NCBI GenBank assembly: GCA_902765595.1
Contig: CACXAQ010000016.1
Span: 1-64,000, forward strand
DNA length: 64,000 nucleotides
From: Oscillospiraceae bacterium
GTDB taxonomy: Bacteria > Bacillota > Clostridia > Oscillospirales > Oscillospiraceae
Reading direction: 5' to 3'
Part shown: positions 1-64,000 of the stretch, one piece after another
Layout: each line of letters begins with the position of its first letter
How positions within the stretch are numbered: position 1 is the first letter of the stretch
Position numbers and translations under genes: made by a program
Notes under the pieces: model-generated
Seen by the model: only the letters and a program-made list of their open reading frames with translations
Database searches by the model: none
What the model was told of the DNA's origin: nothing

Positions 1-1394
1 TGGGTGCCGAGACGGCGGCGAATATCAATGGCCTGGCATGCGGTCAAGAGCTCGTAGGCCAGGACGGAGAGGGTGTTCTCCAGAATCTGGCCGGACTTCC
101 TGGCAGCGGTGGTGCCCATGGAGACAAAGTCCTCCTGATTGGCGGAGGAGGGGATGGAGTCAACGCTGGCGGGATGGGCCAGCACCTTGTTCTCCGACGC
201 CATGGATGCGGCGGAATACTGCACGATCATGTAGCCGCTGTTGATGCCGCCTTCCGTAGTGAGGAAGGGGGTCAGACCGTTGGAGAGGGCTGCATTCACC
301 ATGCGCTCGGTACGCCGCTCGGAGATCCCGGCAAGCTCCGAACAGGCGATGCCCAGAAAATCAAAGGGCAGTGCCATGGGCTCGCCGTGGAAGTTGCCGC
401 CGGAGATCACCGCCTCGTCCTCCAGGAACATGAGGGGGTTGTCCGTGACAGCGTTGAGCTCGATGTCCACACGGGATTTGATAAAGGCAAGCGCATCGCG
501 AACGGCGCCGTGGACCTGGGGCATACAGCGAAGCGCATAGGCGTCCTGGACCCGATCACCCTGGCTGTTGCGCAGGATCTCACAGTTTTCGGTGAGAAGG
601 CGGATGTTGCGGGCAACCTGGATCTGTCCAAGCTGACCGCGAACACGATGGACCCGATCCTGGAACGCGTTCAACTGGCCGGTGAGCGCGGTCAGCGTCA
701 TGGTGCCGATCAGATCCGCAAGCTGGGCGGCATGAATGGTGTCATACAGATTCAGCGCCCCGACGCTGGTCATGGCGCAGGTCCCGTTGGTGATGCCAAG
801 GCCCTCTTTGCATACCAGCGTGTCCAGCGGCTCGATCCCGGCCTGACGCAGGGCCTCCCGGCCCGGGAGCACCTTTCCCCGGTACTCCGCTTCGCCGCGG
901 CCAATGAGCACCAGACCCATGTGGGACAGCGGCGCCAAGTCGCCGGAAGCGCCGAGGGAACCCTTTTGCGGTACCACAGGCGTGACGTTCTTGTTGAGCA
1001 GCTCCACCAGCTTTTCCACCAGGGCCAGACGGACACCGCTGACACCGACACAGAGCGCGTTTGCCCGCAGCAGCATCATGCCGCGGACGACCTCGCTGGT
1101 ATAAGGCTCGCCGGTGCCGACACAATGGCTGAAAACCAAATTATTGGAGAGCTGGCTGCTCATCTCCTCGGGAACGGCAACAGTGGCAAAATCGCCGAAG
1201 CCGGTGGTGATGCCGTAGGCGACTCTCTTTTCCGCGGCGATTTTTTCCGCCAGATCCCGGGACTTTTGGATAGCTTCCCGCGCTTTGTCGGTAAGTTCCA
1301 CAGCAGCGCCGAAGCGAGCGACAGCTACAAAAGAGTCCAGGGTCAGACTATGCCCGTCCAGTGCAACATGGTGAATGGTCTTGGCCAGTTCCAT
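1..1394 (-). CDS. hutH: histidine ammonia-lyase, C-terminus cut by window edge
   Basis: Converts L-histidine to urocanate and ammonia, the first step of histidine degradation, in the cytoplasm. The minus-strand frame is open from an ATG at 1394 to the window edge, giving about 464 codons of a family usually near 500. The Ala-Ser-Gly triad that cyclises into the MIO electrophile is visible as GASGDLAPLSH, with Ala149 encoded at 950-948. ITTGFGDFA and a QEDFVSMG-type C-terminal motif also match the family. An AGAGGAA ribosome site precedes the ATG. No other hut gene is adjacent in the window, and the downstream side is not visible. The long plus-strand frame opposite it is a shadow. Confidence 0.93.
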   Translation of the reverse strand, partial: MELAKTIHHVALDGHSLTLDSFVAVARFGAAVELTDKAREAIQKSRDLAEKIAAEKRVAYGITTGFGDFATVAVPEEMSSQLSNNLVFSHCVGTGEPYTSEVVRGMMLLRANALCVGVSGVRLALVEKLVELLNKNVTPVVPQKGSLGASGDLAPLSHMGLVLIGRGEAEYRGKVLPGREALRQAGIEPLDTLVCKEGLGITNGTCAMTSVGALNLYDTIHAAQLADLIGTMTLTALTGQLNAFQDRVHRVRGQLGQIQVARNIRLLTENCEILRNSQGDRVQDAYALRCMPQVHGAVRDALAFIKSRVDIELNAVTDNPLMFLEDEAVISGGNFHGEPMALPFDFLGIACSELAGISERRTERMVNAALSNGLTPFLTTEGGINSGYMIVQYSAASMASENKVLAHPASVDSIPSSANQEDFVSMGTTAARKSGQILENTLSVLAYELLTACQAIDIRRRLGT

Positions 1395-1418
1395 AACGTA
1401 CAATTCCTCTTTTCCTGC

Positions 1419-1446
1419 ATTATAATCAAAAAAAGAATGATTTCAA
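1419..1446 (-). promoter_or_regulatory. sigma-A-type promoter for hutH
   Basis: On the minus strand, TTGAAA (1446-1441) and TATAAT (1424-1419) are separated by 16 bases. They lie about 25 bases upstream of the hutH start, leaving a short leader with the ribosome site. No operator for a Hut regulator was recognised. Confidence 0.65.
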
Positions 1447-1540
1447 GCTCAACTATTTTACAATATTTACAGGACGAAAGCAAGCCCAAAATCGATTGCC
1501 AACCATGATCCGGCAAAGGAGTTCCCCGCTGCAATTCTGG

Positions 1541-1569
1541 TTGAAAACAGGACGATAATAGAGTATAAT
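1541..1569 (+). promoter_or_regulatory. sigma-A-type promoter for uvrA
   Basis: TTGAAA (1541-1546) and a perfect TATAAT (1564-1569) are 17 bases apart, about 60 bases before uvrA. I looked for a Gram-positive LexA/DinR box nearby and saw no convincing one. Confidence 0.7.
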
Positions 1570-1627
1570 AAGACAATTACAGTCTAGCTCTTTTTTCTTG
1601 AAATGAACAGTCACAGGGGAATTCATT

Positions 1628-4462
1628 ATGCAGGATCAAATTTTCATTAAAGGCGCACGGGAGAACAACCTCAAAAATATCGATCTCAGCATTCCGCGGG
1701 ACAAGCTGGTGGTGATCACGGGCCTTTCCGGCAGCGGAAAATCCAGCCTTGCCTTCGATACGATCTATGCCGAAGGCCAGCGGCGCTATGTGGAGAGCCT
1801 CAGCTCCTACGCCCGCATGTTCCTGGGGCAGATGGACAAGCCGGACGTGGACTATATCGACGGGCTTTCTCCCGCCATCTCCATCGACCAGAAGACCACC
1901 TCCAAGAATCCCCGTTCCACCGTGGGGACCGTGACGGAGATATACGATTATCTCCGCCTTCTCTGGGCGCGCATCGGCGTGCCCCACTGTCCCAAGTGCG
2001 GCAGAGAGATCCGCCAGCAGACCATCGACCAGATCGTGGACCAGATCATGTCCCTGCCTGAAGGCACCAGGATCCAGATCCTGGCCCCGGTGATCCGCGG
2101 GAAGAAAGGCGAGCATGTCAAGGTGCTGGAGGATGCCAAGAAGTCCGGCTATGTCCGCGCCCGGGTGGACGGGAATGTGTACGATCTGTCCGAAGAGATC
2201 AAGCTGGAAAAGAACAAAAAGCATGATATCGAGGTCATCGTAGACCGCCTTGTAATAAAGCCTGAGATCGCCCGCCGTCTGAGCGATTCTTCCGAAACGG
2301 CTTTGGCCTTGGCAGGCGGCTTGATGCTGGTTGACCTGGTCGGGGAAGACCGGCAGATCGCCTTTTCCCAGAACTACGCCTGTGAGCACTGCGGCATCTC
2401 CATCGAGGAACTGACGCCGCGGCTCTTTTCCTTCAACAATCCCCACGGCGCCTGTCCCAAATGCACGGGTCTTGGGATGCAGATGCTCATTGACCCTGCC
2501 CTCATCATGCCGAATCCCAATCTCAGTATTCTGGACGGCGGCATTACCGCCAGCGGGTGGGGAAACGTCCGCGGTGATACCATCTCCAAGATGTATTTTG
2601 ACGCCCTTGCCAAACGCTATCATTTCAAGCTTTCCGATCCCATCAAGGACATTCCGCAGGAAGGACTTGACGCGATCCTGTACGGCACAAAAGGGGAGGC
2701 GCTGCAGCTTCGCTATGAAAAGAGCGAGGGCTTTGGCGTGATCCGCCGGGAATTTGAGGGGATCGTCAACAATCTGGAAAGACGCTACCGGGAGACGCAG
2801 AGCCCCTCCATGCGCGCGGACATTGAAGAATGCATGTCCGAAACGCCCTGCCCGGAATGCGAGGGAAGAAGACTGAAAAAGTCCGCCCTGGCTGTAACAG
2901 TCGGCGGCATGAACATCGCACAGTTTACCGACCTATCGGTGGGCAATGCCCTTCGTTTTATCGACGGTCTGGAACTGAACGATAAGGAAACCTTGATCGC
3001 CGCGCAGATCCTGAAAGAGATCAAGGCGCGACTCGGATTCTTGCAGAGCGTGGGTCTGGGTTATTTGACCCTTTCCCGCACGGCGGCTACGCTTTCCGGC
3101 GGCGAAAGTCAGCGTATCCGCCTGGCTACCCAGATCGGCTCCAGCCTGATGGGGGTCTTGTATATCCTGGACGAGCCCAGCATCGGTCTGCATCAGCGGG
3201 ATAATTCCAAGCTGCTCCGTACGCTGCAACAGCTTCGTGATCTGGGAAACACGCTGATCGTAGTAGAGCACGATGAGGAAACCATGCGTGCCGCGGATTA
3301 CATCGTGGATATTGGGCCGGGAGCCGGCATGAACGGCGGAAATGTTGTCTGCGCAGGGTCGATCGACGACGTCTGCGCCTGTGAAGGATCGGTTACCGGC
3401 CAGTATTTGAGCGGGAAAAAGAAGATCCCGGTCCCGTCAGTGCGACGCAGGGGCAACGGACACAAGCTTGTCATCCGCGGCGCTTGTGAGAACAACCTGA
3501 AAAATATTGATGTGGAATTCCCCCTTGGAGAGTTGATCTGCGTCACCGGCGTCTCCGGCAGCGGCAAATCTTCTTTGGTCAACGAGATCCTGTATAAGAC
3601 GCTTGCGGTGGAGAAGAACCGCAGCAAGGTCCGCCCCGGGAAATCTGCCGGTATTGAAGGTCTGGAGTATGTGGACAAGGTGATCGCTTTGGATCAGAGC
3701 CCCATCGGGCGCACGCCACGCTCCAATCCCGCCACCTACACCGGGGTTTTCAACGACATTCGGGATCTGTTCGCTTCCACCCAGGATGCAAAGCTCCGCG
3801 GTTACGGCCAGGGCCGTTTCTCCTTCAACGTCAAAGGCGGTCGCTGCGAGGCCTGCTCCGGCGACGGCCTGCTGAAAATCGAGATGCATTTTCTTCCGGA
3901 CGTCTATGTTCCCTGCGATGTTTGCGGCGGCAAGCGATACAATCGGGAGACCCTGGAGGTCAAATACAAGGGTAAGAACATTGCTGACGTGCTGGATATG
4001 ACTGTGGAGGAGGCCTGCTCCTTCTTTGCTAACCAGCAGAAGATTTTGAACAAGATCCAGACACTGTACGATGTCGGCCTGGGCTATGTGAAGCTGGGCC
4101 AATCCAGCACCACGCTCTCCGGCGGCGAGGCCCAGCGGGTGAAGCTGGCGACCGAGCTTTCCAAGCGCAGCACCGGCAGCACCGTCTATGTGTTGGACGA
4201 ACCGACCACCGGGCTGCATATTGCCGATGTGCACAAGCTGATCGATATTCTCAACCGCCTGACTGACGCGGGGAATACCGTCGTCGTCATTGAACACAAC
4301 CTGGACGTGATCAAGGTGGCGGACCATATCATTGACCTTGGTCCCGAAGGAGGAGACGAGGGCGGAACACTGGTATTTGCCGGAACGCCTGAGGCCTGTG
4401 CCGATTGTGCTGAGAGCTATACCGGCCAGTATCTGCGCCCGCTGCTTTCTGAAAACACCTGA
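1628..4462 (+). CDS. uvrA: excinuclease ABC subunit UvrA
   Basis: DNA damage-recognition ATPase of nucleotide excision repair; dimeric UvrA loads UvrB at lesions. The 944 residues match the usual length. The first Walker A (GLSGSGKSS, near residue 31) and second (GVSGSGKSS, near 641) mark the two ABC modules. Each module has an LSGGE(S/A)QR signature, and Cys-x2-Cys zinc ligands occur (CPKCG, CEHCG and CPKC, CEAC and CDVC). The ATG follows AGGGGA at a good distance. uvrB and uvrC are not adjacent. recD2 follows after 11 bases, so the pair is probably co-transcribed from the promoter upstream of uvrA. Confidence 0.97.
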
Positions 4463-4473
4463 GGAGGAACGCG

Positions 4474-6696
4474 ATGGATCAGGAAAAAGAGCTGATCGAG
4501 CTCAGCGGCTCTGTGGAATCGGTGATCTATAAAAACGAAGAAAACGGCTATACAGTCCTCAGGCTTCGAAATGAAAATGACGAGACCGTGACCGTTGTCG
4601 GGTGCATTCCCTTCGCATCGCCCGGTGAAACGCTTTACGCCACAGGAACTTGGACTACCCATAACGTCCATGGCCGGCAGTTTAAAGCAGAGTTTGCCCA
4701 GCGGGTGATGCCCACCGATGAAACTGCCATCTATCAGTATCTGGCATCCGGAACGGTCAAGGGGATCGGCCCTGCAACGGCGGCACTGCTTGTTCAAAAA
4801 TTTGGGAAACAGAGTCTTGACGTATTGGAAAATGAGCCGCAGAGACTCACAGAAATCAAGGGGATCACCCCTAAAAAAGCAGCCCAGATGTCCGCAAGCT
4901 TTCGGCAGCAGGTGGGAGTAAGGCGCCTGATGGAGTTTATATGCTCCTTTGATCTGCGTCCGGTGCTCGCCATGCGTATGTATAAGTATTATGGGGACAA
5001 GGCATTGGACCTTCTCCGGGAAAACCCTTACCTCCTGGCGGCGAGTCACATCGGCGGCAGCTTTTATGAGGCAGACCGACTGGCTCTGGACCTGGGCTTT
5101 GATGAGCATAACCGGAGCCGTGTGAGTGCTGCGGTCCTTTTTGAGCTCCAGCACAATCTTGGCAACGGCCACTGCTTCATCCCTCGGGAAAAGCTGGTGG
5201 CGGTCACATCGGAACTGATCCGGGTCGAGCCGGAGTCCGTCGAAGAGAGCGTAAAAGATTTGATCGAGTCCGGATTGCTTCGGTTTGAAGAGATCGCCGG
5301 ATGCAGGGCCTGTTATCTGCCGGAACTATATGAAGCGGAGACGGATACAGCGACGCAGCTTGCCCGGATGTGCCGTCGCCGGTTTGATGAGAAGGCGGAT
5401 CTGAATGCGCTGATCGCACAATTGGAGCAGAAGCTGGGGATCCGTTACGCGAAACTCCAGAAAGACACGTTGAACCTTGCATTAAAGCACCAGCTTTTGG
5501 TCATCACCGGCGGCCCCGGAACAGGGAAAACCACCTCGATCCGCGCGATCCTGGCCCTTTTTGATGAGCTTGGGATCCGCACGCTTCTTACCGCGCCCAC
5601 GGGCCGCGCCGCCAAGCGCATGACCGAGCTGACCGGTCGTGAGGCCTCCACGATCCACCGCCTTCTGGGAGCAAAATTCGACGAAGACGGTGAGCGTGTG
5701 ATATTCTCCAAAAATGAAGGAGAGCGGCTGGAGTGCGATGCCGTGATCCTGGATGAATGCTCCATGGTCGATATTCAGTTGATGGACGCATTGCTGAAGG
5801 CCCTGCCGCCGGATGCAAGATTGATCCTGGTGGGAGATGCCGATCAGCTTCCCTCCGTCGGGCCTGGAAATGTATTTTCCGCTGTGATCCGCAGCGGCGC
5901 TGTCGCAACTGTGCGTCTGACAGAGATATTCCGGCAGAACGAAGGGAGCCGCATCATCAAAAACGCCCATCTGATCAATAAAGGGGAGCACCCGGATTTT
6001 TCCGCCAATACCGGAGATTTCTTCCGTTTAAAGCGACTTCAGGCTGCAAGCACCGTGGATACCATCGTGGAGCTTTGTGCGTCACGTTTGCCGCAGAAGA
6101 TGCAGATCCCGTCTTCCGAGATCCAGGTCCTTTCTCCAACAAGAAAGGGAGAGCTTGGCACGGTGAATCTGAACAAGCGTCTTCAGGAGGCCCTGAACCC
6201 CTCTGCAAAGGAGAAAAAAGAAAAGCTCTTTGGAGATGAAGTCTTCCGGGAGGGGGACCGGGTCATGCAGATCCGAAACAATTACGACATCCTTTGGCAC
6301 AATGAGAACAACACTGCCGCCGGCCTCGGGATCTTTAACGGCGATATTGGGAACATTGTTTCGGTCGATCTGGAAGGAGAGACCCTGACGGTGGACTTTG
6401 ACGGCCGCATCGCCCAGTATGGCTTTGATTCGCTGTTGGAGTTGGAACACGCTTGGGCTATGACGGTCCATAAGGCGCAGGGAAGTGAATACCGGGCTGT
6501 GATCCTTGCCCTGGGCAACAGCGCACCCATGTTGATGACACGGGACATCCTCTATACGGCAGTGACCCGGGCAAAGGATCTTTTGATCCTGGTAGGGGAT
6601 GAGGAGGTCGCCCATCGTATGGTCGACAATTACCGTCCCAGCAAGCGATACTGCGCTCTGCGGGTCCGTTTGCGTTCCCTTTGCGGGCTCGACTGA
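4474..6696 (+). CDS. recD2: RecD2-type ATP-dependent DNA helicase
   Basis: A superfamily 1B 5'-3' DNA helicase of the RecD2 (RecBC-independent) group, linked in other bacteria to repair and replication-fork maintenance. At 740 residues it has the long N-terminal OB/helix-hairpin-helix region typical of RecD2 rather than enterobacterial RecD. Walker A GGPGTGKTTS lies near residue 347, the Walker B segment (LDECSMVD) near 425, a GDADQLPSVGPG motif III follows, and the C-terminal AMTVHKAQGSEY motif is intact. A GAGGAGGAA ribosome site precedes the ATG. It directly follows uvrA, forming a repair operon. No recB or recC-like gene is in the window. Confidence 0.93.
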   Translation: MDQEKELIELSGSVESVIYKNEENGYTVLRLRNENDETVTVVGCIPFASPGETLYATGTWTTHNVHGRQFKAEFAQRVMPTDETAIYQYLASGTVKGIGPATAALLVQKFGKQSLDVLENEPQRLTEIKGITPKKAAQMSASFRQQVGVRRLMEFICSFDLRPVLAMRMYKYYGDKALDLLRENPYLLAASHIGGSFYEADRLALDLGFDEHNRSRVSAAVLFELQHNLGNGHCFIPREKLVAVTSELIRVEPESVEESVKDLIESGLLRFEEIAGCRACYLPELYEAETDTATQLARMCRRRFDEKADLNALIAQLEQKLGIRYAKLQKDTLNLALKHQLLVITGGPGTGKTTSIRAILALFDELGIRTLLTAPTGRAAKRMTELTGREASTIHRLLGAKFDEDGERVIFSKNEGERLECDAVILDECSMVDIQLMDALLKALPPDARLILVGDADQLPSVGPGNVFSAVIRSGAVATVRLTEIFRQNEGSRIIKNAHLINKGEHPDFSANTGDFFRLKRLQAASTVDTIVELCASRLPQKMQIPSSEIQVLSPTRKGELGTVNLNKRLQEALNPSAKEKKEKLFGDEVFREGDRVMQIRNNYDILWHNENNTAAGLGIFNGDIGNIVSVDLEGETLTVDFDGRIAQYGFDSLLELEHAWAMTVHKAQGSEYRAVILALGNSAPMLMTRDILYTAVTRAKDLLILVGDEEVAHRMVDNYRPSKRYCALRVRLRSLCGLD

Positions 6697-6710
6697 ATCT
6701 GATCCTATGG

Positions 6711-6746
6711 AAAAAATTGCAGGAAAGCAAATGCTTTCCTGCAATT
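6711..6746 (-). terminator. intrinsic terminator of the spore protein gene
   Basis: A 14-bp perfect stem (6715-6728 with 6733-6746, four-base loop) is followed on the minus strand by a run of six T. It lies between the convergent recD2 and the spore protein gene and may also slow plus-strand transcription. Confidence 0.8.
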
Positions 6747-6766
6747 CCGTTCACACAGTTGTGAGC

Positions 6767-6967
6767 TTACTTCATGCCGTTCTCGTAGGCCTCAATCATT
6801 TTCTTGACCATCTGGCCGCCGACGGAACCGGCCTGACGGCTGGTCAGTTCGCCGTTGTAACCGTTCTTCAGGTTGACGCCGACTTCAGAAGCGGCTTCCA
6901 TCTTGAACTTATCCATGGCCTCGCGGGCAGCGGGGTTCACAAGATGATTGCTGGAATTGGTAGACAT
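6767..6967 (-). CDS. alpha/beta-type small acid-soluble spore protein
   Basis: A 66-residue DNA-binding protein of the alpha/beta SASP family, which coats and protects spore DNA and is degraded at germination. The conserved segments are visible: an N-terminal NPAAREAMDKFK helix, the EVGV segment around the germination-protease site, then GELTSRQAGSVGGQMVKKMI with the GGxMVKxMI ending. GAAGGAGA serves as the ribosome site. It is a single-gene unit with its own terminator. Expression in the forespore by sigma-G is expected for the family; a partial -35-like match is noted upstream. The paralogue number (sspA, sspB and so on) cannot be assigned. Confidence 0.93.
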   Translation of the reverse strand: MSTNSSNHLVNPAAREAMDKFKMEAASEVGVNLKNGYNGELTSRQAGSVGGQMVKKMIEAYENGMK

Positions 6968-7008
6968 GTTTCCATCTCCTTCGATTCTATTTGGGTCATC
7001 GCCCGAGC

Positions 7009-7039
7009 TTATCTTTTGCGTTTGCAGAAGGGATATTCA
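7009..7039 (-). promoter_or_regulatory. possible sigma-G promoter for the spore protein gene
   Basis: TGAATA on the minus strand (7039-7034) matches the sigma-G -35 consensus, but the heptamer 18 bases downstream (AAGATAA) resembles CATACTA only weakly. The assignment rests mainly on the type of gene it precedes. Confidence 0.3.
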
Positions 7040-7060
7040 AAAAAAATTTGGTATTTTATC

Positions 7061-7089
7061 TTTACCTGTGATAGAAAAGAAGGTACAAT
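7061..7089 (+). promoter_or_regulatory. sigma-A-type promoter for the P-type ATPase homologue
   Basis: TTTACC (7061-7066) and TACAAT (7084-7089) have a 17-base spacer, 38 bases before the chosen ATG. It is divergent from the spore protein gene. Confidence 0.55.
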
Positions 7090-7127
7090 AGAAAAATAGA
7101 AACAAAGCGTACACGGGAGTGAAAGAT

Positions 7128-9116
7128 ATGGCCAAGCATTATGCGCCATCCGATCATAAAACTGTTCAAAAGGAAAAACCGGAGCAAAAACGGCGTTTGC
7201 CAACATTCCGCTTTTCGACGCTTCCCAAACTCTTGGAAACGAAAAAAAGGCCCCTCCCCAAGAAGACGTATCCGCGTGTATTCTCGGTGGGGGAAATGCT
7301 CCTCCTATTGGGGGCAACCTTGCTCTTTATTGTGAGTATCGTCTTTCGTTTCCCGCCGCTGATCGAAACGGCACTTCTCGCCCTATGCGCGGTTCTAGCT
7401 CTGCTTCCCCCACTGTTTCAGAATGTGCTGAAGATCTTCAGCCGGCGCCTGCCGGATGAGGACATTTTGATCACGATCGGCGTGATTGCGGCTTTTTGCA
7501 TCGGAGAACAGGTTGGCGGCGCGATCGCCGCGGTGCTGTACCGTCTTGCGCAGATCCTGGAGGCCTACGCAGTGGAACGGGGCGGGGCAGGTATGGACCT
7601 TGTGAGGGACAAGCTCCCGGAAAAAGCACGAGTGCTGTTCGGAGACCAGACCCAGGAGCTCATGCCGGAAATCGTGGAACCCGGGCAGGTGGTCCTGGTG
7701 GAAAACGGCGAGATGATCCCCTTGGATGGCGTGATCCTGTCCGGTATTACGGAAGTGGATCGCTCCGCCCTGACCGGAAACGACAGCCCTGTGACCTGCG
7801 GCGTGGGGGACGAGGTTTTTTCCGGTTCCGTAAACTGCGGGGGACCGATCCGCGTTCAGGTGAAGCGCAGCTTTGCCGATTCCGCCGCGGCAAGTCTCCT
7901 GCATGACGTGGAAGCGTCCGCCAGGTATAAGACCACACCGGAGCGCCTGACAGAAAAGATTTCTGCCTTGCTTGGCCCCGCGGTCGGTGTCCTTGCGGTC
8001 CTGATTGCCGTGATCCCGTCCCTGATCGGGGGCAACTGGTCACGGTGGCTTCGATGCGCAGTGATTTTTCTGCTGACTGCCTCCCCCAGCGCGCTTGCCA
8101 TTTCCATCCCGCTCTCTTGCTTCGGCGCGGAAATGAGCGGGATCCTTCACGGAATCCTGAGCAAGGGCCATGACTGCTTTGAAGTTCTCGCCAGTGTAAA
8201 AACCATGGCATTCGGCAAGACCGGCACCATCACAGAGGGACGTTTCGAAATCACCGGGATCGAGGCAAACGGAGTTCGGCAGGAGGACCTGGTGGCGGTT
8301 GCGGCAGCGGCGGAGAGTTATTCTCACCATCCGATCGCCATGCTCCTCAAACACGCTGCCGGCTGGACTCCTTCCGTTGCCGACGGCGTGATGGAGGTGC
8401 AGGAGATCCCCGGCCGCGGGATCAGTGCGTTCATTGAAGGCAGGCATGTATACGTAGGAAATGCTGCGCTTCTGCAGGAACACGGCGTCTCCTACAATGT
8501 TCCCGCAAGGGCCGGGGCCGCCATCCATGTGGCAGTGGAAAACCGCTATTGGGGCCACATTCTCATCAGTGATAAAACGCGCGAGGGTGCCTTTGACGCC
8601 CTGGAAGCGCTGCGGAGCCAGGGCGTGGATCAGTTGGTGATGCTCACGGGCGATGTGCCCTCTGCCTCCCGGCAGCTGGCTTCTTCTCTGGGCTTTGATC
8701 TCCTTCGTACGGAATTGACCGCGGAGGGGAAGGTTTCGGCCATTCAGTATCTGATTTCCGGAAAAGGAAACGGGACCAGCGTCGGCTTCGTAGGCGATGG
8801 GATCAACGACGCTTCCATGCTGGAGTGCGCAGACGTGGGACTTGCCATCGACGCCCTGCATGCCTGGAACGAGGCAGACGCGGCGGATATTCTTCTGCTG
8901 GATGACGACATCGAATCTCTTCCTCGCGCCATGCGGATCGCACGATCCCTCAGACGGATCTTGTGGGAGAATTATGGCGGACTGTTGGGAATGAAACTTC
9001 TGGTACTTCTGCTTGCTCTTTGCGACGTGATCCCCCTTGGACTTGCCGCACTGCTTTTGACGGCTTCTTCCGCGCTGGCGCTTCTGAACAGCCTGCGCGC
9101 CTTCGGACTGAAATAA
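7128..9116 (+). CDS. heavy-metal P-type ATPase homologue lacking catalytic residues
   Basis: The fold and order match P1B-type metal-transporting ATPases (662 residues): N-terminal membrane helices, actuator domain, a membrane pair, P/N domains with a SHHP motif near residue 400, GDGIND at 556-561, and two C-terminal helices. The key chemistry is missing. DKTGT reads GKTGT, so the phosphorylated Asp is Gly363. The membrane CPC is SPS (319-321). The actuator TGE(S/A) is TGND (216-219). There is no N-terminal CxxC metal-binding domain; the first 45 residues are basic and proline-rich. The frame has no stop or shift. I chose ATG 7128 (GGGAG eight bases upstream) over an in-frame GTG at 7119. Likely a pseudoenzyme; transport cannot be assumed. 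Confidence 0.85.
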   Translation: MAKHYAPSDHKTVQKEKPEQKRRLPTFRFSTLPKLLETKKRPLPKKTYPRVFSVGEMLLLLGATLLFIVSIVFRFPPLIETALLALCAVLALLPPLFQNVLKIFSRRLPDEDILITIGVIAAFCIGEQVGGAIAAVLYRLAQILEAYAVERGGAGMDLVRDKLPEKARVLFGDQTQELMPEIVEPGQVVLVENGEMIPLDGVILSGITEVDRSALTGNDSPVTCGVGDEVFSGSVNCGGPIRVQVKRSFADSAAASLLHDVEASARYKTTPERLTEKISALLGPAVGVLAVLIAVIPSLIGGNWSRWLRCAVIFLLTASPSALAISIPLSCFGAEMSGILHGILSKGHDCFEVLASVKTMAFGKTGTITEGRFEITGIEANGVRQEDLVAVAAAAESYSHHPIAMLLKHAAGWTPSVADGVMEVQEIPGRGISAFIEGRHVYVGNAALLQEHGVSYNVPARAGAAIHVAVENRYWGHILISDKTREGAFDALEALRSQGVDQLVMLTGDVPSASRQLASSLGFDLLRTELTAEGKVSAIQYLISGKGNGTSVGFVGDGINDASMLECADVGLAIDALHAWNEADAADILLLDDDIESLPRAMRIARSLRRILWENYGGLLGMKLLVLLLALCDVIPLGLAALLLTASSALALLNSLRAFGLK

Positions 9117-9134
9117 TGACTCGGGGGGCGGTAT

Positions 9135-9698
9135 ATGAATACCTACGATTTTGATCAGACGATTTTTTACCCGGACAGCTCTTACTGCTTCGTGATGTTT
9201 TGTCTCAGGCATTACCCTCGCGCCGTTCTTCACGCGCTGCCGGGTGTGGCGCTGAAGGAGCTCGAGATGCTGTGGCAACAGACGGATACCAAAGCACTGA
9301 AAGAGAAGGTCTTTTCTTTCCTGCCGTATTTGGATGATGTGGACAGGATCGTAGAGGAATTCTGGCAGGAGCATCGAAAAAACCTGATGGAATGGTATCT
9401 CAGGCAAAAAAAGCCGGATGATCTGATCTTATCGGCTTCACCGGACTTTCTGCTGCGGCCTGTCTGTGAGGAGCTGGGCGTCAGCCTGATCGCAACGCCC
9501 ATGGACCGTTATACAGGCAAGATCTGCGGACAAAACTGCCATGATGAGGAAAAAGTCAGACGTTTCTATCAGGAATATCCGGACGGAAAGACGGAAAACT
9601 TTTACTCGGATTCTCTCTCGGACACACCAATGGCGGAAATTGCGGATCATGCGTTCCTGGTGAAAAAAGGGGCCCTGGAACCCTGGCCGGAAAAATAA
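9135..9698 (+). CDS. HAD-superfamily phosphatase-like protein
   Basis: A 187-residue protein resembling HAD subfamily IB hydrolases (SerB/PSPase-like). Motif I is YDFDQT at residues 3-8 with both aspartates (DxDxT), a motif II serine lies in LSASP, and a motif III/IV-like YSDSLSD segment has acidic residues, so it looks catalytically competent. A helical cap of about 65 residues separates motifs I and II. The substrate cannot be read from sequence. A GGGGGG-type ribosome site precedes the ATG, 18 bases after the ATPase homologue. This suggests co-transcription, with a HAD hydrolase next to a HAD-fold ATPase that has lost its own aspartate. Confidence 0.8.
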   Translation: MNTYDFDQTIFYPDSSYCFVMFCLRHYPRAVLHALPGVALKELEMLWQQTDTKALKEKVFSFLPYLDDVDRIVEEFWQEHRKNLMEWYLRQKKPDDLILSASPDFLLRPVCEELGVSLIATPMDRYTGKICGQNCHDEEKVRRFYQEYPDGKTENFYSDSLSDTPMAEIADHAFLVKKGALEPWPEK

Positions 9699-9702
9699 AA
9701 AA

Positions 9703-9739
9703 ACAGTGCGGCTTCCTATCGTGAAGAAAGCCGCACTGT
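9703..9739. terminator. bidirectional intrinsic terminator
   Basis: A 12-bp stem (9703-9714 with 9728-9739) is flanked by an A-rich tract on the left and a short T-run on the right. It can end both the HAD gene and the convergent membrane protein gene. Confidence 0.8.
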
Positions 9740-9755
9740 TTTATTGCGTATTGAA

Positions 9756-10229
9756 TCATTTGAATTCCGGGACAAAGGTGCCGACGATGCCCATGATTCT
9801 GAGGCGGGAACGGATCTTTTTATAGTCCTTATTATACAGCAGCGTGCGCAGCTCGTCGTCCGGAATAAAGCGGGCGTAGGCGTTGCTGAACACATCGAAC
9901 ATGTTCTTGTTGCCGGGCTTCATTTTGGGAACAATGAAGAGGAAAGCCGCAACTGCGCCGACGGCAAAAGCAATAATCATGTAGAGCGGGCAGAAGCGGA
10001 TCACCAGGAACAGCAGCACAGCGCCGATCAGCACCGAGACAGCATTGGAAATCATGGTATAACGCCTTGCACCGATCGCGATGAGATCGGGCTGCAGGGC
10101 GTTCATTTTTTTGATCAGCGGGGACGCGACCAGGAGATTAAACAGAAACTGCCGCAGGAACAGATAAGTCCAAAGAAAACCGCCCAGTACAAGTGCTCCG
10201 CTGAGCATGATTTTGGTTTCAATACCCAT
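9756..10229 (-). CDS. small membrane protein of unknown function
   Basis: A 157-residue protein that I do not recognise. Hydrophobic stretches near residues 9-30, 60-80 and 82-102 suggest three membrane helices. They are followed by a charged cytoplasmic tail rich in Lys/Arg, with a KKIRSRLRIMG segment. A GGAGGT ribosome site precedes the ATG, and a good sigma-A-like promoter lies just upstream. It is monocistronic and divergent from spoIIIAA, but shared regulation with sporulation is not shown by the sequence. Confidence 0.75.
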   Translation of the reverse strand: MGIETKIMLSGALVLGGFLWTYLFLRQFLFNLLVASPLIKKMNALQPDLIAIGARRYTMISNAVSVLIGAVLLFLVIRFCPLYMIIAFAVGAVAAFLFIVPKMKPGNKNMFDVFSNAYARFIPDDELRTLLYNKDYKKIRSRLRIMGIVGTFVPEFK

Positions 10230-10266
10230 ATATTATGACCTCCAAATCCTCTTGCGATCTTTGTGT

Positions 10267-10295
10267 ATCATAGCACATGCCGGAATAAGTTTCAA
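10267..10295 (-). promoter_or_regulatory. sigma-A-type promoter for the membrane protein gene
   Basis: On the minus strand TTGAAA (10295-10290) and TATGAT (10272-10267) are separated by 17 bases. No clear sigma-E promoter for spoIIIAA was found in the same intergenic region, although several ATA-containing motifs occur. Confidence 0.6.
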
Positions 10296-10341
10296 GAATA
10301 ATTCTGATCCAGACGAATAGATTGGATGCGGGAGTGATGGA

Positions 10342-11211
10342 ATGGACAGCCTGAAATGCGCGATGGAGCTTCTGCCATCCAATTGGAGACAAGCCTGTGA
10401 ATCGTATAAAGCATGCGGCCTGGAGGAGATCCGGCTTCGAACAGGGCGCAAGCCCACTGCTTTGCTGGCCGATGGCGAGCACCCTTTTGCGGACGAGCCT
10501 GTATCGGAGGAGATTTTGCTGCGCGTGTTGGAGAAAGCGACGGGAGCTTCGATCCATACTGCCGCTCCGGCTCTTTCAGAGGGCTACCTGAACTACCGTG
10601 GCCTGCGGATCGGCGTTTGCGGCACTGCCGTAATGAAAGAGAGAACATTTAGTGGATTTAGAAGAATAAGCTCTCTTGCCATCCGGATCCCTCGGGAATG
10701 TCGGGAGATCTGTAAGACCGAAAAAGAGTTCCTTCTTCGGGAAGGGTTTCGGAATACTTTGATCATCGGCAGACCTGGAGACGGAAAGACGACGGCCCTT
10801 CGGGAACTGATTCGTTTCTTTTCCGATAAAGGGTACCGGATCGGCGTGTCCGATGAGCGAAATGAGCTCGCTGCTGTGGACGGGAGTGGTCCCCAGTTTG
10901 ATTTGGGAAGAACCAGCGATGTTGTGACAGGTGTCCCCAAGGTGGAGGGCGCCATGATGCTGCTGCGCGGGATGAACCCACAGATCCTTGCCATGGACGA
11001 GATTTCCCACGAAAAGGATCTGGATGCCATCCGGCAGATCGTTGGCTGCGGCGTATCGCTTCTTGTCAGTGCCCATGGTTCAGACCTGGCGGAGCTGAAA
11101 AAACGGCGGGGTTATCGCGAGCTTTTGGAGCAGGGCGTTTTTTCATTTCTCCTGCGTGTTGAACGCTTCGGACGGGACAGACGCTACGATCTCAAAACGA
11201 TCGATGTATGA
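10342..11211 (+). CDS. spoIIIAA: stage III sporulation protein AA, secretion-type ATPase
   Basis: The ATPase of the SpoIIIA-SpoIIQ channel (feeding tube) between mother cell and forespore, related to type II/IV secretion ATPases. The 289 residues fit the family. An N-terminal domain precedes Walker A GRPGDGKTTALREL near residue 141. A DERNELAAVDGS segment and an acidic Walker B-like LAMDEISHEKD follow. The Walker loop has Asp where many homologues have Ser. An ATGA overlap couples it to spoIIIAB. It opens an eight-gene operon; mother-cell sigma-E control is expected from the family but no promoter was assigned. Confidence 0.95.
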   Translation: MDSLKCAMELLPSNWRQACESYKACGLEEIRLRTGRKPTALLADGEHPFADEPVSEEILLRVLEKATGASIHTAAPALSEGYLNYRGLRIGVCGTAVMKERTFSGFRRISSLAIRIPRECREICKTEKEFLLREGFRNTLIIGRPGDGKTTALRELIRFFSDKGYRIGVSDERNELAAVDGSGPQFDLGRTSDVVTGVPKVEGAMMLLRGMNPQILAMDEISHEKDLDAIRQIVGCGVSLLVSAHGSDLAELKKRRGYRELLEQGVFSFLLRVERFGRDRRYDLKTIDV

Positions 11212-11717
11212 GGATCATCGGAGCTTGCCTGCTGATGGCGGCATTTCTTCTCGCCGGAGTCGGAATCATACATGAAAAACGGACCAGGATCCGAACGCTG
11301 CGGGAGCTTTGCTCTGCATTGGAGATCATGCAGGGAGAACTGTCGGTCCGGGAATCCTCCATCCCGGAGCTGTGTCGAATGCTGAGCATCCATGGGAGCG
11401 GGAAAGCAAAGATCCTATTTACCGCCTTGCTTGAAATGCTCCCGCTTTTGGGTGAATGCTCTTTCTCTGCGCTTTGGGACAAGGCTATACTCTGCTGCAA
11501 AAATGACTTGAACGCATCGGAACGGGAGGCCGTAAGATCGCTGGGTCTTGTACTGGGGAGATACGATACCCGGACCCAGATCAGGCAGCTTCAGTCCTGC
11601 GCAAGGCTGCTGAATCAAAACATGGCCGCAGATGAACAGCGCTTCCCGGCTGAAAGGAAGCTTCTGCTGGGCCTCGGCGCCTCAGCAGGCGTGATGATGG
11701 CCGTGCTGCTATGGTAA
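11208..11717 (+). CDS. spoIIIAB: stage III sporulation protein AB
   Basis: A membrane component of the SpoIIIA channel, similar to GspF-type secretion platform proteins. It has 169 residues, with a hydrophobic N-terminus (residues 1-20), a long helical middle containing the family-typical LRELCSALEIMQGELSVRESSIPE region, and a C-terminal hydrophobic segment. Its start overlaps the spoIIIAA stop by four bases, implying translational coupling. Length and operon position match the family. Confidence 0.92.
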   Translation: MRIIGACLLMAAFLLAGVGIIHEKRTRIRTLRELCSALEIMQGELSVRESSIPELCRMLSIHGSGKAKILFTALLEMLPLLGECSFSALWDKAILCCKNDLNASEREAVRSLGLVLGRYDTRTQIRQLQSCARLLNQNMAADEQRFPAERKLLLGLGASAGVMMAVLLW

Positions 11718-11733
11718 ATACAAAGGAGTTCAC

Positions 11734-11928
11734 ATGGATGTTGACTTGATCTTCAAGATCGCCGCAATCGGGATCCTGGTTGCGGTTTTAAATATTTTGC
11801 TGCAGCGATCCGGCAGAGAGGAGCAGGCGCTGATGACCACGATCACCGCCCTGGTTGTGGTGCTGATGATCGTTGTACAGAAAATCAGCGAGCTGTTCAA
11901 CATGATCAAGACCTTGTTTCATTTGTAG
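11734..11928 (+). CDS. spoIIIAC: stage III sporulation protein AC
   Basis: A 64-residue integral membrane subunit of the SpoIIIA channel complex. Two hydrophobic helices (about residues 5-22 and 32-50) are linked by a short QRSGREEQ loop, as expected for SpoIIIAC. An AAGGAG ribosome site precedes the ATG. spoIIIAD starts two bases after its stop, so the two homologous membrane subunits are tightly coupled. Confidence 0.92.
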   Translation: MDVDLIFKIAAIGILVAVLNILLQRSGREEQALMTTITALVVVLMIVVQKISELFNMIKTLFHL

Positions 11929-11930
11929 AG

Positions 11931-12317
11931 ATGGAGCTGATCTATAAAGCTTCGGCGCTGGCCCTTTTGTCTGCAGTAGTCAGTCTCTTGCTGAAAAAGC
12001 AGAATCCCGAGGCTGCGCTCCTACTCAGCGTGCTGACAGCCGTGGGGATCCTGATCGCAGCCATGGGACTTTTAAACGGACTGCAGGAGCTTCGAGAGCA
12101 GATCAGGAAGATTCTCGGCGGCAGTGAGGTTTTGATCGCGCCGATCATGAAGTGCCTTGCGATCGCCATTGTAACGAGGATCGCATCAGAACTCTGCAAG
12201 GACTCCGCACAAAACGCAGCGGCGGCCGCGGTGGAACTCGCGGGAACGGTATGCGCCGTCAGCACGGTCATGCCGCTCTTGATGAGCGTACTGAAGATGA
12301 TAGGAGGGCTGGTGTGA
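11931..12317 (+). CDS. spoIIIAD: stage III sporulation protein AD
   Basis: A 128-residue membrane subunit of the SpoIIIA channel, distantly related to SpoIIIAC. It has an N-terminal hydrophobic pair, a GGSEVLIAPIMKCL segment, an ELCKDSAQNAAAAAVELAG segment typical of the family and a C-terminal helix. No separate strong ribosome site is visible in the two-base gap, so translation probably depends on spoIIIAC. Its last bases carry the GGAGGG used by spoIIIAE. Confidence 0.92.
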   Translation: MELIYKASALALLSAVVSLLLKKQNPEAALLLSVLTAVGILIAAMGLLNGLQELREQIRKILGGSEVLIAPIMKCLAIAIVTRIASELCKDSAQNAAAAAVELAGTVCAVSTVMPLLMSVLKMIGGLV

Positions 12318-13411
12318 GAAAACTACTGTTTGTGCTTCTCCTCTTCCCCTTATTTGTAGGAAGCTGTAAGGCGGAGAGCATCGAAGAAGAGACCGCCCGT
12401 GCCACGGACATTTATCAGGTGGAGAGCGGCCTGGACGAGGAGGAACGCAGCGTCAGCGGAGAACTGCGCATCGACGGCACCTATGACGCTCGCGGGGCTT
12501 TGGGACGGCTTCTGGTGCGATTCTGGAATAAGCTTCGGGAAGAACTCCGGCGGGAGATGCACTTTGGCGTGGTCCTGATCGCTATTGCATTGTTGGGGAG
12601 CCTGGCGTCCTCTATATGTCCAGGAAACAGAATACCGGAAGCGATGGAGCTGATCTCCTGCTGCACGGCGGCGCTGCTTTTGGCTGGCAGCCTGGGCGGC
12701 GTGATCTCCCAGGCTGCCGATGCCCTGACCCGCTTGTCGGACTATTCCAAGGCAGCGGTCCCGGCCTTTTTTACAACTCTGGCTGCCTGCGGCGCAGCGG
12801 TTTCAGCCTCGGTTAAATATGCCTCGGTCAGCTTTGCGATGGATGTTTTCATGACGGTTTCCCAGCGCTTCATCCTTCCGCTGATTTACGCATATCTCGC
12901 GGTTTCAATCAGTGGCAGTCTGTTCGACAGCAGCATGATCCAGACTGCGAGCCGTGTGACAAAATGGTGTGCGGTCAGCTCCATGACGCTGATCACAACC
13001 GCATTTTGTCTGTTCATTTCGCTCTCCGGCGCCATATCCGGCAGCGCGGACGCGGCGGCGGTCAAAACGGCAAAGACTGTGATCTCTACTGCGCTGCCTG
13101 TGGTAGGGGGAATCCTGTCGGACTCCGCCGCTGCAATGCTTTCTGCTGCGGGGGTGATCAAAAACTCAGCGGGGATATTCGGCCTGATCGCTGTCTGCAC
13201 GATCTGCGCCGGTCCATTTGCGGTCCTTTCGGTGAAGATGGCGGTATTCAAGGCGTGCTCCGCCCTCTCAGAGCTCTCCTGCGGTGGCAAATACGCAAAG
13301 CTGCTGGGAAATGTGGGGACCGCATTCGGGATGCTCCTGGGTCTTGTGGGGAGTTATGGAATGATGCTGTTCCTCGCTTTTATGTCCGGGATCCGGATGG
13401 TGGCCTGCTGA
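12314..13411 (+). CDS. spoIIIAE: stage III sporulation protein AE
   Basis: A polytopic membrane protein of the SpoIIIA channel. I start it at a GTG overlapping the spoIIIAD stop (GTGA), with GGAGGG five bases upstream. This gives 365 residues beginning with a signal-like RKLLFVLLLFPLFVG segment. The frame stays open further upstream but that extension lies inside spoIIIAD and has no ribosome site. Seven or so hydrophobic segments follow, with many small residues as in the family. Confidence 0.92.
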   Translation: MRKLLFVLLLFPLFVGSCKAESIEEETARATDIYQVESGLDEEERSVSGELRIDGTYDARGALGRLLVRFWNKLREELRREMHFGVVLIAIALLGSLASSICPGNRIPEAMELISCCTAALLLAGSLGGVISQAADALTRLSDYSKAAVPAFFTTLAACGAAVSASVKYASVSFAMDVFMTVSQRFILPLIYAYLAVSISGSLFDSSMIQTASRVTKWCAVSSMTLITTAFCLFISLSGAISGSADAAAVKTAKTVISTALPVVGGILSDSAAAMLSAAGVIKNSAGIFGLIAVCTICAGPFAVLSVKMAVFKACSALSELSCGGKYAKLLGNVGTAFGMLLGLVGSYGMMLFLAFMSGIRMVAC

Positions 13412-13890
13412 TGGAAGGATTGATCCGTGAGCTTTGCGCTCTTTCGATCCTCTGCGGCGTCGCGCTGTCCCTGACGCCGGAGGGAAGCGGGCGCAGGGTC
13501 ATGTCTTTTGCCTGCTCTCTTGCGCTGCTCAGTTGTGTTCTGGGCGGGATCAAAACCCTGGATTGGGATGTTTATTCGATGGAGATCTCCCGATACCGGG
13601 AAAGAGAGCAGACTTTTTTGGAACAAAGCGGCGAAATCAGAGATGATTTGGATCGCCGGGTCATAGAGGCGGAATGCCGCGCATACGTTTTGGAACAGGC
13701 TGTCCGTCTCGGTATACCGATCCGAGACGCGGCTGTCCGGGTGGATTGGAGCACAGAAGGGCTTTGGGTCCCATACAAAGCGACCGTATACGGAAATTTG
13801 ACCGACCAGGAAAAGGGGAGACTTGCCCGGATCCTGGAGACGGAACTGGGGATCCCCGGGGAACGTCAGGAATGGAACGAAAATGATTGA
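13411..13890 (+). CDS. spoIIIAF: stage III sporulation protein AF
   Basis: A 159-residue protein of the SpoIIIA complex with two N-terminal membrane helices (about residues 7-23 and 30-47) and an extracytoplasmic alpha/beta C-terminal domain resembling a ring-building motif. Its ATG overlaps the TGA of spoIIIAE by one base, so it is translationally coupled. The frame extends upstream into spoIIIAE but that part is not plausible coding sequence. Length is somewhat below that of Bacillus SpoIIIAF. Confidence 0.9.
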   Translation: MEGLIRELCALSILCGVALSLTPEGSGRRVMSFACSLALLSCVLGGIKTLDWDVYSMEISRYREREQTFLEQSGEIRDDLDRRVIEAECRAYVLEQAVRLGIPIRDAAVRVDWSTEGLWVPYKATVYGNLTDQEKGRLARILETELGIPGERQEWNEND

Positions 13891-14212
13891 CGGAAAGAGC
13901 CTTTGGGCAAAACTGGAAAAATTCAAATACCCGGCACTGATCCTTGGAATCGGACTGCTCCTGCTTCTCCTTCCGGGATCTGCGGACAAAAAAGAATGCG
14001 AGAAGGATGTCAATACGATGCTGCAGGAGCTGCTCACTCACACGGAAGGCGTGGGGGAGGCGCGCGTGCTGATTTCCGACAGCGGCGTTGTCGTGGTCTG
14101 CCGCGGGGCGGACAATCCGACGGTTCGTTTGGATATTATTCGAGCGGTCATCTCATATACTGGCTTTGGGTCGGATAAGATCACAGTACTGAAAATGTCG
14201 AAATCATCTTAG
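13883..14212 (+). CDS. spoIIIAG: stage III sporulation protein AG, compact form
   Basis: A ring-forming protein of the SpoIIIA channel in the intermembrane space. An eight-base overlap with spoIIIAF sets the ATG. The product is only 109 residues against about 229 in Bacillus subtilis. It keeps the membrane anchor (about 15-35), the EGVGEARVLISD start of the ring-building motif and the C-terminal RAVISYTGFGSDKITVLKM strand-helix-strand. The long insertion between these, which forms the beta-triangle part of the Bacillus ring, is absent and replaced by a short VVVVCRGADNPTVRL linker. The frame is clean, so this is a compact version, not a broken gene. Confidence 0.88.
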   Translation: MIDGKSLWAKLEKFKYPALILGIGLLLLLLPGSADKKECEKDVNTMLQELLTHTEGVGEARVLISDSGVVVVCRGADNPTVRLDIIRAVISYTGFGSDKITVLKMSKSS

Positions 14213-14227
14213 GGAGGAGAAGGGAAT

Positions 14228-14767
14228 ATGAAAAACAGGAAACGGAATATCACTATGATCGCGGTGCTGCTCTTTGTCTGTGCGGCGGTCACGCTCAACT
14301 GGTCGTACAATCAACGCTGGGGAAAGCCGGATGCGGAAATGGTCCAGGCAATGGATGAGGCAAGAAGCAGCGCAGACGCGGAGTATACGGAAAAGGTCGC
14401 CACCGGCGCATCCTCTTACTTTGCGGAAGCAAGACTGACCCGCCAGTTATCCAGGGATGAAGCGCTGGAATTGCTGCAGACGGCAGCGGCCACCGACTCA
14501 GCCTCCCAGGAGACCATCGACAGCGCCATGAACGCCATCAGCAATATGGCCGCCTGCTCCATGCGGGAAGCGCAGATCGAAAACCTGCTGATCGCAAAGG
14601 ATTTTGACGACTGCGTTGTGTACATCGGCAACGGCGCTATTACGGTCGCGGTCCCGGCTCCCGCGGATGGGTTAAGCGAAGACGCGGTTGCGCGGATCAC
14701 CGACGTGATCTGCAAGGAAACGGAATATGAAGCGTCCCAGCTCAGCATCATCGAGGTGCGCGGCTGA
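14228..14767 (+). CDS. spoIIIAH: stage III sporulation protein AH
   Basis: The mother-cell membrane partner of forespore SpoIIQ. It has 179 residues: a short cytoplasmic start, one membrane helix (about 8-24), a linker of about 60 residues, and a C-terminal ring-building domain (about 75-179) with the YscJ/FliF-like pattern. GGGAGGAGAAGGG precedes the ATG 15 bases after spoIIIAG. It closes the operon; a terminator follows. Forespore spoIIQ is not in the window. Confidence 0.92.
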   Translation: MKNRKRNITMIAVLLFVCAAVTLNWSYNQRWGKPDAEMVQAMDEARSSADAEYTEKVATGASSYFAEARLTRQLSRDEALELLQTAAATDSASQETIDSAMNAISNMAACSMREAQIENLLIAKDFDDCVVYIGNGAITVAVPAPADGLSEDAVARITDVICKETEYEASQLSIIEVRG

Positions 14768-14774
14768 ACGGATT

Positions 14775-14812
14775 TGCGGGATCATCCGACCGGGTGATCC
14801 CGCATTCTTTTC
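14775..14812 (+). terminator. terminator after spoIIIAH
   Basis: A 10-bp stem, TGCGGGATCA pairing with TGATCCCGCA (14775-14784 with 14795-14804), is followed by TTCTTTT. It separates the sporulation operon from the housekeeping operon downstream. Confidence 0.75.
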
Positions 14813-14855
14813 TGAAAGGTTTTTCAGGATAGCTCTTCCTTTTTTGAGAAAGCTG

Positions 14856-14864
14856 TGGTAGAAT
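14856..14864 (+). promoter_or_regulatory. extended -10 promoter element before asp23
   Basis: TGG followed by TAGAAT forms an extended -10; no good -35 is visible at 16-18 bases. It lies about 90 bases before the Asp23-family gene and probably drives the asp23-nusB-xseA operon. Confidence 0.45.
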
Positions 14865-14957
14865 ACTCTGAATTCATTTGTGCAAAATGAGGCAAAACTT
14901 CTGCATACACTTGTGTTTGCGGAGAATCAGAGCATTTCTTGTTCAGGAGGAACGAGC

Positions 14958-15320
14958 ATGGGCGAAAACTATATTACCACCCGGGAAGCCAACGGAAGCA
15001 TCAACATTTCCGAAGACGTGATCGCGAGTATGGTTCGCAGCGCAGTCCTGGATGTGGAGGGCGTTGCAGGCCTTTCCAACACTGCGGGCGCGGAGATCGC
15101 GGATCTGATCGGGATCCGTACGCTGACGAAAGGGATCAAGGTCCAGTTCGTTGACGGGAAGATCGTCGTGGACATCATTATCACGGTGTCCTACGGCAGC
15201 AACGTTGTCAAGGTTGCCCGAAGTGTGCAGGAAAAGGTGCTGACGGCGGTACAGGCCACCACGGGTCTGGAGCAGGTGGAGGTCAATGTGCATGTGACCG
15301 GCATCGCTTTTGATAAATAA
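14958..15320 (+). CDS. Asp23/Gls24 family envelope stress response protein
   Basis: A 120-residue cytoplasmic protein of the Asp23/Gls24 family (YqhY-like, given its position before nusB). The start is the ATG after CAGGAGG; an upstream in-frame extension lacks a ribosome site. Typical segments are visible: NISEDVIASMVRSAVLDVEGVAGL near residue 15, an IVVDIIITVSYG strand and a C-terminal VEVNVHVTGIAF strand. In Bacillus the equivalent YqhY is tied to acetyl-CoA carboxylase activity; accBC is not next to it here. Confidence 0.9.
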   Translation: MGENYITTREANGSINISEDVIASMVRSAVLDVEGVAGLSNTAGAEIADLIGIRTLTKGIKVQFVDGKIVVDIIITVSYGSNVVKVARSVQEKVLTAVQATTGLEQVEVNVHVTGIAFDK

Positions 15321-15339
15321 TCGCTGAGGAGATACAGAT

Positions 15340-15801
15340 ATGAAAAGAACCACAGCCAGAGAGCTCGCCATACAGCTGAGCTTCGCTGCGGCCGCCAGCG
15401 GCGTGGCTCCGGAGCAGATGCTGGACTCTTTTTTTGACCGGGAGCACTATGAAAGCCTCGGCGCGGAGCAGGAGATTTTTGCGGAGTATCCGGACGAAAA
15501 GCAGATGGACTATATCCGCCGGCTGACCCTTCTCACTGCTGAAAACCGCAGTGAGATCGACGGCTTTATCGAGCGCTATGCCAAGGGCTGGAAGGTGGAG
15601 CGCATCTCCAGGACCGCGCTTGCTGTTTTACGCTGCGCCATTTGTGAGATCCTGTATCTGGATGAGATCCCCAACGCCGCCGCTATCAATGAGGCGGTGG
15701 AGCTGGATAAGGGTTATGACGATCCGGATACCGTGGCCTTTGTGAACGGCGTTCTCGGCGGTTTTATGCGGGGAGAGTTTCCCGCGGCCGAGCAGGAGTG
15801 A
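15340..15801 (+). CDS. nusB: transcription antitermination factor NusB
   Basis: An RNA-binding all-helical protein that, with S10 (NusE), assembles the rRNA antitermination complex. The 153 residues match the family. The N-terminal TTARELAIQLSFA helix, the central WKVERISRTALAVLRCAICEIL segment and the IPNAAAINEAVELDKGYDD and FVNGVLGGF motifs are diagnostic. There is a GAGGAG ribosome site, and xseA starts three bases after its stop. Confidence 0.95.
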   Translation: MKRTTARELAIQLSFAAAASGVAPEQMLDSFFDREHYESLGAEQEIFAEYPDEKQMDYIRRLTLLTAENRSEIDGFIERYAKGWKVERISRTALAVLRCAICEILYLDEIPNAAAINEAVELDKGYDDPDTVAFVNGVLGGFMRGEFPAAEQE

Positions 15802-15804
15802 TTC

Positions 15805-17013
15805 ATGGATAGACAAGCCCTTAGCGTTTCAGAGCTCAACCAATACGTCAAGACTCTTATGGATCGGGACGCGATGCTCAGCAGCGTCAGCGTCCGGGGC
15901 GAATTGTCCAACTACAAGATCTATCCCTCGGGGCATCATTATTTCACCTTGAAGGACAGTGAAAGCAGCCTCCGCTGCGTCATGTTTCGCAGCAGCGCCG
16001 CCAAGCTTCGCTTCCGCCCGGAAAACGGAATGAGCGTGACGGTCAGCGGCCGCGTTTCCGTTTACCTGCGGGACGGGGCTTATCAGCTGACCTGCACCTC
16101 TATCATGCCGGAGGGACAGGGAGATCTGCAGGTTGCCTTCGAGCAGCTGAAGCAAAAGCTCTCGGAAGAGGGCCTGTTTGATCCTGCCCACAAAAAGAAG
16201 CTCCCGCCGTTTCCCGGACGGATCGCCATTATCACCTCTTCGGCCGGGGCCGCTGTCCACGATATGATCCGCATTCTTGGTCATCGTTGGCCCATGACCA
16301 AGCTGCTTTTGCTTCCCGTTCGGGTCCAGGGTGTGGAAGCCCCGCCGGAGATCGCCGGGGCGATCCGCTATGCCAATGAGTTTCAAATCGCGGACCTGAT
16401 CATTACAGGCCGCGGCGGCGGGTCGATGGAAGACCTCTGGGCGTTTAATGACGAGCGGGTCGCCCGGGCGATCTATGCCTCTCAGATCCCGGTGATTTCC
16501 GCAGTAGGACATGAACCCGACGTGACCATTTCCGATTATGTTGCGGATCGGCGCGCCTCCACCCCCTCCAATGCAGCGGAGATCGCCGTCCCGGACTGGC
16601 GGGAGATGCGGGAATTGCTGGAGGGCTACGGGATCCGCTCCCGTCAGGCAGTGGAGAAGGAACTGCGTACTCTTTCGCAGCGGCTTGAAGCCCTGCAAAG
16701 CAAACGGGTGCTCCGGGATCCTTCGGTTTACCTTGATAACCGCCGGATGGATCTGGACCGGATGCGGGACCGGCTGCTTTCTGCACAGGAACGCGCTCTT
16801 GCCAACAAGAGGCAGCGTTTTGTCGGGCTTGGCGCGTCGCTGGATGCCATGAGCCCGCTCCGGGTCCTCTCCCGGGGTTATACAGTCACCAGCAGCCTCT
16901 CCGGGGATCCCGTCAGGCATGTGGCGGATCTGAATCCCGGAGATCGTGTGCGGGTACGGTTTTATGACGGCGCGGCAGACTGCCGCGTGGAGACCGTACA
17001 GGAAGGAGTTTAA
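15805..17013 (+). CDS. xseA: exodeoxyribonuclease VII large subunit
   Basis: The catalytic subunit of exonuclease VII, which degrades single-stranded DNA to oligonucleotides. It has 402 residues, with an N-terminal OB fold (SVRGELSNYKIYPSGHHYFTLKD-type region, about 30-110). The catalytic core then contains ITSSAGAAVHDM, a GRGGGSMEDLWAFNDE motif and SAVGHEPDVTISDYVADRRASTPS. A C-terminal coiled-coil region binds XseB, followed by the RVLSRGYTV ending. xseB follows after five bases. Confidence 0.96.
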   Translation: MDRQALSVSELNQYVKTLMDRDAMLSSVSVRGELSNYKIYPSGHHYFTLKDSESSLRCVMFRSSAAKLRFRPENGMSVTVSGRVSVYLRDGAYQLTCTSIMPEGQGDLQVAFEQLKQKLSEEGLFDPAHKKKLPPFPGRIAIITSSAGAAVHDMIRILGHRWPMTKLLLLPVRVQGVEAPPEIAGAIRYANEFQIADLIITGRGGGSMEDLWAFNDERVARAIYASQIPVISAVGHEPDVTISDYVADRRASTPSNAAEIAVPDWREMRELLEGYGIRSRQAVEKELRTLSQRLEALQSKRVLRDPSVYLDNRRMDLDRMRDRLLSAQERALANKRQRFVGLGASLDAMSPLRVLSRGYTVTSSLSGDPVRHVADLNPGDRVRVRFYDGAADCRVETVQEGV

Positions 17014-17018
17014 ACCAT

Positions 17019-17249
17019 ATGGCTGAAAAAATGAGCTTTGAGCAGGGGCTTGCCCGCCTGGATGAGATCGTCCGTCATCTGGAGAAAGGCGACCTCCCCC
17101 TGGGTGAGTCGCTGGCTCTTTTTGAGGAAGGGACCGGTCTGCTCAACACCTGCAATCAGATGCTGGAGGAAGCGGAACAAAAGGTCGTAAAGCTTCGCAA
17201 GGGGGCTGACAGGCAGCCGGAGGAGCTGCCTTTTGAGGATGAAACTTGA
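17019..17249 (+). CDS. xseB: exodeoxyribonuclease VII small subunit
   Basis: A 76-residue partner of XseA that regulates its nuclease activity. The conserved FEQGLARLDEIVRHLEKGDLPL segment and the LFEEGTGLL segment are clear; both form a helical hairpin. An AGGAGTT ribosome site precedes the ATG. The last codons carry the GAGG that may serve ispA. Confidence 0.95.
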   Translation: MAEKMSFEQGLARLDEIVRHLEKGDLPLGESLALFEEGTGLLNTCNQMLEEAEQKVVKLRKGADRQPEELPFEDET

Positions 17250-17250
17250 T

Positions 17251-18120
17251 ATGACGGCAGTAGAGTATAAAAATCTGATCGATCGCGGCTTGGACGGCTA
17301 CTTCCGGACGGAGGAGACTTTCCCGCTGCACGGACTTGCGGAATCCATGCGCTACAGCCTTTTAGCCGGCGGCAAACGGATCCGCCCCATGCTGGTACTG
17401 GAATTCTGCCGTTTAGCCGGAGGAGATCCGCAAACCGCACTTCCGGTGGCCTGTGCCATTGAAATGCTGCACACCTACAGCCTGATCCACGACGATCTTC
17501 CCTGCATGGATGACGATGAGCTGCGCCGGGGGAGACCCACCAATCACGTGGTCTATGGCGAGTGCACCGCAACGCTCGCGGGAGATGCGCTCCAGGCGGA
17601 AGCTTTTGGTACGATCCTTCGTTCCGACTTGAACGCGGAACGGCGTGCCCGCTGCGCCATGCACCTGGCAAACGCGGTAGGGCTGGACGGCATGTGCGGC
17701 GGACAGTATCTGGATATGCTGGGAGAGGGGAAAGAACTCACAGCGAAAGAGCTGGATGAAATCAACAGCCGCAAGACCGGCGCGCTGCTGACGGCGGCCT
17801 GCCTGATGGGGGTTGCCGCTGCCGGCGGCAGCGAGAAACAGGAGGATGCTGCTGCCCGGTACGGCGCGGCCATCGGCGCGGCTTTTCAGATCCGGGACGA
17901 TATGCTGGATGTGCTCAGCACGGAATCCGAGTTGGGTAAACCCATCGGGTCGGATCGGGAAGAAAAGAAGAACACATATATGGCCCTGTATGGAGAGGAA
18001 AAATGTGCATCATTGGTGGAGCGCCTGACGGCCGCGGCCAAAGACGCTGTCCGTGAATGCTTTGCTGATACGGAATTCCTCTGCTCGCTGGCAGATTCCC
18101 TTGCCACGAGAAGAAAGTGA
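17251..18120 (+). CDS. ispA: farnesyl/geranylgeranyl diphosphate synthase
   Basis: A short-chain polyprenyl diphosphate synthase condensing IPP with DMAPP/GPP to farnesyl diphosphate. Both aspartate-rich motifs are present: HDDLPCMDDDELRRGRPTNH (first, a DDx4D form typical of bacterial enzymes) and FQIRDDMLDV (second). GGKRIRPMLVLE is the IPP-binding region. I start at ATG 17251; in-frame ATG 17239 and TTG 17233 lie inside xseB and are less likely. The length of 289 residues is normal. Product chain length is inferred from family and neighbours (dxs next). Confidence 0.92.
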   Translation: MTAVEYKNLIDRGLDGYFRTEETFPLHGLAESMRYSLLAGGKRIRPMLVLEFCRLAGGDPQTALPVACAIEMLHTYSLIHDDLPCMDDDELRRGRPTNHVVYGECTATLAGDALQAEAFGTILRSDLNAERRARCAMHLANAVGLDGMCGGQYLDMLGEGKELTAKELDEINSRKTGALLTAACLMGVAAAGGSEKQEDAAARYGAAIGAAFQIRDDMLDVLSTESELGKPIGSDREEKKNTYMALYGEEKCASLVERLTAAAKDAVRECFADTEFLCSLADSLATRRK

Positions 18121-18144
18121 ACTACAGGCGGATTGGGGATTGTT

Positions 18145-19989
18145 TTGAGTATTTTAGAGAGTATTACCGGCCCCGATGACGTAAAAAAATTGCCGGAGGA
18201 GGCGCTGGAGCCCCTATGCGGGGAGCTCCGGGATTTCCTGATACAAAGCGTGTCGAAAACCGGCGGTCATCTGGCGTCCAATTTGGGCGTTGTGGAGCTG
18301 ACGGTTGCGCTGCATCGGGTATACAACACAGCATCGGACAGGGTCGTCTTTGACGTAGGCCACCAGTGCTACACCCACAAGATCCTGACAGGCAGAAAAG
18401 ACCGTTTTTCCACGCTGCGTCAATACGGCGGGCTTTCCGGTTTTCCCAAACCCTATGAAAGTGAACACGACGCCTTTATCGCGGGCCATGCTTCCAATTC
18501 GGTCTCTGTTGCGCTGGGCATGGCAAAGGCCCGGACGCTTCGCCATGAGGATTATGACGTCGTCTGCGTGATCGGCGACGGGGCCATGACCGGCGGCCTT
18601 GCCTATGAAGGCCTGACCGCTGCCGCCGCCAGCGGCGAGTCGATGGTCATTATTTTGAACGACAACAACATGTCCATCGACCCAAACGTGGGCGGCATGG
18701 CAAGCCTTCTGCAGCGTATGCGGGTAAGGCCGGGCTATTTCAGCTTCAAGCGCTGGTATCGGGAGATTTTTTCTCACGTTCCTCCGGTTTACCGCTTCAA
18801 CCACGATTTTAAAGAATGGATCAAATCCCGTGTTCTTCCGGACAATATGCTCAGCGCTATCGGTCTTGAGTACATGGGCCCTGTTGACGGACACGATCTG
18901 AAACAGCTGGAGAGCGTGCTCGGCTGGGCTAAAGAAATGCGGCGGCCTGTTCTGGTTCACGTATTGACTCAGAAGGGAAGAGGATGCCGGTATGCGCAGG
19001 AGCACCCGGAACGCTATCACGGGGTGGGACCCTTTGATCCGGAAACCGGTGAGATCAAGGCCTCCGGGCGCTGCTTCTCCGACGTTTTCGGCGAGAGCCT
19101 CTGCGAGCTTGGGGAAAAAGACCCGAAGATCGCGGCGATTACGGCCGCCATGGCCTCCGGAACCGGTATCGACCGCTTTGCGGAGAGTTTCCCCAATCGC
19201 TTTTTCGATGTGGGGATCGCGGAGGGACATGCCTCCGCATTTGCCGCCGGCCTTGCCAAACAGGGGATCCTTCCTGTTTTCGGCGTCTATTCCAGCTTTC
19301 TGCAGCGCGGCTATGACATGCTGATCCACGATGTTTCGCTGCAGCATCTTCACGCGGTGTTTGGCCTTGATCGAGCGGGCATCGTCGGCAGTGACGGCGA
19401 AACGCATCACGGCATTTTTGATATCGCTTACCTGCGCAGCGTACCCGGGATGCAGATCCTTTGCCCCGCCTCTTTTTCGGAAATGCATGACTACCTGGAA
19501 CGCGCGCTGTTTCATATGGACGGACCGGTCGCCCTGCGCTACCCCAGAGGCGGCGAAGGAGAGTATCGCGCTTCCTCCGAGGGGGATGAACAGATCCTGC
19601 GACAAGGCGCGGATCTTACCATGATCTGCTACGGAACGATGGTGAATGAAGCGCTCTCCGCCGCAAGACAGCTGGAGCAGAAGGGAATCTCTGCGGAGGT
19701 CGTGAAGATCAACCGCCTCGGCCCCGAGGACTACAGCGTGACGCTCTCCTCCCTTGAAAAGACCGGGGCTCTGCTTGCGTCCGAGGAGGTCTGCGCCTCC
19801 GGCTGCGTCGGCGAGCAGATACTATCCCAGGCTGCGGTACATGGAATCACGCTTCGCGGCGCAAGACTTTTGAATCTTGGCTGCGGCATTGTGGCCCACG
19901 GAAGCAGGGACCTGCTGATGCGCGACCAAGGGATCGATGCGGCAGCCATGACGGAAGCCGGTATGGCCCTGGCCGGAAAGGCGGAGTGA
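18145..19989 (+). CDS. dxs: 1-deoxy-D-xylulose-5-phosphate synthase
   Basis: The thiamine-diphosphate enzyme joining pyruvate and glyceraldehyde 3-phosphate, the first step of the MEP isoprenoid pathway. The product has 614 residues from a TTG start (GGGGAT six bases upstream) that yields the family-like SILESITGPDDVKKL beginning; another TTG at 18133 has poor spacing. DVGHQCYTHKILTGR, the ThDP/Mg site GDGAMTGG and the transketolase-like YSSFLQRGYDMLIHD region are visible. It lies downstream of ispA, and thiamine supply links it to the TPP-riboswitch gene at 27.7 kb. Confidence 0.95.
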   Translation: MSILESITGPDDVKKLPEEALEPLCGELRDFLIQSVSKTGGHLASNLGVVELTVALHRVYNTASDRVVFDVGHQCYTHKILTGRKDRFSTLRQYGGLSGFPKPYESEHDAFIAGHASNSVSVALGMAKARTLRHEDYDVVCVIGDGAMTGGLAYEGLTAAAASGESMVIILNDNNMSIDPNVGGMASLLQRMRVRPGYFSFKRWYREIFSHVPPVYRFNHDFKEWIKSRVLPDNMLSAIGLEYMGPVDGHDLKQLESVLGWAKEMRRPVLVHVLTQKGRGCRYAQEHPERYHGVGPFDPETGEIKASGRCFSDVFGESLCELGEKDPKIAAITAAMASGTGIDRFAESFPNRFFDVGIAEGHASAFAAGLAKQGILPVFGVYSSFLQRGYDMLIHDVSLQHLHAVFGLDRAGIVGSDGETHHGIFDIAYLRSVPGMQILCPASFSEMHDYLERALFHMDGPVALRYPRGGEGEYRASSEGDEQILRQGADLTMICYGTMVNEALSAARQLEQKGISAEVVKINRLGPEDYSVTLSSLEKTGALLASEEVCASGCVGEQILSQAAVHGITLRGARLLNLGCGIVAHGSRDLLMRDQGIDAAAMTEAGMALAGKAE

Positions 19990-19995
19990 CTTTTT

Positions 19996-20790
19996 ATGAA
20001 AAAAGTCCGACTGGATCAATTGGTTTTTGACCTGGGATACACCGAGAGCCGGGAGCGCGCCAAGACCACGGTGATGAGCGGTCTGGTATATGTGAACGGG
20101 CAGAAGGCGGACAAGCCCGGAATGCCCGTGGATCCCGAAGCGAAGATCGAAGTGCGGGGAGAGGCCTTGCCTTTTGTAAGCCGCGGAGGGTATAAGCTGG
20201 ATAAGGCGCTGAAAGTCTTCCCGGTTGATCCTTCCGGGAAGATCTGCATCGACTGCGGCGCTTCTACCGGCGGTTTTACCGACGTTCTTTTACAGCACGG
20301 GGCGAAAAAGGTCTATGCGGTGGATGTGGGTTACGGACAACTCGCCTGGAAGCTGCGTACGGATGAACGGGTCGTGAATCTGGAACGTACCAATTTGCGC
20401 TATGTTACACGGGAACAGATCCCGGAGGATCTGGACCTTGCCGTGATGGACGTGTCTTTCATATCCATCCGACTTGTGCTTCCCGCGGTAAAAGAACTGT
20501 TAAAACCGGGCGCCGACTATATCTGCCTCATCAAGCCTCAATTTGAGGCAGGCAGAGAGGAGGTCGGCAAGAAAGGTGTTGTGCGGGATCCGTCGGTACA
20601 TCTGGAAGTGATCGAGGGGATCCTCAGCTTCGCCGCATCCATCGGTTTTTCCGTGATGGGACTGGACTTTTCTCCCATCAAGGGACCGGAAGGAAATATC
20701 GAATATATCTGTCATTTAAAAAACGGCGATTATCCTGCTGCGCCCATTGACGCGGCCGCGGTTGTAAAAGCTTCACACGAAGCGCTCTGA
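19996..20790 (+). CDS. tlyA: TlyA family rRNA (cytidine-2'-O)-methyltransferase
   Basis: A 264-residue protein with an N-terminal S4 RNA-binding domain (about 1-65: RLDQLVFDLGYTESRERAK) and a Rossmann methyltransferase domain with the DCGASTGGFTDVLLQ SAM motif near residue 82. In mycobacteria TlyA 2'-O-methylates 16S/23S rRNA cytidines and was first called hemolysin; the substrate here is inferred. It sits between dxs and nadK as in many Firmicutes. Confidence 0.93.
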   Translation: MKKVRLDQLVFDLGYTESRERAKTTVMSGLVYVNGQKADKPGMPVDPEAKIEVRGEALPFVSRGGYKLDKALKVFPVDPSGKICIDCGASTGGFTDVLLQHGAKKVYAVDVGYGQLAWKLRTDERVVNLERTNLRYVTREQIPEDLDLAVMDVSFISIRLVLPAVKELLKPGADYICLIKPQFEAGREEVGKKGVVRDPSVHLEVIEGILSFAASIGFSVMGLDFSPIKGPEGNIEYICHLKNGDYPAAPIDAAAVVKASHEAL

Positions 20791-20804
20791 AGGAGGGATC
20801 ATCC

Positions 20805-21650
20805 ATGATCATGGTTTGCCCCAACCCCTTTCGGGATCTGGATCTGAAGCTCACGCGGGAGTGCTGCAAGCTCCTTGCGGCGGAGGGATTTCAGGCAGTA
20901 ATATGCCCGGTGTTTGCCGATGAAGAGCCCGAGGCGCTGCCCCAGGATCTGGAATATCATAAGCTTTCGGAGCTGAGGGAGGACTGTCAGCTCGCCGTCG
21001 TGATCGGCGGGGACGGGACTATTCTTTCCGTGGTGAGGCAGCTGCGGGATCAGAACATCCCCCTGCTGGGGATTAATCTGGGCACCAAAGGCTTTATGGC
21101 GAATCTGGAACCCGATCAGCTCCCGCTGGTCGTCAGGGCCGCAAGGGGAGAGTATCGGATCTCCCGGCGTATGATGCTGGAGGTCGAACTGCGGCGTGAC
21201 GGACAGGTCATTTGTGTGGATCATGCGCTGAACGACGTGGTCCTGCATGGCTACGGAGACTGCATCGGGCTCACGACCTGGTGCAACGGTGATCGGGTCT
21301 CCCACTTTTCCGGCGACGGGATCATTCTTTCCACGCCCACCGGTTCTACGGGTTATTCCATGTCAGCCGGAGGCCCCATTGTGGAGCCGGAAGCGGAAAA
21401 CATCATCATCAGTCCCATCTGTCCCCACGTTATGGGGGCGCGTACCTTCGTGCTGGATCCCAGCCGCACCGTTCGGGTTACGGCAGAGCGGCTCCATGGC
21501 CGCCGCGCATATCTTGCGGTGGATGGGATCTCGGTCGCGGACCTTGCGGCCGGTGATGTGGTCTATGTAAAAAAATCTGTTCATGAGACGAGAATGGCTG
21601 ATCTGGGCGTCAAAAGCTTTTACGAGATCGCATACGAGAAACTGATCTGA
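20805..21650 (+). CDS. nadK: NAD kinase
   Basis: Phosphorylates NAD to NADP. It has 281 residues with the GGDGT motif (VIGGDGTIL near residue 66), a LGINLGTKGFMANL segment and the TPTGSTGYSMSAGGPIV motif with the conserved glycine-rich loop. ATG 20805 is preferred over 20811 because GGAGGG lies seven bases upstream. In the usual Firmicute order an arginine repressor gene follows; here recN comes next. Confidence 0.95.
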   Translation: MIMVCPNPFRDLDLKLTRECCKLLAAEGFQAVICPVFADEEPEALPQDLEYHKLSELREDCQLAVVIGGDGTILSVVRQLRDQNIPLLGINLGTKGFMANLEPDQLPLVVRAARGEYRISRRMMLEVELRRDGQVICVDHALNDVVLHGYGDCIGLTTWCNGDRVSHFSGDGIILSTPTGSTGYSMSAGGPIVEPEAENIIISPICPHVMGARTFVLDPSRTVRVTAERLHGRRAYLAVDGISVADLAAGDVVYVKKSVHETRMADLGVKSFYEIAYEKLI

Positions 21651-21670
21651 GACAGAACTGAGGCGGAAAA

Positions 21671-23353
21671 ATGCTGAACGAGCTGCACATTGAGAATATT
21701 GCGGTGATCGAGCGGGCGGATATCCGCTTTGAGCGTGGCCTGAATGTGCTGACAGGCGAGACCGGCGCCGGCAAATCCATCGTTATAGACGCCATCGGAG
21801 CGGTCCTGGGGGATCGTGTAAGTCGGGAGCTTGTACGGCGAGGCGCGGAAAAGGCACTTGTTACCGCTGTGTTTGGCGTGGAGGGCGTGGAGCCCTGGCT
21901 GCTTGAAAACGATATAGACGCCGATCAGGAGCTGATCCTGCAGCGCAGGATCCTGGCCGACGGGAAGAGCAGCAGCCGTGTCTGCGGCGTCCCTGTCACA
22001 GCGTCCCAGCTCAAGGATCTGGCTTCGCTGCTGGTGGACGTCCATGGGCAAAATGACGGCCGGCAGCTGATGGACGAGCGTCGGCACCGGGAGTATCTGG
22101 ACCGGTTCGGCGTTTCGGAGTCTGCGATCAAAGACTATCAGGCTGAATTTGAAAAGTATCGCGCCATGCAGAAAGAGCTGAAGCAGCTCGATGTGGACGA
22201 GGTAGAAAAAGAGCGGCTGAGCGAGAGCCTCCGCTACCAGATCGCGGAGCTGGAGAGAGCCGAACTCAAGCCCGGTGAAAAAGAAGGCCTGGTTTCTCGA
22301 AGAGATCTGCTCCGGAATTCCGAGAAGCTTACCGAGGCACTGGATGAGGCGATCCGTCTTCTGTACGGAGAGGATGACAACGCCGTTTCCATGGCGCAGA
22401 ATGCGGAATACTACGCGGGGAAGGCGGCCTCCCTGGTTCCCGAGCTGGGAAGCACTCTGTCATCCATCCATGACGCCGCGTTTGCTCTATCCGATGCGGC
22501 GGAGACTTTACGTGATTTTCGTGAGTCTCTTGATTTTTCCCCGGAGGAATATGACAGTCTGGAAGAGCGGATCTCTCAGCTCAACAAGCTGGAAAGGAAG
22601 TATTCCCGGGATGAGGACGCGCTGATCTCTTACCTTCAGGAATGCCGGGACAGGCTGGACACGATTGAATATGCCGATGAGCGCAGCGCGAAGCTGCGCC
22701 GTGAGCTGGAAGCCCAGAAGAAGCAGTGTCTGCGCGCGGCCATTCGTCTGCGTGAAAACAGAAAACAGGCAGCGAAGGATCTGGAACAGCGGATCATGAC
22801 GGAGCTTCGGGAACTGAACATGCCTTCCGTCCGCTTCGCGGTCGAGTTTGCGCCCCTGGAAGAGGAACCGGGTTTTGACCGGAACGGCGCCGATGAGATC
22901 CGTTTCGTCATGTCTGCAAATGCTGGTGAGGAGCTTGGACGCATCAGCCGGATCGCATCCGGAGGTGAGCTGAGCCGCATCATGCTGGCAATGAAGAATG
23001 TCTTCGCCGAAAAGGATCCGGTGGCGACCATGATCTTTGACGAGATCGACACCGGTGTTTCCGGCATTGCGGCCCAGCGGGTAGGGGAGAAGCTCTATTC
23101 CGTCTCCCGGGGCAAGCAGGTGCTGTGTGTGACCCACCTTCCACAGATCGCCGCCATGGCGGACAGCCATTATCTCATCGCCAAGGAGGAGCGCGCCGGC
23201 CGGACCTATACCGAAGTTACCCGACTGGACCGGGATGGACAGCGGATGGAGCTGGCTCGCCTGCACGGCGGCGACAACATCACCCTGACGACCCTGGCCA
23301 GCGCCGAGGAGCAGCTGGAAGCTGCAGAGCGTTTTAAAGAGAATCTACCGTAA
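21671..23353 (+). CDS. recN: DNA repair protein RecN
   Basis: An SMC-like ATPase acting early at DNA double-strand breaks. It has 560 residues: an N-terminal ABC half with Walker A TGETGAGKSIV near residue 31, a long central coiled coil (about 155-370) and a C-terminal half with the SGGELSRIMLA signature and the FDEIDTGVSG Walker B. This matches full-length RecN. It is the last gene of the operon that begins at the Asp23-family gene, with a terminator right after the stop. Confidence 0.96.
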   Translation: MLNELHIENIAVIERADIRFERGLNVLTGETGAGKSIVIDAIGAVLGDRVSRELVRRGAEKALVTAVFGVEGVEPWLLENDIDADQELILQRRILADGKSSSRVCGVPVTASQLKDLASLLVDVHGQNDGRQLMDERRHREYLDRFGVSESAIKDYQAEFEKYRAMQKELKQLDVDEVEKERLSESLRYQIAELERAELKPGEKEGLVSRRDLLRNSEKLTEALDEAIRLLYGEDDNAVSMAQNAEYYAGKAASLVPELGSTLSSIHDAAFALSDAAETLRDFRESLDFSPEEYDSLEERISQLNKLERKYSRDEDALISYLQECRDRLDTIEYADERSAKLRRELEAQKKQCLRAAIRLRENRKQAAKDLEQRIMTELRELNMPSVRFAVEFAPLEEEPGFDRNGADEIRFVMSANAGEELGRISRIASGGELSRIMLAMKNVFAEKDPVATMIFDEIDTGVSGIAAQRVGEKLYSVSRGKQVLCVTHLPQIAAMADSHYLIAKEERAGRTYTEVTRLDRDGQRMELARLHGGDNITLTTLASAEEQLEAAERFKENLP

Positions 23354-23359
23354 AAAAAT

Positions 23360-23390
23360 CTGGGACCGACAGACGGTCCCAGAGTTTTTT
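23360..23390. terminator. bidirectional terminator after recN
   Basis: A 9-bp stem CTGGGACCG/CGGTCCCAG with a five-base loop has T7 on the plus side and A7 on the other. It can serve both recN and the convergent PH-domain-like gene. Confidence 0.8.
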
Positions 23391-23950
23391 TATTCTTCAT
23401 TTCCTTCCTGAAGCAGCCGCAAAACTCTTTCCGGCTCGCTGATCCCATGCAATTCATCCCGGATATTGCACATGCTTCGCATATCCATGCCGTAGCGCAT
23501 CCCATAGCCCTGTTTTCTCGTGAATAGAGAAGTGTGCTCCAATTCGATGGTCCCCGTACCGTCTTGATACTTTTTGACGGAAAGAGCGGGGAGCGACGTC
23601 TTTTTCAGCGAACGGACATCTTGCTTTTGCCGGATGAGAACCTTTTTGTTCGTGACTGCGTAGGAACATGATTTCAAAAAACGGTACTTATAAAGAAAGC
23701 GTCCGAAAACGAAAAATAAGCCGAACAAGACAAAAACACCGCCGAAAGCATAGAACAGCATACCCGCGCCCGAACGGATCGCAGTCCATTCCCAGTAGAC
23801 CGCGAAGGCACACCAGAGGATACTGAAGGGGATCATGTAGAGATCTGTCTGCCCCAGCAGGTGGAGTTTTTCGGGTTTCCCGCGCCATAGGATCGTTTCG
23901 TCAGCTTCAAGATAGGGCCTTGCCCACTGGTAGTCTTGTTCCGAATACAC
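23390..23950 (-). CDS. membrane protein with bacterial PH-like domain
   Basis: A 186-residue protein starting at GTG (AGAGGTG eight bases upstream). Two membrane helices (about 40-58 and 65-86) follow an N-terminal segment with EADETILWRGKP, which is typical of bacterial PH-domain membrane proteins. The C-terminal part (about 95-160) contains SYAVTNKKVLIRQ, the usual first strands of the domain. Function is unknown; such proteins are membrane-associated and often of unassigned role. A clear promoter lies upstream, divergent from the tyrosine T-box unit. Confidence 0.7.
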   Translation of the reverse strand: MYSEQDYQWARPYLEADETILWRGKPEKLHLLGQTDLYMIPFSILWCAFAVYWEWTAIRSGAGMLFYAFGGVFVLFGLFFVFGRFLYKYRFLKSCSYAVTNKKVLIRQKQDVRSLKKTSLPALSVKKYQDGTGTIELEHTSLFTRKQGYGMRYGMDMRSMCNIRDELHGISEPERVLRLLQEGNEE

Positions 23951-23969
23951 AGCGCATCACCTCTATTTC

Positions 23970-23998
23970 AGTTTAGCATTTGCCGGTTTTCCTGTCAA
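23970..23998 (-). promoter_or_regulatory. sigma-A-type promoter for the PH-like gene
   Basis: On the minus strand a consensus TTGACA (23998-23993) and TAAACT (23975-23970) are separated by 17 bases, about 20 bases before the GTG start. Confidence 0.65.
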
Positions 23999-24014
23999 GC
24001 AAGCAGATCCTCTC

Positions 24015-24043
24015 TTGACAGGAGCGGTACAGCCCGGTATAAT
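24015..24043 (+). promoter_or_regulatory. consensus sigma-A promoter of the tyrosine T-box unit
   Basis: Exact consensus hexamers TTGACA and TATAAT with a 17-base spacer, the best promoter in the window. Transcription should start near 24050 and run into the T-box leader. Confidence 0.85.
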
Positions 24044-24049
24044 GCACGG

Positions 24050-24316
24050 GTGAACGCAATGAAGAACAGAAGTAGCGCGTATGTTCCTGCACAGAGAGCC
24101 CCCGGTCGGTGCAAGGGGGAGAGGACTGCGCGTGAAATACAGTTTGGAGCGGCTGGCTGAAGTTCCTGTATGGAATGGGTAGGCCATGACGGGTGCGCCC
24201 GATACTGCGCGGGAGTCGGAAGACTCCGTAAGGTCTTTTCCGTGAGGAGAAGACGATCCAGAGGTGGTACCGCATACAATGCCCTCTGTCCGAAAGGACA
24301 GGGGGCTTATTTTTTT
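24050..24316 (+). promoter_or_regulatory. T-box leader with a tyrosine (TAC) specifier
   Basis: The leader senses uncharged tRNA and allows read-through when aminoacylation is low. The specifier-loop elements are visible: AGTA at 24071-24074, followed by GCGCG that pairs with the CGCG before GAAA, then the codon TAC at 24138-24140 followed by A. TAC specifies tyrosine. The antiterminator T-box AGGTGGTACCGC is at 24262-24273. A terminator stem, GCCCTCTGTCC with GGACAGGGGGC, is followed by TTATTTTTTT. The first gene downstream is not tyrS, which begins 2.1 kb later in the same direction. Confidence 0.85.
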
Positions 24317-24330
24317 AAGGAGGCAGAGAT

Positions 24331-24732
24331 ATGAGCGTACGGGAAGATTCCATTCGCCTGCATGCGCGCGGCTTTAACTGCGCCCAGAGCGTGCTGGCCG
24401 CGCTCGGAAAGTATACCGGTCTTGAGGAAGCGACTGCGCTTTCCATTTCGGGCGGTTTTGGCGGCGGTGTTCGCTGCGGGGAGATCTGCGGCGCGGCGTC
24501 CGGCGCGGTGATGGCCCTTGGCCTGGCGTTTCCCTATGCCAATGAGGAGGATGCCGCGGCAAAGGCCCGCATTGCAAAGCTCACGATGACCTTCAACCGG
24601 TGTTTTATTGAGAAATTCGGCTGTGTCCGCTGCCAGGATCTGAAGAGCCGCGGCGTCCCCTGCGATGAGCTGATCGCCTGGGCGGCAGAACGCGCGGAAG
24701 AGATCATCCGGGAGAATATAGAACAGAAATAA
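24331..24732 (+). CDS. C_GCAxxG_C_C family (putative redox) protein
   Basis: A 133-residue protein with the pattern that names this family: FNCAQSVLAALG (Cys17), GGFGGGVRCGEICGAASGAVMALG (a GxxCGAxxGA core) and FGCVRCQDL towards the C-terminus. The cysteines are thought to form redox or metal sites; the activity is not established. An AAGGAGG ribosome site follows the T-box terminator closely, so tyrosine limitation should raise its expression. It probably shares a transcript with the next gene and tyrS, since I see no terminator between them. Confidence 0.82.
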   Translation: MSVREDSIRLHARGFNCAQSVLAALGKYTGLEEATALSISGGFGGGVRCGEICGAASGAVMALGLAFPYANEEDAAAKARIAKLTMTFNRCFIEKFGCVRCQDLKSRGVPCDELIAWAAERAEEIIRENIEQK

Positions 24733-24852
24733 GGCTGCTTTTCCTTGTGAAAACAGAGCTTTCTCCGTCTTTTTGCCCCTGATCCATCGACTTCGACTTA
24801 TAGCGCATGAACAAACGGCTTATTACATGTCATGTCCTACAGAGAGGTTGCT

Positions 24853-26382
24853 ATGATAAACAATCCAACCAGCAATAGCGCGAGAAAAAAGAGAATTTTG
24901 ACGATTCTGACGGTTTTAGGAACGTATGTGTTCTTACTGATCATTTCATACGGCTTCCCGGTAACTGGTGACGACTGGTTTTTCACGCCAAGCCGTTTGA
25001 CTGATGTCTCTTGGAAAACCCCGTTTGCTCACGCTTTTAAAATGCTTGTACACACATATAACAAAACCAGTGGGCGGGTTTTGGGCAATTTTCTCGTCAG
25101 TTTTACCTCTCTTTCCAAGATTATGAGGGAGCTGATCCGCTGCGGTATCATTCTGCTGATCATTTTGTTGTCTTACCGCATTACGGATGGCAACGGCTTG
25201 ACGGAATATCTGCTGGGCTTTGCGCTTTTAATCTCTTTGCCCGGAAAAATTGCAGGTCAAACTTATTCCTGGGCGGCCGGATTCTTCAATTACGTTCCTC
25301 CCGCACTTGTGTATTTGCTGTACACCGGATATATACAAAGGCTTTTTTGTGAGGAGAAGCAGAAAGATTCGCCGCTGTTATGCTTTTGGCTGTTTTTACT
25401 CGGCCTTTGCGGACAGCTGTTTGTAGAAAACGTGACCCTGGCATTTTGCGTGATCTCTGCGTCTGTTCTGTTGATTGAGACAATTCGAACGAAACGTCTG
25501 CGTCTATCGCTCCTTTCTCATCTGATCGGGACGATAATCGGCGGTGTGATCATGTTTTTGGCCCCTGGTTATCAAAATGTAGGCAATGAGGGGTACAGAG
25601 AAATCCCACATTCCATCGCGGGGATGATGTCTGTCCTGCGGGACAATTTTCATACCTTGTCCAAATATCTTGTCGGATTGAATTACCTGGTGATTATTCT
25701 TTTGTGTGCCTCTGGATTTATTCTTTGCCTTAAATCCCGACCATCCAAAAGCTCTGCAAAGAAGCGGATCCTTTCCGCTGCCATGCTGTGCTTTTGCGTG
25801 TGCCCTATGTTAGCGTTCGGGTTGAATCGTCTCGACCGTTATTTCTTTGCGCTGGATCTGCTCTGCGACTTACTGCTCCTAGCGGCTGTCTTTATCACGG
25901 CTGTACTTTGTATTTCTGAAAGAAGAAGCCGTTTCCTCTGCGTTTTCTGCATCATATCTTTTGTGGTGTTCATGGCTCCTTTGATGGCTGTTAGTCCTGT
26001 GGGTGCGCGCAACTGTTATTTCTTCCACGTGCTTTTGACGCTTTTGGCGCTTAGCTTTTTCCGTTGGGCTATTGCCGGATCGGATCTTATAAAAAAGCTG
26101 CGCCCGGTCATTTGCCTGGCCTGTTGTCTCGTGCTTTTGGGGAACGCCGTGATCTATATAAGAAACGGAAAAGCAGAAGCACTGCGCAAGCAATTGACAG
26201 CGGAAGCAATGGAAAGGGGAGAGCAGACGATTGTTCTGCCGAATTATCCCTATCCTTCGTACGTTCACGGTGGAAACTACTCATCGATCGAGTATTTTTA
26301 TTATTACGAAAAACCAAAAGATATACACTTTACCTTTGTTCCATACAAGGAATGGGTACAAAACAACAATCATGAATCATAA
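24853..26382 (+). CDS. polytopic membrane protein, DUF6056/GT-C-like
   Basis: A 509-residue protein with about eleven hydrophobic helices. An early extracytoplasmic loop has GDDWFF and, further on, a SGRVLGNFL segment and a QTYSWAAGFFNYVPPA segment. This resembles the DUF6056/GT-C-like membrane proteins often tied to surface polysaccharides, though I cannot assign a substrate. I chose ATG 24853 (GAGAGG upstream) over 24832. The gene is visibly richer in A/T and in codons such as TTT, ATT and AAA than its neighbours, which suggests acquisition. It lies between the T-box unit's first gene and tyrS, ending 15 bases before tyrS. Confidence 0.7.
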   Translation: MINNPTSNSARKKRILTILTVLGTYVFLLIISYGFPVTGDDWFFTPSRLTDVSWKTPFAHAFKMLVHTYNKTSGRVLGNFLVSFTSLSKIMRELIRCGIILLIILLSYRITDGNGLTEYLLGFALLISLPGKIAGQTYSWAAGFFNYVPPALVYLLYTGYIQRLFCEEKQKDSPLLCFWLFLLGLCGQLFVENVTLAFCVISASVLLIETIRTKRLRLSLLSHLIGTIIGGVIMFLAPGYQNVGNEGYREIPHSIAGMMSVLRDNFHTLSKYLVGLNYLVIILLCASGFILCLKSRPSKSSAKKRILSAAMLCFCVCPMLAFGLNRLDRYFFALDLLCDLLLLAAVFITAVLCISERRSRFLCVFCIISFVVFMAPLMAVSPVGARNCYFFHVLLTLLALSFFRWAIAGSDLIKKLRPVICLACCLVLLGNAVIYIRNGKAEALRKQLTAEAMERGEQTIVLPNYPYPSYVHGGNYSSIEYFYYYEKPKDIHFTFVPYKEWVQNNNHES

Positions 26383-26397
26383 GGAGAGAATAATTCA

Positions 26398-27621
26398 ATG
26401 GGTATTTACGAAGAACTGGTCGCCCGGGGTCTGATCGCCCAGGTGACAAACGAAGATGAGATCCGCGAAATGGTGAACGCCGGCAAGGCCACCTTCTATA
26501 TTGGCTTTGACTGCACGGCAGACAGCCTGACCGCCGGTCACTTTATGGCCCTGACGCTGATGAAGCGTCTGCAGCAGGCCGGGAACAAGCCCATCGCCCT
26601 TATCGGCGGCGGCACCACCATGATCGGCGACCCCTCCGGCCGTACCGATATGCGCAAGATGCTGACCCGCGCAGATATCGACCACAACGCCGAATGCTTC
26701 CGCCGCCAGATGGAGAAATTCATCGAGTTCGGCCCGGACAAGGCTCTCATGGTCAACAATGCCGACTGGCTGCTGAACCTCAATTACGTGGAGCTGCTGC
26801 GGGAAGTCGGCGCCTGCTTCTCCGTCAACAACATGCTCCGGGCCAAGTGCTACGAGCAGCGGATGGAGCGCGGCCTCAGCTTCTTTGAGTTCAACTACAT
26901 GATCATGCAGAGCTATGACTTTTACTACCTGTTCCAGCACTACAACTGCAACATGCAGTTTGGCGGGGACGACCAGTGGTCGAACATGCTGGGCGGTACG
27001 GAGCTGATCCGGAAAAAGCTGGGCAAGGATGCCCACGCCATGACCATCACCCTTCTTACCGACTCTCACGGCATGAAGATGGGCAAGACCGCCGGCAACG
27101 CCGTGTGGCTGGATCCCAACAAGACCAGTCCCTATGAATTCTACCAGTACTGGCGCAACGTGGACGATGCGGACGTACTCAAGTGCATCCGGATGCTGAC
27201 CTTCCTGCCCCTGGAGCAGATCGATGAGATGGCCAAGTGGGAGGGAAGCCAGCTCAACCACGCCAAGGAGATCCTGGCCTTCGAGCTGACCCAGATGGTC
27301 CACGGTGAGGAAGAGGCAAAGAAGGCGGAAGCCTCTGCCAAGGCTCTTTTTGCGGGCGCAGGCAACAGCGAGAATATGCCGACCACGGAGCTTCGGGAGG
27401 AAGATCTGACCGACGGCGCTATCGACCTGATGACGCTTCTGGTGAAGACCGGGCTCTGCACCACCAAATCCGATGCCCGCCGCAACATCCAGCAAGGGGG
27501 CGTAACGGTGGACGATGTGAAAGTCACGGATATCGGCCGCAGTTTCAGTACAGAAGAACTGAAAGCCGGTCTTGTCCTCAAGCGCGGCAAGAAGAATTTC
27601 AATAAGGTGATCCTGAAGTAA
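26398..27621 (+). CDS. tyrS: tyrosyl-tRNA synthetase
   Basis: A class I synthetase charging tRNA-Tyr. It has 407 residues. The HIGH-like motif is degenerate: FDCTADSLTAGHFMAL near residue 38, where the family has PTADSLHxGH. The KMSKS equivalent is GMKMGKTAGNAVWLD, a KMGKT form common in this TyrS type, and an S4 RNA-binding domain (about 345-407) includes KSDARRNIQQGGVTVDD. AAGGAGAG precedes the ATG. Transcription likely depends on the tyrosine T-box 2.1 kb upstream, because no promoter or leader of its own is visible in the 15-base gap. Confidence 0.95.
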   Translation: MGIYEELVARGLIAQVTNEDEIREMVNAGKATFYIGFDCTADSLTAGHFMALTLMKRLQQAGNKPIALIGGGTTMIGDPSGRTDMRKMLTRADIDHNAECFRRQMEKFIEFGPDKALMVNNADWLLNLNYVELLREVGACFSVNNMLRAKCYEQRMERGLSFFEFNYMIMQSYDFYYLFQHYNCNMQFGGDDQWSNMLGGTELIRKKLGKDAHAMTITLLTDSHGMKMGKTAGNAVWLDPNKTSPYEFYQYWRNVDDADVLKCIRMLTFLPLEQIDEMAKWEGSQLNHAKEILAFELTQMVHGEEEAKKAEASAKALFAGAGNSENMPTTELREEDLTDGAIDLMTLLVKTGLCTTKSDARRNIQQGGVTVDDVKVTDIGRSFSTEELKAGLVLKRGKKNFNKVILK

Positions 27622-27635
27622 AACAGCTCCCAAAA

Positions 27636-27684
27636 TACAGGAAGGACCCCGGAGGCGAAACGCCTTCGGGGTCCTTCCTGTATG
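27636..27684. terminator. strong convergent hairpin after tyrS
   Basis: A near-perfect stem of over 20 bp with an AAA loop lies between convergent tyrS and thiT. T-runs are poor on both sides, so it may act mainly as a transcript-end stabiliser. Confidence 0.6.
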
Positions 27685-27696
27685 GCAATGAAGCGA

Positions 27697-28266
27697 TTAC
27701 TTCAGATCCTCGCCGTTCAAATACTTCTTGAGAGGAATGCTCAGCAGGATGCAGACGAGGATCGCGATGATCGTGTTGGGCAGCATATAGGAACCGTTGT
27801 AGAGCGCGGAATAGACCCACACATTGGTCATGTGCAGACCGAAGATGTCTTCCATGTACTCGGCATAGATCGTGATGCCGCTGACAAAATGCACGACAAA
27901 ACGGCAAATGCAGCCGATCAGCGCAGCGAGCCAGATCATCCCGTTTTTCCGCTTGAGAAGCCCGGCAAAACCGACGAACATGTAGGCAATGCTGTAGTCC
28001 AGGAGCATGGACTGCCAGTTGATGGCAACGCCGCCCGCCAGGAAGAATTTCAGCGTGCCGAAAACAAGGCCGCTTCCGAGACCCCAGCCGAGGCCCCAGC
28101 GGAAGGCCGCAATAATCAGCGGGATCATGACCAGGTCGATGGAACCGCCAAAACCGCCGAATTCCAGTCCGATGGGGATCTTCAGGTAACTCAGCGCAAC
28201 GGACATCGCGACAAAGATCGCGCACTCGGCCAGGCAGCGCAGTTTCAGGTGAGATTTTCTATTCAT
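27697..28266 (-). CDS. thiT: thiamine ECF transporter substrate-binding subunit
   Basis: A 189-residue integral membrane protein with six hydrophobic segments, matching the ThiT S-component that binds thiamine and works with the shared EcfAA'T module (not in the window). The family-like N-terminal ECAIFVAMSVALSYLK and the aromatic WGLGWGLGSG and NWQSMLLDYSIAYMFVG regions are visible. The start is the ATG after AGGAGG; the frame extends upstream through the riboswitch but that is not coding. The TPP riboswitch in its leader independently supports thiamine as the substrate. Confidence 0.92.
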   Translation of the reverse strand: MNRKSHLKLRCLAECAIFVAMSVALSYLKIPIGLEFGGFGGSIDLVMIPLIIAAFRWGLGWGLGSGLVFGTLKFFLAGGVAINWQSMLLDYSIAYMFVGFAGLLKRKNGMIWLAALIGCICRFVVHFVSGITIYAEYMEDIFGLHMTNVWVYSALYNGSYMLPNTIIAILVCILLSIPLKKYLNGEDLK

Positions 28267-28303
28267 TTTTTTGCCCTCCTGTTTGTTTTTCGGGTTATTG
28301 GAA

Positions 28304-28336
28304 ACGAAAAAGACAGGTCCAAAAACAGGAGCCTGC
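28304..28336 (-). terminator. riboswitch-controlled terminator before thiT
   Basis: On the minus strand, CAGG-C-TCC pairs with GGACCTG around a TGTTTTT loop and is followed by TCTTTTT. Placed between the TPP aptamer and thiT, it fits the OFF-state terminator. Confidence 0.7.
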
Positions 28337-28351
28337 CCATAGTGCCGACAT

Positions 28352-28438
28352 TCGTTTCCTACGCCGGCATTACCCGGATCAGGTTCCATGGTCTCAAGGA
28401 TCGCTTACCTCGTCTCAGCCGGGATCACCCAGCACCCA
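28352..28438 (-). promoter_or_regulatory. TPP riboswitch (THI element)
   Basis: On the minus strand the aptamer shows the CTGAGA box (28418-28413) and the conserved 3' segment AACCTGATCCGGGTAATGCC followed by GGCGTAGGAA. A 5' helix, GGGTGATCCCGG, closes it. TPP binding would favour the terminator and repress thiT. Confidence 0.92.
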
Positions 28439-28453
28439 TTCAGTTGCGGCATC

Positions 28454-28482
28454 ATTGTAGTCTCTAAGAGAGGAATTGTCAA
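28454..28482 (-). promoter_or_regulatory. sigma-A-type promoter for the TPP riboswitch-thiT unit
   Basis: Minus-strand TTGACA (28482-28477) and TACAAT (28459-28454) with a 17-base spacer lie immediately upstream of the aptamer. Confidence 0.75.
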
Positions 28483-28521
28483 GCTTATGTTTCCTGATAA
28501 AAGGGATTTCAAATAAAGGTT

Positions 28522-28550
28522 TTGCTTTTTGGAAAAATATATGGTAACAT
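28522..28550 (+). promoter_or_regulatory. sigma-A-type promoter for prfC
   Basis: TTGCTT (28522-28527) and TAACAT (28545-28550) with a 17-base spacer, about 55 bases before prfC. Confidence 0.5.
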
Positions 28551-28603
28551 ACTTCATCAAGAATATATGAGGAGCGGCAGCGAAGGCGCTGCCAGGTAGA
28601 ATT

Positions 28604-30196
28604 ATGCCGGATTTGAGAAATGAGATCGAGCGCCGCAGGACTTTTGCGATCATATCCCACCCCGACGCCGGTAAAACCACGCTGACGGAAAAACTGCTGC
28701 TGTACGGCGGAGCCATTCAGCTTGCCGGATCCGTCAAAGGCAAGGCCACCGCCCGACACGCCGTGTCGGACTGGATGGAGCTTGAAAAGCAGCGCGGCAT
28801 TTCCATCACGTCCTCTGTCATGCAGTTTGAGTATGAGGGCTACTGCATCAACATTCTGGATACCCCGGGACACCAGGACTTCTCCGAGGATACCTACCGT
28901 ACGCTGATGGCGGCGGACTCCGCGGTGATGGTCATCGACGCGGCCAAGGGCATCGAGCCGCAGACCCGAAAGCTCTTTAAAATCTGCGCCATGCGTCATA
29001 TCCCCATCTTTACCTTTATCAACAAGCTGGACCGGGAAGCCCGCAGCCCCTATGAGCTGATGGAGGAATTGGAAAACGAGTTTGGGATCGGCACCTATCC
29101 CATGAACTGGCCCATTGGCTGCGGCCAGGAGTTCAAAGGCGTATACGACAGGGAAAAGCAGGCGATCCTGGCGTTTAATGAATTCCATCGCGGGCAGAGC
29201 AAGATCCATGCCATCGAATGCACCCTGGACGAGACGGAGAGGCTGGATGAGCTGATCGGCCATCGTCTGCGGGAGACGCTTTCGGACGATATTGAGCTGC
29301 TGGACGGCGCCGGATATGACTTTGATATCGAAGAAGTCCGCCGCGGCCGGCTGAGCCCCGTGTTCTTTGGCTCGGCGCTCAATAACTTCGGCGTGGAGCC
29401 TTTCCTGGAGCATTTCCTGAAAATGACCATGCCGCCGCTGCCGCGCCTTTCCGGCGAAGAGATCGTGGATCCCTTTGACGAGCGGTTCTCCGCCTTCGTC
29501 TTCAAGATCCAGGCCAATATGAACAAGGCCCACCGGGACCGTATCGCGTTCATGCGCATCTGCTCGGGCCGCTTCGAGCGCGACCGTGAATACTTTCACG
29601 TCCAGGGCGGCAAGGCGCTGAGACTTGCACAGCCGCAGCAGCTCATGGCCCAGGACCGCGCCATCATTGACGAGGCCTACGCCGGCGATATCATCGGCGT
29701 TTTCGATCCCGGCATTTTTTCCATCGGCGATACCATCTGTGAAAAGGGCCAGAACCTTTGCTTTGAGGGGATCCCCACCTTCGCGCCGGAGCATTTTGCC
29801 GCGGTGGAACGCGTGGATACCATGAAGCGCAAACAGTTTGAAAAGGGCATCCAGCAGATCGCCCAGGAGGGCGCCATTCAGATCTTCCACGAGCCTCATA
29901 CGGGCGTGGAAGAGGTGATTGTGGGCGTGGTGGGCGTATTGCAGTTTGAGGTGCTGGAATACCGGCTCAAGACCGAGTACGGCGTGGATATCCGCCGTCG
30001 CGCCATGCCTTATGAGCTGGTGCGTTGGGTCGATAACGAGGAGATCGATATCCCCGCGCTGAACCTGACCAGCGACACCAAGTGGGTCCAGGACTTCAAG
30101 GGCAACAATCTGCTGCTCTTTACCTCTTCCTGGTGCATCAACTGGGCTCTGCAGAAGAATGAAGGCCTGCGCCTGCGGGAGTTTAACCGAGACTGA
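28604..30196 (+). CDS. prfC: peptide chain release factor 3
   Basis: A GTPase that recycles RF1/RF2 from the ribosome after peptide release. The 530 residues match RF3. G1 SHPDAGKTTLTEK lies near residue 19, the switch region has EKQRGISITSSVMQFEY, G3 is DTPGHQDFSEDTYR and G4 NKLD. Domains II and III follow. Most of its length shows very high family conservation. The next gene starts 16 bases downstream and may be co-transcribed. Confidence 0.96.
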   Translation: MPDLRNEIERRRTFAIISHPDAGKTTLTEKLLLYGGAIQLAGSVKGKATARHAVSDWMELEKQRGISITSSVMQFEYEGYCINILDTPGHQDFSEDTYRTLMAADSAVMVIDAAKGIEPQTRKLFKICAMRHIPIFTFINKLDREARSPYELMEELENEFGIGTYPMNWPIGCGQEFKGVYDREKQAILAFNEFHRGQSKIHAIECTLDETERLDELIGHRLRETLSDDIELLDGAGYDFDIEEVRRGRLSPVFFGSALNNFGVEPFLEHFLKMTMPPLPRLSGEEIVDPFDERFSAFVFKIQANMNKAHRDRIAFMRICSGRFERDREYFHVQGGKALRLAQPQQLMAQDRAIIDEAYAGDIIGVFDPGIFSIGDTICEKGQNLCFEGIPTFAPEHFAAVERVDTMKRKQFEKGIQQIAQEGAIQIFHEPHTGVEEVIVGVVGVLQFEVLEYRLKTEYGVDIRRRAMPYELVRWVDNEEIDIPALNLTSDTKWVQDFKGNNLLLFTSSWCINWALQKNEGLRLREFNRD

Positions 30197-30212
30197 GAAA
30201 GGAGCGTTCATC

Positions 30213-30815
30213 ATGGCGGAAGCACTGAAAATCGAGATCTATCGGAAAAAGGACGCGGATGAGTTTACCAAAGCCATTGCGGATCCGGAGTGCCGCGCTC
30301 AAACCGGCAGCGGCACCGCCATGACCGCAGCGGTAGCCTCGGCTCTCCTGCAGCGTGCGGCAAAAATGACAGCCGCAGAGCTGCCCGAGCATGAGCGCGT
30401 TTCCTATATTGTCCGTAATTCCGAGATCCTGCGCTCCTATATGGTCAATCTGATCGATGAGGACGTGAAGGCTCGCGGTCCTTATCGCAGGGCCGTCAAA
30501 GAAGGAGATCCCGTCAAGATCGAAGCGGCAAGTCAGTCCGTCGGCGCTGTGTGCGCGGAGATCGTCGGAATGATGGAGAAGGCTTTGGAACTGATGCTGG
30601 AACTTGCGGATCTCTGCCCCGAAGAAGCGAAGCATTTTCTGAATGAAAGTGCCGAGCTTGCTCTTGCAGCAATTCGGGCCTCCATGCGTTTTTGTGTTCA
30701 CTGGGGCGACAAGAGCTGCGAGGATACCCGCCGCTATGTGATCCGCAGGGAGAATGAGCTGCAGTTGGAAGAGATCCTGCCGCTCTATCAGCGCGTGCTT
30801 GAGAAAACGATCTGA
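30213..30815 (+). CDS. cyclodeaminase/cyclohydrolase family protein
   Basis: A 200-residue all-helical protein matching the FTCD-C/FchA family, which acts on 5-formimino- or 5,10-methenyl-tetrahydrofolate. The GSGTAMTAAVASALLQRAAKM segment near residue 31 corresponds to the family GGGSVAALxGAxAAAL motif, and an NxxILRxYMVNLIDEDVKA segment follows. AAAGGAG precedes the ATG; an upstream in-frame extension inside prfC is not used. A role with HutH in histidine-derived one-carbon transfer is possible but they are 29 kb apart. The family is also found in other folate routes. Confidence 0.8.
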   Translation: MAEALKIEIYRKKDADEFTKAIADPECRAQTGSGTAMTAAVASALLQRAAKMTAAELPEHERVSYIVRNSEILRSYMVNLIDEDVKARGPYRRAVKEGDPVKIEAASQSVGAVCAEIVGMMEKALELMLELADLCPEEAKHFLNESAELALAAIRASMRFCVHWGDKSCEDTRRYVIRRENELQLEEILPLYQRVLEKTI

Positions 30816-30835
30816 GCTGCGTACTGATTGCAAGT

Positions 30836-30994
30836 TTTCGCTATCTGCCATTAAAATGATTATATGATGGCGAAAAGCAAAAAAGCTTTTCGCCGCGCAG
30901 CTTTGCTGCGCGGTAAAACAGCACGGCTGTTTTGCCATATACTCATTGCAATGATCAATCGAATTCTCGATTGATTTCGCCATCCGATGGTCAT
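30836..30994. repeat. compound palindromic intergenic element
   Basis: Four hairpins stand in a row: GGCGAAAAGC/GCTTTTCGCC (30869-30894), CCGCGCAGC/GCTGCGCGG (30893-30913), AAAACAGC/GCTGTTTT (30915-30933) and ATCAATCGA/TCGATTGAT (30954-30975). An outer pair, GATGGCGAAA (30866-30875) with TTTCGCCATC (30975-30984), encloses them. A degenerate copy of the right edge (TTTTCGCTATCTGCCAT) lies at the left. No open frame of note. It could be a miniature mobile element, a REP-like repeat or a structured RNA; only one copy is in the window. Confidence 0.65.
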
Positions 30995-31043
30995 TATCGA
31001 AGAGGGGAGGAAAGTACGATGAAAAAAGTTGTGGGAGCTGTCG

Positions 31044-31397
31044 ATGGTCCTTACTCCGCTCAGCCAGGCGTTTCTGATCTTTTTTGGTTTCCTTGCCACC
31101 GGATTACTGCCTGCATACTGGATCTTTGTGAACGCGGATACCTTGGATTATTTTTGGGTTCCCCTTCAAATCGGGCACATTGTTCTGTTGGGCGCTGCGA
31201 CATTCAATTTGAACAGGAAAAAGCAGATCCGGGAAATTCGGATGTACTTTCCTGACGACGAGCAGTTTTTTGAGCTCTTTCCTAGGGAAAGGCGTCATGC
31301 GTTGCGGAAGAAACGCCGCGAGGCGCACCGCTACAAGCGGGAACGCCATAAGGCCATTAGAAAGCAAGAAAAAGAACTTGCCCGCAGAGGCCTTTGA
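31044..31397 (+). CDS. small membrane protein with basic tail
   Basis: A 117-residue protein, not recognised. Two membrane helices (about 5-25 and 35-52) are followed by a very basic C-terminal tail rich in Lys/Arg (RRHALRKKRREAHRYKRE). I start at ATG 31044 with GGGAG six bases upstream. A much stronger site (GAGGGGAGGAAAG) precedes ATG 31019, but that start is in another frame. Removing one A from the A6 run at 31022-31027 would join them and give an MKKLWELSMVL beginning. So the 5' end is uncertain: internal start, slippage or sequencing error. Confidence 0.65.
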   Translation: MVLTPLSQAFLIFFGFLATGLLPAYWIFVNADTLDYFWVPLQIGHIVLLGAATFNLNRKKQIREIRMYFPDDEQFFELFPRERRHALRKKRREAHRYKRERHKAIRKQEKELARRGL

Positions 31398-31420
31398 GTT
31401 CGCAAAGTACTATGACACAG

Positions 31421-31450
31421 GAAGCCGTACCGTATGGTGCGGCTTCTTTT
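31421..31450 (+). terminator. terminator after the small membrane protein gene
   Basis: An 11-bp stem (GAAGCCGTACC with GGTGCGGCTTC, one wobble) and a GTAT loop are followed by a short T-run. Confidence 0.75.
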
Positions 31451-31478
31451 GCTTAAGAAATCTTCACAGGGTGTTTAC

Positions 31479-31507
31479 TTGCCATTTGAATAGATGCGGT
31501 GTATAAT
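31479..31507 (+). promoter_or_regulatory. sigma-A-type promoter for the sirtuin-tmk unit
   Basis: TTGCCA (31479-31484) and a perfect TATAAT (31502-31507) with a 17-base spacer, 35 bases before the sirtuin ATG. Confidence 0.75.
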
Positions 31508-31541
31508 AACATGAAAATTTTTGTACAGAAAGGGGATCGCC

Positions 31542-32258
31542 ATGGACGAAAAAATCGCTGAACTGAAAGAGTGGATCGCCGGGAGTGATAACATCGTGTT
31601 TTTCGGCGGCGCAGGCGTCAGCACGGAGAGCGGCATCCCCGATTTTCGCAGTGTGGACGGCCTGTATCATCAGAAATGGAAGTACCCGCCCGAGACTATC
31701 TTGAGTCACACGTTTTTTGAGCGCATGCCAGAGGAGTACTATCGCTTTCATCGGCAAAAGCTTGTGATCGACGGGGTCCAGCCGAATCGGGCCCACAAGC
31801 GCCTGGCAGAGCTGGAAGCGGAAGGGAAGCTTCGGGCCGTCATTACGCAGAATATTGACGGGCTGCATCAGGCCGCCGGAAGTAAAAAAGTCTTGGAACT
31901 GCACGGCAGCATCTGGCGCGCCTACTGCTCCCGCTGCCGGAAGCCCTATCCTGCCGAACAGATGAACCATGGAGAGGGCGTGCCCCGCTGCAGCTGCGGG
32001 GGCGTGATCCGTCCGGATATCGTTTTATATGAAGAGCCGCTGGACCAGGACATCCTTTCTGAAGCGGTCCACTATATCCGCCATGCCGAGATCCTGATTG
32101 TCGGCGGCACCTCCTTGAACGTATATCCTGCCGCGGGTCTTATCAACTATTATCGCGGGGACAAGCTGGTGCTTATTAACCGCAGCGAGACCCCCTATGA
32201 TCGCTATGCGGATCTGGTGATCCACGCCAATATCGGCGACGTATTCAGTCAGATTTGA
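31542..32258 (+). CDS. cobB: NAD-dependent protein deacetylase, SIR2 family
   Basis: Removes acyl groups from lysines using NAD, yielding nicotinamide and O-acetyl-ADP-ribose. It has 238 residues, with GAGVSTESGIPDFRS near residue 26, TQNIDGLHQ and the catalytic-His LHGS segment. A four-Cys zinc site follows (CSRC and CSCG), then VGGTSLNVYPA. ATG 31542 (AAGGGG upstream) is preferred over a TTG at 31521. tmk follows 11 bases later and is probably co-transcribed. Confidence 0.93.
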   Translation: MDEKIAELKEWIAGSDNIVFFGGAGVSTESGIPDFRSVDGLYHQKWKYPPETILSHTFFERMPEEYYRFHRQKLVIDGVQPNRAHKRLAELEAEGKLRAVITQNIDGLHQAAGSKKVLELHGSIWRAYCSRCRKPYPAEQMNHGEGVPRCSCGGVIRPDIVLYEEPLDQDILSEAVHYIRHAEILIVGGTSLNVYPAAGLINYYRGDKLVLINRSETPYDRYADLVIHANIGDVFSQI

Positions 32259-32269
32259 GAGGGTAAGAT

Positions 32270-32941
32270 ATGGCTAAAGGAAAACTGATCGTCCTGGAAG
32301 GTATCGACGGAAGCGGGAAATCCGCTCAGTTCCGGCGGCTTTGCGCACGATTGGAAAAGGACGGAATCGACTATAATCATATCGTCTTTCCCCGTTACGG
32401 TGAAGAGAGCAGCGCGCTGATCCGCATGTATCTGAACGGAGAATTCGGAACCAGACCGGATGACGTGAACGCATATACGGCCTCGACCTTCTTCGCGGTA
32501 GATCGCTTTGCTTCCTACAAAAAGGATTGGGGGGCCACCTACGAGAGCGGTGGGCTTTTCCTTTCCGACCGGTATACGACTTCCAACGCGGTCCATCAGG
32601 GCTCCAAGCTTCCCGATGAGGAGCTTCCGGCCTTCTTCCGGTGGCTTTCCGACCTGGAGTACGACAAAATGGGCCTTCCCAGACCCGATTTGGTGATCTA
32701 TTTGGACGTGGATCTTGAGACCTCTCTGTCCAGGATGCGGAAGCGCGAGGCGAAGAATAACACTCATGCGGATATCCATGAGCAGGATGCAGATTATCTT
32801 CGCCGCTGCCTCCATACGGCGGATCGGGCCGCAGATTTCTACGGCTGGACCCGGATCCCGTTTCAGAAAGATGGGCTCGAGCGGGACGTGGATGAGAAAA
32901 ACGAGGAGATCTATCGGATCATCCGTGCAGCCATCCAATAA
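32270..32941 (+). CDS. tmk: thymidylate kinase
   Basis: Phosphorylates dTMP to dTDP for DNA synthesis. It has 223 residues with a P-loop EGIDGSGKSAQ near residue 9, a FFAVDRFASYK segment with the DR(F/Y) motif, LSDRYTTSNAVHQG and a lid-like RMRKREAKNNTHADIHE region. Here it is paired with a sirtuin rather than with holB, as in many Firmicutes. Its stop abuts the A-tract of the minus-strand terminator downstream. Confidence 0.9.
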   Translation: MAKGKLIVLEGIDGSGKSAQFRRLCARLEKDGIDYNHIVFPRYGEESSALIRMYLNGEFGTRPDDVNAYTASTFFAVDRFASYKKDWGATYESGGLFLSDRYTTSNAVHQGSKLPDEELPAFFRWLSDLEYDKMGLPRPDLVIYLDVDLETSLSRMRKREAKNNTHADIHEQDADYLRRCLHTADRAADFYGWTRIPFQKDGLERDVDEKNEEIYRIIRAAIQ

Positions 32942-32963
32942 AAATGGGCCTCCGAAGAGGCCC
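32940..32963 (-). terminator. terminator of the Cys/Gly-rich small gene
   Basis: Minus-strand GGGCCTC-TTCG-GAGGCCC with a stable UUCG tetraloop, followed by ATTTTTATT. It may also mark the tmk end. Confidence 0.75.
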
Positions 32964-32980
32964 CTGGTTCTTAGGTTGAC

Positions 32981-33118
32981 TCAGTTGCAGCCGCAGCCGC
33001 AGCCGTTATTGTTGTTGTCGCAGCCGCAGCCGCAGCCAAAACCGTTGCCGCCCCAGCCGAAGAGCAGGATGATCAGGATGATGATCCAAACGCCGTTATT
33101 GCAGGAATTGCAGAACAT
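32981..33118 (-). CDS. tiny Cys/Gly/Asn-rich single-span protein
   Basis: A 45-residue protein starting at the ATG after AAAGGAAA. The N-terminus is MFCNSCNNGV, then one hydrophobic span of about 15 residues (VWIIILIILLFGW), then a tail of repeated GCGCGC and NNNN blocks. It resembles short high-cysteine proteins of Clostridia sometimes annotated as chorion class high-cysteine HCB protein 13, a name without known function. The cysteines could bind metal or cross-link, for instance in a spore or envelope layer; this is inference. It is divergent from mltG and has its own terminator. Confidence 0.65.
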   Translation of the reverse strand: MFCNSCNNGVWIIILIILLFGWGGNGFGCGCGCDNNNNGCGCGCN

Positions 33119-33286
33119 GTCGATTTCCTTTCTCCGCATTACAGTCACTGCGCAGGCACCGCCCTGCGGATTGGACGGCGCTTTTCCCGATATGGTGTTG
33201 TGCGGCGTTTTTTTGCCGCTCACGACATCTTATGCGTTTGATCCCTTAGGTGTGAACGCGTCGGAATCCCCCAAAGGAGGGTTTAT

Positions 33287-34624
33287 ATGAACGAAGAACT
33301 CAATAAAAATGAGCATGAAATTACCGAGCAGGAGATTTCTTCCGAAAACAAGCCGCGTCAGGAATCGGAACAGCGGCCCGTTCCGTTGAAGAAGAACGGC
33401 AGCGTCAACAATCCTGTGGACCGTCTGCTGATCGACCGATCCGGCGAAGAATCCTCCAACTATACGGGAGATGAGGAATCCGAGCGGGACTATCGCCCGA
33501 TCCGACAGAGCCACGAATATCGTTCCGGCTGTCTCGGCGGTGTGATGTATATGGTTTTTATCCTGTGCGTCAGTGTGATCCTGGCCTGCCTCGGCTGGAT
33601 GGCCGCGAGCGATATGCTGGCGCTGAATAAGCCCGCGTTCAGCGCAACGGTGTCTCTGCCTCTCTCCATCTTTGAGACTGAGACTGTCACGACCTATGAC
33701 GAGAATGGTAATCCGAATGGAACAGAAAACGTTTCGAGAGCGGATATCGAGTACGTGGCAGACACTCTGAAAGACGCGGGCCTTATCGAGTATAAATGGC
33801 TCTTTACGTCCTTCTGCAAGCTATCTCACGCGGATCTCAAGGTCAGCCCGGGGGAATACGAGCTGCGCTCCAGCTACGATTATCGTGCTCTGATCCAGCA
33901 CATGACTCCCTACTCCAGCGGTGCGCTGACCGTCAAGGTCACGTTCCCCGAGGGTTATAACATGCGTCAGATGTTCCAGCTGATGGAGGAAAAGGGCGTC
34001 AGTGATTATGATGATCTGATGGAGGCGGCCGCTGACTATAAGTTCAACTACAGCTTCTTGGAGAACCTTGAGGCCGGCAGCGCTGAGCGTCTGGAAGGGT
34101 ATCTCTTCCCGGACACCTATGAATTCTATGTGAATATGCAGGCTTCCAGCGCCATCAACAAACTCCTGGAGACCTTCTATTACAGCTATGACTCCGAGAT
34201 GCAGATGGAGCAGGAGAACAGCGGCTTTGACATCCAGCAGATCGTCACGATCGCATCTATGATCGAGAAGGAAGCCGCCAATGATGAAGAGCGTCCGCTG
34301 ATCGCCTCCGTCATTTATAACCGACTCCAGGCAGGCATGCCTCTCGGTATCGATGCCACCATCCTCTATATTCACCCGGAGCACGAGGGCGCGCCCACCA
34401 AAGAAATGCTGGAAGAGGACAGTCCCTACAATACCCGTAATCGTGTGGGCCTTCCTCCCACGCCGATCTGCAATCCCGGCAAGCAATCCCTGAAAGCGGC
34501 GCTGCTTCCCAGCCAGACAAATTACTATTACTACGCCCTGGATGTCGAAACGGGCACTCACCGCTTCTTCACCAATATCTATGAATTTGACACCTTTGTG
34601 GCGACTCAGGACTATGGCACCTAA
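33287..34624 (+). CDS. mltG: endolytic murein transglycosylase MltG
   Basis: Cleaves nascent glycan strands at the membrane and sets their length. The 445-residue protein has a charged, low-complexity cytoplasmic N-terminus of about 80 residues, one membrane helix (about 86-106), a LysM-like region and the catalytic YceG core. The core contains the ASMIEKEAANDEERPLIASVIYNRL region with the catalytic Glu, IDATILY, YNTRNRVGLPPTPICNPG and a terminal FHRF-like HRFFTN segment. An AAAGGAGGG ribosome site is present. Its end overlaps the U32 peptidase gene by 11 bases. Confidence 0.93.
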   Translation: MNEELNKNEHEITEQEISSENKPRQESEQRPVPLKKNGSVNNPVDRLLIDRSGEESSNYTGDEESERDYRPIRQSHEYRSGCLGGVMYMVFILCVSVILACLGWMAASDMLALNKPAFSATVSLPLSIFETETVTTYDENGNPNGTENVSRADIEYVADTLKDAGLIEYKWLFTSFCKLSHADLKVSPGEYELRSSYDYRALIQHMTPYSSGALTVKVTFPEGYNMRQMFQLMEEKGVSDYDDLMEAAADYKFNYSFLENLEAGSAERLEGYLFPDTYEFYVNMQASSAINKLLETFYYSYDSEMQMEQENSGFDIQQIVTIASMIEKEAANDEERPLIASVIYNRLQAGMPLGIDATILYIHPEHEGAPTKEMLEEDSPYNTRNRVGLPPTPICNPGKQSLKAALLPSQTNYYYYALDVETGTHRFFTNIYEFDTFVATQDYGT

Positions 34625-35825
34625 ACCGGAACTGCTTGCTCCCGCCGGAGACCGGGAGCGCCTGATGATGGCCCTTCATTACGGGGCAAATGCGGTCTAC
34701 CTCGCGGGACGGCAGTACGGGATGCGCGCGTCCGCGGCATATTTCAGCGACGAAGACCTGCGTTGGGCGGTTCAATACGCCCACGCCAGGTCCGCCAAGG
34801 TGTATGTCACATGCAATACGCTCCCCCTGGAGGACGAGCTTTCGTCTCTCCCCGCATATCTCGAGTTCCTTCAGGATGCCGGGGCTGATGCGCTGATTAT
34901 CGCGGATCTTGGCGTCATGGAGCTTGCCAAGCGTTATGCGCCAAAGGTCTCCCGGCATGTCAGCACCCAATTTGGCGTTATCAACAGCGCTGCGGCCAAC
35001 GCTCTTTTTGACCTTGGGGCGGATACGGTCGTTTTGGCTCGTGAGACACGGCTGGAGGATATCCGAAAAATCCGCGCCAACACACCCCCCGAGCTTCGGC
35101 TGGAGGCTTTTGTCCACGGTGCCATGTGCGTATCCTTCTCCGGCCGCTGCCTGCTCTCCAACTATCTGACCGGACGGGATGCCAATCGCGGGCAATGTGC
35201 CCAACCCTGCCGCTGGAAATACCATCTGGTGGAGGAGACTCGTCCGGGAGAGTTTTATGAGATCACGGAGGACGGCGGGACCTATATTCTGAATTCCCGG
35301 GATATGCGGATGATCGAGTACATCCCCGAACTGATGGAGGCGGGCATCTCCAGCTTCAAGATCGAGGGCCGCATGAAATCCGCCTATTATACGGGCGTGA
35401 TCACGAACGCCTATCGTCACGCCGTTGACGCTGCGATCGAAAGGTCGCCGCTGGATCCCGTTTGGATCGAGGAGACGGAGCGCTGCAGCCATCGGCCCTA
35501 TACCACCGGGTTTTACTTCGGCGAGCCGGGACAGCATTATGCCGAGGCCAGCTACTTTGCAACAGCGGACATTGCTGCCGTCGTGCAAAGCAGTGACGAG
35601 CAGGGGAACGCCCTCTTGACCCAGCGAAACAAGCTGCAGCCGGGTGATGCTTTGGAGCTGCTGCTTCCCGATCGAAGACCGATATGCTTCACGGCGGGTG
35701 AGCTTTCGGATGAAGAGGGGGAACGAATTCCCGACACGCGCAGAGCGATGATGCCCTTTCGGATGAAGCTTCCCGTCCAGGCGCCGCCTCTTTCTATTGT
35801 GAGAAAACTGCGGGAAAACGCTTGA
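34614..35825 (+). CDS. U32 family peptidase-like protein
   Basis: A 403-residue protein of the U32 (collagenase-like) family; related proteins TrhP and RlhA take part in tRNA/23S rRNA hydroxylation, while others are annotated as proteases. It starts LLAPAGDRERL and holds the family signature EAFVHGAMCVSFSGRCLLS and RGQCAQPCRW, with conserved cysteines that may carry a metal or cluster. The start is ATG 34614, inside the mltG end; longer upstream starts are in mltG. An O-methyltransferase gene that often precedes this pair in Clostridia is not present. Confidence 0.88.
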   Translation: MAPKPELLAPAGDRERLMMALHYGANAVYLAGRQYGMRASAAYFSDEDLRWAVQYAHARSAKVYVTCNTLPLEDELSSLPAYLEFLQDAGADALIIADLGVMELAKRYAPKVSRHVSTQFGVINSAAANALFDLGADTVVLARETRLEDIRKIRANTPPELRLEAFVHGAMCVSFSGRCLLSNYLTGRDANRGQCAQPCRWKYHLVEETRPGEFYEITEDGGTYILNSRDMRMIEYIPELMEAGISSFKIEGRMKSAYYTGVITNAYRHAVDAAIERSPLDPVWIEETERCSHRPYTTGFYFGEPGQHYAEASYFATADIAAVVQSSDEQGNALLTQRNKLQPGDALELLLPDRRPICFTAGELSDEEGERIPDTRRAMMPFRMKLPVQAPPLSIVRKLRENA

Positions 35826-35849
35826 CAAAAACAGGCAATGTGATAAACT
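35822..35849 (+). promoter_or_regulatory. sigma-A-type promoter of the alanine T-box unit
   Basis: A consensus TTGACA (35822-35827), overlapping the U32 stop codon, and TAAACT (35844-35849) with a TGA extension are 16 bases apart. Confidence 0.7.
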
Positions 35850-35856
35850 GAACCCA

Positions 35857-36080
35857 ATCATTTTGGCGATGACGAAACGAGCCGGAGACGAGCGCTTCAG
35901 AGAGGGACCGGGTGGTGAAAGGTCCTGCGTTTCCAACCGGCAGCCACTTCCGAGCCTCCCCGGAAAACCGGGGCGTCTGCCCGCGTTAAGGGCGCAGGAG
36001 ATATCGCGAGAGCGATAATCAGGGTGGTACCGCGAATCGACCTTCGCCCCTGTTTCAGGGGCGGAGGTTTATCTTTTTTG
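35857..36080 (+). promoter_or_regulatory. T-box leader with a probable alanine (GCC) specifier
   Basis: It shows the stem I apical CAGAGAGGGACC...GGUGGUGAAAGGUCC pattern. The specifier GCC at 35943-35945 is followed by the usual A and then CUUCCGAGCC. The antiterminator AGGGTGGTACCGCG is at 36021-36034, and the terminator stem around CGCCCCTG/CAGGGGCG is followed by TTTATCTTTTTT. The specifier was placed by analogy with ACUCCUGAGCC-type leaders and agrees with alaS downstream. The tyrosine leader's AGTA/GAA signature is not obvious here. Confidence 0.85.
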
Positions 36081-36089
36081 GAGGACATA

Positions 36090-38726
36090 ATGGAAAAATA
36101 CGGACTGAATCAACTGCGCGAAATGTTCCTCAGCTTCTTTGAGACCAAAGGACATCTTCGTCTCCCCAGCTTTTCTCTGATCCCGCAGGGCGACGCCAGC
36201 CTTCTGCTCATCAACTCCGGCATGGCGCCCATGAAACCCTATTTCAAAGGGGAAAAAGAGCCGCCGCGCAAGCGTGTGTGCACCTGTCAGAAGTGCATCC
36301 GCACAGGCGATATCGAAAACATCGGCAAGACTGCCCGCCACGGCACTTATTTTGAGATGCTGGGCAATTTCTCCTTCGGCGATTATTTCAAGCGGGAAGC
36401 CATCCACTGGAGCTGGGAATTCCTTACCAGCCCCGATTGGGTCGGTCTTGATCCGAATCGCCTGTATCCCTCTGTTTATGTGGACGATGACGAGGCTTTC
36501 GAGATCTGGAACAAAGAGATCGGCATCGCTCCGGAACGGATCTTCCGCTTTGGCAAGGAGGACAACTTCTGGGAGCACGGCGCCGGCCCCTGCGGTCCCT
36601 GCTCGGAGATCTACTATGATCGCGGCGAGAAATACGGCTGCGGCAAGCCCGGCTGCACCGTAGGCTGCGACTGCGACCGATATATCGAGGTCTGGAATAA
36701 CGTCTTCTCTCAGTTCGATAATGACGGCGAGGGACATTACACCGAACTTAAGCAGAAAAACATCGACACCGGCATGGGTCTGGAGCGTCTGGCCGTCGTG
36801 TGCCAGGACGTGGACTCGCTCTTTGACGTGGACACGGTCATGAACATTACCCACAAGGTCAGCGAGCTCACCGGCGCCTACTACGGCAAAACCCACAAAA
36901 TGGACGTCTCTCTGCGCGTGATCACCGACCACATCCGCTCCGCCACCTTCATGATCTGCGACGGTGTCCTGCCCTCCAACGAAGGCCGGGGCTACGTACT
37001 GCGCCGCCTTCTCCGCCGCGCCGCCCGTCATGGTAAGCTCCTGGGCGTGAATGAACCTTTCCTCTATCAGGTCATTGACACGGTGGTCCATGAAAACGAG
37101 TGCCAGTATCCCGAACTTCGGGAAAAGCAGGCCTATATCACCCGTGTGGTGAAGACCGAGGAAGAGAACTTTGCCAAGACCATTGACGCCGGCATGAAGA
37201 TCTTTACGGAGCTTCTGGCCGAACACAAGGCAAAAGGGGAGAACACCTTCTCCGGCGCAGACGCTTTCAAGCTCTACGACACCTATGGCTTCCCCATCGA
37301 TCTGACCATTGAGATGTGCGCCGATGAAGGTATGACCGTGGACGAGAACGGCTTCAAGCAGTACATGCAGGAGCAGCGGACCCGCGCCCGTGAGGCCCGT
37401 GCCGCGCTGGGTGATCTGGGCTGGGCCGGCATTTCCTTCGGAAAAGAGATCCCGGAGACGGTGTTTGACGGATACGATCACGAGAGCGTTGAGGCCAAGG
37501 TACTGGCCATTGTGGCAGTCGGCGAAATGCGAGAGGAGATCCCCGCCGGGACGGAGGCCATCGTGGTTCTTGACCGCACGGTCCTGTACGCCGAAATGGG
37601 CGGCCAGGTGGCCGATCACGGCTGCCTGTGCGCGGAGGGAATGGAATTTCAGATCAGCGACGTGCAGAAGAACAAGGGCGGCAAGATCATGCACACCGGA
37701 AAACTCGTAAGCGGTGTTCTGAAGCTGGGCGATACGGTCAGGGCTTCCTATGACAAGGAGCGCCGTGCCGCCATTGGACGCGCTCACAGCGCGACCCACC
37801 TGCTGCAGAAGGCGCTGCGGGACGTGTTGGGCGAGCATGTGCATCAGGCGGGCTCTCTGGTGGAGCCGGACTTCCTCCGCTTTGACTTTACCCATTTCTC
37901 CGCCGTTACGCCGGACGAGCTTCGGCAGGTCGAAGACGCGGTCAATGCGGCGATCCTGCGCGGGTTCGAGATCAACGTGCGCGAAATGTCCATCGAGGAC
38001 GCCCGCAAGACCGGGGCCACGGCACTCTTCGGCGAAAAGTACGGCGATGTTGTCCGCGTGGTCAACATGGGCGACTACAGCATCGAGCTTTGCGGTGGGA
38101 CGCATCTGAATAACACTGCCAAGGCTGGCGGCTTCCACATCAGCTCCGAGGGTTCCGTTGCTTCCGGCGTACGCCGGATCGAAGCCACAACGGGCTTTAG
38201 GACGCTGGAGACCCTTCGGCAGGATATGGAAGCCATCAGCTCGGTTGCGGCGCTGTTTAAGGCCAATCCCGCGGATCTGCTCAGCAAAGTGGAGCAGCAG
38301 GCCAACGAACTGAAGGAAGCCCGCAGGATCATCCAGCAGTATAAAGACAAGGAGTCCGCCGGCGGCGCCGATACGCTGCTTAAGTCCGCAAAGAACGTGG
38401 GCGGGCTGCACGTGGTCACCTGCAACCAGGCCGACTGCGACGCGGCAGGGCTAAGAAAGATCGGCGACGCGCTGCGGGATAAGGACGGCTCCGTTGTGGC
38501 CGTGATCGCGGCGGTCAACGGCGAAAAGATCACCTTCCAGTGTGTCTGCGGTAAGGACGCTGTGGCGAAGGGGATCCGCGCCGGGGACATCATCAAGCAA
38601 ATCACCGCCATTGCCGGCGGCAAGGGCGGCGGCAAGCCCGATTCCGCCATGGGCGGCGGCAACGATCTGAGCAAGCTTCAGGAAGCACTCTCCGCTGTGG
38701 AAGGATTTGTCAGCGAAAAGATCTGA
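36090..38726 (+). CDS. alaS: alanyl-tRNA synthetase
   Basis: A class II synthetase charging tRNA-Ala. It has 878 residues with FFETKGHLRLPSFSLIP near residue 15 and NSGMAPMKPYF (motif 1/2 region). The editing domain has HSATHLLQKALRDVLG and CGGTHLNNTAKAG, whose His and Cys residues bind zinc, and a C-terminal DHHA1-like domain ends in KGGGKPDSAMGGG. TTGGAGGA precedes the ATG; an in-frame extension into the T-box is not coding. It is controlled by the T-box leader; a HIT protein gene follows 12 bases later. Confidence 0.97.
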   Translation: MEKYGLNQLREMFLSFFETKGHLRLPSFSLIPQGDASLLLINSGMAPMKPYFKGEKEPPRKRVCTCQKCIRTGDIENIGKTARHGTYFEMLGNFSFGDYFKREAIHWSWEFLTSPDWVGLDPNRLYPSVYVDDDEAFEIWNKEIGIAPERIFRFGKEDNFWEHGAGPCGPCSEIYYDRGEKYGCGKPGCTVGCDCDRYIEVWNNVFSQFDNDGEGHYTELKQKNIDTGMGLERLAVVCQDVDSLFDVDTVMNITHKVSELTGAYYGKTHKMDVSLRVITDHIRSATFMICDGVLPSNEGRGYVLRRLLRRAARHGKLLGVNEPFLYQVIDTVVHENECQYPELREKQAYITRVVKTEEENFAKTIDAGMKIFTELLAEHKAKGENTFSGADAFKLYDTYGFPIDLTIEMCADEGMTVDENGFKQYMQEQRTRAREARAALGDLGWAGISFGKEIPETVFDGYDHESVEAKVLAIVAVGEMREEIPAGTEAIVVLDRTVLYAEMGGQVADHGCLCAEGMEFQISDVQKNKGGKIMHTGKLVSGVLKLGDTVRASYDKERRAAIGRAHSATHLLQKALRDVLGEHVHQAGSLVEPDFLRFDFTHFSAVTPDELRQVEDAVNAAILRGFEINVREMSIEDARKTGATALFGEKYGDVVRVVNMGDYSIELCGGTHLNNTAKAGGFHISSEGSVASGVRRIEATTGFRTLETLRQDMEAISSVAALFKANPADLLSKVEQQANELKEARRIIQQYKDKESAGGADTLLKSAKNVGGLHVVTCNQADCDAAGLRKIGDALRDKDGSVVAVIAAVNGEKITFQCVCGKDAVAKGIRAGDIIKQITAIAGGKGGGKPDSAMGGGNDLSKLQEALSAVEGFVSEKI

Positions 38727-38738
38727 GGAGGAATCAAC

Positions 38739-39083
38739 ATGGATCAGGATTGTCTGTTTTGCAGGATCATCAACGGGGAGATCCCCAGCGATAAGGTTTA
38801 TGAGGACGAGAACGTCTTTGCGTTTCGCGACATCAATCCCCAGGCGCCCGTTCATATCCTTGTCGTGCCCAAAAAGCACATCTGCTGCGCCCGCGGGATC
38901 AATGAAAACAATTCTCACGATGTAGCCAAGTGCTGGGAAGCCATTGCCAAGATCGCAAAGGCCGAGGGACTGATGAACGGCTTTCGTGTCATCAACAACT
39001 GCGGGGAAGACGGCGGTCAGACCGTCATGCACCTGCACTTCCACCTGATCGGCGGCGTAAAGCTTTCGGAAAAGATCCTTTGA
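38739..39083 (+). CDS. hinT: histidine triad (HIT) nucleotide-binding protein
   Basis: A 114-residue HIT-family hydrolase; HinT-type enzymes cleave purine phosphoramidates, including aminoacyl-adenylates from tRNA synthetases. This fits its position after alaS and inside the same T-box unit. It begins with CLFCRIINGEIPSDKVYED (a Cys-x2-Cys zinc variant), and the catalytic triad reads VMHLHFHLIGG. TGAGGAGGAA precedes the ATG. A terminator follows. Confidence 0.94.
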   Translation: MDQDCLFCRIINGEIPSDKVYEDENVFAFRDINPQAPVHILVVPKKHICCARGINENNSHDVAKCWEAIAKIAKAEGLMNGFRVINNCGEDGGQTVMHLHFHLIGGVKLSEKIL

Positions 39084-39093
39084 TCGAACGATA

Positions 39094-39126
39094 CCGCAGA
39101 GGGCATATGCTCTCTGCGGTTTTATA
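39094..39126 (+). terminator. terminator after the HIT gene
   Basis: A 9-bp stem (ACCGCAGAG/CTCTGCGGT) with an inner GCATATGC palindrome is followed by TTTTAT. Confidence 0.75.
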
Positions 39127-39141
39127 AAAGAGGTGAACGGC

Positions 39142-41415
39142 ATGCGCAAGCTTGCTATCACTGCGTTTGCTTTTTCCCTTGCGGTATTCTGTGCGCACTA
39201 CTTGCTTCCGCTCTCTGCGCTCCTGTGGCTCGCAGCGGCTTTGGCGCTGCTCGGAGCCCTGCTGCTCACGAGAAAACAGAAGTGGCTGCTGGGTCTGATC
39301 CTGGCAGCCTTCGGACTTGCGGCAGGCTTCCTCTGCTACTTTGTTCATGCGCAGGGAACGATCCTGAAAGCCGTGAACCTGGACGGTGAGACCTGTGAGA
39401 TCCGGGGAAGGCTTCTCGGGTATGTGCAAAACTACGATGGCTACAGCCGTGTGGAGCTGTCCCTGGAAGGGGATGGGCTGCCCCACCTGAACGCCCTTCT
39501 GTACGCCGACTCAGACGCATTTGCGGATGCGAAACCGGGGGACAGAATCACCTGCACCGCAAAGCTTCGCCGGGCGGATCAGCGATATGGGGAGAACTAC
39601 GATCGTTACCTCTCCCGAGATGTTTATTTGATCGCAAATGCCAGGACGGATCTTGAGATCTGTCCCGTCAGCGTGGATTTGCGGACGCTTCCTGTCGTGG
39701 TCAGTCATCTTCTCGCGGAGCGGGTGGATCTGCTGTTTCCGGAAGACACAGCCCCTTTTATGAAGTCCTTGATGCTGGGAGACCGCAGCGATTTTTATCA
39801 GGACGAAGGCCTCTATCTCGCCATGAGCCGGAGCGGCTTCATGCATATCGTCGCCGTCTCCGGAATGCACGTGGCATTTCTTGTTGGTTTGATCCAGCTG
39901 CTGCTCGGAAGGACCAGGCGCAGCTCGATTCTGTGTCTGATCCTGGTATGGTTCTTTGTGCTTGTCGCAGGTTCGTCGCCTTCTGCTGTACGCGCGGCGG
40001 TCATGCAGAGCTTTTTGCTCACGGCGCCCTTGTTTCAAAGGGAGAACGACCCGGTCACTTCCTTGTCGGCGGCGCTGGCCTTGATCCTGGTATTCAATCC
40101 TTTCGCCTGCGCAAGCGTCAGTCTGCAGCTCTCGTTTGCGGCCATGGCAGGCTTCCTGTGCTTTGCCGAGCCGCTTACGGCTTCGATCAGCGGTCTTTTT
40201 TCCGAAGCCTGGGCTGAACGGCTGCGGGCCCCCATTGCAACTGCCGCAAGCTCCCTCGCGGTTATGGTGTTTACTGTTCCCTTGTCTGTATTGCACTTTG
40301 GATCGATTTCGATCCTATCGCCCCTCACCAATATCCTGGGACTCTGGGCCGTGTCGTTCTGCTTTTGCGGCGGGTATTTGAGTTGCTTGCTGGGAGTCGT
40401 GCTTCTTCCTCTTGGGAAGCTCGCCGCCTGGCTGACAGCATGGCTTGTGCGTTATCTTGTCCTGATCGCACATGGCGTCTCGTCGATTTCCTTTGCAACC
40501 ATCTACGTGAAGGGCGCGCTTCCCGTTATCTGGGTCATTCTGGTCTATCTTCTGGCTGCCTGCGCAGCTTTCAGCAAACTCGGTACGGTCAAAAAGATCA
40601 TCCTTCCTCTTGCCTTGTCCTGCCTGAGCCTTGCCTTGATGCTTGGCGCCACCAGGCAGAATTACCGCTCCGGTTTAGGTGTCATCAGCGTGATCGACGT
40701 TGGACAGGGCCAGTGTATCGCGGTCATGTCCGGAGACAGGACCGTGGTGATCGACTGCGGTGGGATCTATTCCAGCAAGAACGCGGGGGAGCAGGCGGGT
40801 TCCTATTTGTTGGCCTGCGGGAGAGATCATGTGGACGTGCTGATCCTGACTCATCTGCACGCGGACCATTGTAACGGTGTCTCCATGCTCCTGGAAATGC
40901 TGCCGGTGGAGCAGCTGATCATGCCGCGCGATGTCCCGGATGACGACGGGCTGCGGGACACAATTGTGGCCTCTGCGGAAAAGCACGGAACCACGATCGT
41001 ATATTTATCGGAAGATTCTGAACTGAACTGCGGCGAGATCCATGGGGAGCTGTATGCTCCCGGTGAGCAGGGAAATGCAAACGAACGCTGTTTGATGGCC
41101 TGCGTATCACTGGGAGATTACGATATGCTGGTGACCGGAGACTCCTCGAAAAGCCAGGAGCAGGAGCTCCTGGAACGGCACCCTCTTTCGGACCTGGAGC
41201 TGCTGATCGTGGGGCATCACGGTTCTCGCTACGCAAGCTCCGGGGAACTCCTGGGGACCATCGGAGCAGATACTGCGGTGATCAGCGTGGGATACAACAC
41301 CTACGGGCATCCGACTTATGAAACACTTGAACGTCTGCGCGCTTACGGGTATAATATCTACAGAACGGACCTGAACGGCACGGTGGAAATCCGCCTGAGG
41401 AACAAAGATGGCTAA
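39142..41415 (+). CDS. comEC: ComEC/Rec2 DNA-uptake channel protein
   Basis: The putative channel for single-stranded DNA entry in transformation. The 757-residue protein has N-terminal helices, an OB-like extracytoplasmic domain (about 60-150), a competence domain with a MHIVAVSGMHVAFL segment near residue 236 and AGSSPSAVRAAVMQ. A C-terminal metallo-beta-lactamase domain (about 515-757) contains LTHLHADHCNG. ATG 39142 fits AGAGG better than GTG 39133. All domains seem intact. holA overlaps its end by eight bases, a common Firmicute arrangement. Confidence 0.93.
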   Translation: MRKLAITAFAFSLAVFCAHYLLPLSALLWLAAALALLGALLLTRKQKWLLGLILAAFGLAAGFLCYFVHAQGTILKAVNLDGETCEIRGRLLGYVQNYDGYSRVELSLEGDGLPHLNALLYADSDAFADAKPGDRITCTAKLRRADQRYGENYDRYLSRDVYLIANARTDLEICPVSVDLRTLPVVVSHLLAERVDLLFPEDTAPFMKSLMLGDRSDFYQDEGLYLAMSRSGFMHIVAVSGMHVAFLVGLIQLLLGRTRRSSILCLILVWFFVLVAGSSPSAVRAAVMQSFLLTAPLFQRENDPVTSLSAALALILVFNPFACASVSLQLSFAAMAGFLCFAEPLTASISGLFSEAWAERLRAPIATAASSLAVMVFTVPLSVLHFGSISILSPLTNILGLWAVSFCFCGGYLSCLLGVVLLPLGKLAAWLTAWLVRYLVLIAHGVSSISFATIYVKGALPVIWVILVYLLAACAAFSKLGTVKKIILPLALSCLSLALMLGATRQNYRSGLGVISVIDVGQGQCIAVMSGDRTVVIDCGGIYSSKNAGEQAGSYLLACGRDHVDVLILTHLHADHCNGVSMLLEMLPVEQLIMPRDVPDDDGLRDTIVASAEKHGTTIVYLSEDSELNCGEIHGELYAPGEQGNANERCLMACVSLGDYDMLVTGDSSKSQEQELLERHPLSDLELLIVGHHGSRYASSGELLGTIGADTAVISVGYNTYGHPTYETLERLRAYGYNIYRTDLNGTVEIRLRNKDG

Positions 41416-42454
41416 GAAAAGCGAAGAAAAACTGAATTATCCCCTTGAGCTGCAGAAGCTGAAAGAAAACGGACCCCAGCGCCTGTATCTGCTCTGGGGC
41501 CCGGAAGACTATTTGAGAGAGTCCTATCTGGATACGCTGAAGAAGCTCTGCCTGCCGGAAGGGGAGGACAGCTTCAGCTTCAAACGGATAAATGGGCCGG
41601 AGCTGGACCCCATCGAGCTGCGTCAGGCGGTCGATGCTATGCCTTTCCTCACGGATAAAAGCTTTGTTGAGCTGCACGGTGTCGATTTGAACCATCTAAA
41701 AGACGCTGACGCCGTTCAGGATGTCCTCTCAGACATACCGGATTTCTGCACAGTAGCATTTGTCCAGGAACAGGACTTTGAGCCTGACGGACGATTGAAG
41801 CTCCTGAAAGCAATCCGCGCTGCCTGCGTCGAGCTCAAGTTTACCTCTCAGAACCAAAGCATGCTGACAAAATGGATCGCACGCCGCTTTGCCGCTTTGG
41901 GGAAGGGGATCGAAATGGAGGCGGCGCAGAGGCTGATCTTCGTCAGCGGGGATCTGATGAACCGGCTGATCCCGGAGATCGAAAAAGTGGCTGCCTATGC
42001 CAAAGGGGACAAGGTAACGGTCTCTGACGTGGAAGCTGTTGCCAACCACATCCCGGAAGCGGTCATTTTCGACATGACGGATCTGATCTCCCAAAAGAAG
42101 ATCAACAACGCCTTCGCTGTGCTGACGGAATTGCTCTCCGACCGGAACAATGAGCCGATCCCCATGCTTGCCATGCTGGGGATGCAGATGCGCAGACTTT
42201 ATGCCGCAAGGCTGGCGCTCGACCAGAATCTGGGGATCAAATATCTGATGGACAGCTGCGGGATCAAATACGACTATCAGGCCAATAAACTCCTGCAGGC
42301 TGCGAGAGGTTATACGATGCCCCAGCTCAAACGGGCTGTGGAGCTTTGCGCGGAGACGGACTATCGCATGAAAAGCAGCGGACAGGACAGCAAAGACCTG
42401 TTCGTTGAGACCGTTTTGCGGATCGCCGCGGGAGATTCGGATGCGCAGCGTTAA
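41408..42454 (+). CDS. holA: DNA polymerase III subunit delta
   Basis: The clamp-loader subunit that opens the beta sliding clamp. It has 348 residues of the HolA fold: an N-terminal LYLLWGPEDYLRESYL region, a middle AAA+-like domain and a C-terminal collar with KRAVELCAETDYRMKSSG. The eight-base overlap with comEC and the overlap with rnmV indicate one transcript. Note that dnaX lies elsewhere in the window, at 50 kb. Confidence 0.92.
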   Translation: MAKKSEEKLNYPLELQKLKENGPQRLYLLWGPEDYLRESYLDTLKKLCLPEGEDSFSFKRINGPELDPIELRQAVDAMPFLTDKSFVELHGVDLNHLKDADAVQDVLSDIPDFCTVAFVQEQDFEPDGRLKLLKAIRAACVELKFTSQNQSMLTKWIARRFAALGKGIEMEAAQRLIFVSGDLMNRLIPEIEKVAAYAKGDKVTVSDVEAVANHIPEAVIFDMTDLISQKKINNAFAVLTELLSDRNNEPIPMLAMLGMQMRRLYAARLALDQNLGIKYLMDSCGIKYDYQANKLLQAARGYTMPQLKRAVELCAETDYRMKSSGQDSKDLFVETVLRIAAGDSDAQR

Positions 42455-43052
42455 AGAGGTCATCGTCGTGGAAGGGCGATATGACAAGAATACGCTGAGT
42501 CAGGTGGTGGACGCAGTGATCCTGGAGACCTCCGGCTTTGGTATTTTCAACGACCGGGAAAAGCGCAAGCTGTTTCTGAAGCTGGCGGAGAAGCGGGGAT
42601 TGATCGTACTGACCGACTCGGACGGAGCCGGCTTCCTGATCCGGAATTACATCCGCTCCTGCGTGCCGTCTCAGTGGGTGAAGCACGCGTATATCCCGGA
42701 CATTTACGGGAAGGAGCGCCGGAAAAAGGAAGCTTCCAAAGAGGGCAAGCTGGGCGTCGAGGGGATGAACCCCCAGGTCCTGCTTGATGCGTTGGAAAGG
42801 GCAGGAGCGCATTTTCTTGACGAGTCCGAGCGTACCGGCTGCGGACCATCCATCACGAAAGCCGATCTTTACGCCAAAGGGCTGAGCGGCAGGGCTGACA
42901 GCAAAGCGGCCCGTGCATTGCTGCTGAAAAAGCTGGACCTGCCGGAACGCCTGACTTCGGATGGCCTGCTGGATGTGCTGAATGCGCTGATGAGCAGGGA
43001 AGCGTTTTTCTCGATGTCTCTTACAGATCTTCCAGACAGACCGGAACAATAG
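42441..43052 (+). CDS. rnmV: ribonuclease M5
   Basis: A Toprim endonuclease that matures 5S rRNA, acting with ribosomal protein L18 in Bacillus. It has 203 residues; the Toprim motifs VVEGRYDKNTL (catalytic Glu, near residue 9) and LTDSDGAGFLIRNYI (DxD) are intact. ATG 42441 overlaps the holA end by 14 bases with GGGAG upstream. The ksgA (rsmA) gene that usually follows rnmV is absent. The 3' end overlaps a convergent small gene by 32 bases. Confidence 0.9.
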   Translation: MRSVKEVIVVEGRYDKNTLSQVVDAVILETSGFGIFNDREKRKLFLKLAEKRGLIVLTDSDGAGFLIRNYIRSCVPSQWVKHAYIPDIYGKERRKKEASKEGKLGVEGMNPQVLLDALERAGAHFLDESERTGCGPSITKADLYAKGLSGRADSKAARALLLKKLDLPERLTSDGLLDVLNALMSREAFFSMSLTDLPDRPEQ

Positions 43053-43260
43053 CGCCGATCAGCAGAGAGACCTGGGCGTATTCCTGCAGGGCTTTGGACT
43101 GTATGTAGAATTCATATCTGCCGCTTCCTGTTTCAAATGCGTAGATCATAGCCAGGGAGCAGATCAGCAGAAAGCATGTCAATTGAAGAGAGCGGATCAA
43201 AAGAATCCAGGCGGATCCTTTCATGCCTGTGACACGGGAGATCAATGCGCGAATCTTCAT
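43021..43260 (-). CDS. small single-span membrane protein
   Basis: A 79-residue protein, unrecognised. The start chosen is the ATG after GAGGTG; an upstream in-frame extension runs through the tRNA. A basic N-terminus (KIRALISRVTGMKG) precedes one hydrophobic span (about 18-43), then a polar YEFYIQSKALQEY segment and a second weak hydrophobic stretch at the C-terminus. It is transcribed in the same direction as the tRNA-Arg gene, and its 3' end overlaps rnmV tail to tail. Confidence 0.6.
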   Translation of the reverse strand: MKIRALISRVTGMKGSAWILLIRSLQLTCFLLICSLAMIYAFETGSGRYEFYIQSKALQEYAQVSLLIGAIVPVCLEDL

Positions 43261-43266
43261 TATAAA

Positions 43267-43303
43267 GCACCTCGGAGAAAGCATACTCCGGGGTGCCTTT
43301 TTT
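43267..43303 (+). terminator. plus-strand terminator beyond rnmV
   Basis: The stem GCACCTCGGAG with CTCCGGGGTGC (one wobble) is followed by CTTTTTT. It would end the comEC-holA-rnmV transcript after passing through the convergent small gene. Confidence 0.7.
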
Positions 43304-43401
43304 CGCAAGGAACAGATATTGCCATGAAAATATGAATAGACTTTAAAAATTCGAAAACAGCAGGACAAATCCAACGGTTTGTGATAGAATACGAAAACGA
43401 A

Positions 43402-43426
43402 TAAAAAAACCGTGCCATCGGCACGG
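43402..43426 (-). terminator. terminator of tRNA-Arg
   Basis: On the minus strand the stem CCGTGCC/GGCACGG with a three-base loop is followed by T7, just after the tRNA CCA end. Confidence 0.85.
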
Positions 43427-43430
43427 CTTC

Positions 43431-43507
43431 TGGCACCCACGGCGAGACTCGAACTCACTACCTTGCGCTTAGGAGGCGCACGCTCTATCCAGGTGAGCTA
43501 CGTGGGC
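43431..43507 (-). tRNA. tRNA-Arg (anticodon CCT)
   Basis: A full cloverleaf is visible on the minus strand: acceptor GCCCACG/CGTGGGT with one G-U pair, D stem GCTC/GAGC, and anticodon stem TGCGC/GCGCA around the loop CTCCTAA (anticodon CCT, reading AGG). The T arm is GTGAG-TTCGAGT-CTCGC, the discriminator is G and CCA is encoded. It has its own promoter and terminator. Confidence 0.95.
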
Positions 43508-43520
43508 TTACAGCTTTGCC

Positions 43521-43549
43521 ATTCTAACGCAGTTTTGCGGACCTGTCAA
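43521..43549 (-). promoter_or_regulatory. sigma-A-type promoter for tRNA-Arg
   Basis: Minus-strand TTGACA (43549-43544) and TAGAAT (43526-43521) with a 17-base spacer, just before the tRNA 5' end. Confidence 0.8.
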
Positions 43550-43562
43550 GTGAGGATCATCT

Positions 43563-46478
43563 ATGCTGAAACTGGTATCGATCAAAAAGGATTACACCGT
43601 CGGAGACTTCAAGGTACACGCGCTGAAGGGCGTCGATCTGAGTTTTCGCGAGCACGAATTTGTGGCCATCCTGGGTCATTCCGGCTGCGGAAAGACGACG
43701 CTTTTAAACATCATCGGCGGACTCGATCAATACAGCTCCGGCGACCTTGTGATCAACGGAAAGTCGACCAAGGACTTTAGCGACGGCGATTGGGATACCT
43801 ATCGAAATCATTCTGTGGGCTTTGTTTTTCAGTCCTATAACCTGATCCCGCACCAGTCCGTTTTGTCCAATGTGGAGCTTGCCCTGACTCTCTCCGGTGT
43901 CGGCGCGGCGGAACGTCGGGCCCGCGCAAAGGATGCGCTGGAAAAAGTGGGACTTGGGGATCAGCTGGACAAGAAGCCCAATCAGATGTCCGGCGGGCAG
44001 ATGCAGCGCGTGGCCATTGCCCGCGCGCTGGTAAACGACCCTGATATCCTTCTGGCTGATGAACCGACCGGCGCTTTGGATTCGGATACTTCGGTGCAGA
44101 TCATGGAACTGCTGAAGGAAGTGGCCAAGGACAAGCTCGTTGTCATGGTCACGCACAATCCGGAGCTGGCAAACGACTACGCAAACCGGATCATCCGCCT
44201 GAAGGACGGTTTGATCGTAGGAGACAGCGATCCCTTTGACGCCTCGGACAAGAGCAGCTCCGCCCCCATCGGGAAGCGGACGTCCATGAGCTTTTTTACG
44301 GCTTTGTCGCTCTCGCTGAATAACCTGATGACCAAAAAGGCCCGAACGCTGCTGACCGCCTTTGCCGGCAGCATCGGCATCATCGGCATCGCCCTGATCA
44401 TGTCCCTGTCCAACGGCATCCAAAACTACATTGACAAAGTACAGGAGGATACGCTTTCCAGCTATCCGATCACCATTCAGGCCGAGAGCGTGGACATGAC
44501 CAGCATGATGACCTCGCTCATGGGCGCGCAGGCGGAATCGGCTTCCAACAAACACGAAAAAGACGCGGTCTATTCCAGCTCCATCCTGTACGACATGGTC
44601 AACTCCTTCGTCTCCGCCCAGGCGGAAACCAACAATCTCAAAGCATTTCGCGCTTATATTGAAGCGGAAGACAGCCCCCTCGGGCAGTATATCAGCTCGG
44701 TCCAATATTCCTACGATGCGGATATGACGCCCTATGCGGAAGATACGGACGGTTATATCGGGAAGTCTGATCCGACTCAGATCATGCAGACCGCCATGTC
44801 CGCGTCCTTCGGCGGCGATTACAGCAACTATTTTTCCACCTACGGTCAGATGTTCACGACTCTAAACGTTTGGCAGGAAATGCTTCCCGGCGAGAATGAG
44901 GAGTTGATCCATCCGCTGCTGATGGACCAGTATGATATCCTCTACGGACGCTGGCCGGAGTCGTTCAACGAGGTCGTCCTGATCGTCAATGAGAATAACG
45001 AGGTGTCAGACCTGGTCCTGTACTCCCTGGGCCTCAAGACCAACGAGTCCATCGCGGAAAGCATGCAGTCCCTGGTTTCGGCGGAGACGCTGGACACCAG
45101 CGTTGAGAGCTGGAGCTACGAAGAGATCTGCGGCAAATCCTTCCGGTATGTCTTTCCGGCCGACAAGTTCCAGTACAATGAAGAGACCGGAGAATATGTG
45201 GATCTGAGCGAAGAAGATCTGGGCCTTCGGACCCTTTACAACAACGGCCTTGAGATCCGGATCGTGGGTATCATCCGAAAAAACAGCGACGCCCTCTCCG
45301 GCATGCTGACAGGCTCCGTCGGCTATACACACGCGCTGGTGGAATACGTGGCGGACGAGTGCGTCCAGAAGGATCTGATCAAACGGCAGCTGGAGGATCC
45401 GGAACACGATGTGTTCTCCGGGCTTCCTTTTCTGGATAAAGACGACGAGGCGCTGACCAAGAGCAAAAAGGCGGACGCTGCACGCGAGTATATCGATTCC
45501 TGCACGACAGAGCAGATCGCCCAGCTGTATATTGAGTATATGTGCGAGCCGGACGATGCTTATCTGCAGAAAATGCTCGACGAGCAGATGGGGGACACCA
45601 CCCGGGAGGAAATCGAGAAGACCATTCTGGACTACTACCCGGAATACGCCTCCATGCTGGATCAGATGGATGATGAGACGCTGTTTAGCTATATGCGTCA
45701 GATGGCGGCGGATCAGGTCCGTACCGAGTATGCCCAGCAAATGCGGGAGCTTTACGGGCAGCTCAGTGACGAGGAACTGGCGGAGGACTTCGCCATGCTC
45801 TCGCTGGAGGAAGCCGATTACATTTGGATCTACGATAACGCCATGCCGCCGGTTTACTCCACCAGCACCCTGAAGGATACGCTCAAAATGCTGGGCTACG
45901 TGGATCTGGAGAACCCCAGCGCCATCAACATCTACGCCTCCAGCTTCGAGGATAAGGATCGCATCGCCGAGGAGATCACCCGCTACAATGAGAGTGTGCC
46001 GGAGGAGGATCAGATCGAATACACGGACGTGGTGGCGCTGCTGATGAGCTCCATCACCACCATCATCAACGTTATCAGCTATGTTCTGATCGCGTTCGTC
46101 GCCATTTCCCTGGTCGTCTCCTCCATCATGATCGGGATCATCACCTATATCAGTGTGCTGGAGCGCACCAAGGAGATCGGCATCTTGCGGGCCATCGGTG
46201 CGTCCAAACGGGATATTTCCCGGGTTTTCAACGCAGAGACCTTTATCATCGGCCTGACCTCGGGCGTGATTGGCATCGTAGCCACGCTTCTGCTGAATAT
46301 CCCCATCAATATTATCGTTCACGACCTGACCAAGATCCAGGCGCTGAACTCCGAGCTTCCGGCCGTGGGAGGTGCTTCACTGGTGCTGATCAGCGTGGTG
46401 CTGACCTATATCGCCGGACTCATACCCTCCGGTCTTGCCGCCAAAAAAGACCCGGTGGAAGCGCTCAGAACCGAATAA
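43563..46478 (+). CDS. fused ABC transporter ATPase/permease, MacB-like
   Basis: The 971-residue protein has an N-terminal ABC ATPase of the LolD/MacB type (about 1-225): Walker [12 protein letters not shown] near residue 38, Q-loop [11 protein letters not shown], signature [15 protein letters not shown] and Walker [14 protein letters not shown] first membrane helix lies near 265-290, a very long extracytoplasmic region spans about 290-830, and three C-terminal FtsX-type helices end in [20 protein letters not shown]. Such mechanotransmission exporters move peptides or lipoproteins or act in antimicrobial sensing; the substrate is not evident. No MacA-like partner or two-component system is adjacent. 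Confidence 0.9.
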
Positions 46479-46496
46479 ACTATCAGGCGAATAGAA

Positions 46497-46529
46497 GAGC
46501 GCCCCGGATTCCTCCGGGGCGCTCATTTT
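46497..46529. terminator. terminator after the ABC transporter gene
   Basis: An 11-bp GC-rich stem (GAGCGCCCCGG/CCGGGGCGCTC) is followed by ATTTT. It overlaps the 3' end of the convergent hypA gene. Confidence 0.75.
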
Positions 46530-46872
46530 ACATGGCTTCGATTTCTTTGATGTTGTATTCGTTGCCGGTTACCAGGAAGGTGTTCCCGCTTTGGCAATAG
46601 GGGCAGGTCTTCCCGTACTTCAACGTGGGGTAGGTTTTGGCACAGTCCTGACAGTAGGTGACGGCGTCCAGCTTTTCGAGTTTAAGCTCGGTCTCCTTGA
46701 AGTATTCCGTCTTCTCTCTGGCCCAGAGCCAGAAATCCTGCAGATACTCGGGGATGATGCCGCTGACCTCGCCGACCTCCAGGGTGATGGAGCCGACCTT
46801 TTTCAGGTCGTTCTCCACCATCAGTTTTTCGACTGCGTCAATGACGTAATAGATGGTTCCCAGTTCGTGCAT
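46528..46872 (-). CDS. hypA: HypA-like nickel/zinc metallochaperone
   Basis: A 114-residue protein of the HypA/HybF family, which delivers nickel to NiFe hydrogenase. It begins MHELGTIYYV, keeping His2 and Glu3 of the nickel site, and has the zinc module CQDC...CPYC. It starts two bases after the oxidoreductase stop, so it is in the same operon. No hydrogenase or other hyp gene is in the window, so a role in another metallo-enzyme, or a solo regulator-like use, cannot be excluded. Confidence 0.88.
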   Translation of the reverse strand: MHELGTIYYVIDAVEKLMVENDLKKVGSITLEVGEVSGIIPEYLQDFWLWAREKTEYFKETELKLEKLDAVTYCQDCAKTYPTLKYGKTCPYCQSGNTFLVTGNEYNIKEIEAM

Positions 46873-46874
46873 TC

Positions 46875-49577
46875 TTATCCCTTCCGAATGATGCGCACGG
46901 CCTGCTTGGCGGCATACTTGAGCATGGGGCCGACCTTGTCCTCGCAGCGGACCAGGTTGGAAGCCTCGGGAACATCGCGCTGCAGGTGGATGGCATCGAA
47001 CATGCACTTGGTGGTGCACAGACCGCAGCCGATGCACTTGTTCTGGTCCACAACGCTCACGCCGCAGCCCAGGCAGCGGGAGGCCTCGGTCTTGACCTGC
47101 TCTTCGGTGAAGGTGAGACGGTCGTGCTCGAAGGATTTGAGCTTGAGCGGATCGTGCTGGACTTCCTGACGTGCGGGCTTGTCGAAGCAGTCCAGACCGA
47201 AGGCAAGCTCGTCCTTATTGAGCTCGTAGAACTCACGCAGGTTGCGGCCGCGGGTCAGGCTCTGGCCCTCCTGCACGAAGCGGTGCAGGGACTCGGCGCC
47301 TTCGCGTCCGGCGGCAATGGCATCGATGGCAAACTTGGGGCCGGTGTACACGTCGCCGCCCACGAAGATGTCCTTCTGCTCGGTCTGGTAGGTGATGGGA
47401 TCGGCCAGGGCATTGCCCTTCTTGCCGGTCTTCAGCTCGCCGATATCCAGCTTGCCCCAGTCGATGCTCTGACCGACTGCGGCCAGAACGGAATCGACCT
47501 CGATGACTTCAAACTTGCCGGTGCCGACAGGCGCGCGGCGGCCCTTCTCATCGGGCTCGCCCAGTTCCATCAGCTCCACCTTCAGGCCGGTGACCTTGCC
47601 GTTCTCGCCCAGGATCTCGGCGGGGCCGTTCAGGAAGCAGAACTTCACGCCCTCTTCCTTGGCCTCGGCGACCTCTTCCTTATCGGCAGGCATCTCGTCC
47701 TCGCTGCGGCGGTAGATCACGTAGGTCTCCGCGCCGAGACGGACCGCGGTGCGGCACACATCCATGGCCACGTTGCCGCCGCCGATGACGGCGCACTTCT
47801 TGCCGATCTCGGGCTTGTTGCCCAGATTCACTTCGCGAAGGAAGTCCACACCGCCGTAAACGCCGGTCAGGTCCTCGCCGGGAATGCGGAGCTTGGAGCT
47901 CTTCTGCGCGCCGATGGCCACGTAGAAGCCCTTGTAGCCCTGCTCACGCAGCTGCTGGATGGTGATGTCCTTGCCGATCTCGGTATTCATCTGGAAGTGT
48001 ACGCCCATCTTCTCCAGAACTTCGATCTCACCCTTGAGTGCGCTGCGGTCCAGACGATAGCTGGGGATGCCCATGACCAGCATGCCGCCGGGGGCGGGGT
48101 TGCGGTCGAACACGGTGACGTTCTCATAGCCCATGCGCGCCAGGTAGTAGGCGCAGCTCAGACCGGCGGGGCCGGCGCCGATGATGGCGACCTTTTCCTC
48201 ATAGGGCTTGTCGATGGGACGGCGGTACAGCCGTTCGGGAATGTAACGCTCAGCGCTCTTGAGATCCTGCTCGGCGATGAACTTCTTGATCTCGTCGATG
48301 GCAAGCGCCTTGTCAATGGCGCCGCGGGTGCAGGCGGCCTCGCAGCGGCGGTTGCAGACGTAGCCGCAGACGGAGGGGAAGGGGTTGTCCTGCTTGATGA
48401 GCTTGAGGGCGTCCAGATAGCGGCCTTCCTTGGCCAGCTTGATGTAACCCTGGATGGCGATATGTGCCGGGCAGGCGGTCTTGCAGGGGGCTGTACCGCT
48501 CTCATGGCAGTTCTTGCGGTTATCGGCCACGTAGTTGGGATTGTAGTTGTCCTTGCCCCACTTGAGGGTGGGCAGCTGCTGCTTGGGATATTCCACCTCG
48601 CCCTTCTGGGTGCAGAGCTTCTGGCCCAGCTTCACGGCGCCGGCAGGGCAGACCTCCACGCACTTGCCGCAGGCCACGCACTTTTCCTTCTCCACGTGCG
48701 CCCGGTAGGCGGAGGCGGAGAGGTTGGGGGTGTTAAAGTACTGGCTGGTACGCAGGGCGAAGCAAACGCCCAGATCGCAGTTGCACAGGCCGAAGATCTT
48801 GTCCTGGCCGTCGATGTTGGTGGTCTGGTGGACGTAGCCGTTGTCCTCGGCGCGCTGGCAGATCTGCAGAGCCTCTTCCTTGGTGATGCGGCGGCCCTTG
48901 CCGGTCTCGATCAGATACTCGGCGAAATCGCCCAGACCGATGCAGCAGTCGTCCTGGATCTCACCGGAGCCCTCGCCGTAGAGACGGCGGGCGTTGCGGC
49001 AGGAGCAGTAGCCGACGGAGAGCTTGCCGTCGTACTTATCCAGCCAGTGGGAGATATGCTCGATGCTAAGGGACTTGTTCTCGGCCTGAATGGCTTTCTC
49101 CACGGGGATGACGTGCATGCCGATGCCGTCTCCGCCTGGAGGGATCAGGTGAGTCTTGCCTTCCAGGGGGAGGAAGGTCATCTTGTCAAACGCGTCCGCG
49201 ATCTCGGGATACTTTTCCACCTGCCAGAGGACCATGTTGGTCATCTCCGCGATGCCGGGGACGAAGAGCTGCACGTACCACTGCTTCTCATGCTGGGGAT
49301 TCTCCCAGTGATACTCCACGATGCCGTGGTTGGCGGCATCGGTGAGGAGCTCCTCGATGCGCTGCTCGCTCTTACCGGTGAGCTTGGCGATCTCGGCCGT
49401 GGTCTTGGGCTTGCGCAGGCCCATTTTCAGCATCACTTCCGCGATCTCATCGCTGGTGCATGCGCGGTCCAGGATGATATATTCCGGGTCGTTTTCCGTC
49501 AGCCTCTTGATGCCGAACTTGTACGGGAGGCGGTCCGTAATCATTTTGCCAAGGTCAAATAAGATCTCTCTTGCCAT
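46875..49577 (-). CDS. multi-domain iron-sulfur flavoprotein, GltD-like
   Basis: A 900-residue fusion. Residues 1-110 include a winged-helix-like TAEIAKLTGKSEQRIEELL segment. Then come a Cys-rich region (CSCRNARR, CC, CNCDLGVC), a ferredoxin site CVACGKCVEVCP near 300, and an Fer4_20 domain with CKTACP and CGYVCNRRCEAAC. A glutamate-synthase-small-subunit-like reductase follows, with FAD site IIGAGPAGLSCAYYLARMG and NAD(P) site VIGGGNVAMDV. A last ferredoxin-like motif, CIGCGLCTTKCMF, closes it. It probably moves electrons between NAD(P)H and ferredoxin or an unknown partner. ATG 49577 with GGAGGG is chosen over TTG 49583. A long plus-strand frame opposite is an artefact. Confidence 0.85.
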   Translation of the reverse strand: MAREILFDLGKMITDRLPYKFGIKRLTENDPEYIILDRACTSDEIAEVMLKMGLRKPKTTAEIAKLTGKSEQRIEELLTDAANHGIVEYHWENPQHEKQWYVQLFVPGIAEMTNMVLWQVEKYPEIADAFDKMTFLPLEGKTHLIPPGGDGIGMHVIPVEKAIQAENKSLSIEHISHWLDKYDGKLSVGYCSCRNARRLYGEGSGEIQDDCCIGLGDFAEYLIETGKGRRITKEEALQICQRAEDNGYVHQTTNIDGQDKIFGLCNCDLGVCFALRTSQYFNTPNLSASAYRAHVEKEKCVACGKCVEVCPAGAVKLGQKLCTQKGEVEYPKQQLPTLKWGKDNYNPNYVADNRKNCHESGTAPCKTACPAHIAIQGYIKLAKEGRYLDALKLIKQDNPFPSVCGYVCNRRCEAACTRGAIDKALAIDEIKKFIAEQDLKSAERYIPERLYRRPIDKPYEEKVAIIGAGPAGLSCAYYLARMGYENVTVFDRNPAPGGMLVMGIPSYRLDRSALKGEIEVLEKMGVHFQMNTEIGKDITIQQLREQGYKGFYVAIGAQKSSKLRIPGEDLTGVYGGVDFLREVNLGNKPEIGKKCAVIGGGNVAMDVCRTAVRLGAETYVIYRRSEDEMPADKEEVAEAKEEGVKFCFLNGPAEILGENGKVTGLKVELMELGEPDEKGRRAPVGTGKFEVIEVDSVLAAVGQSIDWGKLDIGELKTGKKGNALADPITYQTEQKDIFVGGDVYTGPKFAIDAIAAGREGAESLHRFVQEGQSLTRGRNLREFYELNKDELAFGLDCFDKPARQEVQHDPLKLKSFEHDRLTFTEEQVKTEASRCLGCGVSVVDQNKCIGCGLCTTKCMFDAIHLQRDVPEASNLVRCEDKVGPMLKYAAKQAVRIIRKG

Positions 49578-49703
49578 ATGCAATTCCCTCCAAAAGCATA
49601 AAGTTGGTTATATTACGCTCATTATAAAAATACCATGGGATTCGACTTTTTTCAAGTAGACAAAGTACTTATCAGTGTCAATCTTTCGGCGGCGAAAAAG
49701 GGG

Positions 49704-49732
49704 TTGATTCTCAAGGGGCTTTGTAGTAAAAT
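49704..49732 (+). promoter_or_regulatory. sigma-A-type promoter for the SRP RNA gene
   Basis: TTGATT (49704-49709) and TAAAAT (49727-49732) with a 17-base spacer, directly before the RNA 5' end. Confidence 0.75.
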
Positions 49733-49740
49733 GCCATCGT

Positions 49741-50015
49741 GGCTTTTGACAAGGCTGCACTAGTCGGGGAGCCAGCGGTGCCCTGTAACCTGCAATCCGC
49801 TACAGCAGGGACGAATTCCCGACCGAGGGGCTGCTCTGTGTCGTCTGACCCCGGTAAGCAGCGTTGACGATCCGGTCTCGCGCAAGGTCAACCCGTGAAC
49901 CATGTCAGGCGGGGAACCGAGCAGCATTAAGCGGTGCTTGGCTTGTGCCGGGTGGTAACGGATATAGCGCATGCTTCAGAGTCGGGTGTGCAGTCTTGTC
50001 AAGGGCCATTTTTTT
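49741..50015 (+). ncRNA. ffs: large signal recognition particle RNA (scRNA)
   Basis: About 270 bases of Gram-positive large SRP RNA. The 5' GGCTTTTGACAAG pairs with the 3' CTTGTCAAGGGCC, closing the molecule. The Alu-domain motif GGTGCCCTGTAACCTGCAA and its partner GCTACAGCAGGG are present, and helix 8 shows GTCAGGCGGGGAACCGAGCAGC with the GGAA tetraloop that binds Ffh. A T7 run at 50009-50015 ends it. Its position directly before dnaX is common in Firmicutes. Open frames crossing it are not coding. Confidence 0.92.
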
Positions 50016-50031
50016 GCAAAGGGGTGCGCGG

Positions 50032-51654
50032 ATGTATCAGGCTTTATATCGGAAATGGCGACCGCAGACCTTTGACGAGGTCATTGGGCAGCAGCATATC
50101 ACCGAGACACTGAAAAGCCAGGTGCGCAGCGGGCGGCTATCTCACGCCTACCTGTTTATCGGCACCCGCGGCACCGGGAAGACCACCTGCGCCCGGATCC
50201 TGGCAAGGGCGGTCAACTGCGAGCATCCCACGGACGGGAACCCCTGCGGTCACTGCCCGGCCTGCCGGGGGATCCTGGACGGCAGCATCCTGGACGTGGT
50301 GGAGCTGGACGCCGCCTCCAATAACGGCGTGGATAATGTCCGCGCCCTGCGGGAGGAAGCGGTGTTTTCTCCCAGCGTTGTCAAGAAGCGCGTGTACATC
50401 ATCGACGAGGTCCACATGCTCTCTACGGCGGCCTTTAACGCGCTGCTGAAGATCCTGGAGGAACCTCCCGAACACCTGATGTTCATTCTTGCCACCACGG
50501 AACTGCAGAAGGTCCCGGCAACGATCCTTTCCCGCTGCCAGCGGCACAGCTTCCGCCGCCTGGAGGCGGACACCATTGCGGCCTATCTGCAGACCATCGC
50601 TAAGCGGGAACAGATGCAGCTGGAACCAGACGCTGCCTCGCTGATCGCGAGACTTGCGGAGGGGGGCGTGCGGGACGCGCTCAGTCTGCTGGACCAGTGT
50701 TCCGCAAGAGAACGTATCGATACGGAAGCGGTATACTCCGCCGTCGGTCTTGCGGGAAAACGCAGGATCGCGGAGCTTCTGGATGCCGTTTTGCGGCATG
50801 ATACGGAAAAGACCATGACCCTGTTTTCCCGGATGTGGATGGACGGGAAAGCCCCCTCCTCAATTCTGGGAGAGATCAATTCGCTGCTGCGGGACACGCT
50901 GATGCTCCATATCGCGCCACGTGCCGGCCATGACCTGATCTCCGGCGGCTTTGAGGACAAAACCCTGGAGGCCTTTTCCAAGCGGATGACGACGGAAGAG
51001 CTGATCGCGGCAATGGGAACCGTCCAGGATACCCTGGGCAGCCTGCGGGACGGGAAGAATCCCAGGACGGCAGCCGAACTCTGTCTGGTCTCCCTCTGCA
51101 GCGATATCGGCGGGGACAGCGTGCGTCAGCTCCGGGCAAGGATCTCCCGGCTGGAAGAACAGATGGAGCGTGGAGTCCCGGTAAATATGAACGCCCGGCA
51201 AGTCACAGCGCCCGTTCCCGAAATCCATGATCCGGTAGAGGTGAAGGACCTTCCGGAGCAGAACGAGGATATTCCCGAAGCTACGGAGCATTCTGATGAG
51301 ACGGCCCCTGAACCGAATGCAGATCCCGTATCAGCCCCGGTATCCGACCTCTGGCCGCAGATCCGTAAAGCGGCCCTGGAGCTGGTGCCGGTGGACGCCC
51401 GCATCAACCTGGAGGATGAATCCCGGGTAAGCGGCCGTGTGGAGGGGAACCTGCTGATCCTGGAGACCCAGAACGCTTTTTTGATGGGGAGATTCCAGCG
51501 GCCTGACGTGATGCAGCGCTTATCCGACGCGGCCCGCTCTGTGAGCGGAAAGGATTTGCGGGTACAGGTCCGGGAACGAGAAGAAAAAGCAAGGGAAACG
51601 CGCAGCCTGGATGACTTAAGGCAATTTAAGGAAGTACACTTTATTTCGGAATAA
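50032..51654 (+). CDS. dnaX: DNA polymerase III gamma/tau subunit
   Basis: The clamp-loader ATPase that also tethers the replicative polymerase. It has 540 residues, beginning YQALYRKWRPQTFDEVIGQ. Walker A GTRGTGKTTCARILA lies near residue 45, four zinc cysteines follow (C-x8-C-x2-C-x2-C region CEHPTDGNPCGHCPAC), then DEVHMLSTAAFNALLKILEEPP and the ILSRCQRH sensor. A proline/glutamate-rich linker (about 400-440) precedes the C-terminal tau domain. The ATG follows AAAGGGG. An upstream in-frame extension lies in the SRP RNA and is excluded. Confidence 0.95.
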   Translation: MYQALYRKWRPQTFDEVIGQQHITETLKSQVRSGRLSHAYLFIGTRGTGKTTCARILARAVNCEHPTDGNPCGHCPACRGILDGSILDVVELDAASNNGVDNVRALREEAVFSPSVVKKRVYIIDEVHMLSTAAFNALLKILEEPPEHLMFILATTELQKVPATILSRCQRHSFRRLEADTIAAYLQTIAKREQMQLEPDAASLIARLAEGGVRDALSLLDQCSARERIDTEAVYSAVGLAGKRRIAELLDAVLRHDTEKTMTLFSRMWMDGKAPSSILGEINSLLRDTLMLHIAPRAGHDLISGGFEDKTLEAFSKRMTTEELIAAMGTVQDTLGSLRDGKNPRTAAELCLVSLCSDIGGDSVRQLRARISRLEEQMERGVPVNMNARQVTAPVPEIHDPVEVKDLPEQNEDIPEATEHSDETAPEPNADPVSAPVSDLWPQIRKAALELVPVDARINLEDESRVSGRVEGNLLILETQNAFLMGRFQRPDVMQRLSDAARSVSGKDLRVQVREREEKARETRSLDDLRQFKEVHFISE

Positions 51655-51694
51655 ATAATTAAGAGCCGCAGTCGCGGCGGAACGGAGAATGAAA

Positions 51695-52036
51695 ATGGCA
51701 AAAGGTTTTCGCGGGGGTATGCCCGGCAGTCAGATGAACATGATGAAGCAGGCCCAGAAAATGCAGCAGGAATTCATGAAAATGCAGCAGGAGCTGGAGT
51801 CCACCAATTTTGAATTCACTTCCGGCGGCGGCGCTGTGAAGGCGGTCGTGACCGGCACGCGGGAGTTCTCTTCGCTGGAGATCAATCCTGAAGTCGTGGA
51901 TCCGGAAGACGTGGAGATGCTGCAGGACCTGATCCTGGCGGCAATCAACGGGGCGCTGAAGCTGGCCGATGAGAAGACCGGTCAGGCCATGGCCAAGCTG
52001 CAGGGCGGCATGGGCGGTTTTCCCGGCCTGTTCTGA
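51695..52036 (+). CDS. ybaB: nucleoid-associated protein, YbaB/EbfC family
   Basis: A 113-residue DNA-binding dimer that affects nucleoid structure. It shows the Met/Gln-rich N-terminal helix (MKQAQKMQQEFMKMQQEL), the TSGGGAVKAVVTGTREF strands and an IDPEVVDPEDVEML-like segment, and ends GGMGGFPGLF. ATG 51695 fits GGAGA better than ATG 51689. dnaX-ybaB-recR is the usual order; here a terminator and a radical SAM gene follow and recR is missing. Confidence 0.94.
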   Translation: MAKGFRGGMPGSQMNMMKQAQKMQQEFMKMQQELESTNFEFTSGGGAVKAVVTGTREFSSLEINPEVVDPEDVEMLQDLILAAINGALKLADEKTGQAMAKLQGGMGGFPGLF

Positions 52037-52041
52037 GTATG

Positions 52042-52077
52042 AAAACAGCCGCATCGAGCGATGCGGCTGTTTTTCTG
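52042..52077 (+). terminator. terminator after ybaB
   Basis: A 14-bp stem (AAAACAGCCGCATC/GATGCGGCTGTTTT) with a four-base loop, followed by further T. Confidence 0.85.
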
Positions 52078-52098
52078 ACATGGAGTAGGGGATGAGCG

Positions 52099-52932
52099 AT
52101 GCTTCGAAAAGTTTATCTGGAGATCGGGAATATCTGCAATCTGAACTGTGAATTCTGTCCGGGGACGAGGAGAGCGCCGCGTATGCTGGATCCCGCGGAA
52201 TTCCGCCTTCTTGCCGAAAAGCTGCGGGGACATACGGAGTATCTCTATTTTCACCTCATGGGAGAGCCGCTGCTGCATCCGCAGCTTGCGGAGCTGCTCC
52301 AAATTGCGGGAGAGCTGGGATTTCACGTGATGATCACCACAAATGCCACACTCCTCGCTGAAAAGGGGCAGATCCTCCTGGATGCGCCTGCGGTGCACAA
52401 AGTGAACCTTTCCCTGCAGGCGTTTGAAGCAAATCCGCAGGGAAGCCTGGAAGCCTATTTGATGTGCTGTGTGGATTTCGTCAAGAAGGCGGCAAAGCGG
52501 GGGATCCTGTGTGAATTCCGGCTTTGGAACCAGGGCGGCCTGGAATCAAGGAACAGAGAGATCCTTTCCTGTCTGGCGGAATCCTTTCCGGAGCCCTGGA
52601 GCGAGAGCCGAAACGGAAAGCGACTGGCCAACAGGATCTGGCTGGATCCGGGAGATCGCTTCGACTGGCCGGATCTGAGTCTGGAGGAACAGGCCGAGCG
52701 CAGATTCTGCTACGGCCTTCGGGATCAGATCGGCGTCCTGTGCGACGGGACCGTTGTGCCGTGCTGCCTGGATCACGACGGGGACATCCCCCTGGGAAAC
52801 CTGTTTGAGAGCAGCTTGGACGACATCCTGAGCAGTCCAAGAGCGAGGGCCATCTACGAAGGTTTCTCCCGGCGGAAGGCCGTGGAGCCGCTGTGCAGAC
52901 GCTGCGGCTATGCAAAAAGATTTGATAAGTAG
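52099..52932 (+). CDS. radical SAM/SPASM domain protein
   Basis: A 277-residue protein with the radical SAM cluster motif CNLNCEFC (Cys13, Cys17, Cys20), a GEPLLHP segment and a C-terminal SPASM-like region. That region has CDGTVVPCCLDHDGDIPLGNLFE and CRRCGY, which would hold auxiliary iron-sulfur clusters. Such proteins modify peptides or cofactors, but no candidate precursor peptide was found beside it, so the substrate is unknown. The ATG follows GGGATGAGCG, a weak site. It is monocistronic, bounded by hairpins on both sides. Confidence 0.85.
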   Translation: MLRKVYLEIGNICNLNCEFCPGTRRAPRMLDPAEFRLLAEKLRGHTEYLYFHLMGEPLLHPQLAELLQIAGELGFHVMITTNATLLAEKGQILLDAPAVHKVNLSLQAFEANPQGSLEAYLMCCVDFVKKAAKRGILCEFRLWNQGGLESRNREILSCLAESFPEPWSESRNGKRLANRIWLDPGDRFDWPDLSLEEQAERRFCYGLRDQIGVLCDGTVVPCCLDHDGDIPLGNLFESSLDDILSSPRARAIYEGFSRRKAVEPLCRRCGYAKRFDK

Positions 52933-52942
52933 CTCGAGGAAA

Positions 52943-52978
52943 TGAAAAACGGACGGTTTCAACCGTCCGTTTTTCATT
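52943..52978. terminator. bidirectional terminator (perfect palindrome)
   Basis: A perfect inverted repeat centred on TC (AATGAAAAACGGACGGTT and its complement) gives T-runs on both strands. It serves the radical SAM gene and the convergent DUF1002 gene. Confidence 0.85.
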
Positions 52979-52986
52979 TTCATGCT

Positions 52987-53859
52987 TCACAGCCCCAAGA
53001 ATTTACCGATCCGCTCAAAGAAACCGGCAATGGAATCGATGACTTCCTTCACAGTTCCGATAAAACCGGTAACTTCCGTTTTGGCGTCGGACAGCTTGTT
53101 GAGGGTGCCCTGGACTTCTTCCACCCGGGAACGCAGAGCTTCTCCGTCAAGCTTTTCCAGGGAACGGCAGAGGGTGATGAGCTGCTGAATCTGATAATCG
53201 CTGAGCTTGACGTTGTACTCACCGGCGATGTCCAGGATCGTAGCCTTGAGCTGGTCGTCGCTCATGGTCTTGGTCTCGTCCAGCATGAGCTTCAGATCGT
53301 TGACGATGGAGGTGGAATCCATGCTGCCGATCTCATTGGCAAGATCTCCGGTGATGGTCAGCTCCTGGGTGCTGATAAGCTTGGCCAGATCGTCAATCTT
53401 TTTGCCGGTCATATCTTCATAGGCCTTGTAAACTCCGGTCATGGCGGCGGTGCCGCTGACGCCGAAGGGAGCCGAGACGATGATCCTGGCGTCCGTGATG
53501 CCGGCGGTGGCCAATGCGCTCATATACATTTCCGGGGTGCACCAGGTGATGTTCTTGGTGGTGACGTTCATGCCGGAACCGCTGGGCAGCAGCTCCACAT
53601 AGACGCAGGAGATGGAGCGGGTGCCGATCAGGGCGCTGTCCACATAGCCTTCCAGGTACTTTCGCTCTTCCTGGTTGTTGACGCGCAGCTCGATCACAGT
53701 ACCGCGCTTGACGGCAAAAGACTCATATACGGCACTGATCTGTTCCTCGGTCAGGTCCGCCCCGATCACGGCACGGCTCTGGATGGGCTCGGCATAAGCG
53801 GCTGTGCCGACAGCGGCAAACAGCAGCAGAGCCAGCAGCAAAGGCAGGATTCTTTTCAT
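52987..53859 (-). CDS. secreted DUF1002 protein
   Basis: A 290-residue protein with a signal peptide (residues 1-22: KRILPLLLALLLFAAVGTAAYA). A domain of about 190 residues resembles DUF1002 (YpuA-like), with IGADLTEEQ, ELRVNNQEERKYLEG and IIVSAPFGVSGTAAMTGVYKAYE. A helical C-terminal part (about 225-290) with LRSRVEEVQGTLNKL may be coiled coil. Function is not known; family members are extracytoplasmic in Firmicutes. AAAGGAACC precedes the ATG. It is monocistronic. Confidence 0.85.
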   Translation of the reverse strand: MKRILPLLLALLLFAAVGTAAYAEPIQSRAVIGADLTEEQISAVYESFAVKRGTVIELRVNNQEERKYLEGYVDSALIGTRSISCVYVELLPSGSGMNVTTKNITWCTPEMYMSALATAGITDARIIVSAPFGVSGTAAMTGVYKAYEDMTGKKIDDLAKLISTQELTITGDLANEIGSMDSTSIVNDLKLMLDETKTMSDDQLKATILDIAGEYNVKLSDYQIQQLITLCRSLEKLDGEALRSRVEEVQGTLNKLSDAKTEVTGFIGTVKEVIDSIAGFFERIGKFLGL

Positions 53860-53995
53860 GTTCAGGTTCCTTTCCCTATATTCTTAGAGAGACAGGTTGC
53901 TTTTCCATTGGCGAAGACAGGGTTCTTCGAACGTGTGCATGGTAGCATGGCAAAGCGGAAAAAGAAAGTCCTTTTTGTGAATATTAAGAAAGCTT

Positions 53996-55393
53996 ATGGA
54001 TTTGAAGATCTTGAACGAGAACGTATGGAGCATGCTGTTTTTGCCGCTTTTCGGATGCTGCGGGATCAGCCTTTTGTTCCGATGCAGGTTTTTGCCATTT
54101 CGCCGCTTCGGCGTAATGCTGCGCTTCACGATCCTTGGGCGGGATGAGCAGGGGCGAGGACTGACGCCTTTTCAGGCGGCGAGCACCGCCCTGGCGGCTA
54201 CCGTCGGGACGGGCAATATTATCGGAACGGCACAAGCTGTCGCCATGGGCGGGCCGGGCGCTGTTTTCTGGCTTTGGACCGCGGCGCTGCTTGGCATGAC
54301 GATCAAATACGCCGAGATCCTGCAGGGGCTTCGATTTCAAAACGGCGCCATGGGCTATATCTCCGCTGCCCTGGGTCGCTTCCCCGCCGGGGTCTATGCG
54401 CTCCTCGCGGCTGTGTCCGCGCTGACGGTCGGCAACATGGCGCAAATGAACGGCGCCGTACAGGCTCTGTGCCGGGTCATGGGTCATGAGGAAATGTCCC
54501 TTCGGCTGATCCTGGGCCTCGTTTTGACCGCGATGATCGGTCTTGGGATCCGGGGCGGGGCAGGGCATGTCGGCAGGCTGATGGAACGGCTGATCCCCAT
54601 GATGACCCTCAGCTACCTGATCCTCACGGGAGCGGCGATATTTGCCTTCCGCGCCCGCCTCCCGGGGGTGCTGCTGCGAATCGCTTTGGAGGCCTTTCAT
54701 CCGAGGGCGGTCCTGGGAGCGGCCGGAGGCATTGGACTGCGGCAGACGATCCTGTGGGGGCTGCGGAGGGGCTCTTTTTCCAACGAGGCGGGATTGGGAA
54801 CCGCGGCAAATATCCACGCTTTTGCGGAGTCTGAGGAACCAGCGATACACGCGCTCTGGGGGATTTTCGAGGTCTTCGCGGATACCTTGGTGGTGTGTAC
54901 TGCCACAGCGCTGGTGATCCTCTGCAGCGGCGTGCCCGTACCGTATGGGGCACTGCCTGGGGCGGAGCTTTTGGAGAAGGCGCTGGCACTGATGCTTGGA
55001 AATCGCGCGGCCGGGATCTATGTTGCCCTTGCCCTGCTCCTTTTTGGCCTGAGCACGGTGATCGGCTGCTCTGTCAACGCGAAGCGCTGCGCGGCATGGC
55101 TGGTTCGGGAGAGGAGAGAAGGTCCATTTCTCTTTATATATCTGGCATGTGCGCTGTTGGGCTGCCTGCTGCCAATGGAGCTGATCTGGCATGCGGCTGA
55201 CTTCCTGAATGTGCTGATGGCCTGTCCGAACTTAGCAGCGCTGCTGATCCTGGCGCCCCAAACCGGAAAAGAGGTCGTCGACAGCTTTTTTGCTTCAGGT
55301 CTGAAGCCCTTCGAGCGGGAATGGGAAAAACCGGAAGGCAATAAAAAAGCCGATACTCTATCTTGCCCGAAAGGAGAGAATGGTGTACAATAA
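53996..55393 (+). CDS. sodium/alanine symporter family protein
   Basis: A 465-residue AGCS-family (alanine or glycine:cation symporter) transporter with about ten hydrophobic helices. The signature region ALAATVGTGNIIGTAQAVAMGGPGAVFW lies near residue 63, and a central SNEAGLGTAANIHAFAE segment, typical of AGCS, is present. The ribosome site is weak (AAGAAAG). The last helix is followed by a hydrophilic C-terminal tail of about 35 residues. Substrate choice between alanine and glycine is not visible. Confidence 0.9.
   Translation: MDLKILNENVWSMLFLPLFGCCGISLLFRCRFLPFRRFGVMLRFTILGRDEQGRGLTPFQAASTALAATVGTGNIIGTAQAVAMGGPGAVFWLWTAALLGMTIKYAEILQGLRFQNGAMGYISAALGRFPAGVYALLAAVSALTVGNMAQMNGAVQALCRVMGHEEMSLRLILGLVLTAMIGLGIRGGAGHVGRLMERLIPMMTLSYLILTGAAIFAFRARLPGVLLRIALEAFHPRAVLGAAGGIGLRQTILWGLRRGSFSNEAGLGTAANIHAFAESEEPAIHALWGIFEVFADTLVVCTATALVILCSGVPVPYGALPGAELLEKALALMLGNRAAGIYVALALLLFGLSTVIGCSVNAKRCAAWLVRERREGPFLFIYLACALLGCLLPMELIWHAADFLNVLMACPNLAALLILAPQTGKEVVDSFFASGLKPFEREWEKPEGNKKADTLSCPKGENGVQ
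55363..55391 (+). promoter_or_regulatory. sigma-A-type promoter for comF
   Basis: TTGCCC (55363-55368) and TACAAT (55386-55391) with a 17-base spacer, inside the end of the symporter gene and about 50 bases before comF. Confidence 0.6.
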
Positions 55394-55442
55394 CAAAAAG
55401 TCAGCAAGAGGATGGATTTGATTGCTGTCGGATGAGGCAAGT

Positions 55443-56087
55443 ATGAAGCTATTGGACGGATTGCTGGATCTTCTATTCCCCGGACGCTGCGTATTTTGCC
55501 GCCGTCTGACCCAGGCCGGCGCCCTGGTTTGCCCCCAATGTCTGGGAAAGCTCCCATACACGGGCGCGGCAGCGCGGCAGCAGTTTCCGCGTTTTGATTG
55601 CTTCTCGCCGCTCTACTATACGGATGCGGTACGAAGCTCTCTGCTCCGCTATAAATTCGGCGGTCTGAATGCCTACGCCAAAGCCTACGGGGATTTTCTG
55701 TCAAAATGTATTGACGAAAATGTCATTTCCTGCGATTATATCACTTGGACGCCTCTGAGCAAAAAACGGCTCCGCAGACGGGGCTACGATCAGGCCCGGC
55801 TCCTTGCGGAGGAGCTGGCGCGGCGCCGGAATATTCCCTGCGTGCCCATGCTGCGTAAAATTCGGGATAACCGGGCGCAGTCTTCCATAGGGAACGCTGA
55901 AAAGCGCCGGCAAAACGTAAAGGGCGTATATGAGGCCCTTCCGACGGTGAGCATCCGGGGAAAGCACATTCTTCTGGTTGATGACATCGTGACCACCGGA
56001 GCGACCCTTTCCGCCTGTGCGGCTGAGCTGAAAAAAGCCGGTGCGGAACAAATCACCTGCCTGACGGTGGCAAGAAGAAAAGAATAG
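55443..56087 (+). CDS. comF: ComF family phosphoribosyltransferase-like protein
   Basis: A 214-residue protein with an N-terminal zinc module (CVFC...CPQC) and a phosphoribosyltransferase fold. YLP-like DYITWTPLSKKRLRRRGYDQA, RNRAQS-like DNRAQSSIGNAEKR and ILLVDDIVTTGATL follow. In naturally competent bacteria it works in DNA import; comEC lies 16 kb upstream, but a comFA helicase is not adjacent. ATG 55443 with GAGG five bases upstream is chosen over TTG 55422. Confidence 0.92.
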   Translation: MKLLDGLLDLLFPGRCVFCRRLTQAGALVCPQCLGKLPYTGAAARQQFPRFDCFSPLYYTDAVRSSLLRYKFGGLNAYAKAYGDFLSKCIDENVISCDYITWTPLSKKRLRRRGYDQARLLAEELARRRNIPCVPMLRKIRDNRAQSSIGNAEKRRQNVKGVYEALPTVSIRGKHILLVDDIVTTGATLSACAAELKKAGAEQITCLTVARRKE

Positions 56088-56119
56088 GGATCTTCCCGTA
56101 GAAATAGAGGAGAAGCCGT

Positions 56120-57151
56120 ATGGTTATTTTTGAAAGAGATATTGCTGTGGATCTTGGCACGTCGACGACGCTGCTGTTTGAGCAGGGGAAAGGCGTTGTC
56201 GCCAGAGAGCCGACCGTTGTCGCCATTGACCGCATCACCGGTAAGATCGCCAAGGTCGGACAGGACGCACAGAAAATGCTGGGGCGAACCCCCGCAAACA
56301 TCGTGGCGATCCACCCGGTGAATGCAGGCGTCATCTCCGACTATGAGATGGCGGCGCAGATGCTGCGGGAGCTGGTGAATCGGATCACCTCTCTCAGCCT
56401 CTTCAAGCCCTGTGTGCTGGCCTGCGTGCCCAGCTCCGTCACCGGCGTGGAGGAGCGCGCCATGATCGACGCCGCTATCGAAGCCGGCGCGCGGAAGGTC
56501 TATTTGCTGGAGACCTCCGTTGCCACGGCCATGGGCGCCGGCATCGACATTTCCCGTCCCGACGGGCACATGATCATCGATATCGGCGGCGGCACCACGG
56601 AGATCGCCATTATCTCCGCAGGCGGTGTGGTGGAGTGCGAGTCCATCAAGGTGGCCGGCGCCAGCTTTGACGAGGCCATTGTCAAATACATCCGTCGGAA
56701 GCACAACATGCTGATCGGCATCGGCGCGGCGGAAGAGATCAAGCGCAGCATCGGCTGCGTGATGCAGCGGCCCGATATGGGCGTGGAAGAGGTCAAGGGG
56801 CGGAACCTGGCAAACGGGCTGCCCAAGACGGTGAGCATCAACGCCAACGAACTGATCGAGGCTTTTGTCGATCCCATGAATTCCATCCTGGAGGCGATCC
56901 ACACGGTGCTGGAGCGCACCCCGCCCCAGCTGGTGGGCGACCTGGACACCAACGGCATCGTCATGTCCGGCGGCGGCAGCCTGATCTACGGGATCGACCG
57001 TCTGATCGAACGCAGCACCGGGATCCGCACCTCCGTGGTGGACGACCCCATATCCTGCGCAGCCTACGGTGCCGGCAAGATGCTCAAGCATCTGGAGGAG
57101 ATGCCGGAGGGCATGCGAAACTTCTACCGGATGCGTCAGCTCAAGGCCTGA
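56120..57151 (+). CDS. mreB: rod shape-determining protein MreB/Mbl
   Basis: An actin-like filament protein organising lateral cell wall synthesis. It has 343 residues with the phosphate-1 loop AVDLGTSTTLLFEQGKG, CVPSSVTGVEERA, the phosphate-2 loop MIIDIGGGTTEIAIIS and the adenosine loop MSGGGSLIYGIDRLI. GAGGAGAAGCC precedes the ATG. MreC/MreD genes are not next to it, so it could be the Mbl or MreBH paralogue. ispD follows 19 bases later. Confidence 0.94.
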   Translation: MVIFERDIAVDLGTSTTLLFEQGKGVVAREPTVVAIDRITGKIAKVGQDAQKMLGRTPANIVAIHPVNAGVISDYEMAAQMLRELVNRITSLSLFKPCVLACVPSSVTGVEERAMIDAAIEAGARKVYLLETSVATAMGAGIDISRPDGHMIIDIGGGTTEIAIISAGGVVECESIKVAGASFDEAIVKYIRRKHNMLIGIGAAEEIKRSIGCVMQRPDMGVEEVKGRNLANGLPKTVSINANELIEAFVDPMNSILEAIHTVLERTPPQLVGDLDTNGIVMSGGGSLIYGIDRLIERSTGIRTSVVDDPISCAAYGAGKMLKHLEEMPEGMRNFYRMRQLKA

Positions 57152-57170
57152 GACAGAGGAGTGAGAGTGC

Positions 57171-57932
57171 ATGCCTGACTTTTTGAAAAAGCTCGCCGGC
57201 AAACTGGCGCAGAATGACGAAGGGCCGTTTTGCTCTGCTGTGGTTCTCGCTGCCGGAAGTTCCGTTCGCATGGGGAGTGACAAGATCCTGGCGCGGCTGG
57301 GGGAGCTCCCGGTTTTGGCCAGGACGCTGAGACCTTTTCAGGAGAGCGAGTGGATCCGGGAGATCGTGGTCGTCACCTCCGCGGAAAAGCTGATGGAGGT
57401 CACGGAGCTGTGCCGGGAATACAATATCGGCAAGGTCAGCAAGGTCGTGACCGGGGGAAAGACCCGTGCGGAATCGGCGCTGACCGGCGTTTCCGAGGTC
57501 AGCAGTCATGCGGACCTGATCGCCATCCATGACGGGGCGCGCCCCCTGGTGACGGAGGACCTGATCTGCCGTACCGTAGAGGCGGCGGAGAAGCGCTATG
57601 CCGCGGTCCCCGCGATCCGCAGCACCGATACGCTGAAGACCGCGGGGGATGACGGCGCGATCATCGGCAGTGTGGACCGTGCCACCACCTGGCGCATCCA
57701 GACGCCCCAGGTGTTCAAGGCAGACCTGATCAAGGGCGCCCTGACCAAGGCCATGAAGCAGGGACTTCCGCTGACGGACGACAGTTCAGCTATGGACGTG
57801 CTGGGCGTCACCACTTATATTGTGGAGGGCGACGAGGAAAACATCAAGCTCACAAAGCCGCTGGATCTGCTCCTTGCGGAGGCGATCCTTCGGGAGAGGA
57901 GAAATCGCCATGCGGATCGGACAGGGCTATGA
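57171..57932 (+). CDS. ispD: 2-C-methyl-D-erythritol 4-phosphate cytidylyltransferase
   Basis: Third enzyme of the MEP isoprenoid pathway, forming CDP-ME from MEP and CTP. It has 253 residues; after an unusual N-terminal extension of about 20 residues come [16 protein letters not shown] (nucleotide binding), [13 protein letters not shown] and [26 protein letters not shown]. It overlaps ispF by 23 bases, as expected for the pair. dxs and ispA of the same pathway are at 17-20 kb. Confidence 0.95.
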
Positions 57933-58383
57933 CGTCCACCGCCTGGTGGAGGGCCGGAAGCTGATCCTGGGCGGGGTGGAGATCCCCTATGAAAAGGGGC
58001 TTCTTGGGCACTCGGACGCGGACGTGCTGACCCATGCCCTGATGGACGCGCTGCTTGGCGCGGCGGCCCTGGGGGATATCGGAAAGCTGTTTCCGGATAA
58101 AGACCCGCGATACGAGGGCGCCGACAGCATAGAGCTGCTGAAGCAGGTCATTTCTCTGCTGCAGGAAAAGGGCTACCGGGTGGTCAATACGGACTGTACC
58201 GTGATCGCCCAGCGGCCAAAGCTGGCGCCGTTTATTCCCGCCATGCGTGCCAGACTTTCCGACGCCATGGGCGTTGAAGCGGGGCGCGTCAGCGTGAAGG
58301 CCACCACCGAGGAGGGACTGGGCTTTTCCGGCGAGGGCCTCGGCATTGCGGCACAGGCAGTCGCGCTGCTGGAGGAATCGTAG
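57910..58383 (+). CDS. ispF: 2-C-methyl-D-erythritol 2,4-cyclodiphosphate synthase
   Basis: The MEP-pathway zinc enzyme converting CDP-ME 2-phosphate to the cyclodiphosphate. It has 157 residues with GYDVHRL (metal Asp8, His10), [27 protein letters not shown] and [21 protein letters not shown]. The ATG lies within the end of ispD, with GGAGAGGAG upstream. A terminator follows. Confidence 0.96.
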
Positions 58384-58445
58384 ACAATCACACATTTTGC
58401 TTCCTGCTGCATAAGATGGATTGAATCCTGCACGGGAAAGCTGAA

Positions 58446-58474
58446 GGGATCCTGCACAGGCAGGGTCCCTTTTC
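58446..58474 (+). terminator. terminator after ispF
   Basis: A 9-bp stem (GGGATCCTG/CAGGGTCCC with one G-U) followed by TTTTCC. The remaining 140-base gap holds no clear promoter. Confidence 0.6.
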
Positions 58475-58527
58475 CTGTGGGGATAATCTGATCTGCAATG
58501 GCCCGGACCGGGTCTGAGGAGAACAAA

Positions 58528-58779
58528 ATGACGCAGGTTTGGATCATGTTCCGCTCGCTTACCCACGCGCAGACCGGGGCGCGTCTCCTGGAGCGCAGCG
58601 GGATCACTGCCACGGTAACGAGGGCGCCACAGGGAGCGAATCCCAAGGGCTGCGGTTACGCTGTGACCATACGCAAGCGGGTGTCGGAGGCGATCGGACT
58701 TCTGAACGAACGTCATATTCCTTTCGGAAAGATCGTCCGGCGCCTGGAAAGCGGAGAATACGAGGAGGTGAGAGGGTGA
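58528..58779 (+). CDS. DUF3343 protein (putative Se/S carrier-like)
   Basis: An 83-residue protein beginning MTQVWIMFRSLTHAQTGARLLERSGI, with a NPKGCGYAVTI segment carrying the single conserved cysteine. This matches DUF3343, whose members are often encoded beside cysteine desulfurases and are thought to carry persulfide or selenium. GAGGAGAA precedes ATG 58528. Its stop overlaps the start of the desulfurase gene (GTGA), which makes a functional pair likely. Confidence 0.8.
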   Translation: MTQVWIMFRSLTHAQTGARLLERSGITATVTRAPQGANPKGCGYAVTIRKRVSEAIGLLNERHIPFGKIVRRLESGEYEEVRG

Positions 58780-59891
58780 TCTATTTGGATCAGGCTGCCA
58801 CCTCGCTCATTAAGCCCGCCTCTGTGGAGCATGCGGTGGTGCGTGCCATGCGTACCATGGCAAGTCCGGGGCGCGGCGGGCATGAACCGGCCATGCGGGC
58901 GGCAGAAACGGTGTTTCGCGCACGGGAGCTGGCGGCAGAGCTATTTCATCTGAACGGGCCGGATCAGGTCGTGTTTACCTGCAACGCCACGCATGGGCTG
59001 AATCTGGCGATCCGAACGCTGGTAAAACCAGGAGCTCCCGTGGTGATTTCCGGCTTTGAGCACAATTCCGTGACCCGGCCCCTTCATGCGCTGAACGCCC
59101 GGATCCGTGTCGCGGGACGACGCCTGTTTGACCCGGAGAGCGTCCTGAAGGATTTTGCCGAAATGCTGCCGGGGGCGTCCTGCACGGTCTGCACCTATGT
59201 TTCAAACGCTTTCGGCTATATTCTTCCCATCTATGAGATCGCGGATCTCTGCAGAAAAGAAGGGGTCCCGCTGATCGTAGACGCATCCCAGGCCGCCGGA
59301 GTATTGGAGCTGGATATGCAGAGGCTGCATGCGGCCTTTGCGGCCATGCCGGGTCATAAGAGTCTGTTCGGCCCTCAGGGAACAGGGCTGCTGCTCTGCG
59401 GCATGACCGCGGAGCCTCTGCTCTACGGCGGCTCCGGGTCCGAGAGTCTGGAGCAGAACATGCCGGATTATCTGCCCGACCGTCTTGAGGCAGGGACTCA
59501 CAATGTATGCGGGATCGCGGGACTGCTGGCCGGGATGGAATATGTCCGGGAGAAGGGCTCAGAACAGATCCTGCAAGGGGAGAAGGCGCTGCTGCGGCAA
59601 TGTGTGGAAGAGCTTTCCGACACGGGTCTGCAGCTTTTTGCGGGAGATCCCTCCCTGCAGTGCGGCGTGCTCTCCCTGCGCAGCCCGGAGATCGACTGCG
59701 AAACTCTGGCGAGCCGTCTCGCGGAGCGGGGAGTGTGTGTCCGAAGCGGGCTTCACTGCGCACCCTTTGCCCACGAGAGCGCGGGCACCCTGGAAACCGG
59801 AACGGTCCGGCTGAGCTTTTCTCCCATGCTGGATGCCGTTCAGATCTCCCGGGCCTGCGACATTCTGCGTCAATCCGTCGCCGCGGGTTGA
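58776..59891 (+). CDS. class V aminotransferase / cysteine desulfurase
   Basis: A 371-residue PLP enzyme that probably releases sulfur from cysteine as a persulfide. The start is the GTG overlapping the DUF3343 stop, with GGAGG seven bases upstream, giving IYLDQAATS. The PLP-lysine motif is PGHKSLFGPQGTG, and the C-terminal loop RSGLHCAPFAH carries the persulfide-accepting Cys. An iscU or sufU gene is not adjacent; the DUF3343 protein is the likely acceptor. A selenium-metabolism link is possible but no selD/selA lies in the window. Confidence 0.88.
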   Translation: MIYLDQAATSLIKPASVEHAVVRAMRTMASPGRGGHEPAMRAAETVFRARELAAELFHLNGPDQVVFTCNATHGLNLAIRTLVKPGAPVVISGFEHNSVTRPLHALNARIRVAGRRLFDPESVLKDFAEMLPGASCTVCTYVSNAFGYILPIYEIADLCRKEGVPLIVDASQAAGVLELDMQRLHAAFAAMPGHKSLFGPQGTGLLLCGMTAEPLLYGGSGSESLEQNMPDYLPDRLEAGTHNVCGIAGLLAGMEYVREKGSEQILQGEKALLRQCVEELSDTGLQLFAGDPSLQCGVLSLRSPEIDCETLASRLAERGVCVRSGLHCAPFAHESAGTLETGTVRLSFSPMLDAVQISRACDILRQSVAAG

Positions 59892-59939
59892 GCAGGCTCA
59901 CGGCTTCAGAGAATTTCAGATTTATCCTGCTTCCATCTG

Positions 59940-59968
59940 TTGCCTTTTCAGGGAAAATGATATATAAT
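59940..59968 (+). promoter_or_regulatory. sigma-A-type promoter for the cdaA unit
   Basis: TTGCCT (59940-59945) and a perfect TATAAT (59963-59968) with a 17-base spacer, about 70 bases before cdaA. Confidence 0.75.
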
Positions 59969-60040
59969 ACTCCAATAAGTATGATGGAATGAGTGTGCGG
60001 TCTTTTCGACAGAACGGAGAAACAAGAAGGGGATCTGCCT

Positions 60041-60919
60041 ATGGAAGCTGTGAGAAACCTGTTCAATATTGCCCTTTCCGATATAAAGACGATGAGCTTT
60101 ACGGATTTTTTGGACATCATCATCGTCGCTTATCTGATCTATCGGGTCATCTGGTTCGTACGGAAGACCAATTCCAACAACATTGCCAAGGGCATCGTAT
60201 TCATCCTGATCGCGCTGTGGCTGTCGTATATCTTCAACCTCACCATGATCAACTTCCTCCTGCGGCGGACGGTGGAGTTGGGCCTGATCGCCCTGCTGAT
60301 CCTTTTCCAGCCGGAGCTGCGCCGCCTGCTGGAGCGAATGGGCCGCGGCTTCTCCTCACGAAGGACGGTCTCAAGTCCCGTGATGGAAGATGCCATCGCC
60401 CAGGTGGTCCTGGCTGCTACGGAGATGTCCGCCTCCCGGACCGGAGCGCTGATGATCTTCGAGCGCCGGGAAAAGCTCAACAGCATCATGAGCACCGGAA
60501 CCATCATCAATTCCGACGTTTCCGCCGAACTCATCAAGAATCTGTTTTTCAACAAGGCGCCGCTGCACGACGGTGCGGTCGTGATCCGCGACGGCAGGAT
60601 TGCCGCAGCCGGCTGTGTGCTTCCCCTGACGCAGAGCACCAATCTCAGCAAGGATCTGGGCATGCGCCATCGGGCCGGCATCGGACTGAGCGAGCAATCG
60701 GATGCGGTGGTGATCATCGTTTCCGAGGAGACTGGCGCTATCTCGATCGCTGTGGAGGGGATGCTGAAGCGGCACCTGAACGAGAGTGCGTTGGATAAGC
60801 TGCTGCACGCGGAGCTCATCCGCGAAAACGAGGAAAGCTCCCGTACCAGTCAGCTCCTGAACAGTCTGAAGTCGCTTTTGAAAGGAAATGCCCATGAAGA
60901 ACATAAGAAAAATATATGA
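60041..60919 (+). CDS. cdaA: diadenylate cyclase CdaA
   Basis: A membrane-bound enzyme making the second messenger c-di-AMP from two ATP. It has 292 residues with three N-terminal helices (about 20-90) and a DAC domain holding the catalytic LHDGAVVIRDGRI and MRHRAGIGLSEQSDAVVIIVSEE motifs (DGA and RHR). GAAGGGG precedes the ATG; the upstream in-frame extension is not used. The cdaR start overlaps its end by 26 bases. Confidence 0.96.
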   Translation: MEAVRNLFNIALSDIKTMSFTDFLDIIIVAYLIYRVIWFVRKTNSNNIAKGIVFILIALWLSYIFNLTMINFLLRRTVELGLIALLILFQPELRRLLERMGRGFSSRRTVSSPVMEDAIAQVVLAATEMSASRTGALMIFERREKLNSIMSTGTIINSDVSAELIKNLFFNKAPLHDGAVVIRDGRIAAAGCVLPLTQSTNLSKDLGMRHRAGIGLSEQSDAVVIIVSEETGAISIAVEGMLKRHLNESALDKLLHAELIRENEESSRTSQLLNSLKSLLKGNAHEEHKKNI

Positions 60920-62165
60920 CAGCAAGATCTTCTGGCTGATCGTTTCCTTTCTGGTGTCGCTCTCTGTATGGGTATACGTTACGTCTGTGGAAACCGTCCA
61001 GTCCACGAAGACTTTTCGCAACGTTCAAGTGGATGTGATCGGGGAGGAGACCCTGCTCAATTCCCGCAATATGGTCGTGACGGAGGTGGATCCCATCGGC
61101 GTTACGGTTGAGATCCGCGGGCCGCGGCGGGTGGTCAATGCGCTGGAGAGCGAAGATCTGCTTGCTCAGGTCGATGTGAGCAGACTGACCCAGGCGGCCT
61201 ACACCTCGCTGAATTACACCATCGTGTATCCCAGCGGAACCGACAGACGAAACCTCACCGTCGTCAGTCGTTCCCAGGATTCCATCAGCTTTATGGTCTC
61301 GAAGCTCACGGAAAAGCAGATCCCTGTCCTGGGCGGCTTTGAAGGACGGATCGAGCAGGGATATACCGCGGAAACGCCTGTTTTTGAGCCGAGCATCATT
61401 ACGATCTCCGGCCCCGAGACCTATCTGAAGAACATCCACCACGCATATGTGAGCTTTGGCGCCGGACAGACGGTCCAAAGCACGTTTTCGGTGGAGACCG
61501 GCTATGAATTGCAGGATTCTTCCAATGAAGCCTGCCCGACGACTGAGATCACTTCGTCGCCGGAGACCATTCAGGCCACCCTGCCGATCCTGGCGATGAA
61601 GGAGGTCCCGCTTACCGTCGGGATCATCGAGGGCGCGGGCGCAACGGAAGCCAACACCAGGATCACCGTTGAACCCAAGTCCATTACCCTGGCCGGTGAC
61701 TCCGCGATCCTGTCGGAGATCAATCAGATCACCCTGGATACCATTGACCTTACGCAGTTTGCCTCCGAGTTTACGGCAAGCTACAACATTCCGATCCCCA
61801 ACGGACTGATGAACATCACCGGCGCGACGGAAGCGAATGTGACGGTGCAGATCGTCGGACTGGAGACGAAAACGCTGTATGTGAACGAATTTGTCTGGAC
61901 AGGCCTGGGCGAGGGACAGGTGGTCGAAGCGGTCTCCGGGTACGTGCCGGTGCTGCTGCGCGGTCCTTCCAATGTGATCTCCGTCCTGCAGAATGAGAAT
62001 ATCCGCGCGGAGGCGGACCTGTCCGGATACCAGGACAAGCTCGGCAATTATATCATCGCCCTGAAGATCACGGTCCCCGGCTATAGTACCGTGGGGGCCA
62101 TCCGCGATAACGGACAGCCGGATTATACGGTTGCCATCAATCTGGAGAGGGAAACGGAACCATGA
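60894..62165 (+). CDS. cdaR: CdaR (YbbR-domain) regulator of CdaA
   Basis: A 423-residue protein with one N-terminal helix (about 11-30, FWLIVSFLVSLSVWVYV) and three to four extracytoplasmic YbbR repeats. In Bacillus and Listeria CdaR modulates CdaA. ATG 60894 fits AAAGGAA better than ATG 60888. glmM, normally the third gene of this operon, is absent; an RseC-like gene follows with an ATGA overlap. Confidence 0.92.
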   Translation: MKNIRKIYDSKIFWLIVSFLVSLSVWVYVTSVETVQSTKTFRNVQVDVIGEETLLNSRNMVVTEVDPIGVTVEIRGPRRVVNALESEDLLAQVDVSRLTQAAYTSLNYTIVYPSGTDRRNLTVVSRSQDSISFMVSKLTEKQIPVLGGFEGRIEQGYTAETPVFEPSIITISGPETYLKNIHHAYVSFGAGQTVQSTFSVETGYELQDSSNEACPTTEITSSPETIQATLPILAMKEVPLTVGIIEGAGATEANTRITVEPKSITLAGDSAILSEINQITLDTIDLTQFASEFTASYNIPIPNGLMNITGATEANVTVQIVGLETKTLYVNEFVWTGLGEGQVVEAVSGYVPVLLRGPSNVISVLQNENIRAEADLSGYQDKLGNYIIALKITVPGYSTVGAIRDNGQPDYTVAINLERETEP

Positions 62166-62563
62166 CGCAAGACGCAATCGTGACAAAGCTCCTGCCCCAT
62201 GACATGGCGGAGGTGGCCGTGACCCGTTCCACCGCCTGCGGAGGCAACTGCGGCAGCTGTGAATCCTGCATGTTTCAAAGCGAGCTGAAGGCCGTTGCCC
62301 GGAACCTGATCGAGGCAAAGCCGGGCCAGCGTGTGGTGATCGAGAGCAAAAGCTCCCGGATCTTCGGCGCTGCCATCCTGGTCTATGTGATGCCGCTGCT
62401 CTTTTTCCTGCTGGGCTACGCCCTCGCCGCGCTGGCGGGAGCAGGGGAGGGCATCCGGATCCTGGTGAGCTTTGCGGCGCTCCTGGTAAGCGCCGTGGTG
62501 CTGGTACTGTCCCAGCGAAGAAAAAACGATAAAAAGCCCATCACCTTTGATATCATTGCGTGA
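62162..62563 (+). CDS. RseC/MucC family membrane protein
   Basis: A 133-residue protein with an N-terminal Cys cluster (STACGGNCGSCESCMF) and two membrane helices (about 70-88 and 98-116), matching the SoxR-reducing-system/RseC family. In proteobacteria it couples to the Rnf-like complex; in Clostridia it often neighbours other genes and its role is open. It overlaps the cdaR stop by four bases. Confidence 0.85.
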   Translation: MTQDAIVTKLLPHDMAEVAVTRSTACGGNCGSCESCMFQSELKAVARNLIEAKPGQRVVIESKSSRIFGAAILVYVMPLLFFLLGYALAALAGAGEGIRILVSFAALLVSAVVLVLSQRRKNDKKPITFDIIA

Positions 62564-62580
62564 GAGGCGCTGGAGGAACA

Positions 62581-63459
62581 ATGATCAAAAGCATGACCGG
62601 CTACGGCAGCGCCAAGGGCACTGTCGAGGGCCTGGAAATCAGCGTAGAGCTGAAAAGTGTCAATAACCGCTATCTGGACACGTCCGTTCGTCTGCCCCGC
62701 AGCTTCCTGTTTGCCGAGGAGATGATCAAATCCCGCGTCCAGTCCCATATCAGCCGGGGCAAGGTGGACGTGTTTGTCAGCGTGGACAGCTCCCAGGCCG
62801 GTGATATGTGCGTCAAGGTCAACGAAGCGCTGCTGAAGGGCTATCTGGACGCCATCGGCCATATCGCGGAGGAGTACCGGCTCCCCATGGATCTGACCGC
62901 TCTGAGCGTGAGCCGTTTTCCGGACGTGCTGACGGTGGAGAAGCAGGATCTGGACGCGGAAGCCATCAGCGACGGCATGTCCCGGATCGTGGAGCAGGCG
63001 CTGGAGGACTTTGACGCCATGCGTCTGCGCGAGGGCGAAAAACTGCGGGACGACGTGCTGGGACGGTTGGAGACCATCTCCGCGCTGGTCAAGACCGTGG
63101 AAGAGAAGGCCCCGGAGACCGTGGAGGACTACCGCCGCCGCCTGGAGCAAAAAATGGCGGAGGTGCTGGGAACCGCCGGGATCGACGAGAACCGCATCCT
63201 CTCGGAGGCGGCGATCTTTGCCGACCACATCGCCGTGGACGAGGAGACCGTGCGTCTTCTCAGTCACATGTCTCAGCTGACCGGCATGATCAACGGCAAT
63301 TCTCCCACCGGGCGGAAGATCGACTTTCTCATTCAGGAATTCAATCGGGAGGCCAACACCATCGGCTCCAAGTGCCAGAATTCCCAGATCGCCCATGTGG
63401 TCGTGGATCTGAAGTCCGAGATCGAGAAGATCCGGGAACAGATCCAGAACATCGAATAG
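62581..63459 (+). CDS. yicC: YicC/YloC family endoribonuclease
   Basis: A 292-residue protein of the YicC family, now linked to RNase activity. It begins MIKSMTGYGSAKG and holds SVELKSVNNRYLDTSVRLPR, SRGKVDVFVSVD and DHIAVDEETVRLLSHMSQL. It ends with GSKCQNSQIAHVVVDLKSEIEKIREQIQNIE-like conserved residues. GGAGGAACA precedes the ATG. The order yicC-remA-gmk is the classic Firmicute arrangement. Confidence 0.94.
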   Translation: MIKSMTGYGSAKGTVEGLEISVELKSVNNRYLDTSVRLPRSFLFAEEMIKSRVQSHISRGKVDVFVSVDSSQAGDMCVKVNEALLKGYLDAIGHIAEEYRLPMDLTALSVSRFPDVLTVEKQDLDAEAISDGMSRIVEQALEDFDAMRLREGEKLRDDVLGRLETISALVKTVEEKAPETVEDYRRRLEQKMAEVLGTAGIDENRILSEAAIFADHIAVDEETVRLLSHMSQLTGMINGNSPTGRKIDFLIQEFNREANTIGSKCQNSQIAHVVVDLKSEIEKIREQIQNIE

Positions 63460-63468
63460 GAGTCGCCT

Positions 63469-63735
63469 GTGAAGCTGATCGGAATCGGATTCGGAAATCT
63501 GGTGGCGGCGGAACGGGTCATCTCCATCGTGAGCCCGGAATCCGCGCCAATCAAGCGCATGATCCAGGAGGTGCGGGAGCGCGGCGCGCTCATTGACGCC
63601 TCCTTTGGCCGCAGCACCCGCTCAGTCCTGGTGATGGACAGCGGCAACGTCATTCTCTCGGCCCTTCCGCCGGAGACCCTTGCGGCCCGTTTTGATGATG
63701 ACGCAAAAGAGGAGGAAACGAATAGCAATGTCTGA
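63469..63735 (+). CDS. remA: RemA/YlzA DNA-binding regulator
   Basis: An 88-residue protein of the DUF370/RemA family, which in Bacillus activates extracellular matrix and osmoprotection genes. It starts with GTG after AGGAG, giving [20 protein letters not shown], and [27 protein letters not shown] is highly conserved. It overlaps the gmk start by eight bases. Confidence 0.94.
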
Positions 63736-64000
63736 AAAAGGGAAACTGATCGTGATCTCCGGCCCCTCCGGGGCGGGGAAGAGCACCGTGGTCAGGCAGG
63801 CCATGCAGGGAAGGAATGACATTTGCTTTTCCACCTCGGTGACCACGCGGCAGCCCAGACCCGGCGAAGTGGACGGGAAGGACTACTTCTTCATCACGGA
63901 CGAAAAATTCCGGGAAATGGTGGAGCAGGACGCGCTGCTGGAGCACGCGGAGTATGTGGCTCATTCCTACGGTACGCCCAGAGCCTTCGTCAAGCAGCAG
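63728..64000 (+). CDS. gmk: guanylate kinase, C-terminus cut by window edge
   Basis: Phosphorylates GMP to GDP. Ninety-one codons are visible: P-loop [13 protein letters not shown] near residue 9, [21 protein letters not shown] (GMP binding) and [11 protein letters not shown]. The ATG lies in the end of remA, with GAGGAAACG upstream. The rest of the gene, and any rpoZ next to it, are beyond the window. Confidence 0.95.

Follow-up and report, generated by a model that had tools for sequence, protein, structure and literature searches.

Why would a heavy-metal P-type ATPase that lacks the residues on which pumping depends be kept as an open reading frame? This question is raised by a gene in a 64,000-nucleotide stretch of DNA from a gut bacterium of the Oscillospiraceae (assembly GCA_902765595.1, contig CACXAQ010000016.1, positions 1 to 64,000); the stretch is called the window below. 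An earlier note on this DNA had described an open P-type ATPase frame in which GKTGT, SPS and TGND replace the canonical motifs, with SHHP and GDGIND retained and a HAD-type gene with an intact DxDxT downstream; re-reading of the coordinates and motifs bore out each part of this description (Table 1).

The product of the gene matched TIGR01525 over its whole length with 392.8 bits, above the curated cut-off of 346.25, which places it by descent within the P1B group. It also matched TIGR01512 (349.7 bits, cut-off 313.5), PF00122 (123.1 bits) and, across residues 82-658, the ZntA structure 4umv (E 8.4e-56), matches that indicate descent from an export ATPase of the zinc/cadmium type. An alternative in-frame start, GTG at 7119, lies nine bases 5' of the ATG at 7128; translation more likely starts at the ATG, since 45 of the 56 members of the family described below share the M-x-K/R-H motif with which the protein would then begin.

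Among the features expected of a working pump, this copy keeps the GDGxxD pair and lacks the Asp of DKTGT, the Glu of TGE and the membrane CPC; the codon at 8214-8216 is GGC, encoding Gly363 of GKTGT. Judged from these motifs and from established P-type chemistry, the window protein cannot form an aspartyl phosphate or run the phosphorylation-transport cycle, since it has no phospho-acceptor Asp, no Glu for dephosphorylation and no Cys pair to bind the metal. Because it scores above the TIGR01525 cut-off, proteins of this kind would be annotated as metal-resistance pumps though unable to pump, and eroded P1B copies matter for the annotation of metal resistance.

Table 1. Features of the pseudo-ATPase locus. 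Positions are those of the window and residue numbers those of the pseudo-ATPase; fractions are out of 56 family copies (or loci) or 27 canonical copies.
Feature	Position	Strand	Basis or conservation
Alpha/beta-type small acid-soluble spore protein	6767-6967	-	PF00269; just upstream of pseudo-ATPase
P1B-type pseudo-ATPase, 662 aa, first member of eroded family	7128-9116	+	open frame, profile match, alignment
TGND replacing TGES/TGEA (A domain, residues 216-219)	7773-7784	+	Glu218: 3/56 family, 27/27 canonical copies
SPS replacing metal-binding CPC (residues 319-321)	8082-8090	+	both Cys: 1/56 family, 27/27 canonical copies
GKTGT replacing DKTGT (residues 363-367)	8214-8228	+	Asp363 17/56, Lys364 55/56, Thr365 55/56, Gly366 54/56
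SHHP, N-domain HP motif (residues 399-402), retained	8322-8333	+	His401 53/56, Pro402 54/56
PGRG, N-domain GxG motif (residues 428-431), retained	8409-8420	+	Gly429 51/56, Gly431 56/56
P-domain stretch (residues 485-541)	8580-8750	+	family-near-invariant residues, different or variable in canonical pumps
LTGD (residues 506-509), retained	8643-8654	+	Leu506 55/56, Gly508 53/56, Asp509 55/56
GDGIND Mg site (residues 556-561), kept here, lost in many orthologues	8793-8810	+	Asp557 35/56, Asp561 41/56
HAD-IB phosphatase-like gene, 187 aa, 18 bases past pseudo-ATPase stop	9135-9698	+	PF12710 72.7 bits
157-aa protein, no family match above cut-off	9756-10229	-	relatives on 12/56 family loci

The eroded family in the window's genus

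The genus of the window (g1) is represented by 102 genomes, and 61 of them, the window's own included, were among the 99 genomes searched. Among the matches listed, aligned loci placed an eroded orthologue in 57 of the 61; the other genomes (G007, G009, G028 and G046), which are 57-73% complete, showed no eroded orthologue among the matches listed and no match to the HAD gene either. In all, 113 loci drawn from the matches listed were aligned, a subset of the listed P-type matches. They comprise 56 usable family copies and 57 other loci, from which 27 canonical rows were chosen (20 from the genus itself, the remaining 7 from elsewhere in the order, outside its taxonomic family). One carrier genome is counted through a copy cut by a contig end (L090), which was excluded from the 56-row tables and the trees, and two very divergent copies without an adjacent HAD gene (L102 and L104) were assigned to the family by erosion and similarity.

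The full set of Asp363, Glu218, Asp557 with Asp561, and the Cys pair was found in none of the 56 family copies, as against all 27 canonical copies. Position 363 is D in 17 family copies, G in 16, S in 8, N in 8, E in 6 and T in 1, and the most constant losses are those of the TGE Glu (53/56) and of an intact Cys pair (55/56). The hallmark of the family is the loss of the complete catalytic and transport set, not particular replacement residues. To the earlier question whether the same three substitutions recur in homologues, the answer is that the losses do, and that the exact residues vary (SPS 9/56, TGN 8/56, Gly363 16/56), and one fixed triple of substitutions as a family signature was rejected by these residue counts. 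A sequencing or assembly error at 8214-8216 is unlikely, since the 16 copies with Gly363 come from separate genomes.

On the tree with 51 family rows, at least five changes are required in the presence of Asp363 and at least five in that of the GDGxxD pair, indicating that erosion was piecemeal. Asp363 and Glu218 occur together in only two of the 17 Asp363 copies (L021 and L032), the latter adding the GDGxxD pair, and part of the pump chemistry may survive in some species that keep Asp363. Asp644 is kept in 20/56 and Lys623 in 34/56 copies, and one branch within the family (L093, L098, L099 and L100) has shorter proteins, with frames of 579-595 aa and no aligned A domain. Long open frames were found in all 56 usable copies of the genus. 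A few genus matches, for example in G023 and G122, were flagged with an in-frame stop.

Ten relatives lie on named contigs, seven of them 62-66% identical and three 42-47%; they are labelled as uncultured members of the Oscillospiraceae, Ruminococcaceae, Clostridiales or Clostridia, and several come from goat, sheep or red deer. For one of the ten (L123, CACZXQ010000026.1), the match to the window gene is not in one open frame; this copy may be broken, or its assembly may be faulty.

In each of three trees a single branch separates the family from all other rows, with support of 100/100 in the careful tree (25 family rows), whose bootstrap had not settled. The second tree held 51 family rows; L105 was excluded from the first, in which a member of a second pseudo-family (L004, below) carried the family label, and L004 was excluded from the later two. 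The branches of the family are long in the trees, a sign of fast evolution.

In a profile search, the best few candidates were scored in each of 400 genomes from the taxonomic family and 295 from the order. Among these best candidates, nine genomes of the genus gave E values of 3e-266 to 3e-219 and all others 1.4e-208 or weaker; a tenth genus genome, G001, fell below the threshold. Motifs were read at 26 loci from this search: all eight from the genus were eroded (five from newly examined genomes, with G027, G008 and G023 previously known) and all 18 from outside it were intact. Owing to this score gap and this division of motif states, the eroded family appears restricted to the window's genus within the sampled genomes.

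In five genomes of the sister genus g134 the orthologous HAD gene has a P1B ATPase gene as its neighbour, and in four of them the ATPase is intact (L186, L187, L188 and L205, the last being the same locus as L137, fetched twice). The fifth HAD-linked copy, L204 (G432:C8), has lost TGE, CPC and GDGIND and kept DKTGT, SNHP, GRG and LTGD. In the careful tree its long branch falls within the g134 group, and this nesting among intact copies argues that erosion of the same kind took place there a second time, independently. The branch that would unite the g134 copies and the window family in a common HAD-linked ancestor has support of only 71/28, and in the second tree one g134 copy grouped with the canonical clade.

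The window's own genome encodes two motif-intact P-type ATPases, the ZntA-like L002 (C1:23379-25139) and the CopA-like L003 (C11), and an intact paralogue is also present in many of the genus genomes fetched. Outside the window, the same genome holds a second, more degenerate pseudo-P-type ATPase of 549 aa (L004, also L124; G000:C4:159713-161359), which has no A domain and carries DKAG for DKTG, SEQ for HP and YANG for GDGIND. This protein lies below the Pfam cut-off and is therefore invisible to the usual annotation; by hhalign it aligns to the first family with E 1.4e-62 over 510 columns. Its relatives occur in 73/102 genomes of the genus (31-69% identity, a few of them partial), and strong matches of this type were found in genera g73, g134, g127 and g60, with motifs read for six (g73 and g134).

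Selection on the cytosolic head

Estimates of dN/dS by the Nei-Gojobori method, rough values since many dS exceed 1, were 0.05-0.26 in 11 orthologue pairs of the family, indicating purifying selection, and 0.07-0.23 in seven canonical pairs; the HAD gene gave 0.07-0.15 in the 8 of 11 pairs for which a value could be computed (3/11 could not). The proposal of the earlier note that the gene encodes a repurposed pseudo-transporter and is not in recent decay is supported by these low values, by the recurrent losses and by the intact paralogues in its own genome.

Analysis by domain showed where this constraint lies. The P and N domains, which form the cytosolic head, had dN/dS of 0.03-0.10 and the membrane parts 0.05-0.40, with the head lower in all 11 family pairs; the head was also below the A domain in 10/11 pairs, and in most pairs the membrane parts had the highest dN/dS of the protein. 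In canonical pairs the order is reversed, the head lying above the membrane parts in 6/6; these six pairs are not identical with the seven of the whole-gene test. Mean pairwise identity in the family was 0.48 for N, 0.46-0.47 for P and 0.24-0.28 for the membrane parts, as against 0.49, 0.63-0.64 and 0.57-0.70 in canonical copies. Constraint has moved from the membrane to the cytosolic head in the eroded family.

Four residues of the head, Glu396, Gly431, Gly444 and Lys535, are invariant in the family (56/56 each); together with Lys364, Thr365, Asp509, Pro402 and His401, we take them to lie at or near the nucleotide and phosphate in P-type enzymes. The combination found here, presumed nucleotide-contact residues retained under selection and catalytic residues lost, is that expected of a nucleotide-binding pseudoenzyme. 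A further group is family-specific and near-invariant: Pro459, Glu493 and Arg496 (55/56 each), Ser512 and Tyr541 (54/56 each) and Phe489 (53/56), followed by Phe523 (53/56), Arg515 (51/56) and Asp490 (50/56), all nine being variable or different in canonical pumps. Arg485, present in 51/56 family copies, is Lys in 27/27 canonical ones, and Glu529, present in 55/56, is also Glu in 16/27. From their pattern, the family-specific residues of the P domain would look like a new binding surface. In an AlphaFold2 model of the full-length protein (ten-sequence alignment, mean pLDDT 58.0) the helices and the A domain appear and the P and N domains are poorly modelled; the P-N head was also modelled by itself from a ten-sequence alignment (mean pLDDT 42.4), and both models are too poor to show an ATP site or the patch.

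The HAD-IB gene and the explanations weighed

The product of the downstream gene contains, besides DxDxT (DFDQT), the other HAD catalytic residues. Its residues 4-177 match TIGR01490 (HAD-IB-hyp1), for which the curated cut-off is 98.3 bits, at a lower score of 62.8 bits. A sequence search of solved structures gave no informative HAD relative, the best chemically relevant match being 3fvv (E 0.029). An orthologue of this gene lies on 54 of the 56 family loci; among the 57 other loci it lies on one, that of the truncated family member L090. It is present in 93/102 genomes of the genus, 34/34 of the good ones, and in 26/150 genomes of the taxonomic family (19/106 genera). In G052, G104 and G132 the pseudo-ATPase and the HAD gene are on different contigs, and G014 has an eroded copy and no HAD match. 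In other genera the HAD gene was found without an adjacent pseudo-ATPase, and its neighbours there, read by eye, were mixed and pointed to no substrate.

The surroundings of the family loci differ from those of the other ATPase loci: an ArsR-type repressor gene is near 42/57 other ATPase loci and near 4/56 family loci, in flanks of 1.5-3 kb that are unequal between the two groups. A nitroreductase gene is present on 15/56 family loci, between the ATPase and HAD genes in the loci read, and a TetR-type gene on 9/56; loci bearing the nitroreductase gene include L018, L019, L017, L020, L024 and L034. Neighbours in the window are uvrA, recD2, spoIIIAA/AB and, on the minus strand, the gene for the alpha/beta-type spore protein. 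On family loci, spore-protein genes were counted at 24, obgE at 16, spoIIIAA at 14 and uvrA at 6 of the 56, all lower bounds. An Rfam scan of window positions 4000-12000 gave no match.

We are highly confident that the window protein is a pseudoenzyme. The explanation that we favour, and consider probable, is that it acts as a membrane-anchored, nucleotide-binding pseudo-pump whose head passes on a signal, perhaps to the HAD phosphatase. The membrane part would have relaxed towards an anchor, while the N/P head keeps its presumed ATP-contact residues and carries the new conserved P-domain patch. The head, for which the retained residues make nucleotide binding the likelier state, would hold ATP or ADP without turnover, and nucleotide-dependent closing of the N and P domains would expose the new surface for a partner to bind. 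As this partner, the HAD-IB phosphatase encoded just downstream would be the best candidate, a pairing that gene neighbourhood suggests and that we propose tentatively. The favoured explanation draws on the loss of the full motif set throughout the single clade, the low dN/dS, the shift of constraint, the invariant head residues, the frequent HAD neighbour, the rarity of ArsR genes and the sister-genus copies beside HAD. Weighing against it are the copies that keep Asp363, the genomes with unlinked HAD genes or without a HAD match, the nitroreductase gene on 15/56 loci and the HAD genes of other genera that have no adjacent pseudo-ATPase.

A membrane scaffold, in which the head binds a partner protein without nucleotide and HP and GxG are kept for folding, would show the same head conservation and the same new patch, and the second pseudo-family, which has no HP, is nevertheless conserved as a protein. 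We regard this as unlikely for the window protein, whose presumed ATP-contact residues are among the least variable in the family (56 or 55 of 56), beyond what folding alone would predict. Its own genome and many others of the genus also hold an intact paralogue that an inactive copy could regulate, by forming a mixed dimer with the ZntA-like ATPase or by competing for metal. Such a regulatory role is quite unlikely, as the membrane domain, the expected meeting place of metal or sister pump, is the least conserved part and the metal-responsive ArsR gene is mostly missing from family loci.

That the family comprises working ATPases or transporters of altered chemistry, at least where Asp363 is kept, is very unlikely: Asp363 does persist in 17/56 copies and the GDGxxD pair often, but the full set occurs in none, Glu218 accompanies only two of the 17 Asp363 residues, both Cys are found in a single copy, and the window copy has neither Asp363 nor Glu218. 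The earlier note had also raised a channel-like role. Membrane helices are predicted to remain in the low-confidence model, and a passive metal channel could be built from them; we disfavour this as highly improbable, given that no other part of the protein is as poorly conserved as the membrane domain, with the lowest identity and, in most pairs, the highest dN/dS, and with Asp644 and Lys623 each lost from many copies. A decaying pseudogene, its frame open by chance, merits almost no credence. In its favour are the lost motifs, the fast evolution of the family and the interrupted frame in one of the ten named relatives; against it stand the 56 open frames, the low dN/dS, the family-specific conserved residues and the greater constraint on head than membrane.

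If the pseudo-pump reading is extended beyond the window, P-type pumps in this family of bacteria might repeatedly have become membrane-bound nucleotide sensors, as in the window family, L204 and the second family without an A domain; the head of the window protein would then read the ATP/ADP state and gate the co-encoded HAD-IB phosphatase, constituting a new type of bacterial signalling module. We offer this wider proposal as a doubtful one.

Comparison with known P-type ATPases and pseudoenzymes

Pseudoenzymes, dead kinases among them, are well known; our literature search found no description of a catalytically dead P-type ATPase family in bacteria. With the ZntA-type Zn/Cd/Pb ATPases of the P1B group (TIGR01525, TIGR01512; 4umv), the window protein has in common homology over its whole length, the N-domain HP and GxG motifs and LTGD. 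It differs from them in lacking the phospho-acceptor Asp, the TGE Glu and the CPC, in a head more constrained than its membrane part, and in its locus, as the family mostly has no ArsR neighbour and has a HAD-IB gene downstream. The product of that gene shares its catalytic residues with the HAD-IB-hyp1 phosphatases (TIGR01490), although it scores under their cut-off.

Human TMEM94 is the nearest precedent that the literature search gave. It has P-type-like domains and no TGES, and one report describes micromolar binding of AMPPCP and no detected ATPase activity, and discusses a proposed Asp site, D417, as present (PMC12134183). Its activity is disputed, as a 2026 paper defends TMEM94 as a Mg ATPase (PMC13322241). 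In contrast to the window protein, TMEM94 is eukaryotic, with ten membrane helices and an unrelated function.

The intact g134 ATPases (L186, L187, L188 and L205) belong to the same family of bacteria and lie directly beside the orthologous HAD-IB gene; they differ from the window family in that all of their motifs are intact. With more than 50 orthologues, these intact relatives that share the HAD neighbour, and the independent repeat in the sister genus, the function of a P-type ATPase without its cycle becomes directly testable.
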